DNA of 46,074 nucleotides. It comes from Demequina sp. Its GTDB lineage: Bacteria; Actinomycetota; Actinomycetes; Actinomycetales; Demequinaceae. How positions within the stretch are numbered: position 1 is the first letter of the stretch; every line of letters starts with the position of its first letter. The stretch spans positions 1-46,074 of the forward strand of contig NZ_JADQBF010000036.1 of NCBI RefSeq assembly GCF_016278775.1. Reading direction: 5' to 3'. The position numbers and the translations under genes were made by a program. Shown in pieces: positions 1 to 46,074 of the stretch. Below the pieces are notes generated by a model, which saw only the letters and a list, made by a program, of their open reading frames with translations, was not told where the DNA came from and searched no databases.

Positions 1-2
1 AC

Positions 3-524
3 GGCGTCGGCATCTCCAGCCCCCAACTGCCGGGGCTCGTCGCTGGAGTCGCAAGCTTTGACGACGCGACGCCCACCCATTTGCTCGGGCTGGCTCGTGA
101 CAGCGGAGCCTCGGTGGACGGTTTTGTGGTGTTCGTCGAACGTCTGGTCGAGGCTGACGGGCGGGTGATCGCCATTCGATGCCGTCAAGACTTTGCCATC
201 AACGAGCGTGCACGGATCGCCGAGGCGCTCGAGCGTGAACTGGTGGCGAGCGCCGACGCTCGCAGCGGTTGGTTGCTCAACACGCTAGGCGACTCGGTGC
301 TCATCGTCGCGCTCGGACGTGACCGCATCGGAGACCTCGCCCAGGCCGAACGTGAGGGAGAGCCGTTCGCCGTCGTCGTCGCGCGTGACACGTCGCTGAT
401 GGCGAGAGGGGTTCAATCGCCAGGGCCAGAGGACTCGGCCCTGACGGCCGACGAGTACGTGAGTCGATTGACTGGAGCCGCGAGTGGCGGCTCGTCAACA
501 CGCGAGGTTGTTCTCACCGGCTGA
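3..524 (+). CDS. Hypothetical protein, 5' end cut by window edge
   Basis: This reading frame is open from the first bases of the window to a TGA at 522-524, so the true start almost certainly lies upstream. A TTG at 81 could serve as an internal start but has no ribosome-binding site in front of it. The visible 173 residues show no motif I recognise, no membrane segment and no signal peptide. Composition (many Ala, Arg, Asp, Glu) looks like a soluble mixed alpha/beta protein. It is followed by about 160 bp before the next gene, so it is probably not in an operon with the toxin-antitoxin-like genes downstream. Function unknown. Confidence 0.6.
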   Translation, partial: GVGISSPQLPGLVAGVASFDDATPTHLLGLARDSGASVDGFVVFVERLVEADGRVIAIRCRQDFAINERARIAEALERELVASADARSGWLLNTLGDSVLIVALGRDRIGDLAQAEREGEPFAVVVARDTSLMARGVQSPGPEDSALTADEYVSRLTGAASGGSSTREVVLTG

Positions 525-590
525 CGATGTCTGCCCATCTGCACCGGGCGAGCCCTCGCGCACTGCCGCCGCGACGGGCGCTCGAGTGGA

Positions 591-615
591 CATTGTTCCC
601 GCCCAATAGACAATG
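591..615. promoter_or_regulatory. Inverted repeat upstream of the HTH-nucleotidyltransferase gene
   Basis: CATTGT at 591-596 is repeated inverted as ACAATG at 610-615, with 13 nt between. It lies in the gene-free stretch between the partial first gene and the nucleotidyltransferase gene at 689. It may be a second, distal operator for that gene. Short arms make a chance match possible. Confidence 0.3.
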
Positions 616-656
616 CAACCAGCCCTGCCGTGGTTCGCCGTGGCGTCCTGACGACC

Positions 657-676
657 GGTGATAGCATCACCTATCA
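657..676. promoter_or_regulatory. Two nested palindromes, probable autoregulatory operator
   Basis: Two perfect inverted repeats overlap: GGTGAT-N3-ATCACC (657-671) and TGATAG-N6-CTATCA (659-676). They cover a -10-like hexamer TAGCAT (662-667) and end at the first base of the ribosome-binding site AGGAGG (676-681) of the next gene. Binding here would block both promoter and translation start. The product of the next gene has a helix-turn-helix, so autorepression is the simplest reading; that link is inference. Confidence 0.5.
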
Positions 677-688
677 GGAGGTAGCGCA

Positions 689-1171
689 GTGTCGGAATCG
701 CTTGTGGAACAGATGTTCGCTGACGCGCTCGAGGCCGAGCGACTACGCGTCGAGGCGCGCGCCAAGCTGGTGGGTGCGGTCAGGCGAGGTGCCGCCGCGG
801 GCATGAGTCAGCGAGAGATCGCCCGCGCGGTCAACCGCAGCCAGCCTGAAGTGGCGCGTTTGCTGCGCTTCTTCCCTGCGAGTGAGCGGGGGAGTGCGCT
901 CGCCAAGCGTCGGCGCGACGTCATCGACCTCGCGGCACGGCACGGCTTTCGCAATGTGCGCGTGTTCGGTTCCGTGGCGCGCGGTGAGGATGGTCCCGAT
1001 TCAGACATCGATCTCTTGGTGACCCTGCCTGACGGCGCCTCACTGTTCGACATCGGCACCCTGGAGAGTGAACTCGCCGCCTTACTGGGGGCGCGCGTGG
1101 ACCTTGTCCCGGACAGCGGCCTCCGTCCTCACTCGCGCGAAGAGATTCTCGCGGAGGCTGTGCCGCTGTGA
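689..1171 (+). CDS. HTH-MNT nucleotidyltransferase (MntA-like antitoxin family)
   Basis: A 160-residue protein starting at GTG 689, with AGGAGG 7 nt upstream. Residues about 37-62 form a helix-turn-helix (SQREIARAVNRSQPEVARLL). Residues 94-110 carry the minimal nucleotidyltransferase signature GSVARGEDGPDSDIDLL, with metal-binding Asp106 and Asp108 and a third acidic residue at Asp138, so the active site looks intact. MNT proteins of this kind often act as antitoxins that adenylylate a HEPN toxin. No HEPN gene is visible next to it; the following genes are an AbiE pair instead. It may be an orphan antitoxin, a stand-alone regulator, or part of a combined island with AbiE. The fold call is strong, the role is inferred. 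Confidence 0.85.
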   Translation: MSESLVEQMFADALEAERLRVEARAKLVGAVRRGAAAGMSQREIARAVNRSQPEVARLLRFFPASERGSALAKRRRDVIDLAARHGFRNVRVFGSVARGEDGPDSDIDLLVTLPDGASLFDIGTLESELAALLGARVDLVPDSGLRPHSREEILAEAVPL

Positions 1172-1180
1172 CCAAGGATC

Positions 1181-1227
1181 GTGACAACCTTGTCCTCGTG
1201 TCACAATCGCAATAGACTTACGTGACA
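1181..1227 (+). promoter_or_regulatory. Promoter with triple GTGACA/TGTCAC operator before abiE pair
   Basis: A sigma70-type promoter TTGTCC (1190-1195), 17 nt, TAGACT (1213-1218) lies in the 67-bp gap before the AbiEi gene. Three copies of one hexamer in alternating orientation surround it: GTGACA 1181-1186, TGTCAC 1199-1204, GTGACA 1222-1227. The first pair brackets the -35 box, the last covers the expected transcription start. AbiEi antitoxins are known to repress their own promoter by binding inverted repeats, so this is a good candidate for that site. Confidence 0.55.
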
Positions 1228-1274
1228 GGATCGGCGCGATGACGGAGAACATGACGAGCAGAAGGATGACGACT

Positions 1275-1898
1275 ATGGCGAGATCGATGACGACCCCCGC
1301 CGCAGCCATCCGCTCGGCGCGCCCGCGTTCGTTCGTGCGCCTTGAGACCCTTCCGGGCGCGGATGCGGCTCGTCGCAAGGCCGCCTCGCGGGCGGTGGCG
1401 GAAGGCGAGTTGATCAAGGTGCGCCACGGGCTCTACTACCGAGGTGCCAAGACTCGCTACGGAATGACGCGTCCGTCGGCCGTGGAGGTGGCGTTCGAAG
1501 CCCTGGGGCGCAAGGGCGTGGGGCCTGCTGGATTCTCGGCCGCGCGTGAATGGTCCCTGACCACTCAACTCCCGCCGGCGCTTCACCTTGCGGCGTTGAA
1601 GCCAGCGAAGGACCTCCCGGGCGTCACGCTCACGATCCGCAGCAACCTCGATCGCGTCGACCTCACGTTCAAGGAGGTCGCGCTCGTTGAGTTGCTGCGC
1701 GACCCCGAGGTGTACGTCGAGACTGGCTGGCCGGCACTTGTGGAATTGGTGGCGATCGCCGAGTCCGCCCACGCCATCCGCATCGGCAAGGTGCTTGCCG
1801 TTGCCGCGAGCGAGCGAGACGTGGCCACGCGTGCCAACGCCGCCCGTCTACGCGCGGACCTCGCCGCGCGCTCCCACGCCGGGCACGCGGCAGCATGA
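1275..1898 (+). CDS. AbiEi-type antitoxin (type IV toxin-antitoxin)
   Basis: A protein of 207 residues that resembles AbiEi/DUF6088 antitoxins: an N-terminal winged-helix-like part containing a VRHGLYYRG segment, then a C-terminal domain. In the AbiE system AbiEi represses the operon and counteracts AbiEii without direct contact. I chose ATG 1275 because GAAGGA stands 8 nt before it; ATG 1239 in the same frame would add 12 residues and has a weaker AGGA. The stop overlaps the next gene by 4 nt (ATGA), so the two are translationally coupled, typical of the pair. The family call rests partly on the unmistakable partner. Neighbouring operator repeats suggest autoregulation. Confidence 0.8.
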   Translation: MARSMTTPAAAIRSARPRSFVRLETLPGADAARRKAASRAVAEGELIKVRHGLYYRGAKTRYGMTRPSAVEVAFEALGRKGVGPAGFSAAREWSLTTQLPPALHLAALKPAKDLPGVTLTIRSNLDRVDLTFKEVALVELLRDPEVYVETGWPALVELVAIAESAHAIRIGKVLAVAASERDVATRANAARLRADLAARSHAGHAAA

Positions 1899-2863
1899 CT
1901 GGTCGCCTGCGAGACGATCCCGATGCGCTCAACGCGCTGGTCTCGCGTGCAGCGCAGCATCAGGGTGTCAATCCCGCATACGTGGAGAAAGACTTCTGGG
2001 TGACCGAGGTACTGCGCGTCGCCTCGCGCCCACGCGTCATCGCAGGGTCCGACCTCTCGGCGGAGTTCATCTTCAAGGGCGGTACGAGTCTCAGTCGCGT
2101 TTTCGGACTCATCGACCGATTCTCGGAGGACATCGACCTCCTCGTCGCCTTCCCGTCCGGCCCAGGTTTGGGCTCCAGGCACGCGGTACTGAAGCAGATT
2201 GACGCCGAGGTCGCCGCGCACCTGGGCGTGCCCGGCGGCGTCGGCGCGTCCACCACCGGTGTCAAGCGAGACACCACGTATGTCTATCCGCCATCGTTCC
2301 CCGGAGGTGGGCTTAGGGAAGGCGTACTTCTCGAGATGGGTAGCCGCGGCGGCACCCATCCCGCTTCGCTACACCCGTTGAGGTCCATGGTCGCCATCTA
2401 TGCCGGCGAGGTTCTGGGCGAGGGCGATTCCGCGTGGGAGGAGTTCGCGCCCTTTGACGTGAACGTCCTGGCGCCGGAACGTACCCTGCTCGAAAAGCTC
2501 GCCGCCGTACATGCGGCCGCGTCCGCAGGCGACGCGCACGCATTGGTCAAGGCGGGCCGCCACTTCTACGACATCGCCCAATTGCTTTCATCGCCCACGG
2601 TGACCGATGCGCTCGACGCGCTCGGTCCTCATGGCGTGCGCGAGCTTGCCGCCGACGTTGACCGCCACAGCGAGAGCGCCGGGTTTGCGTGGAGCGCGAG
2701 GCCCGACGGCGGCTTTGCGGACAGCCCGGCATTCGACGCGCGTGCGCCAGGCCACGCCGACGTTGTTCGCGGCTATGAGGCGGCGCTCGGCCTCGTCTAC
2801 GGAGACAAGCCTCCCTTCTCCTTCGTTCTGGAGACAGTGAACGCCCACAGGAAGCACCTCTAG
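1895..2863 (+). CDS. AbiEii-type nucleotidyltransferase toxin
   Basis: A 322-residue member of the AbiEii/AbiGii family, about the usual length. Visible motifs: EKDFWV (31-36), FKGGTSLSR (60-68), the catalytic SEDIDLL (77-83, Asp79 and Asp81), LLEKL (198-202) and RHFYDIAQL (222-230). These are the four family motifs, so the enzyme looks active. Family members transfer nucleotides to RNA targets such as tRNA and cause reversible growth arrest, and some give phage resistance by abortive infection. The start ATG at 1895 overlaps the antitoxin stop. A stem-loop follows the gene. The precise target in this organism cannot be read from the sequence. Confidence 0.9.
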   Translation: MTGRLRDDPDALNALVSRAAQHQGVNPAYVEKDFWVTEVLRVASRPRVIAGSDLSAEFIFKGGTSLSRVFGLIDRFSEDIDLLVAFPSGPGLGSRHAVLKQIDAEVAAHLGVPGGVGASTTGVKRDTTYVYPPSFPGGGLREGVLLEMGSRGGTHPASLHPLRSMVAIYAGEVLGEGDSAWEEFAPFDVNVLAPERTLLEKLAAVHAAASAGDAHALVKAGRHFYDIAQLLSSPTVTDALDALGPHGVRELAADVDRHSESAGFAWSARPDGGFADSPAFDARAPGHADVVRGYEAALGLVYGDKPPFSFVLETVNAHRKHL

Positions 2864-2868
2864 GTAGA

Positions 2869-2885
2869 CCGGCCAGACCGGCCGG
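2869..2885. terminator. Stem-loop between convergent genes
   Basis: CCGGCC (2869-2874) and GGCCGG (2880-2885) can pair over a 5-nt loop, just after the AbiEii stop and 2 nt before the stop of the convergent GNAT gene. There is no T-run on either side. Position and symmetry suit a two-way terminator. Confidence 0.45.
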
Positions 2886-2886
2886 G

Positions 2887-3270
2887 CTAGAGCTCGCACC
2901 ACCACAACAGCGCGCGGTCGCCGGTGGTCCGGTCGCGCATGGTGAACCCGTGCCGTGCGTAGAACCTCATGGCGTCCACGTCGGGCTCGTCCACCTGGAC
3001 CTCGAGTTGACCCCACCCTTCGCCCTGCGCGATCACCAGTAGCCGGTCGATGAGGGCGGCGCCGATGCCCTCGTTGCGACGCGCCGGTGTCACGTACAGG
3101 TCCTCGAGAAGCGCCACGCGGCCCTCGAAGTAGATGGACGGGCGAAGAGACACGGTCGCGAAGCCCACTGCGGGCGCGCCTGCGAGCAGCGCGAGAAGGT
3201 CGCGTCCGCCAAGCATGGCGCGAAAGCGGTCCTCTAGGACGCTGAGGGGAGGGGCCGCGGCCTCGCTCAT
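2887..3270 (-). CDS. GNAT family N-acetyltransferase
   Basis: A 127-residue acetyltransferase of the GNAT fold. The acetyl-CoA binding motif A is clear: LYVTPARRNEGIGAALIDRL, with the R/Q-x-x-G-x-G/A pattern as RNEGIGA, and a C-terminal FYARHGF motif B. It is short at the N terminus compared with typical 150-residue relatives. A GTG at 3342 would add 24 residues, but these do not look like GNAT sequence. ATG 3270 is better supported: TACCCT lies exactly 6 nt upstream, the spacing expected for a leaderless transcript. Substrate unknown. It converges on the AbiEii gene. Confidence 0.8.
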   Translation of the reverse strand: MSEAAAPPLSVLEDRFRAMLGGRDLLALLAGAPAVGFATVSLRPSIYFEGRVALLEDLYVTPARRNEGIGAALIDRLLVIAQGEGWGQLEVQVDEPDVDAMRFYARHGFTMRDRTTGDRALLWWCEL

Positions 3271-3381
3271 GCGGCCAGGGTAGCTATCGACGGGAAGCTG
3301 TGCCTGCTCTTGGGCGCGTGGGGGAGAGTCGACGGCCCTCACCCGCTACGCCTCGCGCACTGCGCCCCGTAGCATCGTCCC

Positions 3382-3804
3382 GTGCCTAGCCTGCCCAGCG
3401 CCGTGCTCGTCGACCTCGACGGCACGCTCGCGCTCATCACCGACCGCAACCCGTACTCTCACCACGGTGTGCTCAAGGACAAGCCCAACGGCCCGGTGAT
3501 CGAGGTCGCCCGCGCCCTCGCGTCGGCCGGGCACAGGCTGGTGATCGTGTCGGGTCGCAGTGAACTCGCTCGCGAAGACACCGAGCTGTGGCTCGCGCGC
3601 CACCTGGGCGTGCCATTCGACGGACCGTTCATGCGCGTCGAGGGTGATGACAGAAAGGACGCGGTCATCAAGCGCGAGCTTTACGCCACCCATATCGAGC
3701 CGTTCTACCAGGTGCTTTGCGTGCTTGACGATCGCGATCAGGTGGTGTGGATGTGGCGTGCGCTGGGCCTGACCTGTCTGCAAGTGGCGCCGGGAGACTT
3801 CTGA
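3382..3804 (+). CDS. HAD-superfamily phosphatase, polynucleotide 3'-phosphatase-like
   Basis: A 140-residue HAD hydrolase. Motif I is VDLDGTLA (catalytic Asp11 and Asp13), motif II is IVSGRS, and motif IV includes LDDRDQVV near residue 119. The closely packed single domain resembles the C-terminal 3'-phosphatase domain of T4 polynucleotide kinase rather than large Cof-type HADs, so a nucleic-acid end-processing role is possible. No kinase domain is attached. The start GTG 3382 has TAGCAT 6 nt upstream, which suggests a leaderless mRNA diverging from the GNAT gene. The substrate is not shown by sequence. Confidence 0.8.
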   Translation: MPSLPSAVLVDLDGTLALITDRNPYSHHGVLKDKPNGPVIEVARALASAGHRLVIVSGRSELAREDTELWLARHLGVPFDGPFMRVEGDDRKDAVIKRELYATHIEPFYQVLCVLDDRDQVVWMWRALGLTCLQVAPGDF

Positions 3805-3914
3805 AGCGGCGCGTAGAACCCTCGCCACGAGCGTCGGGCGTCGATCCCCTCATCCGCTGTTCTGCGTGGCGAGCCACATTGACCGCACGCCACGAGGCAG
3901 GCCATTCTTTCGCC

Positions 3915-5072
3915 ATGGGGGAGTCGGCGAGCAGAGCGAATGAAATGGCGGTGCTCCGCTCCCTCGCAGCGATTCGCGTCTCCCAGGTGGTGCTGTTCAT
4001 CCCCGTGATGTTCTCCGGAGCACCGGCGTCCTATAGCCAACCCGGTGCGGTCATCGGCCTCTACGCGCTCGTGGCGCTCTGGGTGGTCGCGATAGTCGTG
4101 GTGGTGTTGAGGCGGGCGGTCTACAGCGCCCGCGTGGCGTTGGCGGACGTCGCAGTTATCGCCGCTGCCACCTGGGCGGTCGGGATGCTCAGCGCTCCTG
4201 GGCATGCGCAGGGCTGGACCAATTGGGCCGTGGCGCCGATGATCGGCGCGGGCATGATGGTGGCTTCGTTCCGCAGCCGCGCGCAGACGTGGTTTTCGAT
4301 CGCGATGCTGGCCTGCGCATACGGGAGCAGCGTGTGGTCCGATGTGGGCCAGCCCGACGGCCTGGCCACGCTGGTAGGCAACCTCGGCAGCCTCGTGGTC
4401 TTCGCGTTCGTGGCAAGACTCGTGACACGGATGCTTCGCGAGACGGCAGCGCGGACGGATGAGCTCGCCCACGAGGCCTCGATGGCCCGACAGGTCGAGG
4501 CCGCCACCAAGGCCCGGCTTGAGGAGCGAACCACCCAGTACCGCATTCTTCACGACACCGTGCTGTCCACCTTGAGCCTGATAGCGCGCGGTGGACTCGA
4601 CCACCGCACCACTGAAGTCCAAGAGCGATGCGCGTCGGAGGCGGACTTTTTGCGCGGGATGGTCAATGGCAGCAGGGACCTCATGCCCACCAGTTTGGGT
4701 ACTGCATTGGCCACGGTGGGTCACGAACCGGCAGCCTTCGGCCTCCGCGTGCACCAGCAGTTCGACAACCTGCCCGAGGGTCTTCCGGATTCCATCGTGG
4801 AAACGCTCAAGAACGTCGCGAGAGAAGGGCTCAACAACGTGGCGAAGCACGCCAAGGTTTCTGAAGCGTGGCTGAGCGCCACCGGCGACGACGACGGCGT
4901 CGTCACCTTGACGATCGCCGACAGTGGCGTCGGATTTGATCCCGCCACGGTCACCGCCGGAATAGGGATCACCGAGTCCCTGCGCGGTCGTGTCGATGAC
5001 ATTGGCGGACGCATTTCCATCGATAGCGCGCCAGGTGCAGGCACCACGGTAGAAGTGGTGTGGGCTCCGTGA
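3915..5072 (+). CDS. Membrane sensor histidine kinase (NarL/DesK type)
   Basis: A 385-residue sensor kinase. Residues 20-170 hold five to six hydrophobic segments, so sensing is probably in or at the membrane. A coiled-coil-like stretch (175-205) leads to the HisKA_3 phosphoacceptor YRILHDTVL with His213. The HATPase domain follows: N-box REGLNNVAKHA (303-313), DSGVGFD (336-342) and GIGITES (350-356). ATG 3915 is preferred; upstream in-frame starts would overlap the HAD gene. The stop overlaps the response regulator start by 4 nt, so kinase and regulator form one two-component system. The signal and target genes cannot be deduced. Confidence 0.92.
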   Translation: MGESASRANEMAVLRSLAAIRVSQVVLFIPVMFSGAPASYSQPGAVIGLYALVALWVVAIVVVVLRRAVYSARVALADVAVIAAATWAVGMLSAPGHAQGWTNWAVAPMIGAGMMVASFRSRAQTWFSIAMLACAYGSSVWSDVGQPDGLATLVGNLGSLVVFAFVARLVTRMLRETAARTDELAHEASMARQVEAATKARLEERTTQYRILHDTVLSTLSLIARGGLDHRTTEVQERCASEADFLRGMVNGSRDLMPTSLGTALATVGHEPAAFGLRVHQQFDNLPEGLPDSIVETLKNVAREGLNNVAKHAKVSEAWLSATGDDDGVVTLTIADSGVGFDPATVTAGIGITESLRGRVDDIGGRISIDSAPGAGTTVEVVWAP

Positions 5073-5704
5073 TCGCCGTGGGGGCCATCGACGACGACGC
5101 CATGCTGCTCGAGGGTCTCGGCGCTTGGATGGGGCGGGACTCTACGCTGTCGCTCGTCGCCACGGCACGTGATGTCAACGAGTTCCTCGCGTTGGCACCC
5201 GAGGTAGACGTGGTGATTCTCGATCTCAACCTTCGTGACGGCACTTCGGTGTCGACCAACGTGAAGCGACTGATTGCCGCCGGCCACAAGGTGCTCGTGG
5301 TCTCGACGGTTCCCGACAAGGAGTACGTGATCGAAGCACTCGAGGCTGGTGCTGCGGGGTATATCACCAAGGACAGGGACCTCGACACCCTCGCTCGCAG
5401 TCTGCAGGACGTGGCCGACGGCACGGGTACGGTCACGCCTCAGATGGCGTTCCTCCTGAGCGCTGACCGCCGCTTGCGGCGTCCCCAACTGTCGCCCCGC
5501 GAGCGTGACGTGCTGTGGCACTATGGCCGCGGCATGACGCTGGATTCGGTGGCGAGGAAGCTCGGTATTCGGCCCGGTACTGCTCGCGAGTACCTGGCGC
5601 GAGTGAAGCAGAAGTACCAAGAGGTCGATCGGCCCGCTTACACCAAGAGCGACCTCGCAGAGAGAATGCGGGAAGACCGGATGGAACTCAACGGGCTTGA
5701 GTAG
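5069..5704 (+). CDS. LuxR/NarL-family response regulator
   Basis: A 211-residue regulator, partner of the kinase just upstream (4-nt GTGA overlap, which decides GTG 5069 over the in-frame GTG 5060). The receiver domain shows the acidic cluster DDD (8-10), the phosphoacceptor Asp52 in VVILDLNL, and a Lys in YITKDRD. The C-terminal half begins LSPRERDVLWHY and continues with a LuxR-type helix-turn-helix (SVARKLGIRPGTAREYLARV). The tail after the helix-turn-helix is slightly long (about 25 residues, charged). Presumed to bind DNA after phosphorylation; targets unknown. Confidence 0.92.
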   Translation: MIAVGAIDDDAMLLEGLGAWMGRDSTLSLVATARDVNEFLALAPEVDVVILDLNLRDGTSVSTNVKRLIAAGHKVLVVSTVPDKEYVIEALEAGAAGYITKDRDLDTLARSLQDVADGTGTVTPQMAFLLSADRRLRRPQLSPRERDVLWHYGRGMTLDSVARKLGIRPGTAREYLARVKQKYQEVDRPAYTKSDLAERMREDRMELNGLE

Positions 5705-5719
5705 GCCGAGCGACCTACT
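5700..5719. terminator. Inverted repeat carrying both convergent stop codons
   Basis: AGTAGG (5700-5705) and CCTACT (5714-5719) form a 6-bp stem with an 8-nt loop. The stop of the response regulator (TAG 5702-5704) and the stop of the convergent membrane-protein gene (5715-5717) each lie in one arm. On the plus strand the stem is followed by TT and a G-run. Likely a compact two-way terminator. Confidence 0.45.
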
Positions 5720-5948
5720 TTGGGGGGTCTTCCTTGAGCCTCTTGAGATAGGCGTCGCCGCGTTCGCGCGTCTCTTGCTCTTGCAGTTTCTTGGCGCGCC
5801 AGGCGAAGAACCCACCCACGGCGAGCATGAGAACGAGCAGCCACACCATGTTGTAGGGCACACCCACGGCCAGCCAGATCATCGCCCCAAGCAGGAAAGG
5901 TGCCCCGATGAAGGCGTAGCGATTCGCGAGACTCGGACCCGCGTTCAT
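5715..5948 (-). CDS. Small membrane protein, two predicted helices
   Basis: A 77-residue protein. Residues 12-30 and 34-50 are hydrophobic, giving a helical hairpin, followed by a charged tail rich in Lys, Glu and Arg (RAKKLQEQETRERGDAYLKR). I do not recognise a family. The ATG at 5948 overlaps the stop of the upstream gene by 4 nt, so the two are co-translated. A longer open frame upstream is only the shadow of that gene. Confidence 0.75.
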   Translation of the reverse strand: MNAGPSLANRYAFIGAPFLLGAMIWLAVGVPYNMVWLLVLMLAVGGFFAWRAKKLQEQETRERGDAYLKRLKEDPPK

Positions 5949-6364
5949 TTGTTCACCCCGGCGGGAGCAAGCTCGACAACCCTCACGGTGGCGGCGGGAT
6001 CTACAGTCTTGATCGCCTTGGCGTACAGCTCCATGAAGTTCTTGTACGGCTTGTACCCCAACAACTCCTTGGGGCCGATCGGGATGAAGTAGAGCAACGT
6101 GGCCTGGTTCGTACGGAACTCGAGGATCTCGGAGGTAACCTGACTGACCCCGTTGGACTCGCTGGCCAACACGGCAAAGTGCATCAACTTGACCTTTGCC
6201 CAACTCCGAACTAAGACAGAAAGCCCGCCATCGAGCGTCTCGTCGACTTGGGCCTCCTTGATCTCGCCGATGACATCCCGTGCAAGCTTGAGGAGCGCTT
6301 CTGGCTGGAGTGTCTTGGATGACGCCGTCACGTGGGCGTGTTGATACTTGTGCTTTGCGGCCAT
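5945..6364 (-). CDS. Hypothetical protein, soluble, 139 residues
   Basis: Start ATG 6364 has a strong ribosome-binding site, AAAGGAGG. The protein is soluble, without signal peptide or membrane segment. The C-terminal half has a recognisable GYKPYKNFMELYAKAI stretch, where a hydrophobic-aromatic motif sits between beta-like segments (TLLYFIPIGP). I do not recognise the family. It is coupled by a 4-nt overlap to the small membrane protein downstream, so the pair may work together at the membrane. Function unknown. Confidence 0.8.
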   Translation of the reverse strand: MAAKHKYQHAHVTASSKTLQPEALLKLARDVIGEIKEAQVDETLDGGLSVLVRSWAKVKLMHFAVLASESNGVSQVTSEILEFRTNQATLLYFIPIGPKELLGYKPYKNFMELYAKAIKTVDPAATVRVVELAPAGVNK

Positions 6365-6439
6365 GAGAGCCTCCTTTGTTGAGTGCCGGACGGGTGGATC
6401 ACGCCAGCGCGGTTTCGGTGGGGAATCGCGACATTCCGC

Positions 6440-6781
6440 TCAGTGCGCGTTCGAGATCAACTGGTCCTGGTTGGCGTTGGCTACGCCGGAAACGATGTTG
6501 CAGTAGGACAGCACCTCGCCTGTGGCGATGGCCATATTGAAGGCACCGTCGTCGTAGCCTGCGCTTCGCAGACTCGCCGCCAGTGCGTCCTCTTGATCTG
6601 AGGAGAGTGGGGCGAAGAAGCCCGTATCCGGACTCATGCGGGCGTACTCAGAGCAGGTCGGGACCGAATCTGAGCTGCAGGCCGACAACGAGGCGACGAG
6701 TATGCCAGTGAGGGCAAGTCCCGCGATGCGGAACGGGAGGCGCTGTGTCGCGTGAGCGACTCCTGATGTGCCATGGAGCAT
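6440..6781 (-). CDS. Small lipoprotein, unknown function
   Basis: A 113-residue protein with a lipoprotein signal: positively charged start, hydrophobic stretch 18-31 and lipobox SLSAC with Cys35 as the lipidation site. The mature part is about 78 residues and includes two further Cys (in PTCSEY and SYCNIV), which could form a disulfide outside the membrane. A G-rich stretch (GGGGGG) just before the ATG may serve as ribosome-binding site. No family recognised. It stands alone, with gaps of 75 bp and 130 bp to its neighbours. Confidence 0.75.
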   Translation of the reverse strand: MLHGTSGVAHATQRLPFRIAGLALTGILVASLSACSSDSVPTCSEYARMSPDTGFFAPLSSDQEDALAASLRSAGYDDGAFNMAIATGEVLSYCNIVSGVANANQDQLISNAH

Positions 6782-6913
6782 GGGATTCCCCCCGAATCAG
6801 TGAGCGAGAGTTCTGCTTAGTGGTGCAGAAACATCCCATCGCAGCGAGCTGGCAAGCGACAGTCCCCTAAACGACCGACGCGCGCGCGGGCTCAGTGCAC
6901 TCCCAGGCCACCA

Positions 6914-7519
6914 CTACTCGCCAGCAAACGCGAACGTCACGTCCGCCTCTGGATCGACGCTGAGCACCAGGGACCTGTAGAACGATTCGGCCTGTTCCTC
7001 GAGTAGATCCGCGTTCCGTTGCAGGTACTCGGCCTGGGCGTCCTCGTCCAGCACATCATTGACAATGTCGAGCGGGTCGATGTCGGCCGTGACCCAACTG
7101 AGCACGCCGTTGTTCTCTGCCGCCAGGGCGAATTTGACCTCGTCATGTCCGATGAAGATGAACTCGGGCAGTTCAATCTCGAAGCTGTGCTCGTCGGTTT
7201 GAGTGACGGTCACGTCCTCGCCGTTGAGGCCCAACTTTGCGTCGAACGAGTAGCGGATGAACGAGATTCTCTCGCTCCACGGCACATCGACGCCGAACAG
7301 CTCACTCTTGTTGCGATTCTCCGTGATCCCCTCGATGGCCAAGCTGACCAGTGCGACTTGCTCGATGCGGGTGACCGCGTTGATTACTTGGGTGTCCTGC
7401 TGCGTGGAATCCGAGCCAAATGGCGTGAGTTGGGGGAAGGCGTTCGCGGCCCATAGAGCGACGGACGCGCCCACCAGGAGGCTCAGCACCACCAAGGAAA
7501 TCCGACCAAGAACGCTCAC
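6914..7519 (-). CDS. DUF4230-like membrane-anchored protein
   Basis: A 201-residue protein with one N-terminal membrane segment (about residues 5-25) and a long extracytoplasmic domain. That domain has the layout of DUF4230 proteins: a beta-rich part with RYSFDAKLGLNGEDVTV and FEIELPEFIF, then a helical charged region (DEDAQAEYLQRNADLLEEQ). GTG 7519 was chosen because GGAAGGAG lies 5 nt upstream; a GTG at 7549 would put charged residues before the signal anchor. No role is known for the family. The DUF4230 call is tentative. Confidence 0.7.
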   Translation of the reverse strand: MSVLGRISLVVLSLLVGASVALWAANAFPQLTPFGSDSTQQDTQVINAVTRIEQVALVSLAIEGITENRNKSELFGVDVPWSERISFIRYSFDAKLGLNGEDVTVTQTDEHSFEIELPEFIFIGHDEVKFALAAENNGVLSWVTADIDPLDIVNDVLDEDAQAEYLQRNADLLEEQAESFYRSLVLSVDPEADVTFAFAGE

Positions 7520-7720
7520 GGCGGCTCCTTCCGTCACCACGTCCACCAAGCGGCGGGACGCACTACAACGCTACCTCGCCCGGCCCGCGCCGACCCCCGC
7601 TCGTCGTTCTACACGTCGCACTACCCCACAGCGGTACAGTCGTGTTACGGCGCCAATCCCGCCTGGACTCGCGTCGTCGCGCCGTCCCGTGATGGATCAA
7701 CTGCCGGTCGAAGGTCTCCC

Positions 7721-8431
7721 ATGTTCCGAGTCGAGGATCCTCCCGATGGGCGTCCGATGCCCTCGTCCGGCTCCCTGTGCGCGGCGTTTGTTGACGATCT
7801 GGGCGTTGATGGCGCGTCCATCTCGGTGGTGAGCTACGGCGGTAGGCAGTCGACCGTCTGCTCGAGTGACACCACGATGGCACGCGCCGAGGCCTTGCAG
7901 TTCGAACTGGGGGAGGGCCCGCACTGGGACGCCCTGTCGTCCAGGGCTCCTGTCATTGCCACGGATCTGAACGCTGCAACGGAGCACCGCTGGCCCATGC
8001 TGGTCGACGGCATCCGTGGGTTGGGAATTCAATCGATCTTCGCCTTCCCGATGCTCATGGGTGCCGCACTGGTGGGTGTGGTTGACCTCTATTCGCTGAC
8101 GCCTCGCAGCGTGGACAACGAGTTCATCGCGAAGGCGTCCTTGCACGCGGGCCGAGTGGCAATGGGCGCGGTGCAGCGGGCGTTGCACTCTGCCACGGAT
8201 TCCGAGTCAGAAGAGTCACCCATGGCGCCAGCCCTACGGCGGGAAGTCCACCAGGCAACTGGCATGATCATCGCACAATTGAATATCTCCGCTACCGCCG
8301 CGTTCGCGCGTCTTCAGGGACACGCGTTTGTCACCAGCCAGCCCATCGATGACATCGCCCATGAGGTTGTGACGGGACGACTCGACTTTGCCAACTTGCC
8401 TGACGACCACTACACCCCAGAAGGAGGTTGA
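7721..8431 (+). CDS. GAF-ANTAR domain protein (first of a pair)
   Basis: A 236-residue protein. Residues about 15-155 form a GAF sensor domain (LGEGPHWDAL and the FPMLMGAALVGVVDLYS strand region). Residues about 172-230 form an ANTAR RNA-binding domain (REVHQATGMIIAQLNIS, then AFARLQGHAF). ANTAR proteins bind paired hairpins in mRNA leaders and prevent termination; in actinobacteria GAF-ANTAR proteins are common and often respond to small signals. The stop lies 2 nt before the start of a second GAF-ANTAR gene, so the two are probably co-transcribed and may form a heteromer. Start ATG 7721 has GAAGG upstream. Confidence 0.85.
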   Translation: MFRVEDPPDGRPMPSSGSLCAAFVDDLGVDGASISVVSYGGRQSTVCSSDTTMARAEALQFELGEGPHWDALSSRAPVIATDLNAATEHRWPMLVDGIRGLGIQSIFAFPMLMGAALVGVVDLYSLTPRSVDNEFIAKASLHAGRVAMGAVQRALHSATDSESEESPMAPALRREVHQATGMIIAQLNISATAAFARLQGHAFVTSQPIDDIAHEVVTGRLDFANLPDDHYTPEGG

Positions 8432-8433
8432 TC

Positions 8434-9186
8434 ATGGACGGTGCACTACGTGAGACACGCATAAGCGCCGCATTTGTCGCCGTAGCCGACACCTTGGTGA
8501 CGGATTTTGACGCGGTGGATCTGCTCCACACGCTCGTCAGGGACTGTGTGGAGGTTCTCGAGATGAAGGCCGGTGGGCTCATGCTTGCCGACAGCGCTGG
8601 CGAACTTCAACTCATGACCTCCACCAGTGAGGCTGCGGAGTTTGTTGAGGTCATGCAACTCGCTGCTGACTCCGGCCCTTGCGTCGAATGCTTCACGCGC
8701 GGTGCTGCGGTCTCTGTGAGCAACATCGAAGAAGAGGAGTCCCGCTGGCCAGATTTCACTCGGGTAGCGCTGGCGCAGGGCATTCGCTCGGCGCTGGCCA
8801 CGCCTATGAAGCTACGCGGCAAGGTCATCGGCACCATGAACCTGTTTGGCGGGGAGCCGGGACACGTCAATCCAAGAGATGCAGCCGTCGCCCAGGCCCT
8901 GGCCGATGTGGCCACGATTGGCCTCCTTCAGGAGCGCGTGATCCGCGAGGGTCACCTCATTGAAGAGCAGCTCCACAGGGCACTGGATAGCCGAGTCATG
9001 ATCGAGCAAGCGAAGGGAGTGATCGCCAGTTCTCTCGAGATGTCCATGGACGATGCCTTCGCGCTGCTGAGGAAGTACTCGCGTGACCGGAACCTCACGA
9101 TTCGTGCAGTAGCGGAGAGCGTGGTCAGCCGGGAACTCAAGGCACAAGACGTTGCCGTAGTGGCGGGCCGCACTTCCCCCAGGTAG
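8434..9186 (+). CDS. GAF-ANTAR domain protein (second of a pair)
   Basis: A 250-residue protein starting at ATG 8434 with AAGGAGG 6 nt upstream. A GAF domain covers about residues 15-165 (SGPCVECFTRGAAVSV, LATPMKLRGKVIGTMNLF), followed by an ANTAR domain from about 180 (LDSRVMIEQAKGVIASSLEM, then AFALLRKYSRDRN). The domain order matches the gene upstream, but sequences are quite different, so this is an old duplication or a functional pair rather than a recent copy. Expected role: cytoplasmic sensor that controls transcription termination at target mRNAs. Ligand unknown. Confidence 0.9.
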   Translation: MDGALRETRISAAFVAVADTLVTDFDAVDLLHTLVRDCVEVLEMKAGGLMLADSAGELQLMTSTSEAAEFVEVMQLAADSGPCVECFTRGAAVSVSNIEEEESRWPDFTRVALAQGIRSALATPMKLRGKVIGTMNLFGGEPGHVNPRDAAVAQALADVATIGLLQERVIREGHLIEEQLHRALDSRVMIEQAKGVIASSLEMSMDDAFALLRKYSRDRNLTIRAVAESVVSRELKAQDVAVVAGRTSPR

Positions 9187-9268
9187 ACACCGGGAAACAG
9201 TGCTACAGTCGAACTGGTTGCTCCAGACCTCGGTGACCGGCCATTTTGGCGTGGAATCGAGGAGCATC

Positions 9269-9508
9269 ATGAGCGAATCAAGCGCTGGAAACTTCCCCTT
9301 GAGTACAGCCGGGCCTGAACGCACTGTCGCGTACCGGCCCCTGGAGTCCCGCCGCATTCGACGCGCACGGCTTGAGGCCGCCGAAGTGGCCATGGAGCTC
9401 GGTCGCACCAACCCACCGTTTGGACCCTCCGCCAAGAACTCCGATATCTTCGGCGTCGTCTTCTCAGATGCGCACGACGCAGCTGCCAACGGGCTCGGTC
9501 AGGAGTGA
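9269..9508 (+). CDS. Hypothetical small protein, 79 residues
   Basis: Starts at ATG 9269 behind GAGGAG (9259-9264). The middle is strongly basic and helical (PLESRRIRRARLEAAEVAMELG), the C-terminal part contains KNSDIFGVVFSDAHDA. No signal peptide or membrane segment. I do not recognise a family. It follows the GAF-ANTAR pair on the same strand after 82 bp and could belong to the same transcript or be one of its targets. An in-frame TTG at 9200 is an alternative start without ribosome-binding site. Confidence 0.65.
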   Translation: MSESSAGNFPLSTAGPERTVAYRPLESRRIRRARLEAAEVAMELGRTNPPFGPSAKNSDIFGVVFSDAHDAAANGLGQE

Positions 9509-9622
9509 CCGCAGGCCCTGCCCCCTCAGGGACCTAGACGTGGCCCCCTGGAAACGCACACCACTTTCCCCAACTTTTGACCGTACCGGACCCGTGTGGG
9601 GCCACTACAGATTGGATTCACC

Positions 9623-9778
9623 ATGATTCTGTTAGGCGTGATTCTGTTCGTCATCGGGCTGCTTGCCTCGATTTCGATCCTTCAAACGATCGGCATCATT
9701 CTCGTCGTGGTCGGCATCATTCTTGCCATTCTCGGCGCAGCTGGCCGCGGCATTGGTGGCCGCCGCCACTACTGGTAA
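9623..9778 (+). CDS. DUF6131-like small membrane protein
   Basis: A 51-residue, very hydrophobic protein with two transmembrane helices (about 2-20 and 22-40) and a C-terminal GRGIGGRRHYW tail. This two-helix plus Gly-Arg-Arg-His-aromatic tail layout is typical of the DUF6131 family of actinobacteria, whose function is unknown. Start ATG 9623 is chosen because the hydrophobic helix begins there; an in-frame start at 9596 would add nine residues. A terminator-like hairpin follows about 75 bp downstream. Confidence 0.75.
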   Translation: MILLGVILFVIGLLASISILQTIGIILVVVGIILAILGAAGRGIGGRRHYW

Positions 9779-9854
9779 TCGTTGCGGCGCACCTCCGCTG
9801 GCGGCGGTGCGTGACCGTACCAAACACCCTCTGACTTTTCTCCGCAACACCCGT

Positions 9855-9890
9855 AGGCCCTGGCATCAACCCCCCATGATGCCGGGGCCT
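9855..9890 (+). terminator. Rho-independent terminator candidate
   Basis: AGGCCC-T-GGCAT (9855-9866) pairs with ATGCC-G-GGGCCT (9879-9890) around a loop of about 12 nt, with a single T/G position that can wobble-pair. It lies in a 275-bp gene-free gap between the DUF6131 gene and the AMIN-like lipoprotein gene. The T-run is short (TT), as is common in high-GC genomes. Confidence 0.6.
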
Positions 9891-10053
9891 TCGGGCGTCT
9901 GGTGGGCTACCACAACACCCCACGGCACGTCCCGACGCGTCAGCCAGAGGCCCCCGCAATGCCGCTTGCATGCTCCTGCAGCCGGGGACGAGAATGGTAT
10001 GGCACGCCAACGTCGGCTCCCCGACGTCGGCCGCCTTGTACTGGAGCGACACG

Positions 10054-10713
10054 ATGCAAAGACCTGACCTGGCCCGAGTTCTCGCGTTGGCGGCCGCCAG
10101 CGCCCTGCTGATGGCCGGCTGCACCACCGACCCTCTACCGACCGTCACCGCGACCGTCTCCACGCCGCCTGCGACGCCGGAGGTCACCACGCCTTCGCCG
10201 ACGCCGACGCCCTCGCCGCCAGCCTCGGAGGAGCCGCTGCCAGACGCGGACCCACCAGCCGACGCGGCCCCCTTCCCGGCGGATCGTGAGCCCGATACCG
10301 CCAACGCCAGTTCCGACGCATTCCTCAGCCCCGTCAACCTGCGCTTTGGGGTTCACGACGGCTACGACCGGATTGTTCTTGACCTGGTCGGAGAGGGCAC
10401 GCCCGGGTGGCTCGGAGAGTACGTCGAGGACCCCACGCAGCAGGCCGCGGGCGAGCCCGTCTACCTGCTGGGCGACGACTATCTGCTGATCTTGGTGAAG
10501 GGAGTGGTGTATCCGACGGAAGACGGCGCACAGCCCTTCGTAGGCGCCCGTAGCTTTGCCCCCGAGACCGGCGGCGTGGTCAAGGACGTGCGCTACGGAT
10601 CGGTGTTTGAGGGCCAAGCGGAGATCTGGGTGGGCCTGAGCTCCGACGAGCCGTTCCGGGTGTTCAGCCTGGAGGACCCAACCCGCGTGGTGATCGACAT
10701 ACAGCACCCCTGA
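10054..10713 (+). CDS. Lipoprotein with AMIN-like domain
   Basis: A 219-residue exported lipoprotein: hydrophobic signal 8-22, lipobox LMAGC with Cys23. Next comes a Pro/Thr-rich linker (about 30-85), usual for reaching through the actinobacterial wall. The C-terminal domain from about 95 has the pattern of the AMIN-like family: LRFGVHDGYDRIVLDLVGEG, then a strand ending RVVIDIQHP. AMIN-type domains bind wall polymers in other proteins; no enzymatic site is visible. ATG 10054 is chosen because the signal peptide starts there and GGAG lies 8 nt upstream. Single-gene unit. Confidence 0.85.
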   Translation: MQRPDLARVLALAAASALLMAGCTTDPLPTVTATVSTPPATPEVTTPSPTPTPSPPASEEPLPDADPPADAAPFPADREPDTANASSDAFLSPVNLRFGVHDGYDRIVLDLVGEGTPGWLGEYVEDPTQQAAGEPVYLLGDDYLLILVKGVVYPTEDGAQPFVGARSFAPETGGVVKDVRYGSVFEGQAEIWVGLSSDEPFRVFSLEDPTRVVIDIQHP

Positions 10714-10761
10714 CGGCTCTGCTGACTATCGCACCATGGCCCCGCGTGCCAGGATCGATGC

Positions 10762-11073
10762 ATGAGTACATCCGGAAACATCGTCCACGTCGTCCTGACC
10801 GAGTGGCGCGCCGATGCGCCAGCCGAGGCGCTCGCGCAGATGCGGGAGCTTGCGCGGCGCTTCCCAGCCGAGATTCCCGGCGTCGTGAGCGTGGTCGAGG
10901 GGGCAAGCGTCAGCACGGAGGGGCTCGAGGCCGGATACGACTGGGCCCTGGTGGTGACCTTCGAAAGCGCGGCCGCTCGCGACGGCTACCTCCCTCACCC
11001 CGCGCACAAACCGGTGGCGGCAGTGATCGGGGAGTGGGCCGAGCGCTTGGTGGTCTTCGACCTGGACGCGTGA
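10762..11073 (+). CDS. Dabb (stress-responsive A/B barrel) family protein
   Basis: A 103-residue ferredoxin-like alpha/beta barrel protein. Family signs are the N-terminal strand IVHVVLTEWR, a helix with Ala/Leu/Arg, the central GVVSVVEG strand, the DWALVVTFES strand and the LPHPAHKPV turn, where His residues are typical. Dabb proteins form dimers; most have no known reaction, though a few are cyclases or EthD-like enzymes. ATG 10762 has CAGGAT 6 nt upstream, so a leaderless start is possible. The stop shares one base with the start of the next gene (TGATG). Confidence 0.88.
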   Translation: MSTSGNIVHVVLTEWRADAPAEALAQMRELARRFPAEIPGVVSVVEGASVSTEGLEAGYDWALVVTFESAAARDGYLPHPAHKPVAAVIGEWAERLVVFDLDA

Positions 11074-12188
11074 TGTTGAGAAGGCCTCGAGGGGCGCAGG
11101 GCGCGTCGTCGATCGTCATGGCAGTCGTCACGACGCTGATAGTCGTCGGTTGCACGTCGACCACCACGGATGGCGCGGTAACGCCGCCGCCCGACGTCAA
11201 CACGGTGTTCCAGTTTGAGTCAGAACAGTTGGCTGACAACGACTTGGGCGTCTCGCCTCGGATCACGGTCGGTGTGTTGGTGCCGAACGCCTACTTCTCG
11301 TCTGACGATCGGTTTCCCGTGCTGTACTTTCTCCCCGGCTACACCGCATACGACACTGCCGCCGACATGCCAGACGTCCTCGGTGAGGCACTCAACGCAA
11401 CGGAGCCCATGATCGTCGTGACCGTCACGGGCGCGAACGAACTCGGGGGCGGCTGGTACACCGACTCGACCGCGACCGGCAACTGGGAGCAGGCGCTGGT
11501 CACGGAGATCGTCCCGTACATCGACGACCACTATCGAACGATCGAGTCGCCTGCGGCGCGCGGTCTCGCCGGCCACTCGATGGGTGGCTACGGTGCGCTC
11601 ACCATCGGAATGAAGCACGCCGACGTGTTTGGCTCGGTCTTCGCGATGTCGCCGGCGGTGGCGGGGGCGCGCGGCATCGGCGCTCCGGAACTCTTTGGGT
11701 CGGAGTCGGGTGCGTGGCGAGTGCTTTCGGCGTTGGAGGCTCTGGACGGGCTGGAGGGCGAGGCACTGCTCGACGCCATGTCGTCGTCTGGGGCGAGCTA
11801 CGAGTTCTCGTACGGCACGGCTTTCGCTCCCTCGCCAGAGCCGCCCTACTTCAGATATCCGTATGCCAAGGTCGACGGCGGCGTGGTGCGCGACGACGCC
11901 GTGTGGGCACTGTGGCAGGCGGGATTTGGGGAGGTCGACGCCGAGATTGCCCAGCACCGCGAGGCGCTGGCGTCCCTCGAGGCGCTGGGCCTCGATTGCG
12001 GGAGGAACGACGAGTATCAGTGGATTTTCGAGGGCTGCGACTTTGTCGATGCGGAACTCACCGCACAGGGCGTGCCGCACGTCTACACGGTGCACAACGG
12101 CACTCACACCAACCGCTTCGCGCAAAGAATGACGGATGTGATGCTGCCGTTCTTCGCGGAGGTGTTCGGGAAGCACGAGGAACCCTAG
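11073..12188 (+). CDS. Secreted lipoprotein esterase (alpha/beta hydrolase, PF00756 type)
   Basis: A 371-residue exported enzyme. The N terminus is a lipoprotein signal ending VVGC with Cys27. The hydrolase fold follows: oxyanion region LYFLPGY (84-90), nucleophile elbow GHSMGG (167-172, Ser169) and a C-terminal HNGTHTNRF that supplies the likely catalytic His. The layout matches the esterase D / mycolyltransferase-like family. It has a DCGRNDEYQWIFEGCDF segment with two Cys that may form a disulfide. Its start overlaps the Dabb gene stop by one base, so the two are coupled. Natural substrate unknown. Confidence 0.88.
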   Translation: MLRRPRGAQGASSIVMAVVTTLIVVGCTSTTTDGAVTPPPDVNTVFQFESEQLADNDLGVSPRITVGVLVPNAYFSSDDRFPVLYFLPGYTAYDTAADMPDVLGEALNATEPMIVVTVTGANELGGGWYTDSTATGNWEQALVTEIVPYIDDHYRTIESPAARGLAGHSMGGYGALTIGMKHADVFGSVFAMSPAVAGARGIGAPELFGSESGAWRVLSALEALDGLEGEALLDAMSSSGASYEFSYGTAFAPSPEPPYFRYPYAKVDGGVVRDDAVWALWQAGFGEVDAEIAQHREALASLEALGLDCGRNDEYQWIFEGCDFVDAELTAQGVPHVYTVHNGTHTNRFAQRMTDVMLPFFAEVFGKHEEP

Positions 12189-12348
12189 TCCTCCCCGCCC
12201 GCCCGCCACCGCCGGATTGCGCGCGGTGTGGTCCCGACCCCGCCGAAGTGCGGAGCGCGGACGACCGTCGGCGAAGCGAAGGTAGGGTAGAAGCGAAACC
12301 TCTGCCGCACCGCCGGCCGTATTCGAGAGCCGCGACACGGGAGATGAA

Positions 12349-13953
12349 GTGACTGACGCATCACCCCGCCCCGCGCTGGGCGGCACGGCCGTCACCAAGG
12401 AGGCCGCGCGTCGGCGCAGTATTGCCGTGATCTCTCACCCTGACGCCGGAAAGTCGACCCTCACAGAGGCGCTCGCCCTCCACGCTCACGCGATCGACCG
12501 CGCCGGGGCCGTGCACGGCAAGGGCGGGCGCGCCGGCACCGTGTCCGACTGGCTGGAGGTGGAACGCAAGCGCGGCATCTCCATCACGTCGGCCGCTCTG
12601 CAGTTCGCTTACGGCAACCACATCATCAACCTGCTCGACACGCCGGGCCACGCGGACTTCTCTGAAGACACCTACCGCGTGCTCACCGCGGTGGACTGCG
12701 CGATCATGCTGCTGGACTCGGCGAAGGGGCTCGAGCCGCAGACGCTCAAACTGTTCGACGTCTGCCGCAGGCGAGGGGTGCCGGTCATCACGTTCGTCAA
12801 CAAGTGGGACAGGCCCGGCCGCGCCGTCTTGGACCTGTGCGACGAACTGGAGCAGCGCATCGGGCTGCGCCCCACGCCCATCACCTGGCCCATCGGCGAG
12901 GCGGGCCGTTTTGAGGGGCTCCTGGACCGCAGCAACGCGAGCGCGCGCACGTATCGCAAGACGCCTGGCGGGGCGGATGTGGCGGAGGAGGACCTTCTCG
13001 CTCCAGCGGATGCCGCTGGGCAGTTGGGCGAGGTCTACGACGTCGCCTACGAAGAGGCCCACCTGCTCGAGCCGGTAGACCGCGAGTCATTCCTGCAAGG
13101 CAAGACCACGCCGATGCTGTTCGGGGCGGCGTTGGCCAACATCGGCGTGCGTCAGTTGCTCGACGCCGTGATCGCGTTGGCGCCGCCCCCGCGCGCCCGG
13201 CCGTCCGACACCGAGGAATCCCGGGAGGTCGACGAGCCCTTCAGCGGATTCGTGTTCAAGATTCAGGCAGGCATGGACCCCCAACACCGGGATCACCTGG
13301 CCTACGTGCGGGTCTGCTCGGGACGGTTCGAGCGCGGAATGGTCGTCACCCATGAGCGCACCGGGCGCCCGTTCGCGACCAAGTACGCGTTGTCGGTGTT
13401 TGGCCGCGAGCGCGACACCATGGAAGAGGCCTTCCCCGGCGACGTCGTCGGCCTGGTGAACGCCAGCAACCTCACCGTCGGCGACACCATCTTTGATCCA
13501 GGGGGCGCGAGCGTGCGTTTCCCCGCCATGCCTGCCTTCGCGCCAGAGCACTTTGCGGTGGCATCCGTGCGAGACCCTGGGCGGTCCAAGCAGTTCCGTA
13601 AGGCCATCGCGCAACTCGAGCAAGAGGGGGTAGTGCAGGTGCTCATCTCCGAGAGCCGTGGCGACGCCAACCCGATCCTCGCCGCCGTCGGGCCGCTTCA
13701 GTTTGAGGTCGCAGAGTTCCGCATGGAGCACGAGTTTTCCGCGCCGATCCGCCTCGATCGTCTCGGGTTTTCGCTTGCGAGGATGGTGCAGCCCGCCGAT
13801 CTTGCGACGGTGGGCTCCGCCTCTGGAATCGAGATCGCTCGCCGACGCGACGGCGCCTGGCTCGCGCTCTTGCGCGACATCTGGCACCTGCGCTCCTTCG
13901 AGCGCGCCCACAAGGACATCGAACTCATTGCGCTCGACGCGAGCGACGACTAA
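12349..13953 (+). CDS. prfC: Peptide chain release factor 3 (RF3)
   Basis: A 534-residue translational GTPase of normal RF3 length. G1 is HPDAGKST (30-37), G2 lies in RGISITSAA, G3 is DTPGH (97-101) and G4 is NKWD (151-154), followed by the RF3-typical RPG. RF3 uses GTP to recycle RF1 and RF2 from the ribosome after peptide release. The family-specific start region (HPDAGKSTLTE with ISIT switch I) separates it from EF-G and LepA. GTG 12349 follows a GGGAG element. Stand-alone gene. RF3 is patchy among actinobacteria. Confidence 0.95.
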   Translation: MTDASPRPALGGTAVTKEAARRRSIAVISHPDAGKSTLTEALALHAHAIDRAGAVHGKGGRAGTVSDWLEVERKRGISITSAALQFAYGNHIINLLDTPGHADFSEDTYRVLTAVDCAIMLLDSAKGLEPQTLKLFDVCRRRGVPVITFVNKWDRPGRAVLDLCDELEQRIGLRPTPITWPIGEAGRFEGLLDRSNASARTYRKTPGGADVAEEDLLAPADAAGQLGEVYDVAYEEAHLLEPVDRESFLQGKTTPMLFGAALANIGVRQLLDAVIALAPPPRARPSDTEESREVDEPFSGFVFKIQAGMDPQHRDHLAYVRVCSGRFERGMVVTHERTGRPFATKYALSVFGRERDTMEEAFPGDVVGLVNASNLTVGDTIFDPGGASVRFPAMPAFAPEHFAVASVRDPGRSKQFRKAIAQLEQEGVVQVLISESRGDANPILAAVGPLQFEVAEFRMEHEFSAPIRLDRLGFSLARMVQPADLATVGSASGIEIARRRDGAWLALLRDIWHLRSFERAHKDIELIALDASDD

Positions 13954-13969
13954 CCACCAGGAGCACCCC

Positions 13970-14017
13970 CTGTCTTTCCCCCGCAACCGCTGGTGGCGCG
14001 CGAACCGACGCCGCTGA
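13970..14017 (+). other. Possible 15-residue Arg/Trp-rich leader peptide
   Basis: Directly after prfC, AGGAG (13959-13963) is followed 6 nt later by CTG and a short frame reading SFPRNRWWRANRRR after the start, ending TGA 14015-14017. Six of 15 residues are Arg and two are adjacent Trp. CTG is a rare start, so this may be chance; if real it could be a leader peptide at the head of the structured region that follows. Confidence 0.25.
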
Positions 14018-14436
14018 GTGACGACGCTGTGCCGCCGATTCCGGTGGTTATCGGCGACTCGACACGCCCGGCCGTCCGTGGCGTCGGCGATGCGGAAGGG
14101 CTCGGCTAGCCGAGCGCCTAAGAAACGCGTGCACACCCACTTAGGTGCCCCCAGAGTGGGGGGCGCTGGCAAAGTACCTGGTAAAACGGCTGTTTTCGTG
14201 AGTTTCGCTCCGCAACTCACGCGCGTTTCCGGAATACGCTATCGAAAGTGATTTCGATGCGTTTCGCGCAGGACATCGTTACCGAAATTGCGACAAGATG
14301 AGTTACGGTCTCCATCCGGCGGCCGATAAGAAAGGGGACGACGGTTGTGCGAGAAGTCTCCGGATCGTCCTGACGCCCTCAGTGCGCCAGGTCCGGAAAT
14401 GATCGCAGGCCGCGTCTCGATGCAAGAGGAGTTCTC
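14018..14436 (+). promoter_or_regulatory. Gene-free, strongly structured region upstream of the 37-residue peptide
   Basis: About 420 bp without a convincing gene, but with a series of perfect inverted repeats: CTCGGCTAGCCGAG (14101-14114), GCCCCC/GGGGGC (14147-14152 with 14159-14164), AAAAC/GTTTT (14183-14187 with 14192-14196), GTGAGTT/AACTCAC (14198-14204 with 14214-14220), and ATCGAAA/TTTCGAT (14241-14247 with 14252-14258). Some look like terminators for prfC, others like operators or a structured leader for the downstream peptide and GGDEF-EAL genes. I could not match it to a known riboswitch consensus. Confidence 0.45.
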
Positions 14437-14550
14437 ATGGACAAGTGGAAGATCATCAAGGACAGCAAGGTCGCGCAGATTGGCGTCAGCGCGGGCACCC
14501 TCATCGCGGTTGCCGCGACCGTCGGCGCAGGATTTAAGTGGGGCTGGTAG
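14437..14550 (+). CDS. 37-residue single-helix membrane peptide
   Basis: ATG 14437 follows AGAGGAG (14425-14431). The product starts with a basic segment (MDKWKIIKDSKVAQ), then a Gly/Ala/Val-rich helix of about 18 residues (IGVSAGTLIAVAATVGAG) and ends FKWGW. One transmembrane span with aromatic and Lys residues at both edges fits a small inner-membrane protein or regulatory peptide; a bacteriocin-like or toxin-like peptide is possible. The stop (14548-14550) lies inside the longest form of the GGDEF-EAL frame, and a perfect 16-bp hairpin follows 11 nt later. No family recognised. Confidence 0.7.
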   Translation: MDKWKIIKDSKVAQIGVSAGTLIAVAATVGAGFKWGW

Positions 14551-16616
14551 AACCTACCCCGCGTAGGGGTGGCGGCAGAAACCCTTTGCCGCCACCCCTA
14601 CGTCTCCCTGCCTACTTGGTGCTGGTGGCAGCGCTCGGTCTAGGCAGCTTTGCATTGGCAGGGTTCCTTACGCCGTGGGAAGCCGTCTTCAACGAGACTC
14701 ACCTGTGGGCGATCCTCCTCTTGGCGTTTCTTGCCATTGCCGGTGAATTGAAGCCGATACGTCTACCCCAGGTCGACGCGGAGGGCAGAACCCTCTCGAT
14801 TTCTACCCCGTTTGTGCTCGCGCTCATTGCCGTCGCTGGCGTCGGGGTCGCCATGGTGGTGCAGGCGATAGCGAGTATTGCGGACGACGTCCTGAACCGT
14901 CGCGAAATGAGCAAGTCGCTGTTCAACACGTCGCAATATGCGGTGAGCGTCCTGGTGGGGGCCGCGATCTACTCATTGTTGACTCAAACCCCGTTCTGGG
15001 GCGTAGCGACCGTCGTCGATGGAAGCCGCATCGGCCCGCTCTTGGTTGCTGGCCTCGGGATGATTGCCGCGAACTGGCTCATCGTGGCAGGCGTGATCTC
15101 GATCTCGGCTCGCCAGCCCTTGCGTGCGGTGCTCGGCGCCGACTTCCGGGACTTCCTGGTCACCAATATCGTCTTGCTCTGCGTCGGCGGAATCGCGGCG
15201 ATCGTCGCGGACGACGGCGCCGTCGCGGTGGCGCTCGTTGGCGCGCCGGTGGTGGCCGCGCATCTGCTGTTGTCGGTGTCAGCTCGTCATGCACACGACG
15301 CCACACACGATTCGCTCACGGGCCTTGGCAACCGCGGCCAACTGCAGCGCGACCTTGCTCGTGCGTTTGACGCTTCCGAAGCTTCCAACCCGTCCGACAC
15401 GGTCGGTCCCAGCCTCGTCCTGTTCGACCTCGACCACTTCAAGGACATCAACGACACCCTCGGCCACCCCGTCGGCGACCAGATTCTGCGCCACGTGGCG
15501 CGAAAACTGGAGGCCTCCGCACCGGAGAACGCCTCAGTACACAGGCTGGGTGGCGACGAGTTCGCGGTCGTCTATCGCGGCGGACTCGCTGGGGCACGCC
15601 AGATGGCGCGCGAGTTGCTCGCCTCGTTCGACAACGCAGTCCCGGTGGGTCAACTCGAACTCCTGGTGCGCGCGAGCGTCGGAGTCGCGGTCGCCCCAGA
15701 GCACGGCCGCAACGGCGAGACACTCATGAAGAACGCGGACATCGCGTTGTATCACGCCAAGCTAGAACGCGATCGCATCAGCACCTATTCGCCGGACCTC
15801 GACGTCAACACCGTCGAGCGCCTCCAACTCCTGGCAGACCTCCGTACCGCGCTCGACACACGGCAACTTCACATCGCCTATCAACCGCAGGTGGACCTCA
15901 TCAACCACCGCATCGTGGGCGTCGAGGCCCTGGTCCGCTGGTACCACCCGCGCCTCGGACTCGTTGGCCCGGACGAGTTCATCCCCTTGGCGGAGAATTC
16001 CGGCCTGATCTTTCCCCTCACCGCGTTCGTGCTCGACACCGCGCTTGGTCAGCTCGCCTCGTGGCGCGCCTCGGGCCACGACCTACGCCTCGCGGTCAAC
16101 CTCTCCGCGCGGCACCTGTCGGACCTCGCGCTGCCCGAGCAGATCACCGCCGCAGCCAAACTCCACGGGGTTCCCCTCAGCGCTCTGGTGCTCGAGGTGA
16201 CGGAGACCGGCATTCTTTCCGACCCCGTCCGCGCGGATGTTGTCATTCGCACCTTGCGTAGCCGTGGCGTCGAGATCTCGATTGACGACTACGGCACCGG
16301 TAACGCATCGCTCAGCTACCTCAAGCGCCTCGAGATCGACGAACTCAAGATCGACCGCTCCTTTGTATGCGATATCGGTAGCGACGCCCACGACCTGATC
16401 ATTGTGCGCTCCACGATCGAACTTGCGCTCGCGCTCGGGCTACGCGTGGTCGCCGAGGGAATTGAGGACGAGGCCACCACCGAGACCTTGCGCGCGATGG
16501 GCCGTGTCATCGGCCAGGGGTACTACTTCGGGTATCCGAACTCGGCTGAAGAGATGGGGGCGCGGCTACGCGCTGACCGAAGCATCGCGGCGTCCGGCAA
16601 GCCGGCGATCGGCTGA
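14538..16616 (+). CDS. Membrane GGDEF-EAL protein (c-di-GMP turnover)
   Basis: A 692-residue protein: six or seven hydrophobic segments (about 24-248), a GGDEF domain with intact RLGGDEF (336-342) and an EAL domain with EALVR (463-467). EAL catalytic residues are present: Asn521, Glu553 in EVTETG, IDDYGTG (582-588), KIDRSFV (604-610) and EGIE (640-643). No RxxD inhibitory site stands at the usual place before GGDEF. It could make or break c-di-GMP; the EAL side looks complete. GTG 14538 has AGGA 5 nt upstream and overlaps the small peptide gene, but a strong hairpin then falls inside the coding start, so GTG 14616 or 14622 just before the first helix is a real alternative. Confidence 0.92.
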   Translation: MGLVEPTPRRGGGRNPLPPPLRLPAYLVLVAALGLGSFALAGFLTPWEAVFNETHLWAILLLAFLAIAGELKPIRLPQVDAEGRTLSISTPFVLALIAVAGVGVAMVVQAIASIADDVLNRREMSKSLFNTSQYAVSVLVGAAIYSLLTQTPFWGVATVVDGSRIGPLLVAGLGMIAANWLIVAGVISISARQPLRAVLGADFRDFLVTNIVLLCVGGIAAIVADDGAVAVALVGAPVVAAHLLLSVSARHAHDATHDSLTGLGNRGQLQRDLARAFDASEASNPSDTVGPSLVLFDLDHFKDINDTLGHPVGDQILRHVARKLEASAPENASVHRLGGDEFAVVYRGGLAGARQMARELLASFDNAVPVGQLELLVRASVGVAVAPEHGRNGETLMKNADIALYHAKLERDRISTYSPDLDVNTVERLQLLADLRTALDTRQLHIAYQPQVDLINHRIVGVEALVRWYHPRLGLVGPDEFIPLAENSGLIFPLTAFVLDTALGQLASWRASGHDLRLAVNLSARHLSDLALPEQITAAAKLHGVPLSALVLEVTETGILSDPVRADVVIRTLRSRGVEISIDDYGTGNASLSYLKRLEIDELKIDRSFVCDIGSDAHDLIIVRSTIELALALGLRVVAEGIEDEATTETLRAMGRVIGQGYYFGYPNSAEEMGARLRADRSIAASGKPAIG
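14562..14602 (+). terminator. Perfect 16-bp hairpin, terminator or attenuator
   Basis: CGTAGGGGTGGCGGCA (14562-14577) and its exact reverse complement (14587-14602) enclose a 9-nt loop. It begins 11 nt after the stop of the 37-residue peptide gene. No T-run follows. Either it ends the peptide transcript, or, if the GGDEF-EAL gene is read through from the same promoter, it limits that expression. Confidence 0.65.
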
Positions 16617-16618
16617 GC

Positions 16619-17203
16619 GTGCTCGTTCTGATCCTATGCGCGCTCGCGGTGGTGTCACCGCTGATCGCATGGCGCTGGCCAGCGGGCCTGCTGCTGCGTC
16701 GCTGGACATGGCCCGCGCTCATCTGGATTGCCCTTGCGCTGCAACTGGTGGCGCTCGAAGTCCCCATGCCTCACGTGCTGGCGTCCGCCCTTCACATCCT
16801 CACGTACGCGGTAGCGGTCGGGTTCCTGTGGCTGAATCGACGCGCGGCTGGCGTGTGGTTCGTCGCCGCGGGCGCCGCGCTGAACGGGATCGTGATCGCT
16901 CTGAACGGAGGCACGCTGCCCGCCAGTCGCGCGGCGAGCGAGGCAGCAGGGATCGACAGCGGGGACGAGTTCGCCAACTCGGCCGTGCTCGAGAACCCGG
17001 TGCTGCCGTGGCTGGGGGACGTCTTCGCCTGGCCGGAGCCGCTTCCGCTGGCCAACACCTTCAGCGTCGGCGACGTCTTGATCGTGCTCGGCGTCTGGGT
17101 CGCGGCGTGGAGCGGGACGCGCCGCATCGGCAAGCCACTCATACCGGCCGATGCCCCACACTCGCCGGAAGGGGACTCGAGCCGTCAGCAGGACCCGACC
17201 TGA
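16619..17203 (+). CDS. DUF5317 family membrane protein
   Basis: A 194-residue membrane protein with about five hydrophobic segments (2-20, 28-48, 54-70, 75-97, 140-160). The NGGTLPASRAA segment followed by the LENPVLPWLGDVF loop is characteristic of DUF5317, a family of unknown function found mostly in actinobacteria and Firmicutes. GTG 16619 lies 2 nt after the GGDEF-EAL stop, so the two genes form an operon. The 3' end overlaps the convergent anti-sigma-like gene by 19 bp. Confidence 0.8.
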   Translation: MLVLILCALAVVSPLIAWRWPAGLLLRRWTWPALIWIALALQLVALEVPMPHVLASALHILTYAVAVGFLWLNRRAAGVWFVAAGAALNGIVIALNGGTLPASRAASEAAGIDSGDEFANSAVLENPVLPWLGDVFAWPEPLPLANTFSVGDVLIVLGVWVAAWSGTRRIGKPLIPADAPHSPEGDSSRQQDPT

Positions 17204-18120
17204 ACTGACACGTCATGTGTCGCGGTCGCGACATTGCCCGCAGCATCGCGCGCCTCGACTCTTACATGCACCACATCGTTGAGGAGTCCGAGCTCGACGA
17301 CCGATAGCGGGGAGAGCGCTCCGGTCCATGTGCCGCCGCCCGCGTCGGTGAGGGCCATCGACGCGTCGAGTCCGCCGACGGCGGTGACTCGCAACCCGAC
17401 GCTCGTGACCGCTACGTTGTCAGTGACCACTACCTCCACGGGAGCCGGGGCCCCACACCACAGGCTGTCGAGCAACCACGCTGTCAGTCCGCTCACGTTG
17501 ACCCCGTCGATGATCGGCGCCACGGTGTCGGCCACCGGTCCTTCGGGCAGCAGGTCCGTCACGGTGTTGTTGATTCCCTCGACCACGTCTGGCACGGTGG
17601 CTTGCCCGGAGCCCTGTGTCGGCACCCCCTCGGGTGCCGCTTGCGGGGTCGGTGCGTGAGTGCCTGTGACCTCGTCACCTGGCGGATCCGCGAGTGCCGT
17701 CCGCGCGGTCGACCCGCCTGGCAGGTCGTCGTCGGTCGTCGGTTCGGCGACGGCCCGCACAATCGGCTCCTCGAGCGAGGTGGGCTCCGGAGTGGGTCCC
17801 GGAGAAGGATCCGGATCGAAGAGCCACCACACTCCGGCCGTGGCCGCCGCGGCGGCTGCCGTTCCGACCGCGAGCGCCGCCCATCCCGTGACGCCGAACC
17901 CGGCGATGCGAATGGTCCGCCTGGCTCGTGAGCCGAGATGCACCACCTCGGTCTGCGAGGCGGCGACCATCAATGGAGTTGCCGCGGGCGCGTCTGCGAC
18001 GTCAGCGCCGCCTGCTTGGACCCGTTCAGTCAGTTCATCGAGCAGGGCGTCGCGGCGGGCAAGTTGCGTCGATTCCGCACGGGCCACCACCGCCCGCATC
18101 ACGTCGTCGAGTTCGCTCAT
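17185..18120 (-). CDS. Single-pass membrane protein, probable anti-sigma factor with Ig-like ectodomain
   Basis: A 311-residue protein. Residues 1-70 are cytoplasmic and helical, about 73-98 form one membrane helix (AALAVGTAAAAAATAGVWWLF), 100-190 are a Pro/Thr/Asp-rich stalk and the C-terminal 90 residues look like an Ig-type beta domain (TDNVAVTSVGLRV, then EARDAAGNVATATHDVSV). The start overlaps the sigma-factor stop by 4 nt, the usual arrangement of sigma and anti-sigma genes. I see no zinc-binding HxxxCxxC motif, so the anti-sigma role rests on context and topology. Two Cys (in LWCGAP and at the end, VGSC) may pair outside the cell. Confidence 0.75.
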   Translation of the reverse strand: MSELDDVMRAVVARAESTQLARRDALLDELTERVQAGGADVADAPAATPLMVAASQTEVVHLGSRARRTIRIAGFGVTGWAALAVGTAAAAAATAGVWWLFDPDPSPGPTPEPTSLEEPIVRAVAEPTTDDDLPGGSTARTALADPPGDEVTGTHAPTPQAAPEGVPTQGSGQATVPDVVEGINNTVTDLLPEGPVADTVAPIIDGVNVSGLTAWLLDSLWCGAPAPVEVVVTDNVAVTSVGLRVTAVGGLDASMALTDAGGGTWTGALSPLSVVELGLLNDVVHVRVEARDAAGNVATATHDVSVQVGSC

Positions 18121-18617
18121 GAGGCCACCTCCGTCCCGAGGGCGCTCGCAAGCGCGTGGCGTCCGCGACTCAATTGCGTCTTGACCGTGCCAACCGACAC
18201 TCCGAGGGTGTCGCCTATCTGGCTCACCGTGAGTCCCTCGAAGTAGTGCAACGCGAGAGTGACCCGCTGTCGCTCCGGCAGATGCTGCATGGCGTCGTGC
18301 ACAGCGATGATGTCGACGGAGCGGTCCGACTCGTCATCCTCGCCGTCGGCGTAGTCCACTGCCCGCACATATGCGCGGTGTTGGGCGTCAGCACGACGCC
18401 ACGACTGTTTCACGTAATTGATGGCCACCACCGTGATCCAGGCGGACAGGTTATCCGGCTCGCGGTCCTCGCTGAGCGTCTTCACGAGCGCGTCCTGGAC
18501 GGCATCCTCGGCCCGTTCACGGTCACCCGTGGCGAAGGCCACTGCTCCGACGACTCGCGAATAGTCGGAGTCCAGGAAGGCGGCCACGCGATCCCGCGTG
18601 GCCGCCGTGGCGGTCAT
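18117..18617 (-). CDS. ECF-type RNA polymerase sigma factor
   Basis: A 166-residue group 4 (ECF) sigma factor, of the SigE-like actinobacterial type. Region 2 has DRERAEDAVQDALVKTLS and AWITVVAINYVKQSWRR. Region 4 has LPERQRVTLALHYFEGLTVSQIGD style helices ending VGTVKTQLSRGR, the -35-binding helix-turn-helix. ATG 18617 was chosen because AGGAGG lies 8 nt before it; longer frames start at 18641 and 18716. Coupled by ATGA overlap to the membrane protein downstream, which is likely its inhibitor. The neighbouring repeat protein may be one of its targets. Confidence 0.92.
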   Translation of the reverse strand: MTATAATRDRVAAFLDSDYSRVVGAVAFATGDRERAEDAVQDALVKTLSEDREPDNLSAWITVVAINYVKQSWRRADAQHRAYVRAVDYADGEDDESDRSVDIIAVHDAMQHLPERQRVTLALHYFEGLTVSQIGDTLGVSVGTVKTQLSRGRHALASALGTEVAS

Positions 18618-18675
18618 GTGTGCGTACCCTCCTGGGGACATGGGGTGCTCGCCACCACCATAAGCAGCCGGATGG

Positions 18676-19338
18676 CTAGTTGTCGCGGTCAATGAGTGCG
18701 GCCGCGTCGATGTCAATCAGCGGACTCGACGATCCGTGGTCATTGCCCACGGTGGCTCCGATGACACCGTCGAGAAGAGAGCCACCGCCGGCCACTCCTC
18801 CCACTTCGGTGACAGCGTCCAGGTCGATTAGTGCGCCTCCGCCAAGGTTGCCGACGGGGTCTGCGACGTCGAGGTCGACGTCCGCGTCGATCAGGGAGCC
18901 GCCCGAACCGGTGCCGGAACCTGACCCGGAACCAGAGCCGTCGCCGGAACCAGAGCCGTCGCCGGAACCTGACCCGTCACCGGAACCAGAGCCGTCGCCG
19001 GAACCAGAGCCGTCGCCGGAACCAGAGCCGTCGCCGGAACCTGACCCGTCGCCGGACCCGTCCGCTGGGAGACACGTGGGCAGGTCGGTGGTCGAGGTCG
19101 CCGACGCACCGCCACCGATCGACACTGCGGCGCCTGCATCCAGTGCCGATCCGTCGTGACCGGCGGAGACGGCGGCATCGACCTCGACAAGATCATCTGA
19201 CTCGGCCGCGGCGCTTCCGCCAATCGCCCAGGTGGCGATGACGGCCAGAAGTGCACCTACGGCCGCCGACGAGACGCCGACGGTGGTGATGCGGCGTTGC
19301 GGGTCGTTGGCGCGGGAAATGGGGGACATGGGGGACAT
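18676..19338 (-). CDS. Exported DGSGSG-repeat protein
   Basis: A 220-residue protein with an N-terminal signal or anchor (about 19-45, ending SAAAE). After an Asp/Ala/Gly-rich part come about eight DGSGSG units, then a tail with four related motifs: [25 protein letters not shown] and [15 protein letters not shown]. No catalytic motif is visible. The low-complexity acidic linker suggests a surface protein, perhaps calcium-dependent. ATG 19338 has AAAGGAG 8 nt upstream. It sits just upstream of and on the same strand as the sigma factor gene, so the three genes may act together. Function unknown. Confidence 0.75.
18916..19059. repeat. 18-bp tandem repeat inside the exported protein gene
   Basis: Units beginning GGAACC recur with an exact 18-bp period at 18928, 18946, 18964, 18982, 19000, 19018 and 19036, with partial units at both ends. 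Two variants alternate (GGAACCAGAGCCGTCGCC and GGAACCTGACCCGTCGCC), both encoding GSGSGD on the minus strand. Such an array can change copy number by slippage, always in steps of six residues, keeping the frame. Confidence 0.9.
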
Positions 19339-19462
19339 GATCCTGCTCCTTTCGTGCATTGCTTCATTGCGGTTGCTACCTAGGAGTCACTCCACAATGA
19401 AGATGCGCGAAAGGTATGAATGGTTGACACGGATTTGTAGCGTTCCCACAAGCGGGGCCTCG

Positions 19463-20074
19463 TTACAACCGTTTGACCACGCGTGCCGGGTTGCCTGCGA
19501 CCACCACGTCGGGCGGTACATCCTTGGTGACGACGGAGCCAGCGCCCACCACGGCGCGCGCGCCGATCGTCACGCCGGGGCACACCACCACGGAGCCGCC
19601 CAGCCAGGCGTCGTCCTCGATCGTGATGGGCAGCCCGATCTCCCAGCCCTCCCGACGCAGTTTCACGTCGAGTGAGTGGTTCGGTGTGTACAGACGCGTG
19701 CCGGGCCCAATCAGGACGTTGTTGCCGATGGTGATTCGCCCAGAACCGATCACCAACAAGTCGCTGTTGATGAACACGTTCGAGCCGATCGACATGCGCT
19801 CGCCGTATTCGACGGAGATGGGCGGCCGGATATCCAGGCCCGGTCCACAGGAGTCGATAGCGGCAGCGAAGGCGGCCGTCATCGCGTCTCGGTCCTCGAA
19901 GTATCTGGCGCTGACCTCGCGACACACCTCGAGCGTCTCGCGCTGCAGCTCCGGCAACTCCGGCCCAGCGCGGTACTTGAACCAATCGTCGTCGCGCAGC
20001 CTGTCCAGCGAGGTGCGGGACGGGTCGTCTTGCGGGCGTTCGTTCTTTCGCTCGCGCCAGGCGGCGTCGGTCAT
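19463..20074 (-). CDS. Sugar O-acetyltransferase (maltose/galactoside type, hexapeptide repeat)
   Basis: A 203-residue left-handed beta-helix acetyltransferase of the LacA/Maa/NodL group. The N-terminal helical part has the family's Arg/Leu-rich start; hexapeptide repeats run from about 95 (ISVEYGERMSIGSNVFINSD, ITIGNNVLIGPGTRLYTPNH). The catalytic His lies in YTPNHS. The C-terminal coil carries AWLGGSVVVCPGVTIGARAV and the typical end AGNPARVVKRL. It uses acetyl-CoA to acetylate a sugar hydroxyl. ATG 20074 has GAAAGG upstream. Genes on either side give no hint of the substrate. Confidence 0.92.
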   Translation of the reverse strand: MTDAAWRERKNERPQDDPSRTSLDRLRDDDWFKYRAGPELPELQRETLEVCREVSARYFEDRDAMTAAFAAAIDSCGPGLDIRPPISVEYGERMSIGSNVFINSDLLVIGSGRITIGNNVLIGPGTRLYTPNHSLDVKLRREGWEIGLPITIEDDAWLGGSVVVCPGVTIGARAVVGAGSVVTKDVPPDVVVAGNPARVVKRL

Positions 20075-20152
20075 GGCAAGCCTTTCTCGTGGTCTCTGCC
20101 TCCATCCTCGCCTACGCGCCTAGCTGAGGCGAACGGCGCCGGTCCCGGAGGG

Positions 20153-20359
20153 CTAGCCCGAGCGTCGGCGTTCCCCACGCACCCTCGCGATGATCCACGC
20201 AATGAGCGCGGCGAACACGCCGAGGTGCGCCACCACTGCGACCGCAACCAGTAGCCACCAGGTCCCATTGTTGAGGCCCAGGTGTGTGCCGAGCAGCGCC
20301 AGCACCAGAAGCACCCCACCCACCACCAGCACGTGGTTCCTTATCGCCGTGCGCGTCAT
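20153..20359 (-). CDS. Small membrane protein, 68 residues, two helices
   Basis: Two strongly hydrophobic segments (about 9-27 and 33-58) joined by a short HLGLNNGTWW loop, ending in a basic tail RVRGERRRSG. No family recognised. ATG 20359 overlaps the stop of the 36-residue gene upstream by 4 nt. Both lie downstream of the ABC exporter genes on the same strand, so they are probably last in that operon and may be accessory membrane subunits. Confidence 0.7.
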   Translation of the reverse strand: MTRTAIRNHVLVVGGVLLVLALLGTHLGLNNGTWWLLVAVAVVAHLGVFAALIAWIIARVRGERRRSG

Positions 20360-20466
20360 GTGTGCATCACTACCGCGAGCGCCCCGAGGGCCATTACTGC
20401 GATCGAGATCAGCACCGTGATCGTGATGCTCATCGCTCGCCTGGCGCGCTGTGTCCGTTCTGTCAT
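20356..20466 (-). CDS. 36-residue single-helix membrane peptide
   Basis: ATG 20466 lies 9 nt after AAAGGG. A basic start (MTERTQRARRAMS) precedes one hydrophobic helix (ITITVLISIAVMALGALAVV). It sits 23 nt after the ABC permease stop and overlaps the next small membrane gene (ATGA), so translation of both is coupled. Longer forms of the frame reach back into the permease gene and are shadows. A small modulator of the exporter is a reasonable guess but not shown. Confidence 0.6.
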   Translation of the reverse strand: MTERTQRARRAMSITITVLISIAVMALGALAVVMHT

Positions 20467-20489
20467 GGTTGTCATCCCTTTCTTGTTGT

Positions 20490-22814
20490 TTAGGCCTGTG
20501 CGAGAGCTTCGCGAATGGGCATGTCCGCGGCCTCGTAAGCCGGGACGATGCTGGATGCGGCGGCCGCCGCCGTCATGACGAGCGCCGTGAGGGCTACGCC
20601 CGGCCACCACCACGTGTACGGCAGCGCCGCGCCCGTGAAGATCGCGCCCACGGCGCTCTCCACGACTCCCGTCAGCACGGTGGCCAACGCGACGCCTGCC
20701 AAGAGGGCGAGTCCCACGACCACGAGAGCCTCGATCACCACCATGCGGATCACCGCGCGGGACTGCGCGCCCGCCGACTTCATGAGGCCGATCTCTCCTC
20801 GCCTTTCCGCCACGGCGGTGGACATCGCCTCCACGAGCGCCAAGAGCCCTACGGCACCCAAGCCGATCGACATCACGAGCAAGAGCCCCGTGATGATGTA
20901 GAGGTGGTCATCGAGCGACTGCTTCGCGTCCGTCGCGGTGCCAGCGATCTCGATGCTCGCGTCCGAGCCCTCCATGACGCGCTCCAGCGCCGCGAGTGAA
21001 GCATCCTCCCCTTCGCCGGTGACCCTCAGCACCGTGGCGGAGGACGGGTTCATCGACGAGAGCGGCTCGGATACCCACACCGTGCCGTCCAGACCGCCGC
21101 TGAGCTGACGCACCACGCCCACTACGGTCCACGTCGCATCGTCGCCCTCCAAGGTGAGGGTGTCGCCCACACTCAGTTCGGGATCAGCGAGCGATTGTGA
21201 GACCACCACTGCGTGGTCGTCGTCCGCACTCAGTTGCCGGCCGTCCACCAAGGGAAAGGTGGCGCTCGTCGAGTCGGCAGGAGGCGACAGCACTGCGGCA
21301 ACGTCCCCCACCTGTCCGTCAGGCCCAGTCACCGTGGCCACGGCCGTGTTCCAGTACTCGAGTCGCGCGAGGCCCTCGCGAGCGGCCGATGCGTCAAGGG
21401 ATTCGCGCGGGATGGGCTCGGTCAACCGTGCCTGCACGTCAAAGTCCTGAGCGCGAAACTCGTCCGCGACGATGCGGTCCCACGCCGCGCCCGTGTTGAG
21501 CGCGGTGATGACGGCCGCAGCCCCCACGCCCAGCGAGACTCCCGTCAGCACGAGGCGACCGGGCTGCCGCCACGCATTGCGTCCGCCCATCGACACGGCG
21601 CGCCCCCATCGCGGTCCCACGACGGTTCTTCGTGGCGCTCGAGCCGGGGCAGTGGAGCCCGTGACGATCGACTCCCGCACGGGGATTCGGCTGAGCCTGC
21701 GCACCGGTAGCCCCACGGCGGCCAGCGGAACCACCAGCGCCACGGCCGCTTGAACGGGAAACACCCACCACGCGGCCAGCATTGAGGTGGCGTCGAGGTT
21801 GAGCAGCGTGAAGGCGAAACTGCTGAGGGCCCACGTGCCCGCCATGGCCCCGCCGATGCCGAACACCAAACCCGCCGTCGCCACCGCAGCGAGGGCAGTC
21901 ACATACACACGAGCCACCTGCCCGGACGTGGCGCCGCCGGTCTTCATCACGGCGATCATGCCCGTCGAACGCTTGACTTCCGCCACCACCAGGGTGGACA
22001 CCAGCGCCACCGCTGCGACGAACGCGACCACGCCGAAGGCCTGCAGCAAGTACAGCAGGGTGCCCATGACCCCCGCCGCCGGGTGTTCGCCGGGTTCGGG
22101 CACGGCGACATGGGTGACCGTGAAGCCTTCGGCCGTCAGCGCGCTGGCCGTAGCGTCGGCGATGTCGCTGTTCGTGTCCCTGTCGAACCCTGGCGCGGTG
22201 CGCAACGCAAGAGCGGTGAGGTTGCCGCCCACGCCGATGTCCGCCAGCGTGCCGGGACTCACCAAGCCGATGACCTGCCCTGTCATCCATGCGGGAGTGC
22301 GGCCGGGATCATGCGCCAGCCCCACCACGGAGAGTTCGGCCTCGCCGCCTGGTGATTGCGCCGTGATGCTGTCGCCCACCGCTACGTCGACCTCTTGGAG
22401 CGACGCGCGCTCGAGCACGATCTCGCCATCTTGGGGCGGCCAGTTGCCGCTTTCCGCGAACGCGATGCCGATGTCCCACGCGGCGAAGTCCGCGACGGCG
22501 ATGAGCGTGAGGGGTTGCCAGCCTTCGGCCGACGCCATGCGCACCGTGACCTCGCGGCGTGCCTCGGCTTGGGTCACGCCCGTGACGTCGCGCGCGATCG
22601 CCTCCGCAGCGACGGCGTCGCCGGTGAGGGTGAGCGTCGCGTCGGCTGGCTGCGTCGACGCGTAGCTGTCCTCGATGGTCCTCTCGATTACCGTGTGGGA
22701 GCCCAGGATCGCGCCCACGGCGCCCACGCCCACCGCGATGGCCGCGATCATGAGTCGCGTGCGCCCGGCATTGGAGCGAAGGACGCCCTTCACGAGCGCC
22801 GTGCGCGCGGTCAT
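20490..22814 (-). CDS. ABC transporter permease, MacB/FtsX type, double core
   Basis: A 774-residue permease. The start MTARTALVKGVLRSNAGRTR followed by a membrane helix, a large extracytoplasmic domain, three helices, a second large domain and three more helices gives the duplicated FtsX layout (FtsX cores around residues 260-370 and 640-760). Such permeases do not make a classic channel; they transmit force to extracytoplasmic partners or export lipids, peptides or antibiotics. ATG 22814 overlaps the ATPase stop by 4 nt. In actinobacteria such pairs next to a TetR gene often give antimicrobial-peptide or drug resistance. Substrate unknown. Confidence 0.9.
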   Translation of the reverse strand: MTARTALVKGVLRSNAGRTRLMIAAIAVGVGAVGAILGSHTVIERTIEDSYASTQPADATLTLTGDAVAAEAIARDVTGVTQAEARREVTVRMASAEGWQPLTLIAVADFAAWDIGIAFAESGNWPPQDGEIVLERASLQEVDVAVGDSITAQSPGGEAELSVVGLAHDPGRTPAWMTGQVIGLVSPGTLADIGVGGNLTALALRTAPGFDRDTNSDIADATASALTAEGFTVTHVAVPEPGEHPAAGVMGTLLYLLQAFGVVAFVAAVALVSTLVVAEVKRSTGMIAVMKTGGATSGQVARVYVTALAAVATAGLVFGIGGAMAGTWALSSFAFTLLNLDATSMLAAWWVFPVQAAVALVVPLAAVGLPVRRLSRIPVRESIVTGSTAPARAPRRTVVGPRWGRAVSMGGRNAWRQPGRLVLTGVSLGVGAAAVITALNTGAAWDRIVADEFRAQDFDVQARLTEPIPRESLDASAAREGLARLEYWNTAVATVTGPDGQVGDVAAVLSPPADSTSATFPLVDGRQLSADDDHAVVVSQSLADPELSVGDTLTLEGDDATWTVVGVVRQLSGGLDGTVWVSEPLSSMNPSSATVLRVTGEGEDASLAALERVMEGSDASIEIAGTATDAKQSLDDHLYIITGLLLVMSIGLGAVGLLALVEAMSTAVAERRGEIGLMKSAGAQSRAVIRMVVIEALVVVGLALLAGVALATVLTGVVESAVGAIFTGAALPYTWWWPGVALTALVMTAAAAASSIVPAYEAADMPIREALAQA

Positions 22815-23509
22815 GCGTCGCTCGCAATGCGTCCGTCGGCGATGGTGACCACACGGTCCAGCAGCGCGGACAGCCCTCGCTCGTGCGTGACCATCAGCAC
22901 CGCGGTGCCGGTATCCGTGAGGTCCTTGAGCAACTGCAGGATCATCTCGCCGGTGTGACTGTCGAGGTTGCCGGTCGGCTCGTCGGCGGCGATGAGTGCT
23001 GGTCGATTGGCGAGCGCCCTGGCGACCGCGACCCGCTGTTGCTGCCCGCCGGACAAGGCACCGGGCGCCTTGTCGATCTGGTCCGCCAGGCCGACGGAGG
23101 CGAGCAGGTCCCGGGCGTTGGCTAGCCGGTCCTGGCGGGGGATAGCACCCAAGAAGTCCATGGGCAGCATGACGTTTTCCGCCACGGTGAGGGTGGGGAT
23201 CAGTTGGGGGAATTGGAACACCACGCCAACGTGTTCGCCGCGCCACCTGGCCAACTCGTCCTCATCAAGAGAGGTCACGTCGCGACCGGCGACCGACACC
23301 CGCCCGGACGTGGGCCGGTCAATGCCGGTGACCAGGTTAAGCAGGGTCGACTTCCCGGAGCCCGAGGCACCCACGACGCCCACAAACTGCCCTGGCTCAA
23401 TGGTGAGGGTCGCGTCGGCGATTCCCGCGAGGCTTCCGTCGGGTGTCGGATAGCGGCGCTCGGCCCCATCGAGAGCGACCACGGTCGTGTCGGTGGTGGT
23501 GACAGTCAT
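22811..23509 (-). CDS. ABC transporter ATP-binding protein, MacB/LolD type
   Basis: A 232-residue ATPase with Walker A GASGSGKST, Q-loop in FQFPQLIPTL, signature LSGGQQQRVAVARAL, Walker B ALIAADEPTGNLDS and H-loop VTHERG. The NLDS form after Walker B is typical of the LolD/MacB/FtsE group that pairs with FtsX-like permeases. ATG 23509 follows AAGGG. It is first in a minus-strand operon with the double permease and two small membrane proteins. A palindrome 28 nt upstream of the start probably binds the divergent TetR regulator. Confidence 0.94.
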   Translation of the reverse strand: MTVTTTDTTVVALDGAERRYPTPDGSLAGIADATLTIEPGQFVGVVGASGSGKSTLLNLVTGIDRPTSGRVSVAGRDVTSLDEDELARWRGEHVGVVFQFPQLIPTLTVAENVMLPMDFLGAIPRQDRLANARDLLASVGLADQIDKAPGALSGGQQQRVAVARALANRPALIAADEPTGNLDSHTGEMILQLLKDLTDTGTAVLMVTHERGLSALLDRVVTIADGRIASDA

Positions 23510-23537
23510 GGATCGTTTCCCTTACAGTGAGTTCACT

Positions 23538-23630
23538 ACCGAACACGTTGTTCGGTTGTCGTGACTCCAGGAAAGCCCACCGAGGCCAGGGATTCAATCG
23601 ACAATCACGCCGCGTTGTCCGCTACCGAAC
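23538..23630. promoter_or_regulatory. TetR-type operator between exporter operon and regulator
   Basis: ACCGAAC (23538-23544), 5-nt spacer, GTTCGGT (23550-23556) is a perfect 7-5-7 palindrome placed just upstream of the exporter operon. A third ACCGAAC half-site stands at 23624-23630, nearer the regulator gene. This arrangement suits a TetR dimer repressing the exporter and perhaps itself. The regulator-site link is inferred from position. Confidence 0.6.
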
Positions 23631-23698
23631 AGATCCGCCGAATTGCCCGGTAACGGAACGAGGGCGAGTGGCGACGCGAGAGAACGAGGGAGGCGCTG

Positions 23699-24253
23699 AT
23701 GGCTCGGGCGCACGATAGACGCGTGGCGCGGACGCAGAGCGCGCTCCAGGAAGCACTGTTCGGCCTCATCCAGGTCAAGCGCTACGACAAGGTGACGGTG
23801 CAGGACATCATCGACCGCGCGAACGTGGGGCGCTCCACCTTCTACGCGCACTTCGATACCAAGGACGACCTCTTGTTGTCATCGCTGGAGCGGCTCACTG
23901 CGGACATCGACAGGTTCCTGGAGGAGGAGTCGGGGCTCGAGGGGCCAGTGCTGCCCGTGCGAGGGCTGTTCCATCACGTGGCCGAGCAGCAGCCGGTGTT
24001 CCGCGCGCTGTTTGGGACCAGCGGCATCGACCTGGTCACCCGAGCCGCGCGGGACATGCTCGCCGAACGCGCTCTGCACACCATCAGGGAACGCGAGGCG
24101 GCTGGAATCCGGCATCCGGTGGACGCCGAGACGCGCGCAGCGTTTCTGGCCGGTTCACTCATGACGTTTGTGGGGTGGTGGCTCGATGCAGGTTTCCCGA
24201 TGGGTCCCGACGGCGCCGCGCACACCTTCGCCGCGCTGGTGGCCGCCGCCTGA
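23699..24253 (+). CDS. TetR/AcrR family transcriptional regulator
   Basis: A 184-residue TetR-type repressor. The N-terminal helix-turn-helix reads VTVQDIIDRANVGRSTFYAH, with the classic GRSTFYAHF recognition helix and the following KDDLLLSSLERL. The C-terminal ligand domain ends with a helix containing AFLAGSLMTFVGWWLDAGFP. ATG 23699 has GAGGGAGG upstream. It diverges from the ABC exporter operon across a 189-bp region with a palindromic operator, so it most likely controls that exporter in response to the exported compound. Confidence 0.92.
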   Translation: MARAHDRRVARTQSALQEALFGLIQVKRYDKVTVQDIIDRANVGRSTFYAHFDTKDDLLLSSLERLTADIDRFLEEESGLEGPVLPVRGLFHHVAEQQPVFRALFGTSGIDLVTRAARDMLAERALHTIREREAAGIRHPVDAETRAAFLAGSLMTFVGWWLDAGFPMGPDGAAHTFAALVAAA

Positions 24254-24298
24254 CGCGAGGCGCCACGGCCAGTGCACGCCTTTGCTTGGTGGTGACGG

Positions 24299-25213
24299 CT
24301 ACCAGTCGGAGCCGCACCTCTCCCCTGAATCGTCTTCCACTTGCACGGTCGCGTGAGCCAGGCCGTGCCCACGCAACACCTCTTGCGCGGCGCGCACCAC
24401 GTCGGCCGTCTGCGACTGCTCGCTCACCAGGTGGACGCTGGCCACGTCCATGCCGGACGTGAGGGTCCACACGTGCACGTCGTGGACGTCCGTGACGGAG
24501 GGGAGTGCCCCTAGCTGCTGCGTCAGGGCCTCAACGTCGAGGGACGTGGGCGCGGCCTGCACCAACATGCGCACTGCCTCCCTCCCGAGAGAGATGGCGC
24601 GCGGCACGATGAAGGCGGCAAGCGCGAGCGCCACCACGGCATCGGTGTACGGCCAGCCGGTGGTGAGAATGACGATCGCGGAGACGATCACCCCCACGGA
24701 GCCGACCGCGTCGGCCATCACCTCCAGGTAGGCGCCGCGCACGTTGAGACTCTCCTTGGCCCCGGCGTGGAGTAGCCGAAAGCTCGCCACATTGACGGCG
24801 AGGCCCGCGATGGCGACCACGAGCACCGGCCAGGCGTCCACCTCCACTGGGTCGCGCAAGCGGCCGATGCCTTCCATGGCGACGTACGCGGCGACGCCCA
24901 ACAACAACGCGGCGTTCGCAAGCGCGGCGAGTACTTCCCAGCGGTAGTGGCCGAAGGTCTGCTTGGGGTTGCGGGCCGCGCGGCGCGCGGCCGTGACGGC
25001 GGCGAGCGCCATGCCGACGCCGAGCGCGTCGGTCGCCATGTGCCCGGCGTCGGCCAAGAGCGTCAGGGACTGGGTGAGTAGACCCGCGACCACCTCGACG
25101 CCCACAAACGCCAAGACGAGCGCGAGCACCCAGGCGAGGGCGCGCCGGTGCTTGCCTCCTTGGGAGGCGGCGGGGCGAGAACCGCCTGAGCGGGGGGAGC
25201 CGCGACCGCTCAC
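24299..25213 (-). CDS. Cation diffusion facilitator (Zn-type exporter)
   Basis: A 304-residue CDF transporter with six membrane helices and a C-terminal cytoplasmic ferredoxin-like domain (VTDVHDVHVWTLTSG). The metal site in helix 2 is LLADAGHMATD (His58, Asp62). In helix 5 the usual HxxxD is ExxxD: Glu164 and Asp168 in LEVMADAVGS, a form I have seen in actinobacterial members. It exchanges divalent metal for protons. GTG 25213 overlaps the stop of the ArsR-type sensor upstream by 4 nt, so metal sensor and exporter are one operon. Zinc or cobalt is most likely. Confidence 0.93.
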   Translation of the reverse strand: MSGRGSPRSGGSRPAASQGGKHRRALAWVLALVLAFVGVEVVAGLLTQSLTLLADAGHMATDALGVGMALAAVTAARRAARNPKQTFGHYRWEVLAALANAALLLGVAAYVAMEGIGRLRDPVEVDAWPVLVVAIAGLAVNVASFRLLHAGAKESLNVRGAYLEVMADAVGSVGVIVSAIVILTTGWPYTDAVVALALAAFIVPRAISLGREAVRMLVQAAPTSLDVEALTQQLGALPSVTDVHDVHVWTLTSGMDVASVHLVSEQSQTADVVRAAQEVLRGHGLAHATVQVEDDSGERCGSDW

Positions 25214-25557
25214 GAGGCGGGTCCGTCCCCGCGTTCGGCCAAGTAGTGCTCGGCGGCGACGTCGAGCAGCACACGAATGTGAGCGTCGGCGACCTGGTAC
25301 CAGATTTCGCGCCCCTTGCGCTCGGAACGCACCACGCCTGCCGCCTTGAGCTTGGCGAGTTGGTGGCTGGTGGCGGAGTGCGCGCTACCGGCAGCGGCCG
25401 CCACGTCGGAGACGCACATGGGGCCGCCTTCTACTAGCGCGTAGACGATGCGGAGACGCGAGGGGTCGGAGAGCAAGGCAAAGGGGGCGGATAGGCGCTC
25501 GGCCTGCGCGGCGTCGATGCCGTGCGGCAAGGGGGAGTGGAGGTGCGGTTCCGTCAT
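25210..25557 (-). CDS. ArsR/SmtB-family metal sensor (CzrA-like)
   Basis: A 115-residue winged-helix repressor. The DNA-binding part has CVSDVAAAAGSAHSATSHQL and a wing with SERKGREIWYQV. The C-terminal helix carries D-A-H, ten residues, H (DAHIRVLLDVAAEH), the alpha5 zinc/cobalt site of SmtB and CzrA; the fourth usual His or Glu is displaced by one residue (AE). There is no ELCVCDL motif, so arsenic or cadmium sensing is unlikely. ATG 25557 has AGGA 6 nt upstream. A 12-2-12 palindrome lies directly upstream, and the CDF exporter follows. Confidence 0.9.
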   Translation of the reverse strand: MTEPHLHSPLPHGIDAAQAERLSAPFALLSDPSRLRIVYALVEGGPMCVSDVAAAAGSAHSATSHQLAKLKAAGVVRSERKGREIWYQVADAHIRVLLDVAAEHYLAERGDGPAS

Positions 25558-25568
25558 GACCATTCCTG

Positions 25569-25594
25569 AATATATGAGCAGATGATCCCATATT
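25569..25594. promoter_or_regulatory. SmtB/CzrA-type 12-2-12 operator
   Basis: AATATATGAGCA (25569-25580), GA, TGATCCCATATT (25583-25594) is an imperfect palindrome with 9 of 12 matching positions. Size and ATATATGA core match the operators of SmtB/CzrA-type sensors. It lies 11 bp upstream of the sensor's start codon and covers a -10-like TATATT on the minus strand, so binding would block transcription of the sensor-exporter operon. Confidence 0.7.
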
Positions 25595-25652
25595 ACTTCG
25601 AACTGGGACCATTCGCGACCCTCAACGAGCATCGGGCGGATAACCTGGGGCG

Positions 25653-26372
25653 ATGCTCACGTTCGCGCCCGTCGTGGAGGACTTCTGGCAGGGCTTCTTG
25701 GCCGGCCGGTCCCTGGCCAAACGACCAGGATTCCGCCTCACCCTCAACCCCGGCCTCGCCGACGACCGCCGCGTCGTGATCCGCACGCTGCCAGACGGCA
25801 CCGTCGAGGCGGCCCTGCATCCCGCAGCGGCCGCCGCCGTGGCGCTTGGCCCCGACGCCGACGAGTCCGGCCTGCGCGCCGCGCTCGACCGCGAGGGCAT
25901 CGTCCTAGCGGAGCTCGAGCACGTGTGGTACTACCCGGTTGCCGAGCGCGCCGCCGTCGAGGCTGAGCCGCTACCACCAGGCCTGCGCGCTCTCACAGAC
26001 GACGACGCAGAGGCGTTCGCCGCTTTCCACGCCGCCAACTCGGAGGCCGATCGCGACGAGGCCTTCGTCGAACTCGACCACTGGGCCGTGTTCGGCCAGT
26101 TCGAGGGCGACCAGCTCGTCTCCGTCGCCAGCGCCTATCCGTGGCGGGAGGCCGCACTGGCCGACATCGGCGTGCTGACCACACCGTCGGCGCGGGGCAA
26201 GGGCTATGGCCGGGCAGTGGTGCGCGCCATTGCGGCACACGTCTACGCACAAGAACACGAACCCCTGTATCGATGCGGGGACGCCAACGCGGTGTCGCAG
26301 GCAACGGCGCGCTCTGCCGGCATGGCGGAGTACTGCACCTGGCAGACCGTCGAGTCCGCGGAGGACCAGTAG
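25653..26372 (+). CDS. GNAT family N-acetyltransferase with N-terminal extension
   Basis: A 239-residue protein. The C-terminal half is GNAT: LADIGVLTTPSARGKGYGRA contains the acetyl-CoA motif (RGKGYG), and YRCGDANAVSQATARSAGM is motif B. The N-terminal 100 residues are a separate alpha/beta domain seen in two-domain actinobacterial GNATs. TAACCT ends 6 nt before ATG 25653, which fits a leaderless transcript. It diverges from the metal sensor, with the 12-2-12 operator between them, so metal control is conceivable. Substrate unknown. Confidence 0.82.
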   Translation: MLTFAPVVEDFWQGFLAGRSLAKRPGFRLTLNPGLADDRRVVIRTLPDGTVEAALHPAAAAAVALGPDADESGLRAALDREGIVLAELEHVWYYPVAERAAVEAEPLPPGLRALTDDDAEAFAAFHAANSEADRDEAFVELDHWAVFGQFEGDQLVSVASAYPWREAALADIGVLTTPSARGKGYGRAVVRAIAAHVYAQEHEPLYRCGDANAVSQATARSAGMAEYCTWQTVESAEDQ

Positions 26373-26448
26373 CCGCGTGCGTGGAGGCGGGAGGCGGCTC
26401 GGCCATAGGCGCGACACGGCCGCGCGTCGACGATGACACAATCGGTGC

Positions 26449-26691
26449 ATGGACCTGCCGATTCTTGGAACCATCGACCTCACGCCCACAGGCGTCTTCC
26501 TGTTCTTGGCCGCAGCCCTCGCCGTCGTGTACTTCGGGCGGCAACTGTTCGGCGTCGGCCGTGCGGGGCGTGACGCGCCCCAGCAAGAGGAGCCGACGCA
26601 GGTGGAGTCAGCCGACGACGCAGGCACGGTCGAGGCCGACGAAGCCGTCGGGGAGGGCGCCGACGACGCAGACGGCTCGCACAAGCCGTAG
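26449..26691 (+). CDS. Small membrane-anchored acidic protein
   Basis: An 80-residue protein with one hydrophobic helix (about 11-29) after a short N-terminal segment, then a very acidic, low-complexity tail rich in Glu, Asp and Ala. No family recognised. CACAAT ends exactly 6 nt before ATG 26449, consistent with leaderless transcription from its own promoter. The gene stands between a GNAT gene and the SOS-controlled radical SAM gene. Confidence 0.65.
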   Translation: MDLPILGTIDLTPTGVFLFLAAALAVVYFGRQLFGVGRAGRDAPQQEEPTQVESADDAGTVEADEAVGEGADDADGSHKP

Positions 26692-26723
26692 CGTTTCGCT
26701 CGCGCGGCGCGCTTGACCTCGCA

Positions 26724-26739
26724 TCGAACACGTGTTCGA
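26724..26739. promoter_or_regulatory. Perfect LexA (SOS) box
   Basis: TCGAACACGTGTTCGA is a perfect 16-bp palindrome that fits the mycobacterial/actinobacterial LexA consensus TCGAAC-N4-GTTCGA. It ends 7 nt before the radical SAM start codon and overlaps the expected -10 region; a -35-like TTGACC stands at 26712-26717. LexA binding would repress the gene until DNA damage occurs. Confidence 0.88.
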
Positions 26740-26746
26740 ATGAGGC

Positions 26747-27823
26747 ATGCGGTGGCAGGGGCAGAAACTCGAGTCTGACGCTGCCGACGCGCTCCCTGGA
26801 CTCGCGAAAATCAGCAACCTGATCCGCTCGGTTCAGACCCCGGAATTCGCTGGCGTCACGTTTCACGAGGTGGCGGCCAAGAGCGCCCTCAACCGGGTGG
26901 GGCCCGGCAGCGCCGTGCCGTTCGCGTGGACCATCAACCCGTATCGCGGCTGCTCGCACGCGTGCGTGTACTGCTTCGCGCGGCCCAGCCATCGCTACCT
27001 CGAACTGGACGCTGGCAACGACTTCGACTCACAGGTGATCGTCAAGGTCAATGTGGCCCAGGCGTTGAGGCACGATCTCGCGCGCCCCACGTGGGCCCGC
27101 GAGCACGTGGCGCTCGGCACCAACACCGATCCGTATCAGCGGGCGGAGGGCAAGTACCGGCTCATGCCGGGCATCATCAACGCCCTTGCCGAGGCGCGCA
27201 CGCCCTTCTCGATTCTCACCAAGGGCACCCTGATGAGGCGAGACCTCCCGCTGCTGGCCGAGGCCGCTCAATCGGTCGAGGTGCAGCTCGCCATGTCGAT
27301 CGCGATCTTTGACGACGAGCTCCAGTCGACCATGGAGCCAGGCACGCCCACCACGGCGGCGCGGCTCGCAACGGTCTCTGCCGCGGTGGAGGCTGGCTTT
27401 GACGTGGCCGTGTTCATGATGCCGATCCTGCCGTTCCTCACCGATAGCGCCGATCACCTAGACGCGGCGCTCGAGCGCATCAAGCAATCGGGAGCCACCC
27501 AAGTGAGCTACACCAGCCTGCACCTGCGGCCCGGCGTGAAGGAGTGGTATGCCGCGTGGCTGCACCGGCATCGTCCCGACCTAGTGCCGCGTTACCGCGC
27601 CCTGTATGGCGACGGCGCCTACGCTCCCAAGTCCTACAGGCGGCGCCTCGCGGAGACCATCAGGCCGCTCATGGACGCGCACGGGCTCGCGAAGGCCGCC
27701 ACGGATGAGGGCACGGGGAGCGCGACCACTCGGGCGGAGGCGCGCGACGCCGACGGCGAGTGGCGTACAGGGGTGGCGGCACCGGGGGTTAGGATGCCGG
27801 AGCCGCAGCCAGCGCTGTTCTGA
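26747..27823 (+). CDS. Rv2578c-family radical SAM protein
   Basis: A 358-residue radical SAM enzyme. After an N-terminal region, PYRGCSHACVYCFARPSH carries the CxxxCxxC iron-sulfur motif in the three-Cys spacing of spore-photoproduct-lyase-like radical SAM proteins. NTDPYQRAE and ILTKGTLMRRD are family-typical, and the end PQPALF is the usual C terminus of Rv2578c-type proteins. The reaction is unknown; the relation to SplB and the LexA box suggest a DNA-damage response role. ATG 26747 is placed as in the family. Likely produced only during SOS. Confidence 0.92.
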   Translation: MRWQGQKLESDAADALPGLAKISNLIRSVQTPEFAGVTFHEVAAKSALNRVGPGSAVPFAWTINPYRGCSHACVYCFARPSHRYLELDAGNDFDSQVIVKVNVAQALRHDLARPTWAREHVALGTNTDPYQRAEGKYRLMPGIINALAEARTPFSILTKGTLMRRDLPLLAEAAQSVEVQLAMSIAIFDDELQSTMEPGTPTTAARLATVSAAVEAGFDVAVFMMPILPFLTDSADHLDAALERIKQSGATQVSYTSLHLRPGVKEWYAAWLHRHRPDLVPRYRALYGDGAYAPKSYRRRLAETIRPLMDAHGLAKAATDEGTGSATTRAEARDADGEWRTGVAAPGVRMPEPQPALF

Positions 27824-27829
27824 GGGGAA

Positions 27830-28879
27830 TTACACGCCCAGTTGGGCAAATAGCGCCTTGCGGTTGGCATTGATGGTGGTCCGGTGGTCAGCCACCCAGG
27901 CGCCGCGAAAGCCGCGCGGCACGATCTCGGTCAATTGCACCGACATGCTCCAGAGCCGATACAGCGTGAGACGCGCATCCGCTGCCTCGTCCAGCCCCGT
28001 CGCGGTGGCGGCCTTCGCGTCCAGGGGAACGGTGCCACCGGCACGCTGGTATCCGGTCAGTAGCGGTTCAGCGATGGCCCCGGTGGTCATCGACAGCGCC
28101 CCGCAGAAGTCCTGCAGGGGGTCGCCAAACAAGGCCCTCTCAAAGTCGACGACGCCGTGCACGCTTCCAGATTCAGGGTTGAGCAGCACGTTGCCTGGCC
28201 ACAGGTCGTTGTGCACCAAGGTGGGCACCGTCACGGCTGCCAGGGCCTGGGCGCTCACCGCGAGCGCATCGATGAGCCGGTCGGGCTCGATGTCGACGCC
28301 CCACTGTTCGGCATCGTGGATCGCGGCATCGATCAGTGACGCGACAAAGCCGGGCCACGTGGCCGCGCCCAAGGCGAACCCCTGCGCCGGGTATCCGAAC
28401 ACCGCGCCCTTGACGGACTGGATCGCCGCCATGATCGCACCCACTTGCTCCCAGGCATGGGCGTTCGCCTTGGCGGACATCGACCCCTCGACGGTGTCCC
28501 ACGGCACTCCTGACACGTGTTCCGTGACCAGGATGTCAACGTTGGCGACGGAGCGCGTGAAGTCGCTGAGGATCACGCGGGGGCTCGGCACGCCGGCCAC
28601 GTCCGCGAGCGCCATCAACATGTCGCGCTCGGTGGCGAGCATGTCGCGCTCATACGTGAGCAGCGGCGTGCGGCCGTCGGCAAGCACCGACTCTGGAACG
28701 GATGTCTTGAGCACCACGGTGGTGCCGTTGTCTAGGTCGGCGGCCTGCACCGCGCTGAACGTCCCACCGGACAGGATGCGATGTCCGATGACGGTGCCGA
28801 GTGGCGCGAGCACCTGCGCGATCTCGGGTGCGCTGAGGGGCCTCTGGGTACGCAGCATCGTCGGTTGGTCGCTCACCAT
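27830..28879 (-). CDS. Aminoglycoside phosphotransferase-like kinase
   Basis: A 349-residue protein with the APH/choline-kinase fold. The catalytic loop is LVHNDLWPGNVLLN (Asp in HND and Asn in PGN) and the Mg-binding loop is GVVDFERALFGDP. The N-terminal lobe has a Gly-rich ILSGGTFSAVQAA and VVLKTSV with the ATP Lys. It may phosphorylate a small alcohol or sugar; the family has many such members, and antibiotic resistance should not be assumed. ATG 28879 has TAGCCT 6 nt upstream on the minus strand, indicating its own leaderless promoter near the end of the upstream ATPase gene. Confidence 0.85.
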   Translation of the reverse strand: MVSDQPTMLRTQRPLSAPEIAQVLAPLGTVIGHRILSGGTFSAVQAADLDNGTTVVLKTSVPESVLADGRTPLLTYERDMLATERDMLMALADVAGVPSPRVILSDFTRSVANVDILVTEHVSGVPWDTVEGSMSAKANAHAWEQVGAIMAAIQSVKGAVFGYPAQGFALGAATWPGFVASLIDAAIHDAEQWGVDIEPDRLIDALAVSAQALAAVTVPTLVHNDLWPGNVLLNPESGSVHGVVDFERALFGDPLQDFCGALSMTTGAIAEPLLTGYQRAGGTVPLDAKAATATGLDEAADARLTLYRLWSMSVQLTEIVPRGFRGAWVADHRTTINANRKALFAQLGV

Positions 28880-28888
28880 GTGCAGAGG

Positions 28889-31615
28889 CTACGCGTCCAT
28901 CCGCCGCAGCACCCACTTGCGGGCCTCGATGGCCAGCGGCACGATCGCGGCCAGCGCTACGCACATGCCCCACTGGCTGAGGCTGAGCGGTGCCGTGGAG
29001 AACGCCTCATTGAGCAGCGGCACGTGCACCACGGCCACCTGGAGCAGTGCGGACAGAGCGACGGCGCCCCACAGCCACCGGTTGGTCGCCAGGTGCCGCA
29101 CCACGCTGACCGTCTCCGAACGGGCGCTGAACGCGTTGGTCAGGTGCGAGAGCACCAGCACGGTGAACGCGCCGGTGCGCGCCGTGTCGAGGGACTCGGA
29201 ACCCTCGATCATGCCCCCTGGGAGCATGGCGTCGAGTGTCGCGAGCGTCACCACCGCCATGACGATGCCGGTGAAGGCCACGCCTCGCCACATGCGAGCG
29301 TCGATGAGCCGGTCCGTCATCTTGCGGGGCTTGCGCGCCATCAGATCGTCGGCATACGGCTCCGCGCCAATCGCGAGCGCGGGCCCCAGGTCCGTCAGCA
29401 GGTTGATCCACAGAATCTGGGTGGCCAGCAGCGGCACCGCGATGACCTCGCCGTGCCCGGTCAGTCCCAGCACACCCGCGCCGACGACGCCGAGGAAGAC
29501 GGCGAGTACCTCGCCCATGTTCGATGCGAGGAGGTAGCGCAAGAACCGCTTGATGTTGTCGAGGATGCCGCGCCCCTCGCGCACCGCCGTCACGATGGTC
29601 GCGAAGTTGTCGTCGGCCAGGATCATGCTCGACGCCTCGCGCGCCACCTCGGTGCCGCCCAACCCCATGGCCACGCCGATGTCGGCGCTACGCAGCGCGG
29701 GCGCGTCGTTCACGCCATCGCCAGTCATGGCGACCACGTTGCCGTGCGCCTGGAGCGCGTCGACGATCCGCAACTTGTGTTCGGGAGCCACGCGCGCGAA
29801 CACGGCGCAATCGACCACCGCGTCGTACAGGGCGTCCTCGGCCATGGCGGCGACCTGGGCGCCCGTGAGCACGGTGTCGTCGGCGGCAATCCTCAAGTCT
29901 TGAGCGATGGCCGACGCGGTGACGGGGTGGTCGCCCGTGATCATGACGACGCGCACTCCGGCGCCTTGAGCGTCGGCGACAGCGTCGCGGGCTTCTGGCC
30001 GCGAGGGGTCGACCAGGCCGGCCACTCCCACGTAGGTGAGGTCGTGCTCGGCGTCCTCGCCCGCCGCCTCGCCCTCGTCCAGGCGACGCGTAGCGACCGC
30101 GAGTGTGCGCATTCCGCGACTCGCGAGGGCCGAGGTGGCGGCGAGCGCTCCTCGCCGTGCGTCGTCGTCGAGCGGCGTGACGGACTCTCCCTCGAGCTTG
30201 CCGCTGCAGAGGCCCAATACGGCCTCTGGTGCGCCCTTGACGTGAAGGGTCCGCACGCCGTCGGCGTCCTCGGTCACCACGGACATCCGTGCCCGCTGCG
30301 CGCTGAAGGGCACCGCAGCCACTCGGTTTGCGGTGGCGCTGCCGGTCTCTCGTCGGCCCATGAGCCGTTCGGCCTCGAGAAAGGCGACGTCCGTGGGGTC
30401 ACCGTTGATGTCGTCCTGGTCGGCGCTGGTGACGGCGTCGTTCGCCAAGCAGGCCGATGCGATGAGCGCGTCGAGTTCAGCGGCGGCGGCAGGGTCGGTG
30501 GGTGGAGTGCCGTCGAAGTCTGCCGCGTTGTGGGTGGTTTCCACCGCCGCGAGCGTCATGCGGTTGAGGGTGAGGGTGCCGGTCTTGTCGGTGCAGATGA
30601 TCGACGCGGAACCCAGGGTTTCGACCGAGGACAGATCCCGCACGATCGCCTGGTGGTCCGCCATGCGTCGCACACCCAGCGCGAGCACCACCGACAGGAT
30701 CGCGGGCAGGCCCTCCGGCACCGCCGCCACGGCAAGGGCGACGCCCAGCAGCAGGACCTCTACCGCCTGTGCGAACGTCGTGACGTCTGACGTGAGCCAC
30801 ACGGTGGCGATCACGACGGTCGCAATGGCGAGCACCGCGATGCCGAGCGTCCGGCTCAGGTGAGAGATCTCGCGTTGCAGGGGAGTGGGGTCGGCCTCCG
30901 TCTCGCCCAGCATGCGAGCGATGCGCCCGGTCTCGGTGTCCATGCCTGTCGACGTGACGATGGCGCGGCCGGTGCCGCGCGTCACGGCAGTACCCGCGAA
31001 CACCATGCAGGTGCGGTCTCCGACGTCGGCGGGTGCCTCCAGCGGGGCCGTGCCCTTTTGAACCGGCACGCTTTCGCCGGTGAGCACCGCCTCTGCCACC
31101 CTCAACTCGGAGGTCACCAGGCGGGCGTCGGCCGCGACGGCATCGCCTTCTGCCAGCATGAGGAGGTCGCCCAGTACTACCTTGGACGCGGGAATCCGCT
31201 GTGGGTGGCCGTCTCTCATCACCAGTGCTGTGGCGGCGCTCATCCGTTGGAGGGCGGCGACGGCGGACTCTGAGCGGCGTTCCTGCACCAGGCCGAGGGC
31301 GGCGTTGGCGAGCACCACCAGGGCGATGACGATGGAGTCGTATGGCACCCCGTGGCGTCCCTCGACCAGCCACGCCGTGAGGGTGACGGCGAAGGCGGCG
31401 ATCAGCAGGTAGACGAGCGGATCCGCGAATTGGTTGAGCAGGCGGCGCTGCCACGACACGGTCTTGCGGGCCGTGAGCGAGTTGGGGCCGTCAGACGCGA
31501 GTCGCTCGGCCGCCTCCTGGGAGGTGAGGCCTGCCTCGGCGTCGGCGCGCGCCAACTGTTCCACCTCGTCGGCGGTCTGCAAGGAAACGTCGAGGTCGGT
31601 GGTGACAAGTGCCAT
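28889..31615 (-). CDS. P2-type cation-transporting ATPase (Ca2+/cation)
   Basis: A 908-residue P-type ATPase of the P2 group. The actuator loop has LTGES, the phosphorylation site is ICTDKTGTLT, and the hinge is TGDGVNDAPAL. Helix 4 has PEGLPA, the PEGL motif of SERCA/PMR1-like calcium and cation pumps, unlike heavy-metal CPx pumps. N-terminal cation_ATPase_N and C-terminal transmembrane domains are both present, giving about ten helices. It uses ATP to move Ca2+ or a related cation out of the cytoplasm. The kinase gene begins only 10 bp downstream of the stop; they are on the same strand but need not share function. Confidence 0.93.
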   Translation of the reverse strand: MALVTTDLDVSLQTADEVEQLARADAEAGLTSQEAAERLASDGPNSLTARKTVSWQRRLLNQFADPLVYLLIAAFAVTLTAWLVEGRHGVPYDSIVIALVVLANAALGLVQERRSESAVAALQRMSAATALVMRDGHPQRIPASKVVLGDLLMLAEGDAVAADARLVTSELRVAEAVLTGESVPVQKGTAPLEAPADVGDRTCMVFAGTAVTRGTGRAIVTSTGMDTETGRIARMLGETEADPTPLQREISHLSRTLGIAVLAIATVVIATVWLTSDVTTFAQAVEVLLLGVALAVAAVPEGLPAILSVVLALGVRRMADHQAIVRDLSSVETLGSASIICTDKTGTLTLNRMTLAAVETTHNAADFDGTPPTDPAAAAELDALIASACLANDAVTSADQDDINGDPTDVAFLEAERLMGRRETGSATANRVAAVPFSAQRARMSVVTEDADGVRTLHVKGAPEAVLGLCSGKLEGESVTPLDDDARRGALAATSALASRGMRTLAVATRRLDEGEAAGEDAEHDLTYVGVAGLVDPSRPEARDAVADAQGAGVRVVMITGDHPVTASAIAQDLRIAADDTVLTGAQVAAMAEDALYDAVVDCAVFARVAPEHKLRIVDALQAHGNVVAMTGDGVNDAPALRSADIGVAMGLGGTEVAREASSMILADDNFATIVTAVREGRGILDNIKRFLRYLLASNMGEVLAVFLGVVGAGVLGLTGHGEVIAVPLLATQILWINLLTDLGPALAIGAEPYADDLMARKPRKMTDRLIDARMWRGVAFTGIVMAVVTLATLDAMLPGGMIEGSESLDTARTGAFTVLVLSHLTNAFSARSETVSVVRHLATNRWLWGAVALSALLQVAVVHVPLLNEAFSTAPLSLSQWGMCVALAAIVPLAIEARKWVLRRMDA

Positions 31616-31705
31616 ATTCGATGGTCTCCGGGCATATGGCCCCTGGCGGGGGACCTGGGTCCGGGGGCGGGGCGTGCGTACGACGCGCTGGCCCGGGTGC
31701 CGTCG

Positions 31706-32386
31706 TTATGGCCGCACTGCCCCGAGTTGGTCTTCTACCTCGATGCCCAGTTCCTCAAGCAGCGCGCGCACCTTGACCTCGATCGCGTCGCGTACCGGGC
31801 GCACGTTCTCCAGCGAGTCGCCTGGAGGCGCGTCGAACGTCCAGTCGAGGTAGCGCTTGCCTGGATAGACGGGGCACGAGTCCCCGCAACCCATGGTGAC
31901 GATCACATCGGCGGCACCAAGGGTCTCGTCAGTCCACGGCTTGGGGAACTCTTGCGTGATGTCGATGCCGATCTCGGCCATCGCCTCGATGGAGTAGCGG
32001 TTGAGCGACGTGCCGGGTTCGGAACCGCCCGACCATGCGACCGCCTTGTCGCCAGCGAGCTTGTCGAAGATCCCGAGCGCCATCTGTGACTTGCCAGCGT
32101 TGTGCACGCACAGGAAGAGCACCACTGGCTTCCCGTCAGCAACGAAGCCCTCGACGCGGCTGAAGGCCTGGAGCCGCTGACGCGCGAAGCGCTCTGCGAG
32201 CAACGGCAGGAACGTGGTCACGGTTGCCTTGGAGGCGAACTGGTCGTACGAGCTGGTGAGGAAGTGTTCAATCGTCTCTCTTCCGAACACCCCTGTGAAC
32301 TCGGCCTCCAGCCGGGCCGCTGTGACCTCGAGCGCGAGCGTCTGGTCGATGGTGAGGGTCTGTTCCCTGTGAAGGTTGTCGCTCAT
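31706..32386 (-). CDS. Thiol-dependent arsenate reductase (LMW phosphatase fold, three-helix N-terminus)
   Basis: A 226-residue protein. An N-terminal helical domain (1-85) as in actinobacterial arsenate reductases is joined to a low-molecular-weight phosphatase domain. The P-loop is FLCVHNAGKSQMA, with Lys where phosphatases have Arg in CX5R. The TMGCGDSCPVYPGKRYLDW segment is typical of mycothiol/mycoredoxin-dependent ArsC. It reduces arsenate to arsenite. ATG 32386 starts 4 nt after the stop of the ArsR fusion gene, so they form an operon. A longer frame upstream overlaps that gene and is a shadow. No arsenite pump gene is visible next to it. Confidence 0.9.
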   Translation of the reverse strand: MSDNLHREQTLTIDQTLALEVTAARLEAEFTGVFGRETIEHFLTSSYDQFASKATVTTFLPLLAERFARQRLQAFSRVEGFVADGKPVVLFLCVHNAGKSQMALGIFDKLAGDKAVAWSGGSEPGTSLNRYSIEAMAEIGIDITQEFPKPWTDETLGAADVIVTMGCGDSCPVYPGKRYLDWTFDAPPGDSLENVRPVRDAIEVKVRALLEELGIEVEDQLGAVRP

Positions 32387-32390
32387 GGTC

Positions 32391-33056
32391 CTATCCGTGG
32401 GTGAGGGCCTCGGCCAGGCGGCCGACGCGGGGGGTGAGGTCGTCAAAGGCGTTGCGAAATTCGGCCGCGGTTCCCGTTGCCGGGTCGGGGATCGACCAGT
32501 GCAGGTCCACGCGGTCGCGGCCAAGACACTCGAAGGCGTTGTCGCACACTGCGACGACGATGTCTTGGGGGCGTAGTACCTCGCCGGTCGACGTGGGCGT
32601 GGGAGACAGGGGGGCGAGCCCGTGAGACGCCAGTTCGGCGATGGCGAGCGGGTGAATCTCAGCGGCGGGGGAGGTGCCGGCCGATGCCACATGGGCGATC
32701 TCGTGCCGGGCCATCAGGCTCGCGGCGAACTGGGACCTCGCAGAGTTGGCTGAACACACGAAGACCACGCGGCGACCTTCTGGCGCGGGTCCCGCGAGCG
32801 CGGTCGCCGCAACCACGGGGTTGTCCCACGCAAGCGTGAGGTAGGAACGTCGTCCGTCTGCGTCGGAGCGACGCCTGCGCAAGACGTCTGCGGACGCGAG
32901 GACTCCCAGGTGGTGGGCGAGCAGGTTGGAGGGCTGCCCCGTGCGTTCGCCGAGCTCGCTGGGGGAGAGGTCCTCGAGGGCGAGGGCATCGACGATGGCG
33001 AGCCGATGGGGCTCGGACAGTGCGGCGTGCACCGCGGCGCGATTTACCTCAACCAT
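32391..33056 (-). CDS. ArsR regulator fused to low-molecular-weight phosphatase domain
   Basis: A 221-residue two-domain protein. Residues 1-80 form an ArsR-type winged helix (LSPSELGERTGQPSNLLAHH). From about 90 a phosphatase or arsenate-reductase domain follows, with P-loop VFVCSANSARSQFAA (full CX5R as CSANSARS) and the acid segment WSIPDPATG. The fusion of repressor and reductase in one chain is known in actinobacteria but uncommon. It may sense arsenite and reduce arsenate. Start ATG 33056 has a good promoter with TATTGT ending 7 nt upstream, indicating a leaderless mRNA. First gene of a two-gene arsenic operon. Confidence 0.9.
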   Translation of the reverse strand: MVEVNRAAVHAALSEPHRLAIVDALALEDLSPSELGERTGQPSNLLAHHLGVLASADVLRRRRSDADGRRSYLTLAWDNPVVAATALAGPAPEGRRVVFVCSANSARSQFAASLMARHEIAHVASAGTSPAAEIHPLAIAELASHGLAPLSPTPTSTGEVLRPQDIVVAVCDNAFECLGRDRVDLHWSIPDPATGTAAEFRNAFDDLTPRVGRLAEALTHG

Positions 33057-33092
33057 GATTGAGACAATATCAGGCGGGTGTGCGTGGTGCAA
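33057..33092 (-). promoter_or_regulatory. Promoter and putative operator of the arsenic operon
   Basis: On the minus strand TTGCAC (33092-33087), 17 nt, TATTGT (33069-33064) is a near-consensus promoter. The -10 ends 7 nt before ATG 33056, so transcription should start at the start codon. The interval from the -10 to the ATG contains TGAT-N9-ATCA, a short dyad that could bind the ArsR domain encoded by the gene itself. Confidence 0.6.
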
Positions 33093-33130
33093 GGGCGGGC
33101 GTCAGGGCCCGGGGCCCGACGGCGCGGGGC

Positions 33131-33658
33131 CTACGCCGCGTCTCGGCGCCGCAAGAGCACCGCCGTCACGGCCACCAAGGGGAGGCCGATCAGTGCGAGC
33201 ACCCCCGCCTCGAGCACCCAGTCTTCTGAGGAGGCGCCGATGCCCGCGACGCCGAGCCCCACGCGGATCACCATGCCCACTAGCGCCAGCGCGCCCACGG
33301 CGCCCGTCACCCATGCGAGGCGACGGTTCCTCGCGCGTCGGCTCGCGCTGTCGGTGAAGGCCTCCGGTCGCTCGTCCCGGTAGCGGCGTCGCCACACGTG
33401 CAGGCTCGAGAGCTCGCCCACGTACTGCCAACCCGCATCTTGATAGGTCGCGATGTAGTCCTCGTCAACCCTTTGCTGCGGGTCCACGACGTAGCGCACC
33501 TGGCTTGCCTTGGTCTTGCGCATGCGCAGGCGAATCGCGCTCATGTCGCCGAGCTCGTCCGGTTGCCAGCCGGCCGCGGCCTCCCGCTCGAACCACGCCT
33601 CGAGTCGCTCGGGAGTGGGGTGGGTGAACGGCGCGAGCCAGGCGGTCTTGGTGGTCAT
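33131..33658 (-). CDS. DUF2812 family membrane protein
   Basis: A 175-residue protein. The N-terminal soluble domain is of DUF2812 type (LEAWFEREAAAGWQPD, then ATYQDAGWQYVGELSSLHVW). Two membrane helices follow (about 115-135 and 150-168). ATG 33658 overlaps the stop of the PadR gene by 4 nt. DUF2812 genes are very often paired with PadR regulators, which appear to control them. Its function is unknown; an envelope role is likely. Confidence 0.86.
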   Translation of the reverse strand: MTTKTAWLAPFTHPTPERLEAWFEREAAAGWQPDELGDMSAIRLRMRKTKASQVRYVVDPQQRVDEDYIATYQDAGWQYVGELSSLHVWRRRYRDERPEAFTDSASRRARNRRLAWVTGAVGALALVGMVIRVGLGVAGIGASSEDWVLEAGVLALIGLPLVAVTAVLLRRRDAA

Positions 33659-33957
33659 GCGATGCCCTTTCCGTAGGCATGGAGGCGTGCGATGCGGCGC
33701 GTCTGGTCGTCGAGTGCTTGAGTTCCGCGCTCGGTGAGCACGTAATAGTGACGGCGATCCTCGGTGCGAGTGCGGTCGATCCACCCAGCCCGCTCGAGCT
33801 TTTTGAGGCTCGTGTAGACGGTGCCGGCGCCCAACTGGACGTAGCCGGCGGTGAAGTCGGTCACGTGCTGGATGATGCCGTAGCCGTGTCGTTCCTCTTG
33901 GAGCGAGAGCAGGATGCAGTACATCGTTTCGCTGAGTTCTTCCTTCAGATCGGCCAT
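33655..33957 (-). CDS. PadR family transcriptional regulator
   Basis: A 100-residue PadR-s1-type regulator with a winged helix (ILLSLQEERHGYGIIQHVTD, then LGAGTVYTSLKKLERAGWI) and a short C-terminal helix. HGYGI and TVYTSLKKLE are hallmark motifs. It is coupled to the DUF2812 gene by a 4-nt overlap and probably represses its own operon. The promoter is near-consensus, with the -10 six nt before ATG 33957, so the mRNA should be leaderless. Confidence 0.93.
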   Translation of the reverse strand: MADLKEELSETMYCILLSLQEERHGYGIIQHVTDFTAGYVQLGAGTVYTSLKKLERAGWIDRTRTEDRRHYYVLTERGTQALDDQTRRIARLHAYGKGIA

Positions 33958-33963
33958 AGCTGA

Positions 33964-33992
33964 ACTATATCACACCGCGATACAGCGTGCAA
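33964..33992 (-). promoter_or_regulatory. Near-consensus leaderless promoter of the PadR-DUF2812 operon
   Basis: On the minus strand TTGCAC (33992-33987), 17 nt, TATAGT (33969-33964). The -10 ends 6 nt before the PadR start codon. The spacer holds TATC-N7-GATA (33968-33982), a weak dyad that may be the PadR operator. Confidence 0.7.
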
Positions 33993-34132
33993 CGATAGAG
34001 CGTGCCTGGATGTAGCGCGCAGCGAGTGGGAGTGCCCAGGAGCCGGCACGGATCACAGAGTCGCTCACCTCCGGTCGCTAGGGTGGGTCCCGTACGGGCG
34101 CAAGGCGCCTCAGCGACACCTTCAGGAGCGTC

Positions 34133-35134
34133 ATGGCCATCGTCGATTGCGCTGTCTACGTCGAGGGCGCGCGTGCACACGAGACCGTCAGTGTGGAAGA
34201 GGCGGTAGCGCGCGCCAAGCGCTCCAAGGGCTTCGCGTGGGTGGGGCTGTTGCGGCCGAGCGAAGAGGAACTGGACACCGTGGCCGAGGCCTTCGGGGTC
34301 CACGCCCTCGCGGTCGAGGATGCGAGAAAGGGCCACCAGCGCTCCAAGCTGGAGCGCTACGGCGAGAACCTGGCGCTCGTGGTGCGTGCGGCGCACTACG
34401 ACGAGACGACGGAGACCGTGGGTTTTGGCGACATCCACCTGTTCGTCACGCCAGCCGCTGTGGTGTCGATCCGCCTCGCCGACGAGCCCGACCTGTCCGA
34501 CGTGCGCGTGAGGCTCGAGAACGAGCAACCGCTGCTTGCGCACGGGCCCAACGCCGTGCTGTATGCACTTCTTGACCAGGTGGTCGATTCCTACGCTCCC
34601 GTTGTGGCGGGGCTTGAGAACGACATCGACGAGGTCGAAGACCAGATCTTTGCCGAGCAGGTTGCCCCCTCGGTGTCGCGGCGCATTTACGCGTTGCACC
34701 GGGAGGTCATTGGCTTTCAACGGGCCGTCGAGCCGCTCGGTGGCATGCTGGAAGAGCTCCGAGCCATCGCGGCGTCAGACGAGGCGGACATCGAATTGCG
34801 GCGCCACTTCCGCGACGTCCACGACCACGTCATCAGAGTGGCGGACCGGATCGAGAACTTCCGCTCCCTGCTCGACAACGCGCTCAGCACCCACCTGGCA
34901 CTTGTTGCGCATCGTCAGACCGAGGCGAGCCTCGCCCAGAACGAGCAGACCAAGATGATCTCCGCGTGGGCGGCCATCCTGTTTGCGCCGTCACTCGTGG
35001 GCACCGTCTACGGGATGAACTTTGCCCACATGCCGGAACTCCACTGGGTGTACGGCTACCCGCTCGCGCTGGGCCTGATGGTGGGTCTCAGCGTCACGCT
35101 CTTTGCCGTGTTCAAGAAGGCGAGGTGGATCTAG
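34133..35134 (+). CDS. corA: CorA-type Mg2+/Co2+ channel
   Basis: A 333-residue CorA protein. A large soluble domain is followed by a long stalk helix and two C-terminal helices. The selectivity motif GMN lies in TVYGMNFAHMPE; the family's MPEL loop is complete (AHMPELHWVYGYP). The end FKKARWI is the basic cytoplasmic tail. It passes Mg2+ as a pentamer. ATG 34133 has AGGAG 6 nt upstream. Its stop codon overlaps that of the convergent ribB gene in one CTAG. No riboswitch-like leader is evident. Confidence 0.94.
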   Translation: MAIVDCAVYVEGARAHETVSVEEAVARAKRSKGFAWVGLLRPSEEELDTVAEAFGVHALAVEDARKGHQRSKLERYGENLALVVRAAHYDETTETVGFGDIHLFVTPAAVVSIRLADEPDLSDVRVRLENEQPLLAHGPNAVLYALLDQVVDSYAPVVAGLENDIDEVEDQIFAEQVAPSVSRRIYALHREVIGFQRAVEPLGGMLEELRAIAASDEADIELRRHFRDVHDHVIRVADRIENFRSLLDNALSTHLALVAHRQTEASLAQNEQTKMISAWAAILFAPSLVGTVYGMNFAHMPELHWVYGYPLALGLMVGLSVTLFAVFKKARWI

Positions 35135-35790
35135 GCGGTGACGCCCGCCTGACGATAGCGGACCAACTCCGCGATCGAAATCTGCACCAAGCCGTGGGCG
35201 CGGGAGAAAGCTCGAAGCGACTCGCCGCGGAGCATCTCGCCGTCCTCGCCCGCAATTTCACAGATCACGCCAGCGGGTCGCCTTCCCGCAAGCACAGCCA
35301 AATCAATCGCAGCCTCGGTGTGGCCCGCCCGTTCCAGCACGCCGCCGGGAGCGGCGATGAGGGGGAAGAGGTGTCCCGGCCGCACCAAGTCCGCCGGGCC
35401 GGAAGCGGGGTCCGCGAGCACCCCCACGGCAACGGCGCGGTCGGTGGCCGAGATTCCTGTGGTGACGCCGCGCGCGGCATCAACTGACACCGTGAAGGCG
35501 GTGCGGAGTGCTTCACTATTGCGCACGACCATCGGCGGCAGTTCGAGGGTTTGGGCGCGGGCCGCCGTCACTGGGACGCAGATGAGCCCCCGACACTCAG
35601 TCATCATGAAGGCGATGACGGCGGCGGTGGCATCCTCTGCCGCGATGACCAGATCGCCCTCGTTCTCGCGTTCGGGGTGGTCGGTCACCACCACTGGCCT
35701 TCCCGCTGCGATGGCGGCAATGGCAGCCTCAACGCTTGCCGTCGTGTCCGTATCCTTGACGAGCGCGACACCTGCTGTGGACCCGAACAT
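35131..35790 (-). CDS. ribB: 3,4-dihydroxy-2-butanone 4-phosphate synthase
   Basis: A 219-residue stand-alone RibB. It converts ribulose 5-phosphate to dihydroxybutanone phosphate plus formate for riboflavin synthesis. Visible active-site motifs are DHPERENEGDL (acidic loop) and GHTEAAIDLA; FMMTECRGLICVP and RPGHLFPL are also family-typical. No GTP cyclohydrolase II domain is attached, unlike the usual fused RibAB of actinobacteria. ATG 35790 is preferred because GAGAGGAG lies 5 nt upstream. No FMN riboswitch is visible in the short upstream region. No other riboflavin genes are nearby, so it may be a second copy. Confidence 0.93.
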   Translation of the reverse strand: MFGSTAGVALVKDTDTTASVEAAIAAIAAGRPVVVTDHPERENEGDLVIAAEDATAAVIAFMMTECRGLICVPVTAARAQTLELPPMVVRNSEALRTAFTVSVDAARGVTTGISATDRAVAVGVLADPASGPADLVRPGHLFPLIAAPGGVLERAGHTEAAIDLAVLAGRRPAGVICEIAGEDGEMLRGESLRAFSRAHGLVQISIAELVRYRQAGVTA

Positions 35791-35893
35791 CGGGACTCCT
35801 CTCGTCGAAGAACGCGGCCACAAGTGTATGTGAGCGCTGCGATCGATCTGGCCGGGTGCCGGCGCCGACGGCAGTCGCCATCGCGGCACGCAA

Positions 35894-36286
35894 CTACACA
35901 GCGAAAGGCACCCCGCACTGCAGGATGACGTTGGAGAAGGCCGTGTCCTCTCCCGTGCGGATCACGAGGCGAGCGTCGCTCACCCTGCGCTTGAACTCCG
36001 CGTGGTCGATCCGCTCCGCCGGGGCGTCCAGGCGCGTGTCGATCCACTCGCCAGCGGGCCAATCGTCCGCTTGCTGTGAGACCCATGCTGCCTCGACCAC
36101 GATGTCGCCTAGCAGCGCATCGAGGACGTCGGTGAACCGAGGCGAACCGTACACAAGCGCCAGGTCGACGACCGGGACGTGGGCGGGCACAGGAAGCCCG
36201 GCGTCGGCAACGACGACGGTGTCGGTGTGCCCGAGCCGCGCGAGCGCGCCCGATAGCGGTGCGTTGATGATGCCGGTGCGCTTCAT
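35894..36286 (-). CDS. rbsD: D-ribose pyranase
   Basis: A 130-residue RbsD of usual length. Family motifs are MKRTGIINAPLSGALARLGH at the start (with the catalytic His20), VVADAGLPVP, and the end NVILQCGVPF. It interconverts pyranose and furanose forms of ribose so the kinase can act. ATG 36286 overlaps the rbsK stop by 4 nt, so both are read together from the rbsK promoter. Divergent from the sugar cluster on the plus strand. Confidence 0.94.
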   Translation of the reverse strand: MKRTGIINAPLSGALARLGHTDTVVVADAGLPVPAHVPVVDLALVYGSPRFTDVLDALLGDIVVEAAWVSQQADDWPAGEWIDTRLDAPAERIDHAEFKRRVSDARLVIRTGEDTAFSNVILQCGVPFAV

Positions 36287-37215
36287 GGGAGTTCCTCCGT
36301 CAGATCCGGGTACGACCCTTGTGTGCCGTGCCGTTGAACAGAAAATGCCGCGACCCGGTTGGCGACCTTGGCGGCGTCGCGCAGACCCGATCCCGAGGCG
36401 AGCTCCGCCGCGAGGGCGCCGATGAACGCGTCGCCAGCACCTGTCGTGTCAACGGGGGTCACGCGCCGCGCAGGCTCGTGCCACAGACCGTCCGCCGACT
36501 CCCCACCGATCACGCCCGCCGCGCCCAACGTGGTCAGCACCGACGGCACTCCGCGGTCGAGAAGGGCCGCCGTGATGGCGCGCGCAGTGGCCACGATGTC
36601 GGCGTCGTCATCTCCGGCCGGAGCATCGCCGCCTAGCAAGTCGAGCGCTGCGGCCGCCTCATGCTCATTGACCACGAGGGGGTCAGCGGCGCGGAGCGTC
36701 ATGGGGGAGAAGTCGCCGCTGGGAGCGGCGTTGAGCACCACGCGCGCACCGTGAGACGCCGCAATAGATGAGGCACGATCGGTGGCTTCCATCGGAATCT
36801 CGCCTTGAAGGACGCACACTTTGGAGGCGCCAATGGCATCTCTCGCGGCGTCCACGAGGTGCGCATCGACGCGGGCATTCGCACCCGGACTAACGGTGAC
36901 GGTGTTCTCACCAGAAGCGGCCACCATGATGACCGCGAGCCCCGTCGATCCGGGGAGTTGCCGCACGTGGTCCAGGTTGACTCCCGACGCGCCGAGCGCG
37001 GAGAGCGCGACAGCGGCGTCGTCCTGGCCCACGGCGCCCACAAGGGAGACTGCCGCGCCTCGGCGGGCGGCGGCGACCGCTTGATTCGCGCCTTTGCCTC
37101 CAGGGAGGTACGCGGGATCGCCAGCAGCGATCGTTTCGCCTGGCGACGGATGGCGGTCGATCTGCAGCACTTGGTCCACGTTGATGGAACCGACGACGAC
37201 GACGCTGTCTTTCAC
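36283..37215 (-). CDS. rbsK: Ribokinase (PfkB family)
   Basis: A 310-residue sugar kinase. The start VVVVGSINVDQVLQIDRHP, the GGKGANQAVAAARRG signature and the C-terminal DTTGAGDAFIGAL (catalytic Asp in GAGD) identify ribokinase. It phosphorylates ribose at O5. GTG 37215 was chosen because AGGAG lies 6 nt upstream; a longer frame from 37326 would run into the promoter region. Coupled to rbsD. Its promoter faces the sugar-cluster promoter, so a common regulator is possible. Confidence 0.94.
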   Translation of the reverse strand: MKDSVVVVGSINVDQVLQIDRHPSPGETIAAGDPAYLPGGKGANQAVAAARRGAAVSLVGAVGQDDAAVALSALGASGVNLDHVRQLPGSTGLAVIMVAASGENTVTVSPGANARVDAHLVDAARDAIGASKVCVLQGEIPMEATDRASSIAASHGARVVLNAAPSGDFSPMTLRAADPLVVNEHEAAAALDLLGGDAPAGDDDADIVATARAITAALLDRGVPSVLTTLGAAGVIGGESADGLWHEPARRVTPVDTTGAGDAFIGALAAELASGSGLRDAAKVANRVAAFSVQRHGTQGSYPDLTEELP

Positions 37216-37242
37216 GAAACACTCCTGCCTGGGTTGACATCC

Positions 37243-37271
37243 ACGATAGGGCGGCCTAGATTGATCGACAA
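37243..37271 (-). promoter_or_regulatory. rbsK-rbsD promoter
   Basis: On the minus strand TTGTCG (37271-37266), 17 nt, TATCGT (37248-37243). The start site would be near 37236, giving a leader of about 20 nt with AGGAG before GTG 37215. Confidence 0.6.
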
Positions 37272-37322
37272 CGCATTCAGTATAGAATAAAAATTCTGAA
37301 ATCGCATTGATCAACGTTGATC
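37261..37322 (+). promoter_or_regulatory. Kinase-cluster promoter with LacI-like palindrome
   Basis: A promoter candidate TTGATC (37261-37266), 16 nt, TAGAAT (37283-37288) points toward the FGGY kinase gene. Two dyads overlap it: AGAAT-AAAA-ATTCT (37284-37297) and GATCAACGTTGATC (37309-37322), a perfect 14-bp palindrome with a central CG as in LacI-family operators. The latter lies at the expected transcript start and just before the kinase start. A repressor there could act as a roadblock. Confidence 0.6.
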
Positions 37323-37339
37323 TCATGGTGGAGGCAAAG

Positions 37340-38812
37340 GTGGCTGTACCGGAAGGGCCGTTCGTCCTCGCGCTCGATCAGGGTACGACGAACACGAAGG
37401 CCTTGCTCGTCGACGCGTCGACGCACGCGATCGTGGCTTCCGGTGCTCACCGTGTTGACATCTCTTACCCCGCTGCAGGATGGGTCGAGCAGAACGCCGA
37501 TGACATCTGGAATTCCGTGCTCGGTGCAGTGGCGGAGTGCCTGGCGGATCACCAGGGCGTGCCCATCATGGCAATCTCGATTTCCAACCAGCGCGAGTCC
37601 GTCGCGATCTGGGACGCAGCGACGGGTGCCGCGCTCGGCCCGGTGCTCGGTTGGCAAGACGCGCGCACCTCCGCAGTGTGTGCGGGTTTGTCCGCCCACG
37701 CACCCCAGGTGGCCAAGCACACGGGACTCGGTCTCGACGCGATGTTCTCCGCGCCCAAGATGCGGTGGTTACTTGACAATGTCGATTCTGCTCAACCCGC
37801 GCGCTTTGGCACGATCGACACTTTCCTCGTAAGCAGGTTGACAGGCGAGTACCTTGCCGAGGCAGGCAATGCTTCCCGCACGATGCTGTTCGACCTGGAT
37901 TCTCTCGACTGGAACGGGGAGCTCGCGGAAATCTTCGGCGTGCCCGTCGGCGGCCTTGCGCCCATCGCTCGCTCCGATGCGGGCTTTGGGGTCACTCGCG
38001 GGGAAGGCGCCATTCCCGCGGGAATCCCGGTGGTGTCTGTCATGGCGGACTCGCACGCGGCCCTCTACCTTCATTCACGCGGACGCCTGGGGGAGGGCAA
38101 AGCCACCTATGGCACGGGATCCTCCGTCATGGTCAACAGCCCGCGCGTGGGGACGGAGGCCACAGGCATCGCCACCACGCTTGCCTGGCTCGTCGAGTCG
38201 CCCAGTTATGCCAAGGAGGGCAATGTGCTCGCCTCTGGCGCCGCTCTCGCGTGGGCGGCGGAACTTCTGACGCAAGGAGACGTCGCCGCGCTCGGAGCCT
38301 TGGCCTCTGAAACCACGGCGAGTGCTGTGAGCCTGGTGCCAGCCTTCTCTGGCCTTGGCGCTCCGTACTTCGACAGGGACGCCGTCGGTGTGCTCACGGG
38401 CCTCACGGGGGCCACCACCGGTGCGCAGATCGCACGAGCAGCGTTTGAAGCGGTCGCCCACCAGGTGGCGGACGTAGTTGAGGCGATCGAGAACGACGGC
38501 GTGACCGAGATTGCGGGCTTGAGCGCCGACGGGGGAGCGACGGCCTCACCGCTACTCATGCAGTTGCAGGCCGACCTGTTGGGCAAGCCTCTGCGGGTGT
38601 CCGACGTGCCAGAGGCATCGGCGCTGGGCGCCGCTCTGCTTGCCATGCACGCCGAGGGTGTCGCTGAGCACGCCTCGAGCAATCGCTACTCGACGCGCAC
38701 CATTGCGCCTGAGATGTCTGACGAACGACGGCGCGAAGCGCGCCACCAGTGGCGACTCGCGGTAGCGCGATCGCGAGGACAGTCCGTTTCGGACTGGAAG
38801 GAGCAAGGATGA
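37340..38812 (+). CDS. FGGY-family sugar kinase (apulose-kinase candidate)
   Basis: A 490-residue carbohydrate kinase of the FGGY family. The phosphate-binding start FVLALDQGTTNTKALLVD, then ISISNQRES and GWQDART, are typical of the glycerol/xylulose kinase group; the C-terminal half has GATYG-like KATYGTGSSVMVN and LSADGGATASPLLMQ. GTG 37340 is chosen because GGAGG lies 5 nt upstream and eight residues before the first strand is normal; ATG 37325 is the alternative. It is first gene of a cluster with a ribose-type transporter, an isomerase and a split transketolase, which suggests it phosphorylates a branched or pentulose sugar such as D-apulose. Substrate not proven. Confidence 0.88.
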   Translation: MAVPEGPFVLALDQGTTNTKALLVDASTHAIVASGAHRVDISYPAAGWVEQNADDIWNSVLGAVAECLADHQGVPIMAISISNQRESVAIWDAATGAALGPVLGWQDARTSAVCAGLSAHAPQVAKHTGLGLDAMFSAPKMRWLLDNVDSAQPARFGTIDTFLVSRLTGEYLAEAGNASRTMLFDLDSLDWNGELAEIFGVPVGGLAPIARSDAGFGVTRGEGAIPAGIPVVSVMADSHAALYLHSRGRLGEGKATYGTGSSVMVNSPRVGTEATGIATTLAWLVESPSYAKEGNVLASGAALAWAAELLTQGDVAALGALASETTASAVSLVPAFSGLGAPYFDRDAVGVLTGLTGATTGAQIARAAFEAVAHQVADVVEAIENDGVTEIAGLSADGGATASPLLMQLQADLLGKPLRVSDVPEASALGAALLAMHAEGVAEHASSNRYSTRTIAPEMSDERRREARHQWRLAVARSRGQSVSDWKEQG

Positions 38813-39477
38813 CGTCGCCCATGTCCGCACGCACCAAGACGCCGTGGTGGCGTACTTCTCGTGCTGTCCTCACCGCCGCGTTGGCGTTCCTCGTGGTCCT
38901 GATGTTTGTGGACACCACGTTCGACAGCGGTGACGGCGACGTGCCCGCAGACACTGCGGTGGAGTACGCGAAGCTCAACTATGAAGAGTTCATCGTGCCA
39001 GGGCTCGTAGAGCGTGCCAGGCCCGTCCAGGAACTCGTCGCGGACATCCTGGCCGACCCGCAGGCAGCGGGCGAAGAGTTCGGACGACGCGAAGATGATG
39101 GGAAGCCTTTCAGCTATGCCGTGGCCGCCACTGGGGTTGTCACGGAGGGCCCGTTTGGCGAGGTGGGGCTCGACGTCGACGGTATGCCAGGCGGGATCAC
39201 GGTGGGTGTCTCCATTCCGCCCCTCGGCTCCGCGCCAGGCTTGCGAGACGCGGGCACCGAGTTGACGTTTGGTGACTTCGTGAATCAGACGGAGTACCAG
39301 CGGGTCGCCGTCGAAATCAACAACTTGGCGGCCGAGGGCGTCTTCGCTGACCTCGATCTCACCACGATGATGGGCGAGCAAATCACCGTTGTCGGAGCGT
39401 TCACCTGGTCCTCTGAAACGGGCGGTGAGGTCACCCACGTGTCGATCATGCCCGTCTCGATAGAGGAGGGCTCATGA
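38809..39477 (+). CDS. DUF2291 family membrane-anchored protein
   Basis: A 222-residue protein with one N-terminal membrane helix (about 20-40) and an extracytoplasmic domain. DUF2291 features include AVEYAKLNYEEFIVPGLVER and the end VTHVSIMPV. This family occurs with ribose/xylose-type ABC transporters, and most members are lipoproteins. Here I see no lipobox Cys. ATG 38809 overlaps the kinase stop by 4 nt and has AAGGAG upstream; the stop overlaps the ATPase start. It probably assists the transporter, perhaps in substrate delivery. Confidence 0.82.
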   Translation: MTSPMSARTKTPWWRTSRAVLTAALAFLVVLMFVDTTFDSGDGDVPADTAVEYAKLNYEEFIVPGLVERARPVQELVADILADPQAAGEEFGRREDDGKPFSYAVAATGVVTEGPFGEVGLDVDGMPGGITVGVSIPPLGSAPGLRDAGTELTFGDFVNQTEYQRVAVEINNLAAEGVFADLDLTTMMGEQITVVGAFTWSSETGGEVTHVSIMPVSIEEGS

Positions 39478-41042
39478 CCGCGGTCGCAGAGCCGGTGTCA
39501 CAGTCGATCACCCGTGGCGAGGTGGTACTGCGCGCGGAGCAGGTCGCCAAGGTGTACGGCGGCACCCATGCGCTACGGGGCGTCGACTTCGACGTCAAGG
39601 CGGGTGAAGTGACCGCCCTGATCGGTGAGAACGGTGCTGGAAAGTCAACGCTCATGAAGATCCTGTCGGGCGTGGAACAGGCGAGCGCGGGAACCGTCTA
39701 CCTCGACGGAGAGCCCGTGAGCTTCTCCGACTCTTCCGAGGCGCGCGAACGGGGCGTCGCGATCATTCACCAGGAACTCAACCTGTGCCAGAACCTCTCG
39801 ATCGCGGACAACATCTTCCTGGCCAGGGAGCGCACCCGCGGTGGGATGGTCGACTTCTCCGCCCAGGAGACCGAGGCCGCGCGCTTCCTTGAACGTCTCG
39901 AAGAACCCCTCAACCCCAAGACGCTCGTCGGAGACCTGCGTCTTGGTCAACAACAGTTGGTGGAGATTGCCAAGGCGTTGGGCGAAGAGGCGCGGGTGCT
40001 CATCATGGACGAGCCCACATCGGCGTTGTCTCACCACGAGGTGCAGATCCTCTTCAGGGTCGTGCGCGATCTCGCATCGCGAGGAGTGGCCATCGTCTAC
40101 ATCTCGCATCACCTCGACGAGTGCCTGGAGATTGCGGACACGGGCATCGTGCTACGGGACGGCCTCGTGGTGGCGAGCGCAGCGATGAAGGACGTGGACC
40201 TGTCCTGGATCGTGACCAACATGGTGGGTCGCGAAGAAGGCGCACTGTATTCGCCGATGGCGTTTGATGCTGGCGACACCGTGCTGTCGATCCGCGACCT
40301 GGTGGTGGCCGATCCCGACAGCCCCGGCCGGCTCGCGGTCAACGGCGTCAGCCTTGACCTGCACGAGCGCGAAGTGGTGGGTGTCTTTGGCCTGATGGGC
40401 GCTGGCCGCACAGAGCTGCTGGAAGCGCTCGCGGGCCGGAACAAGGTGCTGTCCGGCCAGGTGCTGCTCGACGACGAGGACCTGAGCAACATGGCGGTCT
40501 CTGAGCGCATCGCGCGCGGACTGATTCTGGTCCCTGAGGATCGGCAGCGAGACGGGCTTGTGTCGTCGCTGAGCGTCGGAGCCAACACCGCGCTCGCGGC
40601 CATCAATGACTTCGTCAGCAGATTCTTCGTCTCGAAGGCACGAGAGCGCGAGGCTGTGACCGAGATCGGCGCGCAAGTGCGAGTCAAGGCCTCCGGGCTC
40701 GATGCCCCGATTGGCTCCCTGTCAGGGGGAAACCAGCAGAAGGTCGTCATTAGCAAGGCCCTGCTGACCCACCCGCGGGTGCTTGTGCTCGACGAGCCAA
40801 CCCGCGGAATCGACGTGGGAGCGAAGGCCGACATCTTCTCGCTGATGGCCAAGCAGGCCCGCGTCGGATGCACGGTGCTCTTTGCCACGAGCGAGGCGGG
40901 CGAGGTCCTCCACGCAAGCGACCGAATTCTGGTGATGGCGCGCGGCGTGGTGGTCGCAGAACTTGACCCTCGCAAGACCACCCGAGAAGAGCTGATGGCG
41001 CTCGCCGACACCTCGTCGACGCCCACAAAGAATGAGGAGTGA
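39474..41042 (+). CDS. Sugar ABC transporter ATP-binding protein (RbsA type, double)
   Basis: A 522-residue tandem ATPase. The first half has Walker A GENGAGKST (51-59), signature-like LRLGQQQLVEIAKAL and Walker B VLIMDEPTSAL. The second half has a degenerate Walker A (FGLMGAGRTELL), as usual in RbsA/XylG, but a full LSGGNQQKVVISKAL signature and VLVLDEPTRGIDVG. It powers import of a monosaccharide together with the permease and binding protein. Starts overlap the DUF2291 stop by 4 nt. Confidence 0.95.
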   Translation: MTAVAEPVSQSITRGEVVLRAEQVAKVYGGTHALRGVDFDVKAGEVTALIGENGAGKSTLMKILSGVEQASAGTVYLDGEPVSFSDSSEARERGVAIIHQELNLCQNLSIADNIFLARERTRGGMVDFSAQETEAARFLERLEEPLNPKTLVGDLRLGQQQLVEIAKALGEEARVLIMDEPTSALSHHEVQILFRVVRDLASRGVAIVYISHHLDECLEIADTGIVLRDGLVVASAAMKDVDLSWIVTNMVGREEGALYSPMAFDAGDTVLSIRDLVVADPDSPGRLAVNGVSLDLHEREVVGVFGLMGAGRTELLEALAGRNKVLSGQVLLDDEDLSNMAVSERIARGLILVPEDRQRDGLVSSLSVGANTALAAINDFVSRFFVSKAREREAVTEIGAQVRVKASGLDAPIGSLSGGNQQKVVISKALLTHPRVLVLDEPTRGIDVGAKADIFSLMAKQARVGCTVLFATSEAGEVLHASDRILVMARGVVVAELDPRKTTREELMALADTSSTPTKNEE

Positions 41043-41043
41043 G

Positions 41044-42180
41044 ATGGCCCAGACAGCCACAGCGGCGGCGGAACCGACGTTTGCCGATCGACTTCGCAAG
41101 GGAATCCTCGGTGACCGCACCGCAGGCGAGTTCCTGATGGACCAGCGAGCATTTGTCGCGCTCATTGTGCTGGTGATCGTGTTCTCGCTGCTCTCGGATG
41201 CGTTCTTGACGCCCACGAACATGATCCTCATGACCAAGCACGTCGCCTACAACGCCATCCTTGCGCTCGGCATGCTGCTCGTCATCGTCACGGGCGGCAT
41301 CGACTTGTCTGTGGGATCCACCGTGGGCCTGTCCGGCATCGTCGCCGGCGTGATGTTGCAGGGATGGGAACTGTCGGTGTTCGACACGACGGCCTACCCC
41401 GCCGTATGGGTCGTGGTCATCATCTCGCTTGCCGTGGGCGGCCTGGTGGGTGCGCTCAATGGGTGGATGATCACGAGATTCAATGTGGCGCCGTTCATTG
41501 CGACGCTCGGAACGCTGTACATGGCGCGCGGTGCGGCGCTGCTCATCTCCGATGGTGCGACGTTCCCACGGCTCCAAGGTGAGGCGGAACTCGGCAACAC
41601 CGGTTTCTCGTTCATCGGCGTGGAGCGGCCGCTCGGGATCCCGACCGCGATCTGGATCATGGTGATCTTTGCCATGCTGATCGCCTTGCTCGTGACGCGG
41701 ACCCGCTTCGGTCGCTGGTTGTACGCGACCGGCGGCAACGAACGAGCCGCCGGGCTCTCAGGCGTCCCAGTGGCCTCCGTGAAGATGCGCGTCTACATCA
41801 TCTCTGGTGTGTGCGCAGGCATGGCTGGCCTCATCATCGCGTCCGAACTCACGTCCGCCGCCCCTCAGACGGGGCAGACGTTCGAGCTCAACGCGATCGC
41901 CGCCGTCGTGATTGGCGGTGCGTCCCTCTCGGGTGGACGCGGAACCGTGAAGGGCGCGCTGATTGGCGCGTTCGTGATCGGCTTCCTCTCCGACGGGCTT
42001 GTGCTCGTTGGAGTCTCAAGCTTCTGGCAGACAGTAATCAAGGGACTCGTGATTGTTCTCGCGGTGATCCTCGATCAAGGCCAGGAGCGCCTCAAGAAGG
42101 CGAGGGCTGCTGCCCAAGCTGCACAAAGCGTCAGGCGTGAGCTTGATGCCCGTCATGCCGAGGCATCCGCCAAGGCTTGA
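41044..42180 (+). CDS. Sugar ABC transporter permease (RbsC type)
   Basis: A 378-residue membrane protein with eight to ten helices. The conserved LVIVTGGIDLSVGSTVGLSG, GALNGWMITRFNVAPFIATLG and AIAAVVIGGASLSGGRGTVKG segments identify the ribose/xylose permease family (BPD_transp_2). ATG 41044 lies 1 nt after the ATPase stop, with GAGGAG upstream. The C-terminal tail is long and charged (about 40 residues rich in Lys, Ala, Arg), which is more than most RbsC proteins have. Confidence 0.95.
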   Translation: MAQTATAAAEPTFADRLRKGILGDRTAGEFLMDQRAFVALIVLVIVFSLLSDAFLTPTNMILMTKHVAYNAILALGMLLVIVTGGIDLSVGSTVGLSGIVAGVMLQGWELSVFDTTAYPAVWVVVIISLAVGGLVGALNGWMITRFNVAPFIATLGTLYMARGAALLISDGATFPRLQGEAELGNTGFSFIGVERPLGIPTAIWIMVIFAMLIALLVTRTRFGRWLYATGGNERAAGLSGVPVASVKMRVYIISGVCAGMAGLIIASELTSAAPQTGQTFELNAIAAVVIGGASLSGGRGTVKGALIGAFVIGFLSDGLVLVGVSSFWQTVIKGLVIVLAVILDQGQERLKKARAAAQAAQSVRRELDARHAEASAKA

Positions 42181-43218
<1,038 letters not shown>

Positions 43219-43227
43219 TGCGGCGCT

Positions 43228-43265
43228 GCGGTGGTCCGAGAGGGCGATTCCTCTCGGGCCACCGC
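43228..43265 (+). terminator. 16-bp hairpin after the binding-protein gene
   Basis: GCGGTGG-T-CCGAGAGG (43228-43243) pairs with CCTCTCGG-G-CCACCGC (43250-43265) over a 6-nt loop; the single T/G position can wobble-pair. No T-run follows. It may be a terminator or a partial stop protecting the transporter mRNA. Confidence 0.65.
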
Positions 43266-43298
43266 CCCCAAGCCTCCACTCATGCGGTAGTATGGGGT

Positions 43299-43319
43299 TA
43301 TACAGAATCGGAGTTGAAT
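43299..43319 (+). promoter_or_regulatory. Possible internal promoter/operator of the enzyme genes
   Basis: An AT-rich stretch in an otherwise GC-rich gap holds TATACA (43299-43304) and CAGAAT (43303-43308), with a GGAG at 43309-43312 before ATG 43324. CAGAAT equals the reverse of ATTCTG in the kinase promoter dyad (37293-37298), so both units may share a regulator. No clear -35 box was found. Confidence 0.35.
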
Positions 43320-43323
43320 AGAA

Positions 43324-44313
43324 ATGTCAGATCCAGTCTTTGGTGCGGGGTTGTGGAACTTCGCGAGTTACGTTGATCGCTACGCCACCGACGGGTACGC
43401 AGAGCCCGTTTCGACGCTCGAGCAGATTCGCTTGGCAGGTGAAGTGGGTGGATTGTCCTTTGTTGATCTCAACTTCCCGTTCTCCCACGGCGCGACCATC
43501 GAAGACGTGCAGGCCGCGCTTGACACCGCCAACCTCAAGGCGATCGGCGTCACGCCGGACATCTACATGCGCCGCTTTGGCAAGGGCGCGTTCACCAACC
43601 CCGACCCCGCAGTGCGCGCGCAGGCGATCGACCTCCTTCACGAGGCCGCCGAGGCCGTGCGGACGCTCGGAGCCAGGTACGTCAAGGTATGGCCCGGTCA
43701 AGACGGCTGGGACTACCCCTTCCAGGTCAATCACCACGACGTCTGGAAACTTGCCAAGGACGGCATGCGTGAGATTGCCTCCGCGCACCCAGATCTCAAG
43801 TTTGTGATCGAGTACAAGCCGCGTGAGCCGCGCGTGAAGATGCTGTGGGACTCCGCCGCTCGGTCAATTCTCGGCATTCAAGAAATTGGCCTCGACAACA
43901 TCGGCGTCCTGCTCGACTTTGGCCACGCGCTCTATGGCGGCGAGTCGCCAGCAGACTCCGCACAGATGCTGATCGATCACGATCTGCTGTGGGGCATGGA
44001 CGTCAACGACAACCTCCGCAGTTGGGACGACGACCTCATGGTCGGCACGGTCCACCTGACCGAGGTGTTCGAGTTCTTCTACACCCTCAAGATCAACAAT
44101 TGGGAGGGCGTCTGGCAGCTCGACCAGTTCCCCTTCCGCGAGGACACCGTGCAGACGGCGCGCGCCTCGCTTCGGTTCTTGCGCGCGCTGAACCGCGCCC
44201 TCGACGAGCTCGACATCGACGCCCTGCGCGAAGCCCAAGCACGCCAAGATGCGATCACCGCGAACATGCTGGTCCAGGACGCGCTGTTGTCGTGCATGCG
44301 AAAGGACGACTAA
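43324..44313 (+). CDS. Xylose-isomerase-like TIM-barrel protein (apiose-isomerase candidate)
   Basis: A 329-residue TIM-barrel of the sugar phosphate isomerase/epimerase family. Likely metal ligands are the Glu in VIEYKPREP, Asp in [12 protein letters not shown], Asp in [10 protein letters not shown] and Glu in HLTEVFEF. Such enzymes isomerise aldoses and ketoses with a divalent metal. Together with an FGGY kinase and a split transketolase it matches D-apiose isomerase of the transketolase route, but L-sugar or tetrose isomerases are alternatives. Its stop shares a base with the next gene start (TAATG). First gene of the second unit. Confidence 0.82.
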
Positions 44314-45290
44314 TGGCGATGGCTTCCGTCGTTCCGATGGACGCCAACGCGGGGCTCGTCCACCCGGTGGATACCACCCTGCTCGCGGCGCCGGACCGCG
44401 AGATTGAGGTGTTCTCCCGTGTCTCACCCGATGCCAGTCGCGAGGAGGTCCTGGAGACGCTTCGGCGAGCATCGCTCGAGGTAAGACGCCGGGGCATTCA
44501 GACCGTGGGAGCAGCCAAGGCGGGTCACATCGGAGGAGAGTTCTCCATCTCCGACGCGCTCGTGACTCTCTATCTCGCTGTGCTCAATGTGAGCCCGGAG
44601 CAGGTGGAGGCAGGCGATCCAGATCGCGACCGTCTCGTCCTGAGTAAGGGGCATGCCGCCAATGCGCTCTACACAGTGCTTGCCGCTGCGGGTTTCATCT
44701 CGCCGCAGGCCCTGCGCACCTTCTTGCAGCCGGAGTCGATGCTCAACGGCCACCCGGCCCGCAACAAGGTCAAGGCTGTCGAGGCGAACACGGGACCACT
44801 CGGGCACGGGCTACCCATCGCCGTCGGAATGGCGATCGCTGGCGAGCTTGACGGCTCAGATCGCCGCACGTTCGTGCTCCTTGGCGATGGCGAGCTGCAA
44901 GAGGGGTCAAACTGGGAGGCACTCATGACGGCGGGATCGAGACACTTGTCACGCCTCGTCGCACTCGTGGACCGCAACCGGCTTCAGCAGGGTGCCGCCG
45001 TCGCCGATACCAACGACCTCGAACCCCTGGCAGACAAGTTGCGCGCCTTCGGCTGGGAGGTGCTTGAGGTCGACGGGCATGACCACGGAGCATTGCTGGA
45101 TGCGTTCGAGTCAGCCCCTGCCGCTTCGGGAAAGCCGACGTTCATCATCGCCCACACGGACAAGGGCCACCCGGTCAGCTACATGCGAGACAACGTCGCA
45201 TGGCACCACAAGGTGCCTACGCCAGAGCAGGTGACCCAAGCGCTAGAGGAGCTGGATGCCCTCATGAACTCCAAGGAGACCGCTCAGTGA
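44313..45290 (+). CDS. Transketolase subunit A (N-terminal, thiamine-diphosphate binding)
   Basis: A 325-residue protein equal to the N-terminal part of transketolase. The thiamine diphosphate motif is GDGELQEGSNWEA (GDG, then Asn). KAGHIGGEFSISDAL, LSKGHAANALY and GPLGHGLPIAVGMA are family motifs with catalytic His residues. The pyrimidine-binding half is encoded by the next gene, so the enzyme is a two-subunit form, as in apulose-4-phosphate transketolase (AptA/AptB). ATG 44313 follows AAAGGA; ATG 44319 is also possible. A longer frame from 43845 is a shadow of the isomerase gene. It would split a ketose phosphate by transferring a two-carbon unit. Confidence 0.92.
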   Translation: MAMASVVPMDANAGLVHPVDTTLLAAPDREIEVFSRVSPDASREEVLETLRRASLEVRRRGIQTVGAAKAGHIGGEFSISDALVTLYLAVLNVSPEQVEAGDPDRDRLVLSKGHAANALYTVLAAAGFISPQALRTFLQPESMLNGHPARNKVKAVEANTGPLGHGLPIAVGMAIAGELDGSDRRTFVLLGDGELQEGSNWEALMTAGSRHLSRLVALVDRNRLQQGAAVADTNDLEPLADKLRAFGWEVLEVDGHDHGALLDAFESAPAASGKPTFIIAHTDKGHPVSYMRDNVAWHHKVPTPEQVTQALEELDALMNSKETAQ

Positions 45291-46074
45291 CCGCAACAAC
45301 CGAGACCGCGCTCTTCGACTGTCGAGACGCGTGGGCCACCGCTCTTGCAGAGGTGGCCGCGGCAGACGAGCGCGTTGTCGCCGTGGTCAATGACTCGGTG
45401 GGATCGTCAAAGTTGGTCGCCTTCCAAGAGCAATTCCCTGGCCGCACCATCAACGTCGGCATCGCAGAGCAAGACATGGTCGGCGTGGGTGCTGGCCTTG
45501 CCAACGGTGGAAGGATTCCGTTCGTCTCAGCGGCCGGCTGCTTCCTGGTGGCAAGGGCCCTTGAGCAGATCAAGGTGGATGTCGCGTACTCGCGTTACCC
45601 CGTGATCCTGGTGGGGCAGTCGCCCGGCGTCGCCTACGGCGATCTGGGCCCTACCCACCATTCGATCGAAGACTTCACGTGGTTGCGCGCGATCCCGGGA
45701 ATGACAATTGTGGCGCCCGCAGATCCGATGGAGACGACCCAGGTGGTGAGGTGGGCAGCGTCCGCCTCGATTCCGGTCTACATTCGCGTTTCTCGCATGG
45801 GAGTGCCTGCCGTATATCCGGAGGACTACCAGTTTGTCCCCGGCAAGGCGGTCACCCTGCGTGAGGGCGATGACGTGACCCTGATCGGAACGGGCACTAC
45901 CGTGCACCGTACGCTCGCCGCTGCCGAAGTCCTCGCGGGCGAAGGCATCAGCGCGCGCGTCCTGTCCATGCCGACCATCAAGCCGCTCGACGTCGAGGCC
46001 GTCGTCGACGCTGCGCGTCAGACGAAGGGAATAGTCACCGTCGAGGAGGCACTCGTCACGGGACTCGGAGGTGC
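45287..46074 (+). CDS. Transketolase subunit B (C-terminal part), cut by window end
   Basis: The frame opens at GTG 45287, overlapping the subunit A stop by 4 nt, and runs past the end of the window. Visible are 262 residues of the transketolase pyrimidine-binding and C-terminal domains: NVGIAEQDMVGVGAGLANGG with the catalytic Glu, SPGVAYGDLGPTHHS with the paired His, and the C-terminal domain start DDVTLIGTGTTVHRTLAAAE. It should complete the active site of subunit A. The missing part is about 50 residues by comparison with the family. Confidence 0.92.
   Translation, partial: MTATTETALFDCRDAWATALAEVAAADERVVAVVNDSVGSSKLVAFQEQFPGRTINVGIAEQDMVGVGAGLANGGRIPFVSAAGCFLVARALEQIKVDVAYSRYPVILVGQSPGVAYGDLGPTHHSIEDFTWLRAIPGMTIVAPADPMETTQVVRWAASASIPVYIRVSRMGVPAVYPEDYQFVPGKAVTLREGDDVTLIGTGTTVHRTLAAAEVLAGEGISARVLSMPTIKPLDVEAVVDAARQTKGIVTVEEALVTGLGG

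Follow-up and report, generated by a model that had tools for sequence, protein, structure and literature searches.

The window, a 46,074-nucleotide stretch from a Demequina genome, ends in eight genes that all lie on the forward strand (37325–46074). The first gene encodes an FGGY-family kinase (37325–38812; PF00370/PF02782), a probable D-apulose kinase of the AplK type. Its start was placed at the ATG at 37325, inside a longer TTG-start open reading frame beginning at 37307; the start of 37340 given by the initial annotation falls just within the gene. A DUF2291 protein, predicted to be an importer-associated periplasmic lipoprotein, follows (38809–39477; PF10054, E 2.4e-29), along with an RbsA-type sugar importer ATPase (39474–41042; PF00005, plus sub-cut-off matches to the NCBIfam xylose/ribose ATPase models), an RbsC-type permease (41032–42180; PF02653), and an RbsB-type sugar-binding protein (42211–43218; PF13407), whose best solved relatives are 5ibq and 4ry0. 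A xylose-isomerase-like TIM barrel, probably a D-apiose isomerase of the ApsI type (43324–44313; PF01261; PDB 3ktc), precedes an AptA-type transketolase subunit A carrying the thiamine diphosphate domain (44313–45290; PF00456) and an AptB-type subunit B (45287–46074; PF02779/PF02780) broken by the contig end. The single direction noted initially holds for all eight genes, and the start-stop overlaps hold at five of the seven junctions (-4, -4, -11, -1, and -4, the -11 being the RbsA/RbsC junction counted with the first RbsC start). At the other two junctions, the genes stand 30 and 105 nt apart.

The cluster had also been called complete, which inside the window it is not. The TktB protein is finished on contig C42 of the same genome, which shares an exact 55-base overlap with the window end and completes the reading frame (continuation in L159), so the break is an assembly edge. 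The gene after the TktB C-terminus on C42 encodes a SorC-type regulator. Both subunits of a two-subunit transketolase stand beside the isomerase and kinase.

Three genes lie on the reverse strand, divergent to the operon. They encode a ribokinase-type RbsK (36283–37215; PF00294; TIGR02152 at 265.5 bits, not reaching the cut-off of 299.65), an RbsD-type sugar mutarotase (35894–36286; PF05025, E 4e-35), which is the sole PF05025 match in the genome, and a stand-alone RibB, 3,4-dihydroxy-2-butanone 4-phosphate synthase (35131–35889; PF00926, E 3.7e-78). A second PF00926 match is found on contig C102. The probable GTG start of rbsK at 37215, within an open reading frame extending to 37326, and the kinase start are 109 nt apart. 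The shared intergenic stretch (37216–37324) contains promoter-like sites at 37234–37294 and, upstream of the kinase, a perfect palindrome, GATCAACGTTGATC, at 37309–37322. None of the 14 other loci listed showed this palindrome upstream of the kinase gene. No conserved operator emerged upstream of the kinase either, the commonest 8-mers being present in no more than 18 of the 57 upstream regions, as judged by eye without a control.

The isomerase matched PDB 3ktc with an E value of 1.7e-157. We take 3ktc to be a D-apiose isomerase; its PDB table label is xylose isomerase. The P. carotovorum enzyme, nearly identical to 3ktc, is 67% identical to the Demequina isomerase, and identity was 85% to the isomerase of genome G290 and only 72% to that of Serinibacter arcticus. 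In a quick version of the tree, 30 enterobacterial isomerases, Pectobacterium included, formed one starred clade nested within the actinobacterial isomerases. The phylogenetic check proposed with the initial annotation, as run on this quick tree, gave a clade shared with Pectobacterium and no grouping with enzymes for another sugar. Acidic and His residues invariant in the isomerase alignment (A1) presumably correspond to the metal site of xylose isomerase. The curated NCBIfam models yielded no equivalog for the isomerase, kinase, or transketolase, all of which scored below the cut-offs. By its identity to the P. carotovorum enzyme and its tree placement, the protein is an ortholog of the Pectobacterium isomerase and probably acts on D-apiose.

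The kinase is GlpK-like in the NCBIfam models, yet below the GlpK cut-offs; its best models and best solved relatives are GlpK. In the kinase trees, it stood apart from GlpK, with the Serinibacter arcticus kinase as sister. A second tree, which contained 61 rows rather than 85 because E. coli XylB, FucK, and 22 near-copies were left out, placed it on the apiose-cluster side of a split from GlpK with support of 100/100. Glycerol kinase was ruled out as an assignment, because the partner of E. coli GlpK in this genome is another such kinase, on contig C22, and the kinase of the operon has its place among those of apiose clusters. For the kinase, too, the same phylogenetic check did not refute the apiose reading: the protein sits with kinases of the same cluster type and apart from GlpK, although the tree test did not reject a topology that joins four enterobacterial apiose kinases to GlpK (p-AU 0.341). 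Because of this result, orthology to the characterised kinase leans more on gene order. We regard the FGGY protein as a probable D-apulose kinase of the AplK type.

For TktA, the best solved relative was 6yak, the N-terminal component of a split-chain transketolase, and identity was 77% to Serinibacter arcticus and 43% to P. carotovorum. Across the pairs of six apiose-cluster loci, transketolase identity was 43–77%, compared with 33–34% to the genome's own one-chain transketolase.

Gene neighborhoods were counted in the best 80 of 444 confirmed relatives (50 non-enterobacterial and 30 enterobacterial loci with the isomerase), so that the counts describe the closest relatives. Several of these loci end at contig edges, and the counts cover the fetched flanks, excluding matches below 50% (SBP), 42% (RbsA), or 40% (Tkt) identity. 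L074 and L090, duplicates of L031 and L036, were kept among the 80 loci and dropped from the trees and from family clustering, which also left out the 30 enterobacterial loci. Kinase, TktA, and TktB genes were together in 48 of the 50 non-enterobacterial flanks, with an importer in 31 and SorC in 44. Since 48 of 50 share this set, the grouping in the Demequina operon can be judged to be beyond chance. In the same sample, the transketolase pair was absent from the fetched flanks of 20 of the 30 enterobacterial loci and of L037 and L124, so the isomerase alone is no proof of the route.

The Pectobacterium apiose cluster was reportedly described by Carter et al. in 2018 and corresponds to MetaCyc PWY-8089. 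P. carotovorum (L136) carries SBP, RbsA, RbsC, TktA, TktB, FGGY kinase, isomerase, and SorC; like the Demequina operon, it combines an isomerase, an FGGY kinase, a split transketolase, an RbsABC-type importer, and a SorC-type regulator. The two differ in gene order, and their kinases and transketolases are just 42–43% identical. The divergent rbsK-rbsD-ribB genes are a feature of the Demequina locus that sets it apart from the Pectobacterium cluster, as does DUF2291, which tblastn did not find in the Pectobacterium loci. Closer in layout is Serinibacter arcticus (L086), with divergent rbsD-rbsK and the order kinase-DUF2291-A-C-SBP-isomerase-TktA-TktB-SorC, although RibB was not found in the fetched Serinibacter stretch. 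The kinase and isomerase rows of G183 (L195) are identical to those of L086. The R. etli CFN 42 p42f cluster (L202) shares the importer type, DUF2291, and a 5ibq/4ry0-type binding protein with Demequina, but its downstream genes include OiaX (3-oxo-isoapionate-4-phosphate decarboxylase), and no transketolase is annotated in the stretch examined. For the oxidative apionate (OiaX/RLP) route, no apiose dehydrogenase, lactonase, or OiaX gene was found among the eight operon and three divergent genes in Demequina. According to the passages available of PMC13001218, the E. coli SE15 cluster (ECSF_RS02670-02715; L030) resembles the Demequina operon in DUF2291, importer, FGGY kinase, and aptA/aptB, but has two SDR oxidoreductases instead of apsI, whereas the Demequina operon encodes the isomerase but no SDR protein. 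The same passages report growth on D-apiose for P. carotovorum WPP14, E. fergusonii, and E. coli strains with apiose clusters (PMC13001218).

Gene content, gene order, homology, and tree placement were directly established. The placement of the isomerase, binding protein, and kinase, together with the matching gene set of P. carotovorum, led us to read the locus of this Demequina-type actinobacterium as an operon for use of the branched plant sugar D-apiose by the isomerase/kinase/transketolase route, with a probability of about 0.88. This agrees with the initial annotation, which had proposed an apiose-type pathway; the isomerase clade includes Pectobacterium, and P. carotovorum, which has the same gene set in the strain examined (L136), grows on D-apiose (PMC13001218). 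The substrate, all the reactions, the mode of regulation, and the ribose sharing set out next are inferred from sequence. The RbsB-A-C importer and DUF2291 protein would bring in D-apiose and probably also D-ribose. D-apiose would be converted to D-apulose by the TIM-barrel isomerase and then to D-apulose 4-phosphate by the FGGY kinase. From this phosphate, the two-chain transketolase would transfer two carbons to glyceraldehyde 3-phosphate, with D-xylulose 5-phosphate and dihydroxyacetone phosphate as products, as in the general scheme of the apiose transketolase route. The SorC-type regulator probably senses the sugar or sugar phosphate, and the divergent rbsK-rbsD genes would handle ribose delivered by the same importer.

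An operon for a different sugar, such as another branched or short-chain aldose or a pentose, could use the same enzyme classes; the curated models below cut-off for the operon enzymes and the distance of the kinase and transketolase from Pectobacterium would be compatible with it. We consider this very unlikely, since the isomerase forms one clade with the P. carotovorum enzyme at 67% identity, the binding protein shares 58% identity with the R. etli protein of 5ibq/4ry0, whose gene lies near oiaX, and the gene set equals that of a species described as growing on apiose (PMC13001218). A decayed or incomplete remnant, as the TktB frame running past the contig end might suggest, is hardly credible given that contig C42 completes this frame and that SorC follows TktB there, as in many relatives.

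The R. etli gene for the 5ibq/4ry0 protein stands with ABC genes and DUF2291. DUF2291 genes are also annotated in the E. coli SE15 cluster. We take the ligand of 5ibq to be alpha-D-apiose; its PDB table label is ribose binding protein. The ribose-type transporter claimed initially is present, but apiose specificity is not required, as RbsK (below its model cut-off) and RbsD are encoded divergently next to an RbsABC importer inside the apiose operon. As a ribose-type system whose operon diverges from rbsK-rbsD, the importer probably serves ribose as well as apiose. Alternatively, the importer and rbsK-rbsD may form a ribose system with apiose enzymes inserted, apiose entering by another transporter or as a minor substrate. 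Within the genus, the binding protein occurs in 2 of 44 genomes (E <= 1e-40), both among the five with RbsD and both (the window genome and G026) with rbsK-rbsD alongside, and five of seven isomerase-positive genomes lack it. In G026, the apiose enzymes make up a unit of their own, apart from the importer, which faces rbsK-rbsD. By RbsB numbering, the ribose-contact residues appear, with one exception, to be conserved in the binding-protein alignment (A2). However, rbsK is absent from the fetched flanks of 21 of the 31 importer-bearing non-enterobacterial loci (best 80 of 444 relatives), no rbsK is annotated in the R. etli stretch examined near oiaX, and the window importer sits within the apiose operon, which makes an inserted arrangement somewhat unlikely.

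The Demequina operon is one more case of an already described pathway, not a new kind of system, and would add clear actinobacterial members to the isomerase/kinase/transketolase apiose route. Its recurrent arrangement has apiose and ribose genes facing each other and probably sharing an importer. No description of an actinobacterial apiose operon was found in the passages available from the literature on apiose catabolism in actinobacteria, including the apiose passages of PMC6302742; one may be in print.

A search of the Demequina genome for PF13204 (GH140-type) apiosidases was negative, which leaves a gap as to how bound apiose is freed. At L037, a PF13204 apiosidase-like gene adjoins the kinase, isomerase, and SorC genes, with no transketolase pair found in that stretch. 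Outside the window, the Demequina genome encodes a nucleoside-hydrolase-fold protein (C114:223-1263). Such a protein is associated both with the apiose clusters of actinobacteria and with rbsK, the latter link being an argument for ribose. The literature found held no pairing of a nucleoside hydrolase with apiose, and its pairing with rhamnosidase was limited to an item on mulberry miRNAs. It is quite doubtful, though conceivable, that this protein acts in trans with the operon as a cytosolic glycosidase freeing D-apiose from imported plant apiosides; if so, a superfamily associated with nucleosides would have an O-glycosidase among its members.

The eight genes from 37325 to the end of the window all lie on the + strand, in the order FGGY kinase, DUF2291 protein, RbsA, RbsC, RbsB-type binding protein, TIM-barrel isomerase, transketolase A and transketolase B, confirming the one-directional gene set of the initial annotation. 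The start-stop overlaps it described were found at five of the seven junctions; at the remaining two the genes are spaced by 30 and 105 nt. The cluster had also been called complete. Genes for all steps are present, but transketolase B is interrupted by the end of contig C58, the whole of which forms the window (genome size 2.52 Mb over 115 contigs). Contig C42 shares an exact 55-base overlap with the window end and supplies the rest of this gene, followed by a SorC-type regulator that carries a PF04198 sugar-binding domain. The completed transketolase B and the regulator, together with a proposed ribose link and an apparent mosaic ancestry, are additions to the earlier reading.

The isomerase matched PDB 3ktc with an E-value of 1.7e-157, and the next solved relatives were xylose isomerases at 7e-18 and weaker. 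The Pectobacterium carotovorum isomerase is almost identical to 3ktc and shares 67% identity with that of the window. The isomerase phylogeny proposed earlier as a check was run on 97 sequences by a quick method, with the careful search unfinished. All 30 enterobacterial rows formed one starred clade nested in actinobacterial rows, and the window isomerase clustered with that of a relative (G290) and two Promicromonosporaceae MAGs. PMC13001218 reports that strains of P. carotovorum, E. fergusonii and E. coli carrying apiose clusters could use D-apiose as sole carbon source for growth. It names aplK, aptA and aptB, plus apsI in Pectobacterium, and describes the Escherichia cluster as being without apsI. 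The P. carotovorum locus compared here, from a strain other than the growth-tested one, holds the binding protein, RbsA, RbsC, TktA, TktB, kinase, isomerase and SorC. The 3ktc match, the identity to the P. carotovorum isomerase, the tree nesting and this gene set uphold the D-apiose reading. Judged from sequence, the operon would be a further example of the already described apiose route, and the earlier reading holds.

The kinase resembles glycerol kinase by HMM and PDB, yet scores under curated cut-offs. A second kinase of GlpK-like type, on contig C22, groups with E. coli GlpK. In the kinase phylogeny, likewise proposed as a check, a 61-row tree split seven GlpK from 54 apiose-cluster kinases with support of 100/100, but holding four enterobacterial apiose kinases with GlpK was not rejected (p-AU 0.341).

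Across the order, the isomerase occurred in 26 of 396 sampled genomes (E <= 1e-70), and strong matches (E below 1e-160) in 7 of 44 genus genomes, own included in both counts. We analyzed the best 80 of 444 confirmed relatives, comprising 50 non-enterobacterial and 30 enterobacterial loci. Among the 50, the fetched flanks held kinase, TktA and TktB together in 48, SorC in 44, the importer in 31, rbsK in 11 and rbsD in 6. All three enzymes were near the isomerase in only 9 of the 30 enterobacterial loci. The transketolase pair was absent from the fetched flanks of 20 (L095, L103-L108, L110, L114, L116, L118-L120, L127, L131, L133, L134, L138, L147 and L151), whose isomerase may serve another route or have partners elsewhere. 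In the actinobacterial locus L037, a PF13204 apiosidase-like gene (11602-12948) sits beside kinase, isomerase and SorC; the transketolase pair was not found in the stretch fetched. PF13204 had no match in the window's genome and occurred in 1 of 44 genus genomes.

The best solved relatives of the binding protein, 5ibq and 4ry0, are an R. etli protein with 58% identity to it. The R. etli gene sits with DUF2291, ATPase and permease genes and oiaX. We take the ligand to be alpha-D-apiose in 5ibq and ribose in 4ry0. Within the genus, the binding protein was found in 2 of 44 genomes (E <= 1e-40), both among the five having RbsD. In the one other than the window's own, the genus-mate G026, the importer lies opposite rbsK-rbsD, apart from the apiose enzymes, which make up a unit of their own. 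In the window, the - strand carries rbsK, rbsD and a stand-alone ribB, with 109 nt between these genes and the start of the kinase. A similar divergent rbsK adjoining the kinase occurs in five non-enterobacterial loci (L077, L081, L086, L092 and L123), and rbsK was absent from the fetched flanks of 21 of the 31 importer-bearing non-enterobacterial loci in the best 80 of 444. We infer that the importer would serve both apiose and ribose.

A scan of 36000-46074 gave three sigma-70-like sites, all inside the rbsK-kinase gap, against a mean of 1.2 (sd 1.1) in shuffled controls. Their number is weak evidence, and their position in the divergent gap is no more than suggestive. A perfect 14-base palindrome, GATCAACGTTGATC (37309-37322), lies immediately 5' of the kinase start and is a possible operator; it was printed for none of the 14 other loci listed.

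A nucleoside-hydrolase-fold protein accompanies 15 of the 50 non-enterobacterial apiose loci (best 80 of 444). Loci of Actinomycetota bearing it include L034, L035, L077, L088 and L145. In the window's genome it lies away from the operon (C114:223-1263). Two of three members scanned clearly exceeded the PF01156 cut-off and the third barely met it. For the L088 member as modelled by AlphaFold (mean pLDDT 85.5), each of the 50 Foldseek rows listed is a nucleoside or riboside hydrolase. Of the 396 order genomes, 26 carried the isomerase and 30 carried this protein at E <= 1e-60; the two occurred together in 12 (Fisher p 1.7e-8, not corrected for relatedness), and in 9 of these 12 they lay on one contig at most 20 kb apart. 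In the genus, a query from an isomerase-positive genome found members in 15 of 44 genomes (E <= 1e-20), namely all seven isomerase-positive and eight negative ones; members at least 73% identical to the query came from six genomes, all isomerase-positive. More distant members adjoin genes that, judged by eye, are likely to encode sugar importers and glycosidases of families GH3, GH42, GH78 and GH1. This neighborhood and the association with apiose clusters suggest a glycosidase freeing apiose, a role we consider unlikely. Counting against it, the isomerase is absent from 18 of the 30 order genomes with the protein. Within the 50 loci the protein also tracks rbsK, being present at 8 of the 11 rbsK loci versus 7 of the other 39 (p 0.0012), a pattern consistent with a role in releasing ribose from nucleosides. 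Separately, a second family of sugar-importer permeases, CUT1-like by eye, recurs in 10 of 59 clustered loci (L033, L037, L077, L085, L088, L094, L101, L117, L125 and L132), where it adjoins the apiose clusters. Nine of these ten also hold a nucleoside-hydrolase-like gene, a hint that larger glycosides containing apiose may be taken up.

The gene-by-gene identity comparison covered 12 loci. Serinibacter arcticus was closest for the kinase (58%, tied with L077), transketolase (77/77%), RbsA (74%) and DUF2291 protein (66%). The isomerase was closest to G290 (85%; Serinibacter 72%), and the binding protein (81%) and permease (86%, tied with L092) to G026. In the 61-row kinase tree, the window kinase is sister to that of S. 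arcticus, and a separate clade holds the kinases from six further Demequina genomes. The operon looks like a mosaic, not a single inherited unit.

The stand-alone RibB-type gene of the window (35131-35889), for an enzyme of the riboflavin pathway, has counterparts by apiose clusters at L027, L031, L034, L035, L079, L081, L087, L091 and L098, spanning Actinomycetota and Sinorhizobium mexicanum. Such a gene was counted in 6 of the 50 non-enterobacterial loci among the best 80 of 444 confirmed. The second PF00926 match of the window's genome lies on contig C102.
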